Origin: a gamma proteobacterium symbiont of Ctena orbiculata
GTDB lineage: Bacteria; Pseudomonadota; Gammaproteobacteria; Chromatiales; Chromatiaceae
Direction: 5' to 3'
DNA length: 41,871 bases
Assembly (NCBI GenBank): GCA_003094555.1
Contig: NATW01000105.1
Location: forward strand, 1 to 41,871
Below the pieces are notes generated by a model that saw only the letters and a list, made by a program, of their open reading frames with translations, searched no databases and was not told the origin of the DNA. The position numbers and the translations under genes were made by a program. This document shows positions 1 through 41,871 of this stretch, piece by piece. The number at the start of each line of letters is the position of its first letter. Positions within the stretch are counted from its first letter, which is position 1.

Positions 1-468
1 GATGACGCCCTTCCCGGCCGCCAGTCCATCGGCCTTGATGACAATGGGGGCGCCCACCTGGTGTAGATAGGCCAGTGCGGCAGCAACCTCTGTGAAGGTC
101 TGGTAGCTACCGCTAGGTATATTGTGCCGGGCGAGAAAGTCCTTGGTGAAGGATTTCGAGCCCTCCAATTGTGCCGCATCCCGGGTTGGTCCGAAGCAGC
201 GCAAACCGGCGGCTTGGAAAGCATTTACGATGCCGTTCACCAGTGGTGCCTCGGGACCGACGATGGTCAAACCGACTTGGTTTGCCAGGGCGAATTCGAT
301 CAGTTCATCGATGGCGTCTGCACCTATCTCCACATTTTCGAGCTTATTCTCAAGGGCGGTGCCGGCATTGCCGGGGGCGACGAAAACCTTATCCGCCTGG
401 TCTGACTGTGCGGCCTTCCAGGCCAGGGCGTGTTCACGGCCGCCCGATCCGATGACAAGTATGTTCAT
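1..468 (-). CDS. purD: Phosphoribosylamine-glycine ligase, N-terminal part (cut by window edge)
   Basis: This gene encodes GAR synthetase, the ATP-dependent ligase joining glycine to phosphoribosylamine in de novo purine synthesis. Only the first 156 residues lie in the window; the reading frame is open to base 1 and the ATP-grasp catalytic half is outside. The N-terminus MNILVIGSGGREHALAWK is the family's signature start, and the visible part ends at KADGLAAGKGVI, the beginning of the ATP-grasp region. The ATG at 468-466 is chosen because it places this motif at residue 1. The usual length is about 430 residues, so roughly a third is seen. It follows purH on the same strand after a 133-bp gap, the standard purHD order. 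No frameshift is seen. Confidence 0.95.
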   Translation of the reverse strand, partial: MNILVIGSGGREHALAWKAAQSDQADKVFVAPGNAGTALENKLENVEIGADAIDELIEFALANQVGLTIVGPEAPLVNGIVNAFQAAGLRCFGPTRDAAQLEGSKSFTKDFLARHNIPSGSYQTFTEVAAALAYLHQVGAPIVIKADGLAAGKGVI

Positions 469-519
469 TATGATGTGAGACTTCTGGTAGTTGGGCTATA
501 ACGCTGGGCTCGCAATGAA

Positions 520-578
520 GCGCAAAGGACGCTAAGTATGTTTATAGCAAAACAGAAAATTGCTTTGTGCCCTTTGCG
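520..578. repeat. Nested inverted repeat in the purH-purD gap
   Basis: Outer arms CGCAAAGG (521-528) and CCTTTGCG (571-578) enclose a second pair, AGCAA (546-550) and TTGCT (560-564), around a 9-nt A-rich loop. The structure lies between the purH stop and the purD start, so it would be in the purHD transcript. It has no T-tract typical of a terminator in the minus direction. It could affect mRNA processing or be a remnant of a dispersed repeat. Confidence 0.45.
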
Positions 579-601
579 TTATAAAAAACTGATTACAAGG
601 T

Positions 602-2161
602 TTAGTGACGGAAGTGACGCATACCTGTGAATACCATCGCCATACCATGCTCATTGGCTGCAGCGATCGCCTCATCATCGCGCATCGATCCGCCGGGTTG
701 AATAACAGCGGCGATACCAACCTCGGCGGCATTGTCGATGCCGTCACGGAAGGGGAAGAATGCATCCGATGCCATCACCGAACCCTTCACTTCAAGGGAT
801 GCCTGTTCAGCCTTGATCGCGGCGATGCGAGCCGAATTGACCCGACTCATCTGGCCGGCGCCAACGCCGATGGTCATTCCATCCCTGCCATAGACGATGG
901 CATTGGACTTGACGAACTTGGCGACACGCCAGGTAAACAGCAGATCACGCATCTCCTGCTCTGTGGGCTGGCGTTGGCTGACCACCTTGATGTCATGGGT
1001 CAGCTGCAGGTCCGCGTCTTGCACCAACAGGCCCCCATTGACCCGTTTGTATTCGGTGCGATGGATCGCTTCGCTGAGCCATTCACCGCACTCCAGTAAG
1101 CGTACATTCTTCTTGCTGCTGACAGCTTCAGCTGCTGCTGCCGAAACCTTAGGTGCAATGATTACTTCAACGAACTGGCGTTCCACAATAGCCTTTGCTG
1201 TCTCTCCATCCAGTTCACCGTTGAAGGCGATGATACCGCCGAATGCCGATTCGGGATCGGTGCTGTAGGCCCGGTCATAGGCCTCCAGCATGTTGGCGCC
1301 ATAAGCCACGCCGCAGGGATTGGCATGCTTGACAATGACGCAGGCGGGGCCCTCATCAAAGCTTTTGGCGCACTCCAGGGCGGCATCGGTATCGCCAATA
1401 TTGTTATATGAGAGCTCCTTACCCTGCAGTTGCTTGGCCGTGGCGATACTGGCTTCATCGATCCTGTGCTCTACATAAAACGCCGCTTTCTGATGGGGAT
1501 TCTCACCGTAACGCATGCTCTGCGCCTGTCTGAATTGAAGCGAGAGGGTGCGAGGAAAGTCGCTTATCTCACTCCCCAGGCGGCTGCCAAGGTAGTTGGC
1601 AATGGCAGCATCGTAGCGGGCGGTATGCTCGAAGGTTTTGACCGCAAGATCGAAACGGGTGGTGTCACTCACCAGATTGTTGTTATCTCCCATCTCACGC
1701 AGCACTCTGTCATAGTCGAGTGCGTCGACGACCACGGTTACATCCTTATGGTTCTTGGCCGCTGCGCGAAGCATGGTGGGACCGCCGATATCGATGTTTT
1801 CAATCGCTGTGGGAAGATCGCAATCGGGTTTTGCCACAGTCTCCTCGAAGGGGTATAGATTGACCACGATCAGGTCTATGTCTCCAATACCGTTCTCCTT
1901 CATGACCCCGTCGTCGATACCGCGTCGACCGAGGATTCCGCCGTGAATCTTGGGGTGTAAGGTCTTCACCCGGCCATCCATCATTTCCGGGTAACCGGTA
2001 TATTCGGAGACCTCGATGACAGGGATGTCATTTTGGGTCAGCAATTTTGCTGTACCGCCAGTGGATAGGATCTCAATTTTTTTCTCAGCGAGACTGCGGG
2101 CGAATTCCACAATCCCTGTTTTGTCAGAAACGCTTATCAGGGCGCGTTTTATGGATGCCAT
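602..2161 (-). CDS. purH: Bifunctional AICAR formyltransferase/IMP cyclohydrolase
   Basis: PurH performs the last two steps of IMP synthesis: formylation of AICAR with 10-formyl-THF, then ring closure. The 519-residue protein has the normal length (about 525). The N-terminal cyclohydrolase (MGS-like) domain covers roughly residues 1-195, with STGGTAKLL at 33-41 and [13 protein letters not shown] at 63-75. The C-terminal formyltransferase domain carries the VKHANPCG catalytic Lys-His motif and [10 protein letters not shown] near the end. It ends at MRHFRH. It lies between fis (upstream, 31 bp) and purD (downstream), all on the minus strand, matching the dusB-fis/purHD arrangement of many gammaproteobacteria. 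The start ATG has only a weak ribosome site, which is compatible with readthrough from fis. Confidence 0.97.
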
Positions 2162-2192
2162 GTTGTAGATTCCAAGTAAGTGTAAGCGGGGT

Positions 2193-2489
2193 TCAGTCGA
2201 GATCGTATTGGGAAAGTTTTTTGCGCAGGGTGCTTCGACTGATACCCAGAATAGATGCGGCTTGGGATTGGTTGCCGCCGGTATGCTTCATGACGCTCTC
2301 GAGTAACGGCGCTTCCACCTCGTTCATCACCAAGCGGTAGAGATTGTTGGCGCCATGTCCGTCAAGATTATTGAAATAGCGTTGCATTGCGTCGCTGACA
2401 CACTGGCGTAAGGGTTCTGATTTCTTACTGTGTGTAACTGTCAGGTAATCTTGGTTTTCTTTACTTGTTAGAACAGCTTCAATCATCAT
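2193..2489 (-). CDS. fis: DNA-binding protein Fis
   Basis: Fis is the small homodimeric nucleoid protein that bends DNA and activates or represses growth-phase genes. Started at the ATG whose TGA overlaps the dusB stop (ATGATGA, 2489-2486), the product is 98 residues, exactly the usual Fis length; a longer frame from 2519 is disfavoured because it would overlap dusB by 34 bp. The central part [18 protein letters not shown] and the C-terminal helix-turn-helix [18 protein letters not shown] match the family closely. The N-terminal beta-hairpin segment (residues 1-30) is divergent, as is common outside enterics. Translation is probably coupled to dusB. It sits in the classic dusB-fis operon, whose promoter lies upstream of dusB. 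Confidence 0.95.
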
Positions 2490-3484
2490 GCCGCCAAATC
2501 CCCGTTGTTTTGTAGGCATTCAAAATAGTTACGGATAGCCTGCATCTGTTGTTCTACAGAATCCGAGTAGTTTATTTTGTTCCTAAAAACTGCGCCACCA
2601 GGACGCCCCTTGCTGTACCAGGCAATATGTTTTCGCGCAATGCGTATGCCAAGGTACTCCCCATAAAAATCATACAGTTGTCTGACATGCTTGGTTACAA
2701 TGTCAGTAATCCATTCGAGATCAGGTTGCGGTAACTCTTTACCGGTCAGTAGATAGTGGTTGATCTCTTTAAAAATCCAAGGGCGTCCTTGCGCTGCTCG
2801 ACCGATCATCAGGGCGTCGGCCCCAGTGCGGTTCAAGACGAAAGCGGCTTTTTGTGGTGTATCGATATCTCCGTTTGCGATAACCGGTATCTCGACTGAT
2901 TGTTTGATGTCGCGGATGGTTTCATACTCCGCTTGACCCATAAACTTGCATGCTCGGGTGCGTCCATGTACAGCAATGGCGCGGATACCTGCCGCCTCAG
3001 CTATGTTCGCGATACGTATGCCGTTGCGGTTCTCGGGATCAGTGCCGGTGCGGATTTTCAATGTTACAGGCACCTCGACGGCACTGACCACCGCTTCCAG
3101 CAACCTGGCTACGAGATGCTCATCCTTCAACAGGGCGGAGCCGGCAGCACGTTGACACACCTTTTTCGCCGGGCATCCCATGTTGATATCTATGATCTGT
3201 GCGCCATTCGCCACATTGGCCCGCGCCGCTTCCGCCATCTGGTCCGGCTCGGAGCCGACTATCTGTACGCTGACGGGTCGCGCTTCCCCTTCATGGTCGA
3301 GTCGTCTCAAGGTTTTTTTCGTGCCTCTTAGGGAGGCATCTGAAGAGACCATTTCCGACACGGCTAGCCCAGCCCCCATCTCTCTGCATAGTTGCCGAAA
3401 CGGTCTGTCCGTGACGCCGGCCATTGGCGCCAATAGCAGATTGTTCTCTAATTTATAGGGTCCAATTTGCATCCAGAATGCCAC
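2486..3484 (-). CDS. dusB: tRNA-dihydrouridine synthase B
   Basis: DusB is the FMN-dependent enzyme that reduces specific uridines of tRNA (U17 in E. coli) to dihydrouridine using NADPH. The 332-residue frame contains the TIM-barrel start LLLAPMAGVTDRPFRQLC, the catalytic-cysteine motif DINMGCPAKK (Cys104), HGRTRACKFMGQA, and the FMN-phosphate region GADALMIGRAAQGRPWIF. The frame opens with GTG at 3484; an ATG four codons later (3472) aligns with the E. coli start MRIGQY, so the true start could be either. Its stop codon overlaps the fis start. A strong promoter candidate lies 32-67 nt upstream, as in E. coli dusB-fis. Confidence 0.96.
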   Translation of the reverse strand: MAFWMQIGPYKLENNLLLAPMAGVTDRPFRQLCREMGAGLAVSEMVSSDASLRGTKKTLRRLDHEGEARPVSVQIVGSEPDQMAEAARANVANGAQIIDINMGCPAKKVCQRAAGSALLKDEHLVARLLEAVVSAVEVPVTLKIRTGTDPENRNGIRIANIAEAAGIRAIAVHGRTRACKFMGQAEYETIRDIKQSVEIPVIANGDIDTPQKAAFVLNRTGADALMIGRAAQGRPWIFKEINHYLLTGKELPQPDLEWITDIVTKHVRQLYDFYGEYLGIRIARKHIAWYSKGRPGGAVFRNKINYSDSVEQQMQAIRNYFECLQNNGDLAA

Positions 3485-3515
3485 TCTTCAGGAGGTCCAT
3501 CATGGGTGAAGGAGG

Positions 3516-3551
3516 GGATGGGATACTACCGCTAATTGTTGGCGGAATCAA
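3516..3551 (-). promoter_or_regulatory. Candidate dusB-fis promoter with GC-rich discriminator
   Basis: On the minus strand TTGATT (3551-3546) is followed after exactly 17 bp by TAGTAT (3528-3523). The bases after the -10 are CCCATCCCC, a GC-rich discriminator of the type seen at stringently controlled promoters. Transcription would begin near 3516, giving a leader of about 32 nt before the dusB GTG, much like the E. coli fis operon promoter. Function is inferred. Confidence 0.55.
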
Positions 3552-4008
3552 AGGCAAATTGAGTCTGAATTGATCTGGTACAAGTGGCGTTTGGGAGTCG
3601 ACCTGCGAATCGGCTGGAAGGGTGCTAAGTAAGCTCTTAAATCTTAGGCAGATATGTGACAAGGGATAAGTGGCAGATGATTATATGGGGAATGTAAATT
3701 CTTTTTGTAGAATTTAATTCCTTACTGATACTAACCCATTATTAAGTGTCGAACTTTTTTACACTTGTCTTTTTTATTACCAACATTGTTCACTGTGTTA
3801 TTCACCTTCGTTGGCTGAACAGATAGTGTTGTTTGGGATGCAGAACAATCTGTTGTAATGAGTCGGATCGTTTGCTGCCTGGAAGGGTATTTTAGTATCA
3901 GTGGGCGTTTAACCGCGGATAATAAAATGTGTACATGGATATACGTATTAACTAGCAACAGTCGCATGCAGTGTCGCGTTGATCTGTTCTGCTTGCAGGT
4001 TGCTTCAA
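3552..4008. other. Gene-free AT-rich region upstream of dusB-fis
   Basis: The roughly 520 bp between dusB and the DUF3426 gene contain no convincing gene; the short open frames here have no ribosome site or family resemblance. The stretch 3660-3800 is markedly AT-rich with A/T tracts (for example at 3745-3775), as expected of an upstream activating or Fis-autoregulatory region. A second minus-strand -10-like TATAAT lies at 3685-3680 but lacks a good -35. No terminator for the upstream DUF3426 gene is evident. Confidence 0.5.
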
Positions 4009-5427
4009 TTATAGAAAATCGAACTTGAAGCCAGTGACATCATTGCCCGGGTCCAGTAGTTCGAGCTCTATCTGCACGGCCTTTAATTTCGGCATCATCT
4101 GTTGTGATTGGTATTGCTCGCCCTTGTACTGATCGGGATGGAAGGTACGTCTTGCTAATATTTTTCCCATATCATTGTAGAGGCTTAACTGCAGTTTTGG
4201 GAAAGGTTGTTGGAAGGCTGCGGCATTCACCATCTCAAGTTTGAGAGAGAGGATCTCTTCCTTTTCAGGGTGAGCGGTCAGGGCTCTTTCACTGATGATT
4301 ATCTGTTCGGTATCCCGGCGCAGGGGGACCTCGCAACCGGTGAGGCTGCAGACACCCTGAAGCAGCTGCCTTCCGGCATCGTGGTTGATGAGATTGTCCC
4401 GTAAATACCAGGTAATCTGCCCACTTAGGGGCAACAGTAGGAGTAATGATCCGGCAATCCAGTAACGCCGGGATCGACTGGGTTGGGGTCGCTCATACTC
4501 CTCCTCAAAGGTGAAACGACTCTCCTCATCCAGCGGATCCTGGGATTGGAAAGGCTCTTCAACGGTCGGGATAGAGTCCTCCTCCAGTGGGGTGAACTCC
4601 GATGGTGACTCGTGATCTGACTCACCCTCTGTGTCTGTGGTTACATCTGCAGCAAGGGGGTCATTGTCAATTGGTATAGATCCATCTGTGACTAGTGGCT
4701 CTCGGTCTGTTGATATAGATCCATCTGTGGTTAGTGGCTCTTGGTCTGTTGATATCGATTCATCTGTAGCAAGTAGCTCTTCATCTGAGGGTATCGATAC
4801 ATCTGTAGTCTGAGACTCCTCGTCTAATCGGATCGGTCTATATTCAGCATCAGTCTTCTGGTCATGGTTTTCGAGGGCTATGACATCTGCTAACTGTTCG
4901 TCTGCTCCCTTCTCTTCGAGTAGCAGAGAGGTAGAGTCTTTATCGAGGAGTTCGGACATCTGCGACTCAGTACCGGCAGCAAAATACTCAGGTTCCGTCT
5001 CGAGCCCGTCGTCCTGCTCAAGAATAAACTGGTTTTGGCTGTCGAAATCTGAGCTATTCTCATCCACTTCCAGGATTGATTCTTCACTCAATTGTTGGAT
5101 AGGGGGCTCTTCGTCAGCTAAGGCATCGAGGGATTTCACCACTTCACTGTCACTAACCAAGCTGGATTCAATTGCGAGTCCATCAGAGTCTGCCCCGCCT
5201 TCCCTTGTTTGTGCCGTAGTGGGGGAAGAGATCCCATTCTGTTCGGTTGTTGATGATCCTTCCCGGATAGGGTCGTCGTTGGTAAAGGGGGTGGGGGATT
5301 CCATAAGCTTATGCAGCGCATTGAATACGTTGTTGCATTGGCAGCAGCGTACTTTTCCGTCAGCAACCTTGAGCTGCTCCGGTGTGATGCGGAACATGGT
5401 CAGACAGTGTTGGCACTGGGTAAACAT
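4009..5427 (-). CDS. Zinc-ribbon, DUF3426-family inner-membrane protein
   Basis: This 472-residue protein has three parts. The N-terminus is an MJ0042-type zinc ribbon with Cx2C pairs at Cys5/Cys8 and Cys28/Cys31. A long, very acidic Ser/Thr/Glu/Asp-rich linker spans about residues 45-315 and includes four 13-residue repeats (211-262). A single transmembrane helix (about 322-341, RYWIAGSLLLLLPLSGQ) precedes a C-terminal DUF3426 domain (342-472), presumably periplasmic. Proteins of this architecture commonly sit between prmA and dusB-fis in gammaproteobacteria, as here. Their biochemical role is not established. A zinc-sensing or scaffold function linking cytoplasm and periplasm is only a guess. 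Confidence 0.85.
   Translation of the reverse strand: MFTQCQHCLTMFRITPEQLKVADGKVRCCQCNNVFNALHKLMESPTPFTNDDPIREGSSTTEQNGISSPTTAQTREGGADSDGLAIESSLVSDSEVVKSLDALADEEPPIQQLSEESILEVDENSSDFDSQNQFILEQDDGLETEPEYFAAGTESQMSELLDKDSTSLLLEEKGADEQLADVIALENHDQKTDAEYRPIRLDEESQTTDVSIPSDEELLATDESISTDQEPLTTDGSISTDREPLVTDGSIPIDNDPLAADVTTDTEGESDHESPSEFTPLEEDSIPTVEEPFQSQDPLDEESRFTFEEEYERPQPSRSRRYWIAGSLLLLLPLSGQITWYLRDNLINHDAGRQLLQGVCSLTGCEVPLRRDTEQIIISERALTAHPEKEEILSLKLEMVNAAAFQQPFPKLQLSLYNDMGKILARRTFHPDQYKGEQYQSQQMMPKLKAVQIELELLDPGNDVTGFKFDFL
4642..4797 (-). repeat. Four tandem 39-bp (13-codon) repeats inside the DUF3426 gene
   Basis: Residues 211-262 consist of four equal units: SIPSDEELLATDE, SISTDQEPLTTDG, SISTDREPLVTDG and SIPIDNDPLAADV. 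The DNA shows the same 39-bp period, with the two middle units nearly identical. Units are in frame, so copy number can change without breaking the gene. Confidence 0.85.
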
Positions 5428-5546
5428 CTGGCAGATTTCTTTCTATCTATACTTCAAGTGAGCGTAGTTTTCGACACCTCTACGTTAGACCGAAGCCAAA
5501 CCGCAGGCAAGCCCTTTATGGAAAATTGGGGCTGGCTGTAAATGTT

Positions 5547-6422
5547 TTAGATGACAGCGCCACTCAGCAGCAGCCAATCCTGCTGCTGTTTAGGCCTCTG
5601 CATGGCTGCGAATGATTGGTAGACTGGCAGAACCGCCGGTTGCTGTTCAGCGAGAATGCCCGAGAGGGCGAAACATCCGCCGGGTCGGATAAGGCGCGCG
5701 AACTCTGGGGCCAGCTGGATCAGTGGAGCAGCGAGAATGTTTGCAACCAACAGGTCATACTGCCTATGGGGCAGCTCATCAGGCAGGCAGGTGGTGAGGT
5801 TGCTGGAAACCCCGTTCTTCTGCGCATTGTCTCTACTCGCAATCAAGGCCTGTGGGTCATGGTCGAGAGCCACGGCTGAGGCTGCCCCGAGTTTCAATGC
5901 GGCGATGGCGAGGATACCGGAGCCACAGCCGTAGTCGATGATGGACTTTCCCTGCAACGCTTGAGCATCCAACCATTCCAGGCAGAGTGCGGTGGTGGGA
6001 TGGGTGCCCGTACCGAAGGCCAGTCCGGGATCGAGCTGAATGACGATAGCATCCTGCTGTTGGATCGATTCACCTGCCGGACAGACCCACAATCGCCGCC
6101 CGAACGGCATGGGCTTGAAGTGATCCAGCCAGACCCGTTCCCAGATTCTGTCTTCGATGCGTTCCCAGCGTAATCTTGCTACCAGTTCGGGATCGAGGAA
6201 GGAGACAAGGGCATTGCGTAGGTCTACCGGGTCCTGATCTCCCTGGAACAGCGCGGTGACCTGGGTATGCAGCCATAACTGGGTCGAATCCGGTGGCGTT
6301 TCCAACAGGGGCTGATCACCTGCGTCACCCAGGGTAACGGAGAGGGCGCCGAGGTTTTCAAATACCAGCTCCAATAAAGGGGCCTCGGTTTCGCTACAGT
6401 CGATAGAAAGATGCAACCACAT
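5547..6422 (-). CDS. prmA: Ribosomal protein L11 methyltransferase
   Basis: PrmA trimethylates several amino groups of ribosomal protein L11 using S-adenosylmethionine in the cytoplasm. The 291-residue length fits the family (about 293). An N-terminal L11-recognition domain (about 1-60) is followed by a class I methyltransferase fold. SAM motif I is IIDYGCGSGILAIAALKLG, motif II contains VALDHDPQA, and the catalytic-region motif is LLVANILAAPL. The substrate-entry motif QLDPGLAFGTGTHPTT is also present. It lies between accC and the DUF3426 gene on the same strand, the usual gammaproteobacterial order. Confidence 0.96.
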   Translation of the reverse strand: MWLHLSIDCSETEAPLLELVFENLGALSVTLGDAGDQPLLETPPDSTQLWLHTQVTALFQGDQDPVDLRNALVSFLDPELVARLRWERIEDRIWERVWLDHFKPMPFGRRLWVCPAGESIQQQDAIVIQLDPGLAFGTGTHPTTALCLEWLDAQALQGKSIIDYGCGSGILAIAALKLGAASAVALDHDPQALIASRDNAQKNGVSSNLTTCLPDELPHRQYDLLVANILAAPLIQLAPEFARLIRPGGCFALSGILAEQQPAVLPVYQSFAAMQRPKQQQDWLLLSGAVI

Positions 6423-6504
6423 TGCTTCGAGTTTTGAGTTTTTAGTTATAAGTTTGGTGAGAGATGCCTTCTCAACTCAAAATTCATAACTCATAACTCT
6501 TCAG
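6423..6504. repeat. Low-complexity AT-rich spacer with degenerate palindromic repeats
   Basis: The 82-bp prmA-accC gap consists largely of variations of TTTTGAGTT and AACTCATAA. The left half (GAGTTTTGAG...TTATAAG) is roughly complementary to the right half (CTCAAAATTC...CATAACTC), so it can fold on itself. It looks like slippage-generated sequence rather than a defined regulatory site. Confidence 0.4.
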
Positions 6505-7845
6505 CTATAGTCCTAGTTTCTTTTCCAGGTAGTGGATGTTGGCGCCGCCTTCCTTGAAGGCAGCGTCACGCATGATGTCCAGATGCAGTGGTATATTTGT
6601 CTTGATACCGGTGATAACCATCTCCTGCAGAGCGATTCGCATCCTGGCAATGGCAGATTCACGGCTCTCTCCATGGGTGACCAGCTTACCGATCATTGAG
6701 TCGTAATAGGGTGGCACTCTGTAGCCGTTATAGATATGGGTATCGACCCGCACCCCTGGGCCACCCGGGGTGTGGAGTTGGCTGATGGTACCTGGACTGG
6801 GGAGAAAATTTTCTGGATCCTCCGCATTGATTCTGCACTCCACGGCATGGCCTTGCAGTTTGATCTCGTCCTGTTTGTAGCTGAGGGGTTCCCCGGCAGC
6901 GATGAAAATCTGCTGTTTAACGATGTCGACGCCGGTGATCAGTTCGGTGACCGGATGTTCCACCTGTACCCGGGTATTCATCTCAATGAAGTAGAACTCG
7001 CCGTCCTCGTAGAGAAATTCGAAAGTGCCGGCGCCCCGATAGCCGATCTGGCGGCAGGCTTCGGCGCATCTTTCACCGACCTCTTCGCGTTGCTGTTCCG
7101 TGATGCCTGGTGCCGGCGCCTCTTCCACCACTTTTTGATGGCGGCGTTGCATGGAACAGTCACGCTCCCCAAGGTGAATCGCATTGCCATGGGTGTCGGA
7201 CAGGACCTGAAACTCGACGTGGCGTGGATTACCGAGGAACTTTTCCATATACACTGTGCCGTTGCCGAACGCGGCTTCGGCTTCGGCCTTGGTCATGGCC
7301 ACTGCGTTGAGCAAGGTTGCTTCCGAATGCACCACCCGCATCCCTCTGCCACCACCACCACCGGCGGCCTTGATGATGACCGGGTAACCGATTTCATTCG
7401 CCACCTCTCTGGTGCGTTTGGCATTGTTGTCCAAAGGGCCGTTTGAGCCAGGCACCGTTGGTACCTTTGCCTTGCGCATAGCGTCGATGGCCGCCACTTT
7501 ATCGCCCATGGTACGGATTGTGTCCGCCTTGGGTCCGATAAAGATGAATCCACTGTTTTCCACCCGCTCTGCGAAGTCGGCATTCTCCGAAAGAAAACCA
7601 TATCCGGGGTGTATGGCAACTGAGTCGGTCACCTCGGCGGCGCTGATGATAGCCGGTACGTTCAGATAGCTCTCGCTCGAGGGGGCAGGGCCAATGCATA
7701 CTGATTCGTCGGCGAGCAACACATGTTTCAGGTCACGATCAGCCTCTGAGTGCACAGCGACTGTCTTGATACCGAGTTCTTTACAGGCACGCAGGATGCG
7801 CAAGGCTATCTCACCACGATTGGCGATTACGATCTTGTCTATCAT
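6505..7845 (-). CDS. accC: Acetyl-CoA carboxylase, biotin carboxylase subunit
   Basis: AccC carboxylates the biotin of AccB using ATP and bicarbonate, the first half-reaction of malonyl-CoA synthesis. From the ATG at 7845 the product is 446 residues and begins [17 protein letters not shown], aligning with E. coli AccC; a TTG four codons upstream overlaps the accB stop and is less likely. It shows the ATP-grasp glycine loop [14 protein letters not shown], the [15 protein letters not shown] segment, and the catalytic [14 protein letters not shown] motif. It is immediately downstream of accB (8-bp gap), so the two are surely co-transcribed and made in balance. No anomalies are seen. Confidence 0.97.
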
Positions 7846-7853
7846 GGTTTCAC

Positions 7854-8327
7854 TCAATCAATGATGAATAGCGGTTCGTTGTATTCGACGGGCTGACCGT
7901 TTTCAACCAGTATTTTTTTCACGGTACCTGCCTTGTCGGACTCTATCTGGTTGAGAATCTTCATCGCTTCGATGATACACAGGGTGTCACCGACCGCGAC
8001 TGTCTGGCCCTCCTCAACAAAGGGTTTGCTGCCGGGAGAGGGGGATCGGTAGAAGGTGCCCACCATGGGTGAGTTTACGCTGTGCCCCTGCATCTCCTCA
8101 GCGGCTGCCTGTGGTTCAGGTGATACAGCTCCTGCGGCGGTGGCTGCAGGTGCTACAGGCGCCGGGACCGCAGCTGCCTGAGGCTGGATGTTTGGGATGG
8201 CTATGCTTGTGGGTATGGAGCTTTGACGGCTTATTCTGACCGACTCCTCTCCTTCATGAATTTCGATCTCCGCGACGTCCGACTCCTCAAGTAGTTCAAT
8301 CAGTTTTTTTACTTTGCGAATATCCAT
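7854..8327 (-). CDS. accB: Acetyl-CoA carboxylase biotin carboxyl carrier protein
   Basis: AccB (BCCP) carries the biotin that shuttles carboxyl groups between AccC and AccDA. The start is set at the ATG at 8327 because [17 protein letters not shown] is the conserved N-terminus; the frame remains open upstream to 8477 but that extension overlaps aroQ and resembles nothing. The product is 157 residues. It has an N-terminal AccC-binding segment (1-35), an Ala/Pro-rich flexible linker (about 40-80), and a C-terminal biotinyl domain with [12 protein letters not shown]; the biotinylated lysine is Lys123. It lies 19 bp after aroQ and upstream of accC. Confidence 0.96.
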
Positions 8328-8346
8328 GTTGACCTGTCTCTTAGAA

Positions 8347-8787
8347 TTATTTGTTGAGCCGCGTGATGGCGGCTTGCAAGGCAAGCTCATAACCCTGTGC
8401 ACCCAGGCCGGTGATGACACCTTCGGCCTTGTCAGAGAAATAGGAGTGTTTACGAAACTCCTCCCTGGCGTGCACATTGGAGAGATGAACCTCTATGTAG
8501 GGTATGTCTGTTCCCAGTAACGCATCCCTCAACGCTAGGCTGGTGTGAGTGAATGCTGCCGGATTGATGATGATGAAACAGACATCCGATTGGTTTGCCT
8601 GATGTATCCATGTCAGGAGTTCGTGTTCCGCATTGCTTTGACGGAAGTCGATATCGAACCCCGACTCTCTGCCGCTGTTTTGCAGGCGTTGGCGAATGGC
8701 GTCAAGCGTCTCATGACCATAGTGGTCGGGTTCCCGGGTGCCAAGCAGATTCAGATTTGGGCCGTTAAGTACCAGGATGGTTGCCAT
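8347..8787 (-). CDS. aroQ: Type II 3-dehydroquinate dehydratase
   Basis: AroQ converts 3-dehydroquinate to 3-dehydroshikimate in the shikimate pathway as a dodecamer. The 146-residue length is typical. The N-terminal [17 protein letters not shown] motif includes the flexible catalytic loop with Arg18 and Tyr23. The motifs [13 protein letters not shown] and [15 protein letters not shown] supply the substrate-binding Asn and catalytic His. It heads the run aroQ-accB-accC, an order common to many proteobacteria, and accB starts 19 bp downstream. The 168-bp gap upstream presumably carries the operon promoter, though no sharp candidate is visible. Confidence 0.96.
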
Positions 8788-8848
8788 TTTCCAATATTCC
8801 AGGGCAGAGAAATCCGCGTATATCCCCGCTGCTTATATTTCTGATGCT

Positions 8849-8867
8849 GATCCCTACAACAGGGATC
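8849..8867. other. Short perfect hairpin between dsbD and aroQ
   Basis: GATCCCT (8849-8855) and AGGGATC (8861-8867) form a 7-bp stem with loop ACAAC in the dsbD-aroQ gap. It is not followed by a T-run on either strand, so it is not a canonical intrinsic terminator. It may attenuate readthrough from dsbD or be an operator. Confidence 0.35.
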
Positions 8868-8955
8868 CAGGGGGGTGTTGATGAATCGTTAGATTCTGCA
8901 AGATCAGCGCGATTTTGTCCAGTTTCAATGCAGTACATGCCATGATCGTCGCATA

Positions 8956-11265
8956 TTACTGTATGGCCCTGGACGCGTGCTGAGTGAATTCCTGGGCGGG
9001 TTTGAAACCTACAAGCCGATAGTTCCTGCGTTCCTGCCCGTCACTGCCGTAAAAAATGATGGCTGGTGGGCCGGGTAGTCCGAAATGCCCTTGCAGCAAG
9101 GCCTGGTCGATGTCGTCATTGGCGGTGACATCGGCCTGTAACAGATGCGTATTGGCGAGTGCTTTGATCACCTGGGGATCGGAAAAGGTATATTTCTCCA
9201 TCTCTTTGCAGGAGACGCACCAGTCGGCGTAGAAGTCGAGCATCACGGGCCTTCCCTGACTGCTGGCAAAAGCGACCTCACGCTGCAGATCATCGATGCT
9301 TTTGATCCGCTTGAATTGCAGTTCCTGGTGCCCCTGAGCGCCACCGGCACCGCCGGCAATGGCAATCCCGCGCAGTGGCTGCAGGGTATCCTTGCCGCCA
9401 GATGCGGCACCGACCAGCATCAGTGTGCCGTAGACCAGAAATACGAAACCGAGTCCTTTCCAGAGCTTCTGCCAACCGCTGGCCTCGATCTCCAAGTGAC
9501 GCAGGGCCCCCATATAGATTGCCGAGACAATGAACAGTATGCCCCACAGCAGCATTGCGGCCTCGGCGGGGATGATGCGTTCAAGCATGACGATGGCGAC
9601 AGCCAACAGGGCGACACCGAATACAGCCTTGACTGCATCCATCCAACTGCCAGCCCGTGGCAGCAGCTTACCGGCGGATGTGCCGATTGCGATCAACGGT
9701 GCCCCCATACCCATGCTGAGGGCAAACAGGGCCAGGCCTCCCAGCATGGCGTCGCCGGTCTGGCCGATATAGATGAGTGCCCCTGCCAACGGCGGCGCGA
9801 CACAGGGGCCGACTATCAGGGCGGAGAGGAAGCCCATGATGGCGACGCCGGTGAGGGAGCCGCCCTGTTGTTGGTTACTGATATCAGACAGACGACTCTG
9901 CAGACTGCTGGGAAGTTGCAGATCGTAGAAGCCAAACATCGACAGGGCGAGTAAGATGAAAACCAGGGCAAAGCTGCTGAGGATCCATGGGTTCTGAAAA
10001 TAGGCTTGCAGATTTTCGCCGAACAGTCCGGCCAGGACCCCGGCGACGGTGTAGGTGACCGCCATCGCCAACACATAGACCAAGGATAGCGTGAAGGCCT
10101 TCCGGGTGGTGATCTTGTCCCCATGGCCGGCGATGATGCCGGAGAGGATAGGGATCATCGGAAAGATACAGGGGGTGAATGCCAGGCCCAGACCGAGGAG
10201 AAAGAAGAGACTGATGATGAGTAGGGTTGAACCGCCTTTTAGGGTTTCTGTAATCTCGTCCAGTTCGGATATCGGCTCATCGGAAGATTCGGCCGGTAGT
10301 ACAGTAACCGCGGCTTCCTTGGTATCGCTTGCCTGGGCCGCTGGGATGGCTGGCAGTGCCAGGGTGAACTGCTTGTTTATCGGCGGATAGCATACGCCAA
10401 TCTCAGCACACCCTTGATAGCCGGCTTTCAGGGTGAAATCTTGCGCATCGGTAGTGCTTCTGAGCAGGGGGACCAGAAGGTCGATCTCATTGTGGTATAC
10501 GGCAACATCGCCGATGCTTCCATCGGGTCTTACCGTGTCCTGCTTGATTTCCGGTTCAGGCAGGGTGATCTGGCCCAGATCGATGGCCTGATCCTCAGCT
10601 GCGGAAAGAACAATCTTGTCGTGATAGAGATAGGTCCCATCGGCGATACTCCAGTAGAGACGGAGGTGGGTCCCGTCCTCCACTGTGACCGAGAGTTTGT
10701 AGGCTTCCTCGGGATCCAGCAGCTCTTCTTCAACACTGTTGTCAAACAGGGGTGGTGGGGTTGAATCCGCGATATTGAGCAGAGGTTCTCCAACCGCCTC
10801 GATGCCATTGGCAGCGACCATCGGTTCCAGTGCCAGGCGTATCTCCTGTAGGTGGGGTGGAAAGCAGATGCCCTGATCGGCACAGCCCTGTGAGCGCGCC
10901 TTTACCAGCAGGGTCTCCTGGGACCCCTGCATGCGTCGTATTGGGATCTCCGCAATGGCTTTATTCCGGTAGACGGCTACCTCGCCGAAGAATTCGTCGT
11001 TTTTTATCTTGGCTTTCGATAGTTTCGGTTCGCCGATTTCGATACCGATGGTGTCGCTGTCGAAATGGATCTTATCGCGATACATGTAGTAGCCATCCGC
11101 GATGCGCCATTCAACGACCAGTTTTTCCGTACCGTCCGTGCGGCCGGAGATCTGGAAGGCCTGGTCGGGCATCAACAACTCTTCCTCGTTCCAGACCGCT
11201 GGGCTCAGGCTGGAGACAGCCAGCAGTGCAAGGAACATCATCATCAAATCTATTCTTTTGTGCAT
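8956..11265 (-). CDS. dsbD: Thiol:disulfide interchange protein DsbD with two N-terminal domains
   Basis: DsbD carries electrons from cytoplasmic thioredoxin across the inner membrane to periplasmic DsbC, DsbG and CcmG-type partners. The 769-residue protein is about 200 residues longer than E. coli DsbD (565). A signal peptide (about 1-24) is followed by two tandem nDsbD immunoglobulin-like domains, each with its redox pair: GCADQGICFPP (Cys128/Cys134) and GCAEIGVCYPP (Cys286/Cys292). Then come eight predicted membrane helices with Cys366 (FTPCIFPM) and Cys488 (GPCVAPP), and a C-terminal thioredoxin domain with CVSC (Cys683/Cys686). The start overlaps the cutA stop by 16 bp, so the pair is coupled. 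The duplicated domain is the unusual feature; both copies keep their cysteines. Confidence 0.95.
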   Translation of the reverse strand: MHKRIDLMMMFLALLAVSSLSPAVWNEEELLMPDQAFQISGRTDGTEKLVVEWRIADGYYMYRDKIHFDSDTIGIEIGEPKLSKAKIKNDEFFGEVAVYRNKAIAEIPIRRMQGSQETLLVKARSQGCADQGICFPPHLQEIRLALEPMVAANGIEAVGEPLLNIADSTPPPLFDNSVEEELLDPEEAYKLSVTVEDGTHLRLYWSIADGTYLYHDKIVLSAAEDQAIDLGQITLPEPEIKQDTVRPDGSIGDVAVYHNEIDLLVPLLRSTTDAQDFTLKAGYQGCAEIGVCYPPINKQFTLALPAIPAAQASDTKEAAVTVLPAESSDEPISELDEITETLKGGSTLLIISLFFLLGLGLAFTPCIFPMIPILSGIIAGHGDKITTRKAFTLSLVYVLAMAVTYTVAGVLAGLFGENLQAYFQNPWILSSFALVFILLALSMFGFYDLQLPSSLQSRLSDISNQQQGGSLTGVAIMGFLSALIVGPCVAPPLAGALIYIGQTGDAMLGGLALFALSMGMGAPLIAIGTSAGKLLPRAGSWMDAVKAVFGVALLAVAIVMLERIIPAEAAMLLWGILFIVSAIYMGALRHLEIEASGWQKLWKGLGFVFLVYGTLMLVGAASGGKDTLQPLRGIAIAGGAGGAQGHQELQFKRIKSIDDLQREVAFASSQGRPVMLDFYADWCVSCKEMEKYTFSDPQVIKALANTHLLQADVTANDDIDQALLQGHFGLPGPPAIIFYGSDGQERRNYRLVGFKPAQEFTQHASRAIQ

Positions 11266-11573
11266 CTCTCCACCCAGTCGAGGTAATCATCCAGCCCCTG
11301 TTCTACAGGGACTGCGATGATTTCCGGAAGTTCATAGGGATGTTGTGCCCGGAGTAAGGCTTCCACACGTTGATAGTGTTTTTCTACACTCTTGATCAGC
11401 AGCAGAACCTCATCGGACTGTTCCAACCGTCCCTGCCAGCGGTAGACAGATGTGACCGGCGAAGTGAGATTGACGCATGCGGCCAGTCCCTGATCCAGCA
11501 AAGCTTTGGCGAGCTTAAGCCCTGTCTCCCTATCGGGTACGGTACAGAGAATCAAGAGGAGTGGTGTTGGCAT
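11250..11573 (-). CDS. cutA: Divalent-cation tolerance protein CutA
   Basis: CutA is a small trimeric ferredoxin-like protein linked to copper/divalent-cation tolerance; its exact molecular role is unclear. From the ATG at 11573 it has 107 residues (E. coli 112); an ATG at 11597 would add eight residues. Visible family motifs are LLLILCTVPDRETGLKLAKA, GLAACVNL, VTSVYRWQG and YELPEIIAVPV. The C-terminus DYLDWVERCTKE overlaps the dsbD start, matching the cutA-dsbD pairing of many gammaproteobacteria. The ribosome site is weak at both candidate starts. Confidence 0.93.
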   Translation of the reverse strand: MPTPLLLILCTVPDRETGLKLAKALLDQGLAACVNLTSPVTSVYRWQGRLEQSDEVLLLIKSVEKHYQRVEALLRAQHPYELPEIIAVPVEQGLDDYLDWVERCTKE

Positions 11574-11644
11574 TGGCGGAAAATACACTATCCACATGCA
11601 ACTGGCAAAATGGGAATGGCCTGGCGTGGTTCTGACGTGGCAAT

Positions 11645-11672
11645 GAAAAAGGCGGCCTGGGGCCGCCTTTTA
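11645..11672 (-). terminator. Intrinsic terminator (bidirectional)
   Basis: GGCGGCC (11651-11657) and GGCCGCC (11661-11667) form a GC stem with a 3-nt loop, flanked by AAAAA on one side and TTTT on the other. It therefore works on either strand. On the minus strand it closes the CsgG-like lipoprotein gene, separating it from cutA-dsbD. Confidence 0.8.
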
Positions 11673-11679
11673 GGATCAA

Positions 11680-11700
11680 GCCTCTGTGTCAGTCAGAGGC
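11680..11700. other. Small perfect hairpin downstream of the CsgG-like gene
   Basis: GCCTCTG (11680-11686) pairs with CAGAGGC (11694-11700) around a 7-nt loop, in the 3' region just after the lipoprotein stop codon and before the terminator. It probably stabilises the mRNA 3' end. Confidence 0.4.
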
Positions 11701-11709
11701 AGGCCTGGC

Positions 11710-12561
11710 TTATTCGCCGACTTTCAGGCGTCCGCCCTTGCCCAGACCGCCCTTGACCGTCTGTGCCTTGTAGTTTCTCAGGGCCTTTACCATGTGATTG
11801 AATGAATCGGCGAAGGCAGCAGTGATCACTTTGCCTTCCGGTGTTTTGGTGAAACCACCGGCACCGCCAAAGGCGCCGCCGCCGAAGAGGCCGCCAAACA
11901 GGTTGTAGTCAAAGTTCTTCGCGTTACCCACCGAGGAAGAGATCTGGACGCCAGAGCGGTTGTCTATCAGCAGCAGGGTGGTAGCGGCCTCGTTGGACTT
12001 CATCCCACCTGCCAGTGCACCGGCAACAGATCCGAACAGACCGCCGACAATGCCCTTCACTCCACCGGTACCCTTTTCAGAGAACTGGATGCTTGGATTC
12101 ATGGTGTAGTCGGCGGCAACCATCTGGCCCTTGCCGAAATTGCTTCCTTGACGCATCTCGCCAGACTGCATCAGGGCCCGCTCCTGCATCATATTATTCA
12201 TCGCCCTGCCGCGTTCAACGACGACGAAGCAGTTGGACTGCTGGATCATGGTGCGCAGCACCGGGACAGTGGTGCCCAGTGAAGGGTAGCGGTGCCTGTA
12301 GGTGGCCCACCAAGGCGCGGATTGGTCTTCAACCACGGCCAGTGTGCCGAGTGTCTCATTGCAGCTCTCCAGGGCGCTGTTGGCGCCTTCCGAAGTTTCA
12401 CCGCTGGCAGCGCCAGTGACCGTGTTCCCGGATGAACCCCCCATCTTTGGCATGGTGGCCTCACAGCCACTCAGGCCGATGAAAGCGGCTGCAATCACCG
12501 CTGCCAGGGCGGTAAAGCCAGGTGTTCTTCGTAGATTGGTTGATGGTTTCATTTTTTTCAC
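11710..12561 (-). CDS. CsgG-like outer-membrane-associated lipoprotein
   Basis: This 283-residue protein has a lysine/arginine-rich start, a hydrophobic stretch and a lipobox LSGC near residues 30-33, so it should be a lipidated exported protein. The body resembles the CsgG/HfaB curli-assembly lipoprotein fold: an ALESC-type start of the mature domain, the VVERGRAMNNMMQERALMQSG segment, VAADYTMNPSIQF, glycine-rich membrane-like patches (GGLFGSVAGALAGG; FGGLFGGGAFGG) and a TTLLLIDNRSGVQI strand. CsgG-type proteins form secretion pores for curli or related polymers. No csg genes lie nearby, so the substrate is unknown and it may serve another envelope role. It is monocistronic, with its own terminator and an AT-rich upstream region. 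Confidence 0.7.
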   Translation of the reverse strand: MKKMKPSTNLRRTPGFTALAAVIAAAFIGLSGCEATMPKMGGSSGNTVTGAASGETSEGANSALESCNETLGTLAVVEDQSAPWWATYRHRYPSLGTTVPVLRTMIQQSNCFVVVERGRAMNNMMQERALMQSGEMRQGSNFGKGQMVAADYTMNPSIQFSEKGTGGVKGIVGGLFGSVAGALAGGMKSNEAATTLLLIDNRSGVQISSSVGNAKNFDYNLFGGLFGGGAFGGAGGFTKTPEGKVITAAFADSFNHMVKALRNYKAQTVKGGLGKGGRLKVGE

Positions 12562-12798
12562 TTTCCCTTAAATGAACAAACAATAAATATAGATGAGAGT
12601 TGCGTAATTGCACTCTGGTTTTATTATTTCGTCAAGTTTGATAAGAACATGAATTATTTTTGAAATCAATTACCGCCCTGCTGCGGGCTCCAAGTCGATT
12701 AAATCCTTGTGCGTAGCAGCAATGGCTGGGGGCAGGGGCAATCCAAGCATGGTTTGAGAGTCTTGTATGGGCCGGGAGCCCGGCGTAAGCTCTCCGCT

Positions 12799-13254
12799 AT
12801 GAATCCTCTGCTGTTGTTTTTGCTGTTATTTGTCGGTGTCCCCCTGGTGGAGCTCTACTTTCTTATAAAGGTCGGTTCCCAGATCGGCGCTTTTCCGACA
12901 ATTTTCCTCACCATCTTCACTGCACTGCTGGGGGGGTGGATGGTGCGCGCCCAGGGATTTTCCACCTTCTCCAGAGTACGTGGATCAATGGATCGCGGAG
13001 AGGTGCCGGCCTTTGAGATGATGGAGGGGGCGGTATTGCTTGTGTGTGGTTTTCTCCTGCTGCTCCCGGGATTTATAACGGATGTAGTGGGTTTCGTGTT
13101 TCTGGTTCCCCCCCTCCGGCGATGGTTGCTTGCCCTTGGGTTGCAGCAAGGGGGTGTTATGGGGCCGGTGGCATCATCCCGGGATGAATCGAACAGAAGT
13201 CAGGAGAGGCGGGTAATCGAGGGGGAATTTGAACGCGAGGAGGATAAAAAATAG
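12799..13254 (+). CDS. fxsA: FxsA family membrane protein
   Basis: FxsA is an inner-membrane protein; in E. coli its overproduction suppresses F-plasmid exclusion of phage T7. The start is placed at the ATG at 12799, giving 151 residues and the family N-terminus MNPLLLFLLLFVGVPLVELYFLI. Further motifs are KVGSQIGAFPTIFLTIFTALLGGWMVRAQG and the second hydrophobic region LLVCGFLLLLPGFITDVVGFVFLVPPLRR. The C-terminus is hydrophilic and charged. A longer frame from 12709 lacks any resemblance. It is the only plus-strand gene between the CsgG-like gene and groES; in many gammaproteobacteria fxsA lies directly upstream of groESL, but here ppk2 and an FKBP gene separate them. Confidence 0.9.
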   Translation: MNPLLLFLLLFVGVPLVELYFLIKVGSQIGAFPTIFLTIFTALLGGWMVRAQGFSTFSRVRGSMDRGEVPAFEMMEGAVLLVCGFLLLLPGFITDVVGFVFLVPPLRRWLLALGLQQGGVMGPVASSRDESNRSQERRVIEGEFEREEDKK

Positions 13255-13326
13255 CCAGCGAATGGCACTAAACCGGTCCCCAGCAAACTCCCGCTATTTG
13301 GCTTAAGTGCCGACTGGGCACGTCAT

Positions 13327-13352
13327 CCCGGCGTAAGCCGGGGCTTGTTTTG
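13327..13352 (+). terminator. Hairpin terminator candidate after fxsA
   Basis: CCCGGC (13327-13332) and GCCGGG (13337-13342) form a 6-bp GC stem with a GTAA tetraloop, followed by GCTTGTTTT. It lies between the convergent fxsA and ppk2 genes. The T-tract is interrupted, so termination is plausible but not certain; the motif also resembles a common dispersed palindrome. Confidence 0.5.
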
Positions 13353-13361
13353 ATGCAAGGT

Positions 13362-14180
13362 TTAAGGATAGATTTCCGGTACGAATGTCTGGTCGGTGAT
13401 CGGCGGCCTTATGTAACCGGTATCGGGGGCGCGGTTAGGCAGCTCGATGGGTTCAGGGGTCAGATCCTCATAGGGGATCAAGCTCAATAGATGGGCGATA
13501 CAGTTGAGTCGGGCATGTTTCTTGATATCTGAGTTGACCACATACCAGGGTGCCTGCTTGATGTCGGTGTGGGCAAACATCTCATCCTTCGCCTTTGAAT
13601 ACTCCAGCCAGCGGGAGCGGGATTCCAGATCCATGGGGCTCAGTTTCCAGCGCTTGTGCGGCTCTTCCAGCCTGCTCTGAAACCTTCGCTCCTGCTCCTC
13701 ATCTGAGACGGAGAACCAGTATTTGATCAGGATGATGCCGGAGCGCACCAGCATACGCTCGAACTCTGGGCATGAGCGTAAGAACTCCTGGTACTCCTCC
13801 TCGGTGCAGAATCCCATCACCTTCTCAACACCGGCCCGGTTGTACCAGCTGCGGTCGAACAGGAGCATCTCGCCGGCAGCGGGTAGATGGGGCACATAGC
13901 GTTGAAAGTACCACTGGGTCTGTTCCCTTTCCGTGGGGGCTGGGAGGGCTACAACACGGCAGATGCGTGGGTTCAGGTGTTGGTTGATACGCTTTATCAC
14001 CCCCCCTTTACCGGCGGCATCCCGCCCCTCGAAGATGACAACCACCTTCAAACCCTTGTATTTGATCCATTCCTGTAGTTTGACAAGCTCAAGCTGCAGC
14101 TTGAACAGCTCCTCTTCATAGACTTTGCTATTGATTTTTTTTGGCTTTTTTTTGCTTGCTTCTTTTTTTACTTCAGCCAT
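13362..14180 (-). CDS. ppk2: Polyphosphate kinase 2 family protein
   Basis: PPK2 enzymes transfer phosphate between polyphosphate and nucleotides (class I usually NDP to NTP). The 272-residue length matches short single-domain class I PPK2 proteins. It has a Lys-rich N-terminus (1-20), a Walker A loop FEGRDAAGKGGVIKRI (Gly52 to Lys58 region), a Walker B and lid segment MLLFDRSWYNRAGVEKVMGF (Asp109), and the downstream WKLSPMDLESRSRW motif typical of the family. It is on the minus strand, 72 bp after the FKBP gene, and convergent with fxsA. It would link polyphosphate stores to nucleotide pools; which nucleotide it prefers cannot be read from the sequence. Confidence 0.93.
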   Translation of the reverse strand: MAEVKKEASKKKPKKINSKVYEEELFKLQLELVKLQEWIKYKGLKVVVIFEGRDAAGKGGVIKRINQHLNPRICRVVALPAPTEREQTQWYFQRYVPHLPAAGEMLLFDRSWYNRAGVEKVMGFCTEEEYQEFLRSCPEFERMLVRSGIILIKYWFSVSDEEQERRFQSRLEEPHKRWKLSPMDLESRSRWLEYSKAKDEMFAHTDIKQAPWYVVNSDIKKHARLNCIAHLLSLIPYEDLTPEPIELPNRAPDTGYIRPPITDQTFVPEIYP

Positions 14181-14252
14181 TGCAGCCTCCCGGTCTCACG
14201 CTCATTTTTTAATTAGTGAATCGCGTTGGTCTCGCGTGTCAAGCCTGTATGA

Positions 14253-14681
14253 TTATACGATTTCAAGCAACTCCAGGTCGAAATTCAATGCCTCACCTGC
14301 CAGCGGGTGGTTGCCGTCTATGGTCGCTTCCTTATCTGACAGCTCGGTAACAACCACGTTGAAATGTTCGCCGTTCGGGCTCTGCGCCTGAAGATGCATG
14401 CCTACCTCGAGATTCAGGTCATCGGGAAAGTGTTCCCGGGGAACCTTTTCGATCAGGGCGTCGTTACGTTGCCCATAGGCCTCGTCAGCGGGGATGTGAA
14501 TCTTCTTCTGATCGCCGACTTGCATACCCTCCACGCCGGACTCGAATCCGGGGATAACCGCTTTTTCGCCAAGGGTGAATTCGAAGGGTTCTCGATCTAC
14601 CGATGAATCGAATTGGGTTCCGTTATCCAGTGTGCCGGTGTAGTGAATACGCACAGTATCCCCCTGTTTGGCTTGACTCAT
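14253..14681 (-). CDS. FKBP-type peptidyl-prolyl isomerase (SlyD/FkpB-like)
   Basis: This cytoplasmic isomerase catalyses proline cis-trans isomerisation in folding proteins. Started at the ATG at 14681, preceded by AGAGG 7 nt upstream, it is 142 residues (MSQAKQGDTVRIHYTGTL). The FKBP core appears as HYTGTLDNGTQFDSS and FTLGEKAVIPGFESGVEGM, followed by an insert-in-flap region containing IPADEAYGQRND as in SlyD, and the closing strand IDGNHPLAGEALNFDLELL. It lacks the His/Cys-rich metal tail of E. coli SlyD, so it is closer to FkpB or tail-less SlyD. It is divergent from groES across a 235-bp gap that holds the groE promoter. Confidence 0.93.
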   Translation of the reverse strand: MSQAKQGDTVRIHYTGTLDNGTQFDSSVDREPFEFTLGEKAVIPGFESGVEGMQVGDQKKIHIPADEAYGQRNDALIEKVPREHFPDDLNLEVGMHLQAQSPNGEHFNVVVTELSDKEATIDGNHPLAGEALNFDLELLEIV

Positions 14682-14791
14682 GATTGGCCTCTTATTGTTC
14701 AGATGTAGTGTAAATGGGTAATTATCACATAGATTCAGTGCGTCGTGATGGGTGGTTTCCATTTATATTGAAAAAATTTTATTGGGCAGTC

Positions 14792-14819
14792 TTGACTAAC
14801 GGCTTTTTCCCTCTATTAT
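14792..14819 (+). promoter_or_regulatory. Sigma-70-type groESL promoter
   Basis: TTGACT (14792-14797) and TATTAT (14814-14819) are separated by 16 bp, a near-consensus vegetative promoter. The -10 hexamer overlaps the first base of the CIRCE element, so a bound repressor would block RNA polymerase directly. It is about 90 nt upstream of the groES start codon. Confidence 0.75.
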
Positions 14820-14845
14820 TAGCACTCAGTTCTGGTGAGTGCTAA
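14819..14845 (+). promoter_or_regulatory. CIRCE operator (HrcA binding site)
   Basis: TTAGCACTC (14819-14827), a 9-nt spacer and GAGTGCTAA (14837-14845) form a perfect CIRCE inverted repeat. CIRCE is bound by the HrcA repressor, which represses heat-shock chaperone genes until GroEL becomes limiting. It implies an hrcA gene elsewhere in this genome and negative-feedback control of groESL. Confidence 0.95.
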
Positions 14846-14916
14846 CAGCCTTGCCTGGGAATGAAGAACCCAATATCGATTTTCAGAAAAAACCATTTAT
14901 TGAGGAGAATCAGTCG

Positions 14917-15207
14917 ATGAATATTCGTCCGCTGCACGATCGCGTGATCGTTCGTCGTAAGGAAGAGGAGCGCACCAGCCCGGGCGGCATTGTGCTCCCA
15001 GATGCAGCCACCGAGAAACCCGTCCTCGGTGAGGTGCTCGCTGTCGGCAACGGAAAGGTCACCGATAAAGGTGAGGCTCGGCCGTTGGATGTCAAGGTCG
15101 GAGATAGAGTGCTGTTTGGCAAATACTCCGGCACTGAAGTGAAGTTGGGTGGTGAGGAAGTCCTCGTCATGCGTGAAGAAGACATCATGGGTGTGATCGA
15201 AGACTAA
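14917..15207 (+). CDS. groES: Co-chaperonin GroES
   Basis: GroES is the heptameric lid of the GroEL folding chamber. The 96-residue product starts at 14917 ([14 protein letters not shown]), preceded by a strong GAGGAG ribosome site 9 nt upstream. The mobile loop segment [18 protein letters not shown] and the C-terminal [18 protein letters not shown] are classic. An upstream in-frame start at 14839 lies within the promoter-operator region and is rejected. It is followed by groEL after 78 bp, in the same operon, under the CIRCE-controlled promoter. Confidence 0.98.
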
Positions 15208-15282
15208 ATCCTGGCCTTTAGATCACAGAACCATACAGGTTAAACCTGGTGAAGATTCTCAACATTTACCCAAGGAATTTAA

Positions 15283-16929
<1,647 letters not shown>

Positions 16930-16960
16930 TTCACGCTCCCAGGTTTTAGACCCACAATAA

Positions 16961-16991
16961 GCCCCGTGCCTCAAAGGCACGGGGCTTTTTT
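16961..16991 (+). terminator. Strong intrinsic terminator of groESL
   Basis: GCCCCGTGCC (16961-16970) and GGCACGGGGC (16976-16985) form a perfect 10-bp stem with loop TCAAA, followed directly by six Ts. This is a textbook rho-independent terminator. Confidence 0.95.
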
Positions 16992-17092
16992 CATTCTGTG
17001 AGGTAAATATTTTTTTGTGAATGCCGCTACTGACTACGATTTAGAACCATATTTATTCACGGAAAGCATAATCGCTCAATCGGGGAAAACTC

Positions 17093-19021
17093 ATGTTTCG
17101 GAATATCGGTATCTCGCTGCGATTTGTCGTCGCAACAGTCTTGGCTGTCACTATTGTTCTCGCCATTACCCTCTCGATCACCTTCAACTACATGGGAGGT
17201 GTCCTGCATGCGGCGGAAGAGAATGAGATGGGAGAGATCTTTGAGACCGTGGTAGCGGGGATCGAGTCGGAGGGAAGGCTGGCCCGGGCGATGAGCGCCC
17301 TGGTTGCCGGGATTCCCATTGTGCAGGAGCACTTTGCCGCACGTGACCGGGATGCGCTGGAGGCACTCTTCGTGCCGGGATTCCAGGTGCTCAAGAAGGA
17401 GTATGGCGTTCGGCAGTTTCAATTTCATGAGCCCCCGGCAACCTCATTTTTGAGGGTGCACAAGCCGGCCAAGTTCGGTGATGACCTCTCCTCTTTCCGC
17501 TTTACGGTGGTGGAAGGCAATCAGAGTAAGAGTGCGATACAGGGCCTGGAAGTGGGCGTGGCCGGACTTGGCGTTAGGGGATTGGTGCCTGTGAGCAATG
17601 GCGGTTCTCATGTGGGTACCGTGGAATTCGGCATGTCCTTTGGGCAGTCGTTTTTCGACGAGTATGCCAAACAGCATGAGATCGACCTGGAACTCCATAT
17701 CGACCGTAATGGCAAGTTGAATCGGTTTGCTTCGACAATGGTGGACAATGATCTTGTCTCAGCCGAGCAGATGAAGGGACTGGGTAAAGGCGAACATCTC
17801 TTCGATACAGGTGAATTGGGCGATAAGCCTGTCTCCTACTATGCGGCACCGGTGGAGAACTACTCTGGTGAGACCATCGGGGTATTGGTGGTGGCAAAAG
17901 ACCGCGCCTATTTTGCCGACTCCATATCGAGCTTGCAGCTGATCGTGATTGGATTGGGGCTGCTCTCAATATTGCTGATTGGGGCCATGGTGTGGTTGAT
18001 CAGCCTCGGCGTTGTCAAGCCGATCAGTGGCGCCGCCGAGGCGATGGAAGGTATTGCCTCTGCTGAAGGGGATTTGACCGTTCGCATGGATGAGTCTGGT
18101 TCTGACGAGGTTGCACGACTGTCGCGTGCTTACAATCGTTTTGCCGAAAAAACAGAGCGCATGATTCAAAAGGTCTCTGGCGCCACTGGAAATATCAGCC
18201 AGCATCTCAGCGAATTCGCAACCTTGGCGGAACATGCCAAAGATGGCGTCAGCAAACAATATGAACAGACCACGCAAGTGGCGACGGCGATGACGGAGAT
18301 GTCCGCCACCGTGCATGAGGTGGCGCAGAATACCACCCAGACCGCAGAGGCTGCGAACCAGGCCGACCAACAGGCCAATCACGGTCGGGATGTGGTGAAA
18401 GACGTAACCGGCAGTATCGATGCCTTGGCTGCGGATGTGGGTAAGGCGGTGGAGACGGTGCAGCATGTAGAGCAGGACAGTGAGCGTATCGGCTCGGTAC
18501 TCGATGTGATACGCGGGATCGCGGACCAAACCAACCTGTTGGCCTTGAATGCCGCTATCGAGGCTGCGCGTGCTGGTGAACAGGGACGTGGCTTTGCGGT
18601 TGTAGCCGATGAGGTCAGAACCCTGGCGAAACGCACCCAGGACTCCACCAAGGAGATCCAGGAGATGATCGAGAGCCTGCAGAGTGGTGTACGTGAAACC
18701 GTTACGGTAATGGAGACCAGTCAACAACAGGCCGCCGAGAGTGTGCAACAGGCAGGTCGTGCCCATGACTCCCTTGAGGAGATAACCCGGGTAATCGATA
18801 CCATCTCTCAGATGAGTGCCCAGATCGCCACCGCAGCCGAGGAGCAGAGCGCAGTTGCGGAAGACATCAACCGCAATATCGTTGAAATCACCCACGTGGC
18901 GGAAGCTACATCCGAGGATTCAGCCAAGAGCTTTAAAGCGAGTGAGGTGATGTCGAGTGAGATCGATCTCTTAGGCGATTTATTATCAGAGTTCAAAGTC
19001 AGTGATGCCGACTCCAGCTAG
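17093..19021 (+). CDS. Methyl-accepting chemotaxis protein
   Basis: This 642-residue transmembrane chemoreceptor would sense a periplasmic signal and control CheA. TM1 is at about residues 10-32. The periplasmic sensor (about 33-280) looks like a long dCache_3-type double domain ([19 protein letters not shown] and [19 protein letters not shown] segments); this is inference from pattern. TM2 is about 281-305, then a HAMP domain ([16 protein letters not shown]) and the cytoplasmic signalling coiled coil. The hairpin tip is at about 475-510 ([20 protein letters not shown]). No CheR/CheB-tethering pentapeptide ends the protein. The start at 17093 has GGGGAA 8 nt upstream. No che genes lie nearby; its ligand is unknown. 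Confidence 0.93.
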
Positions 19022-19444
19022 TTGGATAAGACAATCGTCTGTGCATCATGATTGGAAGGCCAAATTCAACTGATTGTGTTGCACTTCAGTGCCTGGATAC
19101 ACCCCATGACTAGCGTGCAGCCGTGGGTCGAGGTGACAGGGTCGGCACCTACACAGAATGCCCATGCGGTTTCAGAGGGGTTGAAAAGAAGCTGATCCAG
19201 TCCATACCAGGTGCCAACTATGTTGATCGATGCTTGATTGTGATACGTAGCGGTAGGGGGGGTGGATATCTACAGGATGCGGGATCTCGAGATAGTGCTT
19301 AACAATCACGGGGAGAAAAACTGTTAGACTGCCAAATTACAGGGAATAGGCAAGGCCAGGTTGAAGCTAGAATCATATTTGAAACGACCAATCGATACCT
19401 GGCGCATCAATTTAAAAGTGGCATAGTCCCACCCTGAATCTGAC
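19022..19444. other. 423-bp gap between chemoreceptor and glnE
   Basis: No convincing gene, RNA, repeat or terminator was found here. The sequence has ordinary composition, and no promoter for glnE stands out by eye. It presumably contains the glnE-ilvE promoter. Confidence 0.4.
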
Positions 19445-22324
19445 ATGGGTTTGTGTGTGAATCTGCAACAAGAGACAGAAAAACAGTGGCAACAGTGGCA
19501 GCAGAAGCTGGTTGAGGCGGATCTGCCGATACCCCGGGAGGCCGAATTTCACCAGGCCGCACTGAAGGTCTGGGAGGCAAGCGATTATGTGGTTCAATCC
19601 GCGTTTCGCCATCTCGGGCTGTTACCGGAACTGTATCGACAGGGGGAGCTGAACAGTTCCTTCGGCGAGGGGGAATTGGCGCAAAAGCTTGCGGGCCTGC
19701 TGCAGGGTGTCGACGATGAAGCGGCGCTATCGCGGGTGCTAAGAGATTTCAGACGCCGCCAGATGGTGCGCATTATATGGCGCGACCTTGCCGGATTGGC
19801 GCCATTGGATGAGACTCTTGAAGATCTCTCCGCATTGGCGGACTGTTGTATCGAGTGGTCGCTGCAGAAACTCTACACCTGGTTTTGTGAGCAGATGGGC
19901 ACCCCGCGCAACCAGGCAGGAGAGGCGCAGTCCCTGGTGGTCCTGGGGATGGGAAAGTTGGGGGCCAGGGAGCTCAATCTGTCATCGGATATCGATCTGA
20001 TCTTCGCCTATCCGGAAGCGGGCCACACAGATGGTGCGCGGCAATTGACCAATGAGCAGTTTTTTATCCGCCTCTGCCAGCGCATGGTGCAGGTACTCGA
20101 CAATCACACCGGCGACGGTTTCGTTTTCAGGGTTGATACCCGCTTGCGCCCGTTTGGCAATGTCGGACCCCTGGCCATGAGTTTCAGTGCCTTGGAGAGC
20201 TATTATGGCTCGCAGGGACGGGAGTGGGAACGCTACGCCATGATCAAGGCGCGGGTGGTGGCGGGTGATCCCCAGGCGGGGGATGAGTTGATGACCCTGT
20301 TACGTCCCTTCGTCTATCGTCGTTATCTCGATTTCGGGGCCATAGAGTCCCTGCGTGAGATGAAGCAGCTGATCAGTAGCGAACTGCATAAAAAAGGGAT
20401 GCAGGCCAATATCAAGCTGGGTCCCGGTGGCATTCGCGAGATCGAATTCATCGGTCAGGCCTTTCAGTTGATTCGCGGTGGCCGTGACAAGGCATTACAG
20501 ATTCGTCCCATACTGCTTGTGTTGCAATGTCTGCAGGAGCGGGAACTGTTGCCAGCGTATACGGTGCAGGAGCTGAGTGAGGCCTATCGTTTTCTGCGCC
20601 TGGTAGAGAATCGCCTGCAGGCATGGCAGGACAGACAGACCCATCTGTTGCCTGAAGATGAAGCAGGCAGACTGCGCCTGGCCCGGTCCATGGGATATGT
20701 CTGCTGGGATAACTTTTCTGTCCAGCTGGAACAGTACCGCAAGCGGGTCCAGGGGCAATTCGATATGGTGTTTGCAGCACCGCAGACATCCAGTGATGAG
20801 GAGAGTCAGCCACTTACTGGGGTGTGGCATGAAAGCGTTGACCAGGAGCAGGCGATATCAGCCCTTGAGGCGGTGGGCTTCAGGCAGGGTGATGTGGCCT
20901 TACAGCAGTTGCACACATTTCGGGAGAGTCATGCCTACCGACGGCTGAGTACCAAGGGGCGGGAGCGGCTGGATCAATTGATGCCACTGCTGCTGGAGGC
21001 GGTAGGCCGGTCGGAGTGGGCTGAAGACGCACTGCAGCGGGTGATCGGTCTGCTCGAGGCGGTCGTCCAGCGTACCGCCTACATTGCACTGCTGGTTGAG
21101 AATCCGTTGGTGCTGTCACAGTTGGTCAAACTGACCGCCGTCAGTCCCTGGGTTGCGAATATGCTGACCCGTCACCCTATCCTGTTGGACGAACTGATCG
21201 ATCCTCGGCGGCTCTACTCTCCGCTCAAGCGGGATGAACTCAATGTGGAATTGGCCGATCAAGTCTCCCGTATCGATACGGATGATCTGGAGAGCCAGAT
21301 GGAGTTGCTGCGTCTCTTCGCCCAGAGTAACAGGCTGCGTGTGGCAGCGGCGGATATCGCTGACCAGATCCCCTTGATGGTGGTCAGTGACTATCTGACA
21401 TGGATCGCTGAAAGCGTCATTGAACAGGTGATTCAACTCACCTACCGGGAGTTGGTACGACGCCACGGCAGGCCCCCGGGACTGAACCAGGATGAGACCG
21501 GTTTTGCGGTTCTCGGCTATGGCAAGTTGGGTGGCATCGAGTTGGGTTTTGGTTCCGACCTGGATATGGTTTTCCTACATGGCTGTCCTGACAGGAATGC
21601 CTTCACAGATGGCGAAAAGCCGGTCTCGGTGGATGTTTTCTACGCGCGTATGGCGCAACGCTTCATCCATATCATGACCACACGCACCCCTTCCGGCATT
21701 CTTTATGAAGTCGACATGCGCTTAAGACCCAATGGCAACTCCGGGATGATGGTCAGCTCTCTGGAGACATTTGAAACCTATCAGCATCACAACGCCTGGA
21801 CATGGGAACATCAGGCGCTGGTTAGAGCACGTGTGGTGGCTGGGGACAAGCGAGTCAACGATCGATTCGAAGCAATCCGTAAGGTAGTACTCAGTGAGAG
21901 TAGGGATCCCGCTCAGTTGCAGGGTGAAGTGATTGAGATGCGTGAGAAGATGCGTGCCAGCCTGGACAAGAGTAATCAGGATCAATTTGATCTCAAACAG
22001 GGAACCGGCGGTATCGTCGATATAGAATTTATGGTTCAATACACGGTCCTCCGGTGGGCGCATGACTATCCCGATCTCCTGGCGTGGACAGACAATATTC
22101 GTCTTCTGGAAACCATGAGCAAGCTCGGTCTGCTGAATGATTATGCGGCGGAGCGGATGATGGGGATCTATAAGGTGTTGCGCGCAGCCTACCACCGCAG
22201 CGCGCTACAGGATTTGCCGGCTTTGGTGGAGAGTGGGAAACTCACTGAAGAGCGGGCGCTGGTGCAGGACATCTGGTCCTGTCTGATGCAAAACAAAAAG
22301 ACTGAACGAGAGATGTTCCAATGA
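19445..22324 (+). CDS. glnE: Bifunctional glutamine synthetase adenylyltransferase/adenylyl-removing enzyme
   Basis: GlnE adds and removes AMP on glutamine synthetase, tuning it to nitrogen status under PII control. The 959-residue length matches the family (E. coli 946). The N-terminal deadenylylase nucleotidyltransferase domain has GMGKLGARELNLSSDIDLIF at about 168-187, and the C-terminal adenylylase domain has GYGKLGGIELGFGSDLDMVF at about 689-708. Both keep the catalytic Asp-x-Asp. Each is followed by a helical PII-uridylyltransferase-like region with the GPGGIREIEF and GTGGIVDIEF motifs. The stop codon overlaps the ilvE ATG (ATGATG context), so the two are coupled. The glnE-ilvE order is common in gammaproteobacteria. 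Confidence 0.97.
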   Translation: MGLCVNLQQETEKQWQQWQQKLVEADLPIPREAEFHQAALKVWEASDYVVQSAFRHLGLLPELYRQGELNSSFGEGELAQKLAGLLQGVDDEAALSRVLRDFRRRQMVRIIWRDLAGLAPLDETLEDLSALADCCIEWSLQKLYTWFCEQMGTPRNQAGEAQSLVVLGMGKLGARELNLSSDIDLIFAYPEAGHTDGARQLTNEQFFIRLCQRMVQVLDNHTGDGFVFRVDTRLRPFGNVGPLAMSFSALESYYGSQGREWERYAMIKARVVAGDPQAGDELMTLLRPFVYRRYLDFGAIESLREMKQLISSELHKKGMQANIKLGPGGIREIEFIGQAFQLIRGGRDKALQIRPILLVLQCLQERELLPAYTVQELSEAYRFLRLVENRLQAWQDRQTHLLPEDEAGRLRLARSMGYVCWDNFSVQLEQYRKRVQGQFDMVFAAPQTSSDEESQPLTGVWHESVDQEQAISALEAVGFRQGDVALQQLHTFRESHAYRRLSTKGRERLDQLMPLLLEAVGRSEWAEDALQRVIGLLEAVVQRTAYIALLVENPLVLSQLVKLTAVSPWVANMLTRHPILLDELIDPRRLYSPLKRDELNVELADQVSRIDTDDLESQMELLRLFAQSNRLRVAAADIADQIPLMVVSDYLTWIAESVIEQVIQLTYRELVRRHGRPPGLNQDETGFAVLGYGKLGGIELGFGSDLDMVFLHGCPDRNAFTDGEKPVSVDVFYARMAQRFIHIMTTRTPSGILYEVDMRLRPNGNSGMMVSSLETFETYQHHNAWTWEHQALVRARVVAGDKRVNDRFEAIRKVVLSESRDPAQLQGEVIEMREKMRASLDKSNQDQFDLKQGTGGIVDIEFMVQYTVLRWAHDYPDLLAWTDNIRLLETMSKLGLLNDYAAERMMGIYKVLRAAYHRSALQDLPALVESGKLTEERALVQDIWSCLMQNKKTEREMFQ

Positions 22325-23247
22325 TGTCGACAATGGCAGACCGTGACGGTGTCATCTGGCTGGATGGCAAGATGGTCCCCTGGCGTGAAGCCAAGACCCA
22401 TGTCCTGACCCATACCCTGCACTATGGGATGGGGGTCTTCGAGGGGGTGCGCGCCTATCATGCCGAGCAGGGTACAGCCATCTTCCGCCTGCAGGAGCAT
22501 ACGGATCGCTTGTTTCGCTCCGCACATATCTTGAGCATGCCGATGCCCTTCGATCGGGATACCCTCAATCAGGCGCAACTGGCAGCGGTAAGGGAGAATA
22601 ATCTCGATTCCGCCTACATCCGCCCGATGTGTTTCTACGGTTCCGAGGGAATGGGCCTCAGGGCCGATAATTTGAAAGTACACTGCATGGTGGCTGCCTG
22701 GGAGTGGGGCGCCTATCTGGGTGCTGAAAACATGCAGAAGGGTATCCGTATCCGGGTCTCATCGTTCACCCGCCACCATGTCAATATCACCATGTGCCGG
22801 GCCAAGGCGAATGGTAACTACATGAACTCCATGATGGCGCTTCAGGAGGCGTTGCATGACGGCTATGATGAAGCCCTGCTGTTGGATGCGGAGGGGTATG
22901 TCATGGAGGGTTCCGGAGAAAACATCTTTATCGTCAGGGATGGTGTTATCTATACCCCGGATCTGACCTCGGCATTGGATGGTATTACTCGCAAGAGTGT
23001 CATCATGCTGGCAGAAGAGCGGGGCTACAAGGTTGTGGAGAAGCGTATAACCCGGGACGAGGTGTATATCGCGGATGAGGCCTTTTTCACCGGTACCGCT
23101 GCCGAGGTGACACCGATACGCGAGGTGGACAATCGTCCCATCGGGAATGGCGGGCGTGGTCCGATCACGGAAATATTGCAAAAAGATTATTTCGATCTTG
23201 TACATGGCCGTCTTGCATCCCATCCGGAATGGCTGGCGTATGTCTGA
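22321..23247 (+). CDS. ilvE: Branched-chain amino acid aminotransferase
   Basis: IlvE is the PLP-dependent transaminase for the last step of valine, leucine and isoleucine synthesis. The 308-residue length fits (E. coli 309). Family features are DGVIWLDGKMVPWREAKTHVLTHTLHYG at the N-terminus, FEGVRAY, the PLP-binding lysine in RAKANGNYMNS (Lys162), EGYVMEGSGENIFIV, LDGITRKSVI and FFTGTAAEVTPI. The ATG overlaps the glnE stop by 4 bp. The zinc-finger gene follows by 15 bp with its own AGGAG site, so glnE, ilvE and the zinc finger form one unit. Confidence 0.97.
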   Translation: MMSTMADRDGVIWLDGKMVPWREAKTHVLTHTLHYGMGVFEGVRAYHAEQGTAIFRLQEHTDRLFRSAHILSMPMPFDRDTLNQAQLAAVRENNLDSAYIRPMCFYGSEGMGLRADNLKVHCMVAAWEWGAYLGAENMQKGIRIRVSSFTRHHVNITMCRAKANGNYMNSMMALQEALHDGYDEALLLDAEGYVMEGSGENIFIVRDGVIYTPDLTSALDGITRKSVIMLAEERGYKVVEKRITRDEVYIADEAFFTGTAAEVTPIREVDNRPIGNGGRGPITEILQKDYFDLVHGRLASHPEWLAYV

Positions 23248-23262
23248 TCAGGAGTATTGATA

Positions 23263-23451
23263 ATGACCCAAACAGAGACACACTTGACGCAACAGGAACC
23301 GCAGAAGGTGGCACGAAAAGATTTGCCTCTAAGTTGCCCAAGACCAGGTGAGGCATTGGCAGGACTACACCCGCGGGTCTATCTGCCGATCGAAAAAACC
23401 GGTAGTGCGGTCTGTCCCTATTGTGGGGCACGTTATCAACTCGATGACTAG
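23263..23451 (+). CDS. Small zinc-finger (zf-CHCC) protein
   Basis: This 62-residue protein ends with the zf-CHCC pattern LSCPRPGEALAGLHPRVYLP followed by CPYCGARYQLDD: one Cys, one His, then a CxxC pair. This is the motif of the NDUFS6-like zinc-finger family, found after ilvE in many gammaproteobacteria. Its role is not known; the eukaryotic relative is a complex I assembly subunit, but no such role can be claimed here. The ATG at 23263 follows AGGAG; a TTG two codons earlier is unlikely. It is probably the last gene of the glnE operon. Confidence 0.88.
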   Translation: MTQTETHLTQQEPQKVARKDLPLSCPRPGEALAGLHPRVYLPIEKTGSAVCPYCGARYQLDD

Positions 23452-23623
23452 ATTCTTACAGGGCTCATTCAGCAGCAAGACAAAAATCCATCACCCTAAT
23501 TTACCCACAACTCATAAGTCTATATTGGATTTTGTATAACACATAGTGGGCTATACTCGATCCCTCACATGCCATGCAAAAGAGGGCATGAAGCAATCGA
23601 TCCGGATCTAATGGGGAAGGGGT

Positions 23624-25279
23624 ATGGGTTTAACTGTCACACTACTGCCATTACTCCTGCTTTTTCTAGCGGGCTGCCAATCAAACATTCCTGAACAACA
23701 AGTTGTATCCATCACCCCAGGCAGTGGTAATGGAAAGGAGATTGAGGTCGCCGAACGTCACCATGCACAACCTGTTTCGGTCAACTACCCGGAGACCGGG
23801 GTCGATGTGGGATGGGGTTGGGATTCGGATGAGGGCATACCTCAACCCAATGTGTGTATCGAATACTCCATTGAAGAGGACCAGGGACAGACCAAGTACA
23901 TGACCATGTCCGAGATTTCCGACAGTCGCGAGCTGATGCAGAGCATGAATGTATCCGCCGCCGCCTCGGTCAAGACCATCGCCTATCGCGCAAGCGGTAG
24001 CGCGAAGTTTGCTAAGAACACAAAGATCAACAGTTTCAGTTCGAATTTCGTGCTCAATGTGTCGGTGGATAATGGGGTACGTTATGCAACGCCATTGATG
24101 CCTGGCAGCCGTGGTGAGATCAAGGATCCGGAGACCCGAAAAACACTTCCCGATGCAGGTTCCATCCGTTTGACCTCGGAGGCCTTGCGGCTTGCCAAGA
24201 AGCGTGATCTGACCTCCTTTCTGAACTACTGTGGTGATTCCTATGTGGCGGCGCTGTATGGTGGGGCGCGCCTGACAGCGCTTATTACGGTAAAAACCAA
24301 CAGCAAAAAGGAACGTCAAGATGCCTCGGCCAGTTTCAGCGGTTCCGGTTGGGGTGTGAATGTGAAGGCAAGTGCCAGTGGAACCAATGTGGGGTCCATC
24401 GAAAGTAAAAATGTCAGCATGCGTTTTTATCAGTCTGGCGGGCGTAAGGACGAGATTCCGGCAACCAAGGGGGATTTGCTAGGCAAGCTTAAGACGATCA
24501 CTACCGAAGCCAGCGACTACCCCGCCTACTATCGCGTCACATTGATGCCCTATACCGCGCTGGCGAATTGGCCGGAAAAGAGTATTCCCCTCGATCTTTC
24601 TGAGCTGGATCAGCTTGCCGACTATTGGGCAGGCTATGTGAAATTGTACGAGGACCTGGAACATATCTTCGCTCAACCGGAGAAGTTCCAGGTATTGAAT
24701 GCCCAGGGTAAGTTTATTCCGCTGGGCGGTAATGGTGACAGTATAAAAAAACTGCAGCAGCTTCAGGACCAGGTGCAGACGGAGCTGGGTCGTTTACAGG
24801 AGGATGCCCTGCAGTGCAGCATGCCTGAACAGGATTGCAGTTTCAGCGAGGAGCTATACCAGTCGCCCTATGCCTACCGCATCCAGATGCCCCTTCCAAT
24901 GGATATCACTGCAGCGAACAAGCAGTGCCCCTGCGCTGATACCGAACCCAAGGGAGAACTGGCCAAGAATGCCGCAATACTGGTCGATTACTATATCCGT
25001 AATCCGGTTAAGCGGCGCTGTCTCAACAACCCGGTTGACCCTGGCTGCCTCAGCAATGGGGAGATGGACCGTTGGCAAATGCGTGTGGGCAGGCAAATCA
25101 TCGAATTGCCTGATGCTGATAGTGCAAGCCAGCTGCGTAAACTTATTACCAAGGATGACGGAAATGAGTACGGCTGGTTGGATGTGATCGAGCATCCACC
25201 CTATGCCTGGATGGATAGGAGCAGGATCGAACAGGATATAAAGCCCCTGGATACGCTAATGGCCCTACTCAATCAGTGA
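23624..25279 (+). CDS. Large exported lipoprotein, possible MACPF-like fold
   Basis: This 551-residue protein has a signal peptide with lipobox LAGC (acylated Cys18), so it should be anchored in a membrane on the periplasmic side or displayed at the cell surface. The central region (about 95-265) recalls membrane-attack-complex/perforin proteins. An amphipathic Ser/Ala-rich stretch (108-150) precedes a DLTSFLNYCGDSYVAALYGG signature (196-214), like the MACPF GTHY-x6-GG motif but one residue shorter and with Asp-Ser for Thr-His. Further Ser/Gly-rich strands follow (233-258). The C-terminal part holds several Cys (QCPCADTEP, RRCLNNPVDPGC) and a helical region. A GGGGAAGGGG ribosome site precedes the ATG. 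It has no family assignment I am sure of. Confidence 0.6.
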   Translation: MGLTVTLLPLLLLFLAGCQSNIPEQQVVSITPGSGNGKEIEVAERHHAQPVSVNYPETGVDVGWGWDSDEGIPQPNVCIEYSIEEDQGQTKYMTMSEISDSRELMQSMNVSAAASVKTIAYRASGSAKFAKNTKINSFSSNFVLNVSVDNGVRYATPLMPGSRGEIKDPETRKTLPDAGSIRLTSEALRLAKKRDLTSFLNYCGDSYVAALYGGARLTALITVKTNSKKERQDASASFSGSGWGVNVKASASGTNVGSIESKNVSMRFYQSGGRKDEIPATKGDLLGKLKTITTEASDYPAYYRVTLMPYTALANWPEKSIPLDLSELDQLADYWAGYVKLYEDLEHIFAQPEKFQVLNAQGKFIPLGGNGDSIKKLQQLQDQVQTELGRLQEDALQCSMPEQDCSFSEELYQSPYAYRIQMPLPMDITAANKQCPCADTEPKGELAKNAAILVDYYIRNPVKRRCLNNPVDPGCLSNGEMDRWQMRVGRQIIELPDADSASQLRKLITKDDGNEYGWLDVIEHPPYAWMDRSRIEQDIKPLDTLMALLNQ

Positions 25280-25444
25280 TTGTTATATTGATCCCCATCA
25301 CATTGTGCCCAGGAATGCTTTCTTTGTAAGTCTAACGCGAAGTAATATCTTCGGTCTTATTAACCCGGTAGCATTGCAGTCGTGATCTGGGTAGATGGAA
25401 ACAAATTCCATCATCTTTGAAATATAAATAATGGTTTGATTGAT

Positions 25445-26029
25445 ATGCCTAAATTCAGTGCTTTGGCTTGGGTGGTGATAGTCGTCGCTCTAGTCACCTA
25501 TGGTTTGTTGGTGTTTGCCATAACCCGCAGTTATTATCAGGATGCCCGAATGGTAACCGCTCAAGCCCCGACTGCCGTGCCCGAGGTGCCAGTTCATCCA
25601 AAGGTGAGCCCATTCGATGCCACACTGCAGCCTGCGGTGAAGTACCAACCTTCCGCTGAAGAGCTGGCAACCGAAGACCCTGCCTTGATTGCGCGTCTTG
25701 CGGATGACTACTTTATGAAAAAGGAGTATCCACAGGCGATTGAATTATATGAACGTGTATTAAGGATCAATCCGGACGATGTGGAGTCCTACAATGATCT
25801 CGGCCTGTCACTGTTCTATATCGGTCAGTCTCAACGGGCCGTGGAGGCATTGCAAACCGGGGTTTCCAAACAACCTGATTTCCAGCGTATCCAGTTGACA
25901 CTGGGATTCGTGCAAGCACAGCTGGGAGACAAAGAGGCGGCTGCCACAGCATTCCAAAAGGCAATAGAGCTGGGTCCTGAGAACACGGTGGGCCAGGAAG
26001 CCAAACGCATGTTGAGCGAGATGCAATAG
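25445..26029 (+). CDS. Membrane-anchored tetratricopeptide repeat protein
   Basis: This 194-residue protein begins with one hydrophobic helix (about residues 8-27, AWVVIVVALVTYGLLVFAI), then a Pro-rich linker, then TPR repeats. The clearest units are ALIARLADDYFMKKEYPQAI with ELYERVLRINPDDVE, SYNDLGLSLFYIGQSQRAVE, and QLTLGFVQAQLGDKEAAATA. The helix is probably an uncleaved anchor, placing the TPR domain in the periplasm. It could act as an assembly scaffold. It follows the large lipoprotein by 165 bp, with an AT-rich gap that may hold a promoter. The start is taken at ATG 25445; TTG 25436 is an alternative. Confidence 0.75.
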   Translation: MPKFSALAWVVIVVALVTYGLLVFAITRSYYQDARMVTAQAPTAVPEVPVHPKVSPFDATLQPAVKYQPSAEELATEDPALIARLADDYFMKKEYPQAIELYERVLRINPDDVESYNDLGLSLFYIGQSQRAVEALQTGVSKQPDFQRIQLTLGFVQAQLGDKEAAATAFQKAIELGPENTVGQEAKRMLSEMQ

Positions 26030-26077
26030 CCGGTCTATAGGGCTTCGGCCTCCGCGGGTCACAACAGGCGCCAATTG

Positions 26078-26320
26078 CTATTGCCTGATTTTTGTCTCCG
26101 GATGCATGTTGATCTCCCCGTTACACTCCAACACGCCGATTTTATCGCCAGACGGGTTACTGATCACCGGAAGGACCTCTTGAAACAGGGGTCTGCGCAC
26201 AAACTGTAGTTTCCAGCCGAATCCTTCCGCCTTCTGAAGCGCCATGATCTGGAGATTGTTCAGCACTTCCTTGAGGTTGTCGGGGATCGGTTTGTCTCCT
26301 TTTCGATTATCCTGAATCAT
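26078..26320 (-). CDS. Small hypothetical protein (80 residues)
   Basis: I do not recognise this gene. The ATG at 26320 is preceded by AAGGAG at a good spacing, which supports real translation; a longer start at 26371 lacks this. The 80-residue product is hydrophilic with no membrane segment. It reads as a helix (PDNLKEVLNNLQIMALQKAE) followed by beta strands (GWKLQFVRRPLFQEVLPVI, KIGVLECNGEI). It is convergent with the TPR gene (48-bp gap), and the upstream side faces the GT4 genes across a 185-bp gap. Confidence 0.65.
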   Translation of the reverse strand: MIQDNRKGDKPIPDNLKEVLNNLQIMALQKAEGFGWKLQFVRRPLFQEVLPVISNPSGDKIGVLECNGEINMHPETKIRQ

Positions 26321-26505
26321 GGGACTACTCCTTGAAATTCCTATGCATGTGCAGAGCCAGGGTGTACCCAACTCACCATGGATGATAAATGATATATTAT
26401 CCCTTTGTATATGAAATAATCACGTTGCAATAAAATCAGCACCTGCGTCTGAAAGACTCCCTGATATGCCGAAAAAAATAGTGTTTTCCCGGAACTGGTT
26501 CTCTA

Positions 26506-27651
26506 ATGCTTGAATCAAACCAGCGCAGGCCACATGTGTGCCTGTTTATTCTCAAGTTTGGCGATGGCGGTGTGGAGCGCATGATGGTCAATATCGCCCG
26601 GGGATTGTCACTGATCGGTGCCCGGGTGGATTTCATTGTCAAAGAGACTGAGGCACCCTACCTCCACCTGTTGCCGCCGGAAGTGCGGATTATCAGATTC
26701 CAGGTGGCAAGGCAGAAGGCGGCGTTGCCGAAACTGATAGACTATCTGAAGCGCTATGATCCGGATATTCTGCTATCGGCGAAGATATTGGATGACCAGC
26801 TTGCGCTGAAGGCGAAGCGGCGCCACACAGGTCGGACGCGCTTTTATCTGCGTCCTGGCACGGCCTTGTTATCAAGGATGCAGGCGCGTGGTACCCATCC
26901 GCTCCGCCGCTGGTTGAAGCAGAGACAGTTGAGCGCTCTGTTCAATAATGCGGACGGTGTGGTAGCTGTCTCTCAGGGTGTGGCGGATGAGGTGATGGAG
27001 CTGAGTGCCATTGATGGGGATAAGATCACTGTCATCAGGAATCCAACCATCACCCCTGAGCTGTACCAGCAGGCAGAAGAGCCCGTCGATGAACCCTGGT
27101 TGGCAGCGGATCAGCCGCCGCTGATTCTCGGTATCGGGGGATTACGCCGGCAGAAGGACTTTCCAACCCTATTGCGCGCCTTTGCCCTGGTAAGGCAGCA
27201 GCTGCCTTGCCGATTGATGCTTCTCGGTCAGGGCAACAAGGAGGGGCAGTTGCTGAAACTGGCCCAGGAGCTGGGATTGGGGGACGATTTTCGCCTTGCC
27301 GGTTTTGTTGCTAATCCCTACGCCTATCTGAAGGGAGCGAAACTGTTTGTTCTATCCTCACTCTGGGAAGGATCACCCAATGTGCTGACCGAAGCGATGG
27401 CATTGGGTACCTCCTGCGTGAGTACCGACTGTCCCTCGGGTCCCCATGAGGTTACCCGGGGTGGAGAGGTGGCACCCTTGGTTCCCATGGGCGACCCGGA
27501 GAGGTTGGCGGAAGCCATGTTGCAGACCCTGAGGAAACCGTTGGATCCGCAGCGTCTCAAGGAGGCAGTCAGCGACTACACCCTGGAAAAGAGTGCCCGG
27601 GGCTATCTTGCGGCATTTGGTTTGATCATCCCCCAGACAATCGATGCATAG
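26506..27651 (+). CDS. Glycosyltransferase family 4
   Basis: This 381-residue GT-B enzyme should transfer a sugar from a nucleotide donor onto a growing surface glycan at the inner face of the inner membrane. The N-terminal acceptor domain starts HVCLFILKFGDGGVERMMVN, with the Gly-Gly-hydrophobic-Glu-Arg motif typical of GT4. The C-terminal donor domain has ILGIGGLRRQKDFPTLLRAF, and the E-x7-E motif region is SLWEGSPNVLTEAMALG. It overlaps the next GT4 gene by 8 bp and is clearly its paralogue; a third related copy lies at 31064-32212 on the other strand. The substrate cannot be told from sequence. Confidence 0.9.
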   Translation: MLESNQRRPHVCLFILKFGDGGVERMMVNIARGLSLIGARVDFIVKETEAPYLHLLPPEVRIIRFQVARQKAALPKLIDYLKRYDPDILLSAKILDDQLALKAKRRHTGRTRFYLRPGTALLSRMQARGTHPLRRWLKQRQLSALFNNADGVVAVSQGVADEVMELSAIDGDKITVIRNPTITPELYQQAEEPVDEPWLAADQPPLILGIGGLRRQKDFPTLLRAFALVRQQLPCRLMLLGQGNKEGQLLKLAQELGLGDDFRLAGFVANPYAYLKGAKLFVLSSLWEGSPNVLTEAMALGTSCVSTDCPSGPHEVTRGGEVAPLVPMGDPERLAEAMLQTLRKPLDPQRLKEAVSDYTLEKSARGYLAAFGLIIPQTIDA

Positions 27652-28765
27652 CAGACCACGCATCGCCTGTTTTCTGGCCACCTCGGGACACAGTGGTGTG
27701 GATCGCTTGGCGCAGAATCTGCTGCCCGGCATGGCGCAGGCCGGATACCCCGTCGACCTGCTCAAAATAGGTAACCACGGCCCCAATCTCGATCCGCAGC
27801 GGCCGGATAATCTACGTGTTATCGAATTCAACGCCAGGCATGTCTACACTGCCCTGCCTGAACTGTTGAGATATTTGAAGCGTACCCGCCCCGAGGTGTT
27901 GCTGACCGACAAAGACCGGGTAAACAGAACCGCCATCCTGGCCCATGCCTTGGGTGGTGCCAAGTTCCGCCTGGTAGTGCGTAGCGGCACCACGGTCAGT
28001 GCCAATCTGGCTAGCAGAAGCCCCCTCGATCGCTTTATACAGCGCAACTCCATGCGCTATCTCTATCGACGGGCGGATGCCATTTTGACGCCCTCCAGGG
28101 GGTCGGCAGATGATTTCGCCGAGACGATAGGCACACCACGGGAGCGTATTACAGCGGTACCGAGTCCGATTATCACGCCCAGCTTTCTGCGTCAGCTGGA
28201 CCAGCCATTGGACCATCCCTGGTTCCGGGCAGGTGAGCCTCCGGTGATTCTGGGTGCCGGAGAACTCTGTCGACGCAAGGACTTCACCACCCTGATCCGG
28301 GCCTTCGCCCTGCTGGTCGATAGCCATGACTGCCGCTTGATGATACTCGGCAAGGGGCGTGCCCGGGAACGGCTGGAGCAGGAGATCAGGCGACTGGGGC
28401 TTGAGGATCGGGTTGCTCTTCCTGGTTTCGTGGCAACCCCCTATCCCTATATGAAACAGGCCTCCCTGTTTGTGCTCTCCTCCCTGTGGGAAGGCATGGG
28501 AAATGTGCTCGTCGAGGCGATGGCCGCCGGAACACCGGTGGTCTCCACAGACTGCCCCAGCGGTCCGGCGGAGCTGCTGGGTGGTTTGTCCGCTGATCTG
28601 TTGGTGCCGCCGGGTGATGCCGCCGCAATGGCGCGGACGATGGCGGGGCAGTTGGATAATCCACTCCCAAAATCAGAGCTGTTAGGGGCGGTGGAGGCCT
28701 ATCGTCTGGAAAATAGCGTGGCCGGTTATCTTGCCGCAATGGGGCTGCCAGCCACAACTTCGTAG
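27644..28765 (+). CDS. Glycosyltransferase family 4 (paralogue)
   Basis: This 373-residue GT-B glycosyltransferase overlaps the preceding gene by 8 bp, so the two are translationally coupled. It starts MHSRPRIACFLATSGHSGVD, where the usual Gly-Gly-Val-Glu-Arg is altered to Ser-Gly-Val-Asp-Arg. The donor half has ILGAGELCRRKDFTTLIRAF, GFVATPYPYMKQASLFVLSS and LWEGMGNVLVEAMAAGTPVV, keeping the E-x7-E arrangement. The shared VSTDCPSGP motif ties it to the flanking copies. The coupled pair probably adds consecutive sugars of one oligosaccharide. Confidence 0.9.
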   Translation: MHSRPRIACFLATSGHSGVDRLAQNLLPGMAQAGYPVDLLKIGNHGPNLDPQRPDNLRVIEFNARHVYTALPELLRYLKRTRPEVLLTDKDRVNRTAILAHALGGAKFRLVVRSGTTVSANLASRSPLDRFIQRNSMRYLYRRADAILTPSRGSADDFAETIGTPRERITAVPSPIITPSFLRQLDQPLDHPWFRAGEPPVILGAGELCRRKDFTTLIRAFALLVDSHDCRLMILGKGRARERLEQEIRRLGLEDRVALPGFVATPYPYMKQASLFVLSSLWEGMGNVLVEAMAAGTPVVSTDCPSGPAELLGGLSADLLVPPGDAAAMARTMAGQLDNPLPKSELLGAVEAYRLENSVAGYLAAMGLPATTS

Positions 28766-28891
28766 GTCTTCAGCTGTGATTATCGGCGCGATGTTTGAAG
28801 CGAGACAGGCATAGGACAACCTGTTAAAGTTTGTCCTTCTAAGTTAAATTAATACCCACTTCGAATTTTTTTATCACATCAGGAGCCATCG

Positions 28892-30202
28892 ATGTCCGAG
28901 ACACCGAAGATAGTCGTTGTCGGCGGCGGAGCCGCTGGCCTGGAGCTCGCCACCCGACTCGGCAGGAAGCTCGGTAAGCGGGGCAGGGCGGAGATCACCC
29001 TGATCGACGCCACCCGGACCCACGTCTGGAAGCCTCTGCTGCATCAGGTGGCGGCGGGCACCTTCGATCCGGACCAGCATGCCCTGGGTTACCTGGCACA
29101 TGCCCGCTGGAACCACTATCGTTTCCGTCTTGGTGTGATGACCGACCTGGATCGGGTCGAACGCAAGGTTATCCTGGCCCCACTGCTAAATGACAAGGGG
29201 GAGGAGCTGATCCCCAGCCGCAGCTTTAGCTACGATTACCTGATCTTCGCCATCGGCAGTGTGAGTAACGATTTCGGCATCCCCGGGGTCAAGGAGCACT
29301 GTCTGATGCTCGATACCAAATCCCAGGCCAGTGCCTTTCAACAGCAGTTGCTGGAGGCGCTGATCCGCGCCAATACCCAGCATGAACCCTTGCGGGAGGG
29401 GCAGCTGGACGTGGCCATCGTCGGTGCTGGCGCCACGGGTGTGGAACTGGCGGCCCAGCTCCACCAGGTTACCCGCCAGATCGCCCAGTACGGTTTCGAG
29501 ACCATCGAACCGGACCACCACATCCGCCTGCACATCCTTGACGCAGGCCCGCGCATCCTGCCTGCCCTGCCGGAGAGACTTTCCGGCCAGGTTCAAGAGG
29601 AGCTGGAGGGGCTTGGGATTCAGGTGCATGTCTCGGAAAAGGTCACCAAGGTGACGGCCGATGAGATCCATACCGCCTCCGGCTTGGTGATACCGGCCAC
29701 TATCAAGGTTTGGGCCGCGGGTATCAAGGGCCCCGACTTTCTCGGCGAACTCGGTCTTGAGGCCAACCGCATCAACCAGCTTAAGGTGCATGGAGATCTG
29801 ACCCTGGAGGATGACGACCGCATCTATGCCATCGGTGACTGTGCCGCCTGTGTCATGAACGAGGAGGGAGAGCTGGTGCCGCCCCGTGCCCAGGCCGCTC
29901 ACCAGCAGGCCTCATTCGTTGCCAAGGCGTTGGGGAGACGGCTCAAGGGTCAATCCTTCAACAAGCGCTATATCTACCGGGATTACGGTTCTCTGGTGAC
30001 CCTGGGACGTTACAGCACCGTGGGCAGCCTGATGGGGGCGATTACCGGCAGCGTAAGGGTCAGCGGCTGGATCGCCCGCTGGGTATACCTATCCCTCTAC
30101 AAGATGCATCAGCTGACCCTGTTCGGTTGGTGGCGCACCGGGCTGACCACCCTGGCGCGCATGTTGCGCAGGAGTGTCGATCCGGCAATCAAGCTACATT
30201 GA
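28892..30202 (+). CDS. ndh: Type II NADH:quinone oxidoreductase
   Basis: NDH-2 is a single-subunit, non-proton-pumping dehydrogenase that passes electrons from NADH to quinone at the inner face of the membrane. The 436-residue length fits. The FAD-binding GGGAAGLELATRLG (residues 11-24) and the second Rossmann motif VAIVGAGATGVELAAQLH (about 174-191) are clear, as is the FAD closing motif IYAIGDCAA. The C-terminus (about 385-436) holds hydrophobic/amphipathic segments (WIARWVYLSLYKMHQLTLFGWW) typical of membrane attachment. Its AGGAGCC site precedes ATG 28892. It lies inside the glycan region without obvious functional link and is convergent with the sulfotransferase gene. Confidence 0.92.
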   Translation: MSETPKIVVVGGGAAGLELATRLGRKLGKRGRAEITLIDATRTHVWKPLLHQVAAGTFDPDQHALGYLAHARWNHYRFRLGVMTDLDRVERKVILAPLLNDKGEELIPSRSFSYDYLIFAIGSVSNDFGIPGVKEHCLMLDTKSQASAFQQQLLEALIRANTQHEPLREGQLDVAIVGAGATGVELAAQLHQVTRQIAQYGFETIEPDHHIRLHILDAGPRILPALPERLSGQVQEELEGLGIQVHVSEKVTKVTADEIHTASGLVIPATIKVWAAGIKGPDFLGELGLEANRINQLKVHGDLTLEDDDRIYAIGDCAACVMNEEGELVPPRAQAAHQQASFVAKALGRRLKGQSFNKRYIYRDYGSLVTLGRYSTVGSLMGAITGSVRVSGWIARWVYLSLYKMHQLTLFGWWRTGLTTLARMLRRSVDPAIKLH

Positions 30203-30399
30203 TGACATGATTGCATCGGCTTGTCTGTCATCGGATCTGTTTCACCTGCTCGATCTATAGTCGCGTGGTGAGATCCCGTGTCTGAACATTTCATACCCAA
30301 TGGGCCGGGCACAACGACGTTCAATGCCTATATGTACGCCAGTCTGATCCTGACGCCTGACGAGTTATGGCTTCGGTAAGGGGGCGTAATGATCCGCCA

Positions 30400-31080
30400 T
30401 CATCCACCAAAGGCGTCTACAGGTCGATCGAAGCTGTATCCAAGAGTCTCGATATCTTTGAAAAAGTGATTAGCTACCAGTTCGGCCAGTTCATCGGTGT
30501 AGTAACTGCGATAGTCTTTCTTTCTGTCGGTGGCTTTACGTTTGTGGGGCAATTGTAAATGCTTGGCGCCGATGCGTTGAATGATCTCATCAAAGTCATC
30601 GGCCAGGGTTTCGTAGTGTCCGATGAAGTCGACCAGGATATTGCCATGCAGATCGACCAAGTAGTCGAGCTGTGACTGAATCGAAGTATCGATATGGTAT
30701 TGGTAGGGCCTTTCCGGATCGAGTTTCCAGCGAATAAATTGTTCGAAGTCATCGATATGGGTGATCAAATGAGGCCGCTCGCGACGAATATGGTGATAGG
30801 AACTCACCTGCAGGTCCCAGGGATTGCGCACAATCGCAAACTTGAAAAGCTCGTTGAAGAACGCTTCGGGAAGCATCTCCTTGGCGGCGATGATGTGTGA
30901 ATGCCTGGGGAATTTACTGCCCAGCCTATGCCCGCTGAGGTGACTGAGGCGTGAACAGAGAAACATGGGGTAGTACCAGGGATCGCGCCAGCGCAGGGAT
31001 TGTAGTGCCGCGCGCACACTGGTGCCGCCGGTTTTGGCGATATGCACAAAGAGAAAGTTGTATTTAACTGACAATAGCAT
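30400..31080 (-). CDS. Sulfotransferase family 2-like protein
   Basis: This 226-residue protein carries the two PAPS-binding motifs of sulfotransferases. The 5'-phosphosulfate loop is FVHIAKTGGTSVRAAL near residues 11-26, and the 3'-phosphate motif is FKFAIVRNPWDLQVSSY (Arg and Ser conserved). The overall pattern matches the Sulfotransfer_2/carbohydrate sulfotransferase group. It would transfer sulfate from PAPS to a sugar of the surface glycan. Its start overlaps the end of the upstream GT4 gene by 17 bp, so it is the last gene of a minus-strand glycan operon. A PAPS source would have to be elsewhere in the genome. Acceptor unknown. Confidence 0.82.
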   Translation of the reverse strand: MLLSVKYNFLFVHIAKTGGTSVRAALQSLRWRDPWYYPMFLCSRLSHLSGHRLGSKFPRHSHIIAAKEMLPEAFFNELFKFAIVRNPWDLQVSSYHHIRRERPHLITHIDDFEQFIRWKLDPERPYQYHIDTSIQSQLDYLVDLHGNILVDFIGHYETLADDFDEIIQRIGAKHLQLPHKRKATDRKKDYRSYYTDELAELVANHFFKDIETLGYSFDRPVDAFGG

Positions 31081-32212
31081 CGGAACGAATCTTGGCTAGG
31101 CCCATGATCTCCAGGTAGTGGTTGGCGCTCTGGTGTGCATTGTATTCCCGTACGGACTCGCGCAGAAGGGTTGTCTCCGGTGGGCTGTCGAGTACGCTCT
31201 GCATGGCCTCGGCGAGTGCCTGCCAGTCACCAACCGGAACCAGTGGTGCAATGCGTCCCTCACCGAGCAGTTCGCTGGGTCCGCTCGGGCAGTCGGTGGA
31301 TACCACGGGTGTGCCGAGGGCCATCGCTTCTGTCAGAACATTGGGAGAGCCCTCCCAACGGGATGAGAGTACAAACAGATTCGCCCGCTTCATATAGGCG
31401 TAGGGATTGGGGGTGAATCCGGGCAGTGCCAGCGCCTCCGAAATGCCTAATTCATGACTCAGGTTGAGCAGTGTTTCCCGCTCACGACCATCGCCGAGGA
31501 TGATCAGCCTGCAGGGGCGGAGTTCGCGAACAACCGCAAAGGCACGCAGCAGTGTGGTGAAGTCCTTCTGCAATGTGAGGCGCCCGACACCGAGAATCAC
31601 GGGATATTTGGGATCGCCTAACCAGGGATGTGGTGTCGGGGCCGCTGCCGCTTCTATCATCCGGGGTGTGATGACCGGATTGCGAACCACCACGACCCGG
31701 TCCTGGTCGAGACCCGAAACCGCTAGCGTGTCTTGCCTGACACCCTCGGATACCGCGATGATCCGGTCGATACCTGGATAGAGCAGGCGGATGGGCAGTT
31801 TGCGTAAAAACAGACGCCAATGTGACTTATGGGCGAACGCGGCAGTCAGGTTGGTACCCAGGCGCATTACCAGCCGGGTATGGGAGGCCCCCGCCAGGGC
31901 GCGAGCGACAACAGCCATACGGCCGGCCCTGTCTTTCGCCGCAAGCAGGCAGGAAGGCCGTGTCCGTCTCAGATATCGGGCGAGTGGCAGCAGGCTGGTC
32001 GCGGTATGGCGACTGCCCAGTTCGATGCGGTTGACAGCGGGATGAATCTCATCCAGGTGCCTGCTGCGGGTTTTGATCAACAGCAAATCGATCTGCAAAC
32101 CCCGTTCGGCGATGGCATTTACCAGGTTCAACACCATGCGCTCCACACCACCCTCGCCGGAGAATGATGCCAGGATCGAAAGATCCGGACGCCTCTCAGT
32201 CTGCGTGCTCAT
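31064..32212 (-). CDS. Glycosyltransferase family 4 (third paralogue)
   Basis: This 382-residue GT-B enzyme is related to the pair at 26506-28765. It begins RPDLSILASFSGEGGVERMV and has ILGVGRLTLQKDFTTLLRAF, LFVLSSRWEGSPNVLTEAMALG and VVSTDCPSGPSELLGEG. Its start overlaps the O-antigen ligase gene by 17 bp, and its end overlaps the sulfotransferase gene by 17 bp, so all three are tightly coupled. The role is sugar transfer to a lipid-linked or core glycan; specificity is unknown. Confidence 0.9.
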   Translation of the reverse strand: MSTQTERRPDLSILASFSGEGGVERMVLNLVNAIAERGLQIDLLLIKTRSRHLDEIHPAVNRIELGSRHTATSLLPLARYLRRTRPSCLLAAKDRAGRMAVVARALAGASHTRLVMRLGTNLTAAFAHKSHWRLFLRKLPIRLLYPGIDRIIAVSEGVRQDTLAVSGLDQDRVVVVRNPVITPRMIEAAAAPTPHPWLGDPKYPVILGVGRLTLQKDFTTLLRAFAVVRELRPCRLIILGDGRERETLLNLSHELGISEALALPGFTPNPYAYMKRANLFVLSSRWEGSPNVLTEAMALGTPVVSTDCPSGPSELLGEGRIAPLVPVGDWQALAEAMQSVLDSPPETTLLRESVREYNAHQSANHYLEIMGLAKIRSDAIVS

Positions 32213-33560
32213 GATTCGACCGACGTGCAGGTGATTGGAGGGTCATGCCAAAGGCAACCGTGACGCCTGCAATGATCAACCAGTAGAAACGCCAATTCCA
32301 ATGCAGGTGTCTGAAGTCCGTAAGGCTGTAGATGGCAATCAGGGTAAAATTACTCATCAAAAAGGCGAGAAAGTAGATTGAGAGCCTTTTTCGCCGGTAA
32401 CTCTCCATCAGTTTGTAGATCATCAGGCCGCTGATCAGGGCCACCAGCGCGATGCCAAACATACCTAGCTGGAAGACCACTTCCAGATAGGCATTGTGCA
32501 GGTGATCGAAACTGGAGCCGGGGGGGTCTTGCAGGTTGATATCATCTTCCGCCTCAACCAAGGCGTGGGTTGTGCCGGGGCCCCAGCCGAAAAAGGGTCT
32601 CTCCAGCCATTTTCGTAAGCCAAACTGCCACAGGTGCAGGCGATAGGATGAAGAGCCCAGGGGTGCCTTATCGAGTCCCTCGTTGACGATCGCGCTCCAC
32701 TCGGTGCTTTCGCTGGTGATGCGTTGGCTGATGGTGTTCCAGTTTATGGCGAGAATCATGGCCATGACCAACAACAGGCCTAGCAGAGGATAGCGGAATC
32801 GGATTGGAGTCCGCTGACGTGGTGGAGCTGCGTAGCGCAAGGTCAGAAAGAGCATGGGCAGGGCAAACACAACCGCCAGCCAGACGCCGCGGGACTGGCT
32901 GATGATAAGGCCCTGGGTAAAAAACAGCGTGCCTATCATGATCAGCCCCAGGTTCAAGGCCAGGTTGCGTCTGCTGGCGTCATGTTGGGCATCGAGCCTG
33001 TACATACCCAGGGCCGTTAGGCCGAGAATGGCCGCTGCACAGTCGAAGCCTAAAATGATGGGTTTGCCGAAATGGAGCCCTGAGCGGACCCCTTGCAAGG
33101 CCTGCAACAGGGTTTCGCTATCCAGCGCGGTGAGCATCCCAAGGGCAAATCCGCTGAACATCAGGGTAACGCTTATCCTGATGCGATGCGTCGATTGGCT
33201 TAACCACCAGGCGGGAATAAAGAACAGAAACAGTTGTATCCAATCCCTGGCCTGGTTTATCTGGGTCTCCTGATCGGCGGCAATTTCTCCAATGGACCAG
33301 AATGCACGCAGCAGAATATAGAAAATGATCAGGAGGCAGAACCAGGTGATGGATTGAGAAAACAGCGTTCTCAATGCCTGCCTGGACAACATCAGTCCGA
33401 TAATCATCAATCCCAGCCCAAGGTTTGCGCCTGCAATACTCAACAGGGCAAAGAATGAGAACAGATAGAGGCCGATCAGACCGACCCAGTTACCTATCTT
33501 TTCAAGCTTCGTAGCAGATGTGTGTATCGGGGTAAGGCTGGCCCGAAATATCTCCAACAT
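32196..33560 (-). CDS. O-antigen ligase/polymerase (WaaL/Wzy-like membrane protein)
   Basis: This 454-residue polytopic protein has about 10-12 hydrophobic segments and the O-antigen ligase family core. SQSRGVWLAVVFALPML carries the Gln-Ser-Arg-Gly pattern, followed by a large periplasmic loop with FFGWGPGTTHALVE and FDHLHNAYLEVVFQLG. The conserved His of the latter motif is catalytic in WaaL-type enzymes. It would either ligate polymerised O-antigen to lipid A-core or polymerise repeat units in the periplasm; which one cannot be read directly. It lies 18 bp downstream of a GT4 gene and overlaps the next GT4. Confidence 0.88.
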   Translation of the reverse strand: MLEIFRASLTPIHTSATKLEKIGNWVGLIGLYLFSFFALLSIAGANLGLGLMIIGLMLSRQALRTLFSQSITWFCLLIIFYILLRAFWSIGEIAADQETQINQARDWIQLFLFFIPAWWLSQSTHRIRISVTLMFSGFALGMLTALDSETLLQALQGVRSGLHFGKPIILGFDCAAAILGLTALGMYRLDAQHDASRRNLALNLGLIMIGTLFFTQGLIISQSRGVWLAVVFALPMLFLTLRYAAPPRQRTPIRFRYPLLGLLLVMAMILAINWNTISQRITSESTEWSAIVNEGLDKAPLGSSSYRLHLWQFGLRKWLERPFFGWGPGTTHALVEAEDDINLQDPPGSSFDHLHNAYLEVVFQLGMFGIALVALISGLMIYKLMESYRRKRLSIYFLAFLMSNFTLIAIYSLTDFRHLHWNWRFYWLIIAGVTVAFGMTLQSPARRSNHEHAD

Positions 33561-33578
33561 AACCTATGGTGTTTCCTG

Positions 33579-34679
33579 TTAATCGAGGGCCTGGTTTCTC
33601 AGGCCGATTGCCCGGGCAATGCCTACCGCTCTGTCGGACCAACTGTAGGGCATGGCGTCCTGCCGTGCCTGCTGCGCAAGTTTACCTGCCAGTTGGGGGT
33701 TGTGTATAAGTGTTTTTACCGCCGCTTCCCATGCGGCAGGATTTTCCGGGTCTGCCAGCAGGGCATTATGGCCATGTCGCAAAATCTCTCTGAGTGGCGG
33801 AATGTCACTGGCGATGATCGCTCTTCCCGCGGCCATGGCCTCGAACAGCTTCATGGGGCTGATGGCATCAGCATGGCTCAGTGCCTGCTGGTAGGGCAAC
33901 AGCACCAGTTCACTCTCGGCATACAGCGATGCCACCTCCCGATGGGGGACGGCTGGTTGGTGGTGCAGATTGGGTATATCCGATAGTCGGTCATCACAAT
34001 CACCCACCAGGCGCACCTCGCCACTGCCCTTCTCTGCCAAGTGGGTGAGGATCTGCAGGCCTCGATCTTTGCTGATTCTGCCGAGATAGATGATCCTGGG
34101 CCTGGTGAGTCGATCCGGATCAAGCTCGGGTAGGGTATTGAAGCGCCGCAAATCGACACCGGACGGGCTGACATGGATACGGGTTTCGTCGGCGCCGGCT
34201 GACACCAGGGCTGTCGCAGCGCTCTGGCTGATCGGGATCAGCTGACCGATCAGCCCCTGGCGGTGGTAATCGATGATCGTCTTCAACACGCCCTTGTTCC
34301 GCATCGGTTGCAGGGTATGTACTTCGAAGTGGTGCGGTATGCCTTGCGCAGCCAATCCAAGGCTCAGTTCCGGTGCACGGACATAGACGGCCCGAGCCTT
34401 GCTCAGCAGTCGTTTGTAGAGGCGTGGAAACAGGGATGTGGGCCAACGCCGGTGCAACAGCTGAACTCCACGAATATCAGGCACCAGGGGGATCCCCATC
34501 TCCTCACATCGCTGTTGCGGGGAGACCGTGTGGTGCCAGGGAGGTAGATAGAGCCGGGTCCTTATCCCGATCTCAGTCAGGGCGGCGACTGTATGTAGGG
34601 TCTGGATCAAATTGGCACGGTTGCGGTGCAACCGGCTTCGACCCAGATAGATCAGCTCGGGATTGTCGACTTTCTGCAT
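33579..34679 (-). CDS. Glycosyltransferase family 4
   Basis: This 366-residue GT-B glycosyltransferase is the first gene of the minus-strand glycan operon. The N-terminus has IYLGRSRLHRNRANLIQTLH, without the Gly-Gly-x-Glu-Arg of its neighbours. The donor domain shows RIIYLGRISKDRGLQIL, LVLLPYQQALSHADAISPMK and LFEAMAAGRAIIASDIPPLRE, the E-x7-E-type end of GT4. It is only distantly related to the other GT4 genes here. It starts 130 bp from the divergent heptosyltransferase start, and the shared gap contains an inverted repeat. Substrate unknown. Confidence 0.88.
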   Translation of the reverse strand: MQKVDNPELIYLGRSRLHRNRANLIQTLHTVAALTEIGIRTRLYLPPWHHTVSPQQRCEEMGIPLVPDIRGVQLLHRRWPTSLFPRLYKRLLSKARAVYVRAPELSLGLAAQGIPHHFEVHTLQPMRNKGVLKTIIDYHRQGLIGQLIPISQSAATALVSAGADETRIHVSPSGVDLRRFNTLPELDPDRLTRPRIIYLGRISKDRGLQILTHLAEKGSGEVRLVGDCDDRLSDIPNLHHQPAVPHREVASLYAESELVLLPYQQALSHADAISPMKLFEAMAAGRAIIASDIPPLREILRHGHNALLADPENPAAWEAAVKTLIHNPQLAGKLAQQARQDAMPYSWSDRAVGIARAIGLRNQALD

Positions 34680-34693
34680 GTGTTGAAATTGAT

Positions 34694-34716
34694 ATTAACC
34701 CGGCGACCCGGTTAAT
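34694..34716. promoter_or_regulatory. Inverted repeat in the divergent glycan promoter region
   Basis: ATTAACC (34694-34700) and GGTTAAT (34710-34716) are a perfect 7-bp inverted repeat with a 9-nt spacer. It is the only symmetric site between the two divergent glycan operons, placed 15 bp from the minus-strand start codon. It could be an operator for a dimeric regulator. No regulator gene is in the neighbourhood. Confidence 0.35.
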
Positions 34717-34809
34717 TGATAACGGCTAACGCTAACATATTCGCCAGCCAGCTTGTACTATAGGCGGAATTTAGTAAGCGGGAATTGGTCTTCCTCCACC
34801 CTGAATACC

Positions 34810-35877
34810 GTGAAACTGTCTGATCTCGAGAGTCCATCAATCTTGATCGTTCGCCTGAGTGCTATCGGCGACATCATATTTGCATCACCTCTGATACATG
34901 CCATTCGGCAGCGCTATCCAGGGGCGCGTATCAGTTGGCTGGTACAGGCAGAATCGAAAGGCCTGTTGGAGTGCCATCCCGAGTTGGATCGGGTGATCGT
35001 GTGGCCGAGGCCGGAGTGGGAGACGTATTGGAAACAGCGACGCTGGCTGCGTCTATGGCGGGCGATCCGGCAATTCAGGGGTGAATTGAGGGCGTCTCGA
35101 TTCGATGTTGCATTGGATGTGCAGGGCTTGATGAAAAGCGGCTTTCTTGCCTGGCTATCCGGTGCCAAACGCCGTATCGGCCTGGGTTCCAGGGAGGGGA
35201 GTCAACGGCTGATGAACCAGGTCATAGCCAAGGGCGGGGAGCCATCACGTATCGCGTCTGAGTATCACTATTTCGCGCAGCTGCTTGAACTGCCGGTGAA
35301 CGATTTTGAGATGCATATCGGCTTGAGTGAAACCGATCGTTCCCTGGCGGATGCCTGGATTGCTGCAAAAGGGATTGAGCATGGCTTTATCGCGATCTGT
35401 CCTTTCACCACCCGGCCGCAAAAGCACTGGTTCAACAGCGCCTGGATTGAGTTGCTGGCTACCATCGAGGCGCACTGGCGGATGCCGGTTGTGATGCTTG
35501 GCGGGCCTGGCGATAAAGCATCATCTGCTGCCATAGACCAGGGTCAGGATGGTTTGATCAGCATGGTGGGTGAAACCTCTTTGGGACAGGCTGCGGCCCT
35601 GATCAAGCGGGCCAGGTTGATTATCGGTGTCGATACCGGTTTGACCCATATGGGCATAGCCATGAATCGTCCTACTCTCTGCCTGTTTGGTTCAACCCGG
35701 CCCTACCTTGATACCGGACATGCGAATGCCGAGGTGATCTATCATCCGCGCATATGTTCACCCTGCAAACGCAAACCCACCTGTAATGGTTCATACGACT
35801 GTATGCTGGATATCACGGTAGCAGAGGTAATGCAGCGGGCCTCCCGCTTGGCCGGCCTCGAACTGGGGGTGATGTGA
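34810..35877 (+). CDS. Glycosyltransferase family 9 (heptosyltransferase-like)
   Basis: This GT9 enzyme should add heptose or a related sugar to the LPS inner core. Conserved motifs are ILIVRLSAIGDIIFASPLIH at the N-terminus, DVALDVQGLMKSGFLAWLSG, and ICPFTTRPQKHWF. The ADP-heptose-binding end has IIGVDTGLTHMGIAMNRPTLCLFG and a Cys cluster ICSPCKRKPTC near the C-terminus. The start is uncertain: GTG 34810 (355 residues) is used here, while TTG 34753 and TTG 34843 are in frame, and none has a clear ribosome site. It ends in a GTGA overlap with the next GT4 gene. Confidence 0.88.
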   Translation: MKLSDLESPSILIVRLSAIGDIIFASPLIHAIRQRYPGARISWLVQAESKGLLECHPELDRVIVWPRPEWETYWKQRRWLRLWRAIRQFRGELRASRFDVALDVQGLMKSGFLAWLSGAKRRIGLGSREGSQRLMNQVIAKGGEPSRIASEYHYFAQLLELPVNDFEMHIGLSETDRSLADAWIAAKGIEHGFIAICPFTTRPQKHWFNSAWIELLATIEAHWRMPVVMLGGPGDKASSAAIDQGQDGLISMVGETSLGQAAALIKRARLIIGVDTGLTHMGIAMNRPTLCLFGSTRPYLDTGHANAEVIYHPRICSPCKRKPTCNGSYDCMLDITVAEVMQRASRLAGLELGVM

Positions 35878-36974
35878 GGATTCTGCATGTGGAAGCCGGA
35901 ATGCACCTCTATGGCGGTGCCAGGCAGGTCGTCTATCTGCTGTCGGGTCTGCAGCAGCAAGGTGTCGAATCATGCCTGGTATGCCCAACGGGTAGCGCGG
36001 TGGCCGAGGCGGTGCATGAGATCGGTGAGGCAGTGGAAGAGATACCCATGGGCGGTGATCACGATCTGGGTCTGATTTTTCGTCTGAAGCGGGTCATTCA
36101 ACACTACAACCCCGATCTGGTGCATATTCACAGCCGTCGGGGGGCCGATATTCTGGGCGGCATTGCGGCGCGTCTGTCAGGGGTCAGGTCGGTACTGTCG
36201 CGCCGGGTAGACAACCCTGAACATCCGTGGCTGGTAGCGTCGAAGTATCGACTCTATGATCGCGTGATCGCGATATCCCAAGGTATTGCCGATGTGCTGA
36301 GTCAGGAGGGTATGCCGGCGGATAAGCTGGTTTGCGTGCGCAGCGCGGTTGATGTGGATCTCTACCAACAGCCCTGTGACAAGACCTGGTTCCGGGAGCA
36401 GTTCGGTCTCGCGCAGGATGCCTTGGTGATGGGTGTGGCGGCGCAACTGATACCCCGCAAGGGCCATCGCTATCTGTTGCAGGCAATGCCGAAGTTGATT
36501 CAGGCGTTTCCCCAGGTGCATCTATTGCTGTTCGGCAAGGGGCCGTCGCGGGAATTGTTACAGCAACAGATCGAGGCGTTGCAGCTCCAACAACATGTAA
36601 CCCTGGCCGGATTCCGCGACGATCTGCCTCGGCTCCTGCCTTGTCTCGACCTGTTGGTGCATCCGGCGCTGATGGAGGGCCTGGGTGTTGCCTTGCTGCA
36701 GGGGGCGAGTGCCGGTCTACCCATCGTGGCCGTGGAGGCGGGAGGTATGCCGGAGGCGGTTGAGGATGGTGTGAACGGTCTGTTGGTACCGCCTTGCAGC
36801 GATGAGGCCCTGGCCAATGCCATCCATCAATTGTTGGATAACGAAACATTGCGCCAGCGGATGGGTGAGTCCGGCAGGGAGAAGATGCGGCGAGGTTTTT
36901 CCGTGGAACAGATGGTGTTGGGGAACCTGGCCGTGTATCGGAATTTGCTGGGTATGCCTGAGGTGGAAGGCTAG
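35874..36974 (+). CDS. Glycosyltransferase family 4
   Basis: This 366-residue GT-B transferase starts at GTG 35874, overlapping the heptosyltransferase stop by 4 bp. The N-terminal MRILHVEAGMHLYGGARQVV has the Gly-Gly acceptor-domain loop. Next come DLVHIHSRRGADILGGIAA, VISQGIADVLSQEG-like and GVAAQLIPRKGHRYLLQAM. The donor motif is LLVHPALMEGLGVALLQGAS, then AGGMPEAVEDGVNGLLVPP. It is the middle gene of the three-gene plus-strand LPS operon and is followed after 2 bp by another GT4. It probably extends the inner or outer core; specificity unknown. Confidence 0.9.
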   Translation: MRILHVEAGMHLYGGARQVVYLLSGLQQQGVESCLVCPTGSAVAEAVHEIGEAVEEIPMGGDHDLGLIFRLKRVIQHYNPDLVHIHSRRGADILGGIAARLSGVRSVLSRRVDNPEHPWLVASKYRLYDRVIAISQGIADVLSQEGMPADKLVCVRSAVDVDLYQQPCDKTWFREQFGLAQDALVMGVAAQLIPRKGHRYLLQAMPKLIQAFPQVHLLLFGKGPSRELLQQQIEALQLQQHVTLAGFRDDLPRLLPCLDLLVHPALMEGLGVALLQGASAGLPIVAVEAGGMPEAVEDGVNGLLVPPCSDEALANAIHQLLDNETLRQRMGESGREKMRRGFSVEQMVLGNLAVYRNLLGMPEVEG

Positions 36975-36976
36975 GG

Positions 36977-38050
36977 ATGTCTGAGTTACATACACTGCAG
37001 CTTATCGGGAGTAAATCCTTTGGTGGGGCAGAACGCTGGTTTCAGCGTTTTTCCCTGGCCCTTGCAGAGATGGGACATCCCACCGAGGTCGGGGTACGTA
37101 GCGGTCATGAACTCGATGGCGACCACTGGCCGGGTCTGACCCGGCATGCGCTTCCCATGCGTACAGTATGGGATCCGCTTTCGCGTTTCGAAGTGAAGCG
37201 ATTGGTGAAACAGATACAACCGGACATAGTGCAGACCTATATGGGCCGGGCGACCCGACTTACCCATCTCTCAGCAGCAGGCGAACCGGTGCATGTGGCC
37301 CGGCTGGGCGGATACTATAAAGTGGACGGCTATCGACATGCCCATGCGTGGATCGGTAACACCAAGGGCATATGTGACTATCTTCTGCAGGCGGGGCTGC
37401 CGCAAAAGCGTATCTTCCATCTCTATAATTTTGCCGATCTGCCAACGCCTGGCCCTCCGCCGGTGGATTTGAAGGCGAAACTCGGCATTCCCGAGGATGC
37501 CTGGGTGTTGATGACGCCGGGCAGATTCGTACCCTTCAAGGGCCATCGATTCCTCCTGGAGGCGCTGGCCCGTTTACCCGCAGTGGTGGCAGGACGACCC
37601 GTATGCCAGGTGATATTGGGTGACGGGCCGCTGCAACAGGCGCTGCATGCCCAGGCGAAGACGACTGGCATCGATGAGCGAATCGTCTGGACAGGCTGGC
37701 AACTCGATCCGGATGCCTACTATCGCCTTGCGGACCTGATCGTATTTCCCTCCACCTACGCTGAACCCTTTGGCAATGTCATCATTGAGGCCTGGGGATA
37801 TGCCAAGCCTTTGGTGACTTCAGCCTCCATGGGCGCCAGCGAGGTGGTTCGGCATGAGCAGGATGGGCTGGTGTTCGAATGTGAAAACGGCCTGGCCCTG
37901 TCCCAGGCGATCGAGCGGGCATTGAGTAACGATGGGTTGCGGCAGGGAATGGCCGAGGCCGGCCACCAGCGGGCATCAAGCGAGTTTGCCAGGGATGCGA
38001 TCATGCAGGCCTATGTGGAGCTCTATCGCTACCTGTTGGAACATCGCTGA
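36977..38050 (+). CDS. Glycosyltransferase family 4
   Basis: This 357-residue GT-B enzyme starts 3 bp after the preceding stop and ends the plus-strand operon. Features are LQLIGSKSFGGAERWFQRFS at the N-terminus (Gly-Gly-Ala-Glu-Arg), HAWIGNTKGICDYLLQAG, LMTPGRFVPFKGHRFLLEAL and the donor motif ADLIVFPSTYAEPFGNVIIE with the two glutamates of the GT4 E-x7-E signature. It resembles core-LPS glycosyltransferases in gene context. The palindromic element at 38070-38175 starts 19 bp after its stop codon. Confidence 0.9.
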   Translation: MSELHTLQLIGSKSFGGAERWFQRFSLALAEMGHPTEVGVRSGHELDGDHWPGLTRHALPMRTVWDPLSRFEVKRLVKQIQPDIVQTYMGRATRLTHLSAAGEPVHVARLGGYYKVDGYRHAHAWIGNTKGICDYLLQAGLPQKRIFHLYNFADLPTPGPPPVDLKAKLGIPEDAWVLMTPGRFVPFKGHRFLLEALARLPAVVAGRPVCQVILGDGPLQQALHAQAKTTGIDERIVWTGWQLDPDAYYRLADLIVFPSTYAEPFGNVIIEAWGYAKPLVTSASMGASEVVRHEQDGLVFECENGLALSQAIERALSNDGLRQGMAEAGHQRASSEFARDAIMQAYVELYRYLLEHR

Positions 38051-38069
38051 AGGTATATTTCTACACATC

Positions 38070-38175
38070 GGCGCCTGATGGTTGTCTTTCTCCGACGCCC
38101 CAACAGTAGATCCCTCTACTGACGGGGCTTACGCGGCATCCCTGCCGCTACTGCGAAACACAACCGTCAGGCGCC
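38070..38175. repeat. Palindromic three-way-junction element
   Basis: Outer arms GGCGCCTGATGGTTGT (38070-38085) and ACAACCGTCAGGCGCC (38160-38175) pair over 16 positions with a single G-T wobble. They enclose two further hairpins. The first is GCCCC/GGGGC plus CAGTAGA/TCTACTG (38097-38128), the second GCGGCA/TGCCGC (38133-38148). Both have the identical loop TCCC. The whole folds into a three-way junction on either strand. It lies between convergent operons and has no T-run. It may be a REP/BIME-like dispersed element, a bidirectional transcription barrier, or a structured RNA. Confidence 0.75.
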
Positions 38176-38196
38176 TACCAGCGTTGCTATGGTTGC

Positions 38197-38222
38197 AGGA
38201 TGGTCACTAACCACCCTCTTTA
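38197..38222 (+). terminator. Weak terminator candidate after the plus-strand GT operon
   Basis: AGGATGGT (38197-38204) and ACCACCCT (38210-38217) form an 8-bp stem with one mismatch and loop CACTA, followed by CTTT. It might end the heptosyltransferase operon, but the stem is imperfect and the T-run short. Confidence 0.3.
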
Positions 38223-38262
38223 ATGATTTCAGGCCCTAATCAGCCATGGATTGAACCCCGGG

Positions 38263-38457
38263 TCAGGTCAACCGGTTTTTTATATGCAGGGCGATCCATT
38301 TACGGTAGTAGCCCAGCAGTGGAAGCAAACCCGGCCAGAACGGTACACCCCGCTTGAGCAGCGGAAGAAAGGGTAAGGCATAGAGAAACAGTCTCGATGG
38401 ACTGAGGTAGCTGTTACTCGATGCAGTTTGTTGGTTGTTATGTGTTGTCGTTTTCAT
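38263..38457 (-). CDS. 64-residue membrane miniprotein, coupled to the GT2-HAD gene
   Basis: I do not recognise this family. The ATG (38457-38455) overlaps the stop of the GT2-HAD gene as ATGA, the usual sign of translational coupling, which supports a real gene. The product begins with a polar Thr/Asn/Ser-rich 20 residues, then a hydrophobic, proline-rich segment (LFLYALPFLPLL and FWPGLLPLLGYY) split by a charged KRG turn, and ends basic (RKWIALHIKNRLT). This suggests two short membrane helices or a re-entrant hairpin. It may be a membrane anchor or partner of the large upstream enzyme. It is the last gene of its operon. Confidence 0.65.
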   Translation of the reverse strand: MKTTTHNNQQTASSNSYLSPSRLFLYALPFLPLLKRGVPFWPGLLPLLGYYRKWIALHIKNRLT

Positions 38458-41400
38458 GAGTGTCTTACCACTTTCAAGACCCTGAACATGAAGTTCCATG
38501 CTTTGGTGGGGAGGTCGACAAACATGGCTGCCTTCCAGGGTGCATTGAGCAGGTTGTGCCATACCGCGCGTGGGTGAAACAGCACACCACCAAGTCTGAT
38601 GGGTGGTGCTTTCAGGTTCAGGATATTCTCATGGCCGAAGTCTTCACTGTGGGCAAGCCCGGTAATATGCTCAACCTCGTCTCTGGTGGGATAGATAATG
38701 GATCGCTCGAGGAGGGCGAAACCATACGGCCGCAGTTGAGCGAAGTCCAATCCCGTCAAGCGGTGGGCATTGATAAACGCCTCGGTGCTCGACAGGATAC
38801 CGGTATGGATCTGTTTGATTGATTCATTGCAATGAATCTCTGCTATTCGGTCTGCGGTGTCATCCTGTTTGAGGATGGGTGATATGGTTCCCTCATCATC
38901 CGCATAACCCAGGGTGGTCGCTTCCAGGGATCGCGCGCCCTGTTCAAAGAGCTCCTCGAACTCGGCGGCGGTTTTGAATGCCTCTTGGTCACTGTTGGCG
39001 TCATACAGCAGGCCGTGCACCCGGTTATCCTTGCCGAACTCTTTATGGATCTTGCCGACGAACGCGAAATAGTAACCGGACATTTTCGGGAAGTCGTGGC
39101 GATGGCCAAATGCGCGCTTGAGATATTTCTGGATCGTGCCGTTCCAGCCGATGTCCACAAAGGCGATGTTGTGGTGGGTGAAGAAACCCATTTGCTCCAG
39201 GTAGCGTTCCAGCCGTTCCTGGCAAAGGGTGCCGTATGCGCTGATTTTGGCCTGCACTTCCGGATCATCGAGAAAACTCTTGAGGCGTCTGTCCCGGTGA
39301 TCGGTGAGAGGTTTATCCATCGCTTTGAAACCGTGGCGATGGGCATGTGCTTCGAACTCATCCCTGTCCAGGCCGAAGGTTTTCAATATCGATAGCAGTC
39401 CCTGCTGTTTTGGATTGAAGAGTGCCATACGGGCCTGATCGAGCGTCATGCCCTGACTGATGGATGCGGCCATGATGGTCTTTCTGGATGCATAGAGATA
39501 GTCGCCCTGGGGACAATCATCCCCCTTCCACAGCTGGTAGAGCTGTTGAAAAATAAAGCCGTCTCTGGCAACGAAAAAGAGCTTGTCGATCCGATCCCGT
39601 CTGACAGCCTCAATCAAACCGGCCATGAAAATATTGAATACAGGTGCCAGCTGATGACGCCCATATCGATAGAAAAAGCTGTTTTCCTCCTGGCTGTCAG
39701 CCTGTTGTGCCAGTAGCGCATCGTATACCTGTGAAAACCACATGCCAGGCCAGGGGCCGCCGTGGTGACACATTTCGTGATGCAGCGCCTGATGCCTGCG
39801 TCGAATCAATTCATGTTTTTCATGCAGATGCAGGCCAACCCCGCCCTGAGTCAGCAATGCCTGACTGTCGGAGATCGGATTGTCTCCGATATGCAGCAGC
39901 TCCTCCGGACTCCATCCATGTTGTTCCAGGATATGCTGAAACAGTTTGCCTGAGTGTTTGCATAGGCCCGATTCTGAAGAGACGTGGAGTTCATCCAGCT
40001 TGTGCAGTAATCCTTTATCACTCAGGATCTCCTGGATATGTCGTTCTCCAAGATACATATCCGAGGTGGCGATCAGGGTAAGATCCTGCTGTTTGATCCA
40101 GTCCAGCAACTCAAGCATGCCGGGTTTGACATACAGGGCGAGACACTCCATCTCGACTTCGATCTTGTGGATCAGGGTTGCCAGCCGCTGCTTGGGAATC
40201 CCGGCATCCAGCTGTTCCACCCAATCATCCACCAGATCGTTGAAATGGCACTCACCGTCACCCCTGTTTTCCCGCGCCAGCGTGCGCAGGTGTAGTTCCG
40301 CTTTTTGCCGTGCCTGGCATGCGCTTGCAGCGGTATGGTCTCCGCCCAGGATTGCCGCAAGTTCACGACATACCGCCATCTGTACCGCTTCAGGGGGTTC
40401 GATGACCCGGGCCAGCAGGGTGTCAAAGATATCGAATGAGACACATTTGAGCCGGTGGCGATTTTTAAGGATGAATGCCTGGGTCTCCTGTATGTCGTGT
40501 ATCCGATGTTCTTTTCTGTTGAGGAAGCGTGTCAGCCGATTTCGGACGCGCTGAATAGGACTTACAATTTTGTTTCCCAGGCGGTACGAGGTGCTGTTAT
40601 AGATGGTGGATATCTGCTGTTGGTAATTCTGCTCGAGTTGTCTTTTGTTCTCTTCGATATGTTGTGTAAGTGAGGCGATCTGTTGTTGATGAGCTGTCTC
40701 TTTTTGCTCAATCGTGGCCTGCACATTGTCACCAAGCCAGTCTAACTGTTGTTTGATGAGGGAAAGATTAGTGTCGCGATACTGCCGGGAATGGGCAAAT
40801 ATTTCAGGTGTCGATCCGCTCAATAGTTGAAAGGTTTCTATAATCGCCGCAACCGGGTTCTCCTGGATGGTGTTCGCGCCGTGTATGCGGTATTGCACCA
40901 GAGCGCTGTCGTCCAGCAGGTCGGTCTTGCGCCCCGCGAGTATCAGTCTCAAGACGAATTCATAGTCGTGTACGTAGCGGTAATCGGCGAATCCGCCGTG
41001 CTTGTCGTATACCTCGCGGCTGAAGAAGAAATTCGATGTGGTAATCAGCAGATTACCCTTGCACAAAGCGGTCAGGAGTTGCTTGTTTTCCCGATAGGTC
41101 TCGAGCAGTCCTGAGTACCACTGGTTCCAGTAGCTGTCCGGGTCATCCATGGGTGAGCCATCGGCGCTGATCGGTTGCACTCTGGTTGCCAGGAAGGCAA
41201 TCCCTTCCTCTGTTGCCTTGGTATAGAGTTTTTGTAACCTGTCCGGACTGTAGGTGTCATCCGAATTGAGTATCGTCAGGAAATCACCCTTCGCCTGGGC
41301 CAGTCCCTCGTTGATGGTGGTGTGGGCGCCCAGATTTCGCTCATGTCGGGTAGCGTGAATTCGTTTGTCGGTGTAATCGTCGATCACAGGCCAGGATTCA

Positions 41401-41528
41401 TCCTGGGAACAGTCGTCGATGATGATCAGTTCCCAATCACTGAAGGATTGCCGGATGACACTTTCGATCGCCTGCGCAATGTAGCGTGCATGGTTATAGC
41501 AGGGGATGATAACGCTGATTGCTGGCAT
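38454..41528 (-). CDS. GT2 glycosyltransferase fused to HAD-type domain and COG5610-like C-terminus
   Basis: This 1024-residue protein has four parts. Residues 1-230 are a GT2 (GT-A) domain: ISVIIPCYNHARYIAQAIES, ELIIIDDCSQDES, the donor-metal site LNSDD (87-91) and GGFADYRYVHDYEFVLRL. Residues 255-345 form a Gln/Glu-rich coiled-coil linker. Residues 360-580 are a HAD-superfamily domain with VSFDIFDTLLAR (Asp366), LIATSDMY, the CKHSGK lysine and LLHIGDNPISD. Residues 600-1024 are a COG5610-like region with LFFVARDGFIFQQLYQL and FVDIGWNGTIQKYLK. In motif I the second Asp is displaced (D-I-F-D-T), as in some HAD subgroups. It probably makes a glycan linkage; whether it also cleaves or transfers phosphate is unknown. 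Its ATG follows an in-frame TAG and lies 9 bp from a MITE-like element. Confidence 0.85.
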   Translation of the reverse strand: MPAISVIIPCYNHARYIAQAIESVIRQSFSDWELIIIDDCSQDESWPVIDDYTDKRIHATRHERNLGAHTTINEGLAQAKGDFLTILNSDDTYSPDRLQKLYTKATEEGIAFLATRVQPISADGSPMDDPDSYWNQWYSGLLETYRENKQLLTALCKGNLLITTSNFFFSREVYDKHGGFADYRYVHDYEFVLRLILAGRKTDLLDDSALVQYRIHGANTIQENPVAAIIETFQLLSGSTPEIFAHSRQYRDTNLSLIKQQLDWLGDNVQATIEQKETAHQQQIASLTQHIEENKRQLEQNYQQQISTIYNSTSYRLGNKIVSPIQRVRNRLTRFLNRKEHRIHDIQETQAFILKNRHRLKCVSFDIFDTLLARVIEPPEAVQMAVCRELAAILGGDHTAASACQARQKAELHLRTLARENRGDGECHFNDLVDDWVEQLDAGIPKQRLATLIHKIEVEMECLALYVKPGMLELLDWIKQQDLTLIATSDMYLGERHIQEILSDKGLLHKLDELHVSSESGLCKHSGKLFQHILEQHGWSPEELLHIGDNPISDSQALLTQGGVGLHLHEKHELIRRRHQALHHEMCHHGGPWPGMWFSQVYDALLAQQADSQEENSFFYRYGRHQLAPVFNIFMAGLIEAVRRDRIDKLFFVARDGFIFQQLYQLWKGDDCPQGDYLYASRKTIMAASISQGMTLDQARMALFNPKQQGLLSILKTFGLDRDEFEAHAHRHGFKAMDKPLTDHRDRRLKSFLDDPEVQAKISAYGTLCQERLERYLEQMGFFTHHNIAFVDIGWNGTIQKYLKRAFGHRHDFPKMSGYYFAFVGKIHKEFGKDNRVHGLLYDANSDQEAFKTAAEFEELFEQGARSLEATTLGYADDEGTISPILKQDDTADRIAEIHCNESIKQIHTGILSSTEAFINAHRLTGLDFAQLRPYGFALLERSIIYPTRDEVEHITGLAHSEDFGHENILNLKAPPIRLGGVLFHPRAVWHNLLNAPWKAAMFVDLPTKAWNFMFRVLKVVRHS

Positions 41529-41536
41529 CTAGGGCC

Positions 41537-41871
41537 TGTTAACACTAATCCAATGCGCCCCGCAGGAAGTGCCCTTGGGGTGCGCTCTGCTGGGACTGTT
41601 TTTGCGCCCAGCAAGGCAGAATGAGCGTGGTGTAGCCCGGCTGCATGAGCGAATGATAACGCCGCTGGGCGCAAAAACAGCCCCAGCCCTTCGGGTTGCG
41701 CCCCGAAGGAAGTGCCCTTGGGGTGCGCCTGAAAAAGCGCCACTCAGCATTGCTCGTCGTTCATTTGGAGTGACCAAACTTCTCTCCTCGCGCCCGTAGG
41801 AAGTGCCCTTGGGGTGCGCTTTGATTGGCGTTTTTTCAGGCACAACAGAGTACATTGGATTAGTGTTAACA
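41537..41871. mobile_element. MITE-like element with 19-bp terminal inverted repeats
   Basis: TGTTAACACTAATCCAATG at 41537-41555 is the exact reverse complement of the last 19 bases of the window (41853-41871). The 335-bp interior has no gene. It carries two internal palindromes: arms 41589-41612/41664-41687 (24 bp, one mismatch) and 41727-41742/41826-41841 (16 bp, one mismatch). It also has three copies of a 22-bp core. Short size, TIRs and no transposase fit a non-autonomous element. The TIR may extend beyond the window, so the outer end and any target duplication cannot be defined. Confidence 0.75.
41564..41819 (+). repeat. Three direct copies of a 22-bp core repeat
   Basis: The core AGGAAGTGCCCTTGGGGTGC plus GC is identical at 41564-41585, 41707-41728 and 41798-41819. 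Each copy is preceded by a GCGCCC-type lead. Spacings (143 and 91 bp) are unequal, so it is not a CRISPR array. Confidence 0.9.

What the first reader, a model, noticed from the sequence alone, without database searches (positions are those of the whole stretch)
41537..41871. Modular MITE-like element built from TIRs, two long palindromes and three 22-bp cores
Perfect 19-bp TIRs enclose a regular architecture. A 22-bp core ends 3 bp before palindrome A's left arm (41589), the second core runs directly into palindrome B's left arm (41727), and the third lies just before B's right arm (41826). Palindrome A has 24-bp arms. The element therefore looks assembled from repeated core-plus-stem modules. 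The window ends exactly at the TIR edge, as expected if an assembly broke in a multi-copy repeat. The repeat may extend beyond base 41871, and the GGGCC before the left TIR could belong to it.
Basis: partly seen in the sequence, partly recalled or inferred. Interest (0 to 1): 0.7.

Follow-up and report, generated by a model that had tools for sequence, protein, structure and literature searches.

The report
Mobile DNA with conserved folded core
The repeat at the end of this clam-symbiont contig is one copy of a small transposon-borne element whose inside folds into the same roughly 265-base, two-armed shape in many bacterial genera, which suggests that the folded strand itself does something not yet known.

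Summary
The host belongs to Candidatus Thiodiazotropha. The full terminal repeat is GGGCCTGTTAACACTAATCCAATG (41532-41555); the contig stops five bases before the right end. Of 104 distinct end-to-end copies, 96 have TA on both sides. An 823-bp IS5-family element in other bacteria has nearly the same ends and TA, so IS5-type transposition in trans is likely; searches found no such transposase in this genome or a same-species genome.

The commonest form is 265 bp without cores; each core is an extra ~27 bp (292, 319, 345 bp with 1, 2, 3). The interior pairs into two arms ending in homologous, inverted lobes. Twenty-three divergent copies keep 95.9% of pairs (shuffled 83.0%), 56 of 84 pairs with double changes. 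In 124 lobes from further loci, adjacent G.A and A.G pairs persist in 104/122 and 105/123, beside covarying Watson-Crick pairs, so a folded single strand seems selected. The lobe occurs in 67 of 369 Gammaproteobacteria and 89 of 398 Pseudomonadota genomes (overlapping samples), with differing terminal repeats, and matched no Rfam family in the loci scanned. Its function is inferred, not shown.

The parts
41530..41531 (.). TA target site, left copy (CTA | GGGCC)
   Evidence: TA on both sides in 96 of 104 distinct end-to-end copies
41532..41555 (+). left terminal inverted repeat GGGCCTGTTAACACTAATCCAATG
41554..41580 (+). core insert 1 (27 bp relative to the orthologous G039 copy; exact register ambiguous by a few bases)
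41589..41612 (+). arm Y (palindrome A), 5' side
   Evidence: covarying stem
41608..41668 (+). lobe Y, lobe covariance model R1, 67.5 bits
41664..41687 (+). arm Y (palindrome A), 3' side
41687..41695 (+). mini-hairpin CCC-TTC-GGG between the two arms
   Evidence: CCCnnnGGG block conserved in A1
41697..41723 (+). core insert 2 (27 bp)
41724..41746 (+). arm X (palindrome B), one side
41743..41799 (-). lobe X, which runs into core 3; covariance model R1, 49.4 bits
41788..41819 (+). core 3 (26-bp insert within this 32-nt repeat)
41822..41844 (+). arm X (palindrome B), other side
41853..41871 (-). right terminal inverted repeat; its last five bases (GGCCC) and the second TA lie beyond the contig end
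38230..38238 (.). remnant site: a 265-bp copy is present here in the same-species genome G039 (L288 17945-18209) and absent in the window

Best explanation
Shown by comparison: this is one copy of a MITE family, commonest length 265 bp, with IS5-type ends and TA flanks (mostly Y-TA...TA-R). Its interior is a conserved fold: two long hairpin arms around a CCC-n3-GGG mini-hairpin, each arm ending in the same kind of lobe, usually in opposite orientation; stems change by compensatory double changes while the lobe keeps an adjacent G.A and A.G pair, an AA bulge and an AAC bulge. The 823-bp IS partner carries no such lobe where tested. Inferred: transposition is done in trans by an IS5-family transposase that reads only the ends, so the ends differ between hosts while the interior does not. 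Inferred: the folded single strand (read-through RNA, or single-stranded DNA during replication) is the working form; each lobe is a protein-recognition hairpin for a widely conserved partner, and the inverted doubling puts one lobe in the working sense on either strand, making the element orientation-independent. Cores are secondary ~27-bp inserts, and solitary end repeats are remnants of imprecise loss (shown at six sites, inferred for the rest).
For: Ends and TA. IS5-family partner, three 823-bp copies with near-identical ends and TA: Pfam DUF4096 and DDE_Tnp_1 over their cut-offs, NF033580 at 137.6 bits over 110 for the second frame, 100.9 under it for the first. Fold: 84 pairs, 56 with double changes; 95.9% paired against 83.0 +- 0.4 in 500 shuffles, 37-46% when slid; in 52 representatives below 85% identity, 89 of 96 pairs have double changes. 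Non-canonical core in 124 lobes from 82 further loci (two of them, L295, are the same place as L186, one of whose lobes helped build the model): G.A 104/122, A.G 105/123, G.A 115/124, with covarying neighbours such as GC 70, CG 24, TA 14, AT 6 of 124. Strand preference with pairs found on both strands: arm X G.T 62 v A.C 29 (26 v 8 sequences, nominal p 0.003), arm Y 40 v 65 (12 v 25, nominal p 0.047), terminal stem 44 v 49: each arm leans to its own lobe-sense strand. Spread: 67 of 369 and 89 of 398 genomes. Similar length with differing ends.
Against: No transcript, protein partner or phenotype was tested. No clean empty site appears in the ten site alignments, so present-day transposition in this species is not shown. 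No IS5_3 transposase match in own genome or G039 and no similarity to the query transposases near 30 loci with GGGCGTGTTGATC-type ends. The Y-arm strand preference vanishes when only pairs at least 80% Watson-Crick are counted (24 v 28), and the sequences are related, so the p-values are nominal. Sense lobes fold better than antisense (96 v 24) but shuffled lobes do so too (80 v 41), so part of that is base composition. Minimum-energy folds of some single copies (L014, L147, L161, L166) are one long hairpin rather than two arms. DNA hairpin-templated correction could produce some of the stem covariation. The second tandem G.A pair (positions 3-4) is kept in only about half of the lobes.
Confidence: 0.68

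Rival explanations
1. Ordinary MITE: the interior is passive, and palindromic arms stay paired only because DNA hairpins template their own correction during replication.
For: Arms are close to perfectly paired in many copies; remnants show that hairpin-prone deletion happens at these loci.
Against: Self-correction would turn the G.A and A.G positions into Watson-Crick pairs, yet they persist in 104/122, 105/123 and 115/124 lobes beside covarying pairs; length stays near 265 bp in many genera.
Confidence: 0.17
2. The lobes are double-stranded binding sites (for a transposase or nucleoid protein), read as direct repeats GAGCG...GAGCGA, and the G.A pairs are a by-product.
For: GAGCG and GAGCGA recur about 24 nt apart in the lobe consensus.
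Against: Neighbouring positions covary as pairs, not as repeats (positions 1, 5 and 9; position 9 also has 30 A.A of 124); arm X shows G.T over A.C on the lobe-sense strand. The ends vary between hosts while the lobes do not, which argues against a transposase site.
Confidence: 0.12
3. The arms work as transcription terminators or mRNA-stabilising hairpins and have no specific partner.
For: Two terminator-like sites in one 265-bp copy against 0.5 +- 0.8 in shuffles.
Against: The T-tract is lost in some copies (e.g. L172), and a terminator does not need the conserved bulges and G.A pairs.
Confidence: 0.12
4. The 340-bp form with three cores in the window is partly an assembly chimera of other copies.
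For: The last 166 bp are identical in contigs C78 and C57, and the orthologous G039 copy has no cores.
Against: Core 1 ends 49 bp from unique flank, and two 345-bp copies with three cores occur in the single-contig genome G039.
Confidence: 0.2

Closest known systems
MITEs of IS5-family insertion sequences
   Same: short, non-coding, terminal inverted repeats, TA target duplication, many whole and broken copies in one genome
   Different: interior is a conserved fold found in many genera with differing ends, and is not seen in the IS partner tested here
ERIC, Correia and QMITE2-type elements (compared from passages of the review PMC10969869, of PMC4853749, and recall)
   Same: palindromic repeats predicted to fold in transcripts
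   Different: as far as I recall those are reported from narrower host groups; the present lobe is found in 58 of 271 Gammaproteobacteria genera sampled, as pairs in an element of about 265 bp
Integron attC sites and IS110 bridge RNA (recalled, considered only)
   Same: folded strand with loops or bulges
   Different: I read no RYYYAAC/GTTRRRY boxes and no variable guide loops in the lobe consensus; ends and TA duplication are those of a DDE element

Membership tests
MITE | terminal inverted repeats shared by many copies | tested here: met
MITE | target site duplication | tested here: met
   TA on both sides in 96 of 104 copies, no TA criterion used; empty sites not seen
MITE | no transposase gene, mobilised in trans by an autonomous partner with the same ends | tested here: inconclusive
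   partner with near-identical ends found in other genera and a shortened relative in another Thiodiazotropha (L237); none found in own genome; mobilisation itself not tested
IS5 family (partner) | DDE transposase of the IS5 group | tested here: met
   PF13340, PF01609, and NF033580 over its cut-off for the second reading frame; assignment to the IS427 group is recalled, not tested
MITE by internal deletion of its IS | interior derived from the partner | tested here: not met
   lobe model R1 hits neither L128 nor L196 (L226 was not scanned); no similarity to five query transposase frames in L294-L380
Known Rfam RNA | match to a family at its gathering score | tested here: not met
   window stretch 41400-41871: best hits far under gathering score (26.5 against 142 bits); 14 and 10 further loci gave only tRNAs
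Integron attC | R and L boxes recombined by an integron integrase | not tested
   considered by eye on the lobe consensus only

The most novel reading that the evidence does not exclude
A superfamily of structured selfish elements spanning the Pseudomonadota: a ~265-nt folded strand with a conserved tandem-G.A lobe that has outlived and exchanged its transposon ends, working as an orientation-independent RNA or single-stranded DNA device that captures a conserved host protein to secure its own upkeep.
Probability: 0.45. Interest if true: 0.87.

Novelty: new variant of a known kind. Interest (0 to 1): 0.7.

Why it matters
Bacterial MITEs are usually taken as transposon ends around filler. Here the filler is the conserved part: fold, approximate length and lobe are kept across Gamma- and Zetaproteobacteria while the ends change. 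That makes it testable whether small parasitic elements carry functional folded nucleic acids, and gives a covariance model with which they can be found.

Tried and rejected
Core-plus-stem assembly: rejected, since 265-bp copies without cores are the commonest (34 of 104). Solitary end repeats as regulatory motifs near gene starts: considered, then replaced by remnants, since in 6 of the 10 site alignments printed one genome has an end-to-end copy where the other keeps only part of an end; in four of these six some flank is missing too. Of the other four, L077 and L079 stayed unclear and two sites (window 41532, L008) were filled in both. Transposase in the own genome: protein query and NF033580 gave nothing; the family model did ring in 8 of 14 control genomes. 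Preference for one fixed strand: a first count suggested it, but pairs had been predicted on that strand only; the two-strand control changed the reading to a lobe-sense preference (one search used a faulty column range for arm Y). Lobe in viral contigs: exact pattern, 0 hits. E. coli: no match to the 265-bp element. Gene context from ORFs is unreliable because masked bases were read through; not used. Literature: the end strings gave no paper and four other term searches gave none; three listed 7, 4 and 4 papers, of which I opened two, as passages only (PMC4853749; PMC10969869), and saw no matching element there. The library lacks most subscription journals, so absence from print is not claimed.

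Rows dropped before counts: only end pairs 25-420 bp apart with up to 4 mismatches were taken, so 104 includes short deletion forms and one Desulfovibrio element with an unrelated interior (L188). In one search, copies from that list outside 255-285 bp were left out, boundary-scan loci were admitted at any length, and 92 candidates were cut to 52 below 85% identity; orientation is uncertain for the most divergent. L152, L166 and L179 were left out of A1. A3 uses 31 of the 46 lobes listed (near-duplicates, L204, L209_X and L120_Y left out). Boundaries: 4 of 29 loci unresolved (TA favoured in the score) and 32 of 54 below 16 of 18 matching end bases (TA required on at least one side), so TA in those two calls is partly by construction, without any TA criterion, 11 of 16 end pairs have TA on both sides.

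Full report
What is there. The window is a whole contig of a 4.07-Mb genome. Its genus is Candidatus Thiodiazotropha, sulfur-oxidising symbionts of lucinid clams (the life style is recalled): same-genus genomes G010 and G016 have contigs of the same lengths as named records of Ca. T. endolucinida (297,909 bp) and Ca. T. endoloripes (1,221,007 bp). At up to one mismatch the 18-base end occurs in 21 of 39 genomes searched, own included, all 21 in this genus; the 18 others had none. The insertion lies 3 bp upstream of the start codon of a 1024-aa reading frame on the minus strand (38454-41528), whose first 299 residues match family 2 glycosyltransferases.

Copies and ends. The genome holds 77 matches to the end at up to 2 mismatches. 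Among loci fetched up to there are 104 distinct end-to-end copies, short deletion forms included; TA stands on both sides in 96, most often CTA/TAG (40), TTA/TAG (22), CTA/TAA (20), TTA/TAA (10). Copies with no, one, two and three cores peak at 265 (34 copies), 292 (13), 319 (6) and 345 bp (2). Each core adds about 27 bp at one of a few places that mostly read GGCGC or GGCGT, and often the same five bases follow the core, though not always. One copy has five cores in tandem (L021).

Partner. Three 823-bp elements (Pelomonas, a Burkholderiales MAG, a Xylophilus MAG) have nearly the same ends (one end exact, the other with 2, 2 and 3 changes in 18) and TA flanks; the Pelomonas copy reaches its contig end. 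Their two overlapping frames match DUF4096 and DDE_Tnp_1 and the IS5-family model NF033580 (the Burkholderiales copy was the one scanned, the other two are 82-95% identical to it by tblastn). Three Xanthomonas cissicola contigs end in a close relative (L182, L183, L205). In the host genus NF033580 matches 5 of 22 genomes, over the cut-off in 1, and neither the own genome nor the same-species genome G039. A shortened relative with ends GGGCCTGTTGACACTAAA lies in another Thiodiazotropha (L237). The family looks stranded here; other transposases as movers are not excluded.

Remnants. Solitary ends, about 30 in the own genome by my hand count, look like remnants. Site alignments with G039 show an end-to-end copy against a remnant at L002/L251, L012/L252, L035/L284, L084/L271, L085/L258 and at window 38230. 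Short direct repeats sit at several junctions (CACTAA at L002/L251, ACTA at L085/L258, CAGGnCCTA at 38230; read by eye), which fits slipped deletion. No clean empty site was seen in the ten alignments. The window copy itself is present in G039 as the plain 265-bp form, so cores were gained here or lost there, or the contig end is partly chimeric.

The fold. Most long copies printed are predicted to fold into a terminal stem, arm X, a mini-hairpin CCC-n3-GGG and arm Y; a few (L014, L147, L161, L166) are predicted as one long hairpin instead (output was cut). One 265-bp copy as single-stranded DNA scores z -15.4 against shuffles, which a palindrome would give anyway. The evidence for selection is comparative. 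Twenty-three copies from Gammaproteobacteria, Zetaproteobacteria and unplaced Proteobacteria (alignment A1, mean column identity 81%) give 84 pairs, 56 with compensatory double changes; 95.9% of cells pair against 83.0 +- 0.4 in shuffles, 0 of 500 as high, and 37-46% when partners are slid. In 52 representatives under 85% identity 89 of 96 pairs show double changes. Arm X and arm Y end in homologous lobes, CCAnCAAGGC...GAGCG..GTnTnG.....CnAnATGAGCGA.....AACGCCGnTGG, nearly always in opposite orientation; L307, L354 and L365 have them in the same orientation.

The lobe core. Reading the inner helix pair by pair, the 31 lobes used for the model keep G.A (28), A.G (28), G-C (29) and G.A (29). In 124 matches from 82 further loci the same positions hold 104/122, 105/123, 104/121 and 115/124, while a neighbour covaries (position 5: GC 70, CG 24, TA 14, AT 6); the AAC bulge is 123, 124 and 120 of 124. 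A second tandem at positions 3-4 is kept in about half and otherwise replaced largely by Watson-Crick pairs. These matches come from a search with a model of the lobe, so they lean towards its sequence, but G.A was not modelled as a pair there. Duplex DNA has no G.A pairs to preserve, so this points to a folded single strand. With pairs predicted on both strands, arm X prefers G.T to A.C on its lobe-sense strand (62 v 29) and arm Y leans the other way (40 v 65), the terminal stem shows neither (44 v 49); the arm Y lean is lost at the strictest cut-off. Sense lobes fold better than antisense in 96 against 24 of 122 by RNA parameters and 84 against 35 by DNA parameters, but composition alone gives 80 against 41 in shuffles with RNA parameters.

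Spread. The lobe model R1 (E up to 1e-5, at most 13-14 candidates scored per genome) matches 67 of 369 Gammaproteobacteria genomes, 58 of 271 genera, and 89 of 398 Pseudomonadota genomes, 44 of 213 genera; the two samples overlap. Genomes G032, G037 and G038 have at least 14 lobes each but no match to the Thiodiazotropha end at up to one mismatch. Ends found elsewhere include GGGCCTGTTCACACTA, GGGCGTGTTGATCTTTG, GGCTCTGTTGACGTTTAC, GGGGCTGTTCTCAATG, GGGTCTGTTGACGTTT and GAACCTATCTCAAAA. In one search, 25 of 29 loci gave matching ends, 14 of 29 with TA on both sides in the register scored, 22 of 54, of which 12 are 264-267 bp. Both scans favoured TA. Without that criterion, in two genomes with GGGCGTGTTGATC-type ends, 12 of 16 end pairs are 263-264 bp and 11 have TA on both sides. 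Plasmid records with similar DNA belong to Azotobacter, Halomonas and Methylophaga, and with a relative from another genome as query also to Pseudomonas aeruginosa. No Rfam family matched the element in the loci scanned.

How it probably works. The ends are handled by an IS5-type transposase; the interior is kept for what its folded strand does. Because the two lobes are inverted, any transcript or single strand through the element has one lobe in the working sense. The most economical idea is a protein-recognition hairpin for a conserved partner. This step is inference, at about even odds. Passive palindromes, duplex binding sites and terminator function are the rivals.

Verdict. A MITE, so a known kind, but with a conserved structured interior of unexpected breadth: new variant of a known kind.

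Noticed in passing
L289 534-663, L040 551-743 (own genome C116, C45); also L290, L291 (C146, C191): Four core-like copies (one exact, three with 1 mismatch) lie at places where the end repeat was not found. Two sit inside other large palindromes whose arms share GTGTACCTC / GAGGTACAC (L289, L040); no inverted arms were found around L290 and L291. The core seems to enter more than one repeat family.
   Followed up: partly
L383, L385-L390, L392, L393: Exact core copies occur in 8 of 185 Gammaproteobacteria genomes, own included. Of these nine loci only L393 has a lobe match nearby, so the core also exists as an independent micro-repeat.
   Followed up: partly
L311, L312: Lobe elements of another family carry a short insert GTGCCCTnGGGGTATAAC in the lobe, resembling the core.
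   Followed up: no
L416 and other places in G720: In a genome with ends GAGCGTGTTGATCTTTG, besides 264-bp copies there are 335-bp copies.
   Followed up: no
L209 687-949: The lobe in arm X is inverted relative to the other 22 copies of A1, as if the whole hairpin had flipped.
   Followed up: no
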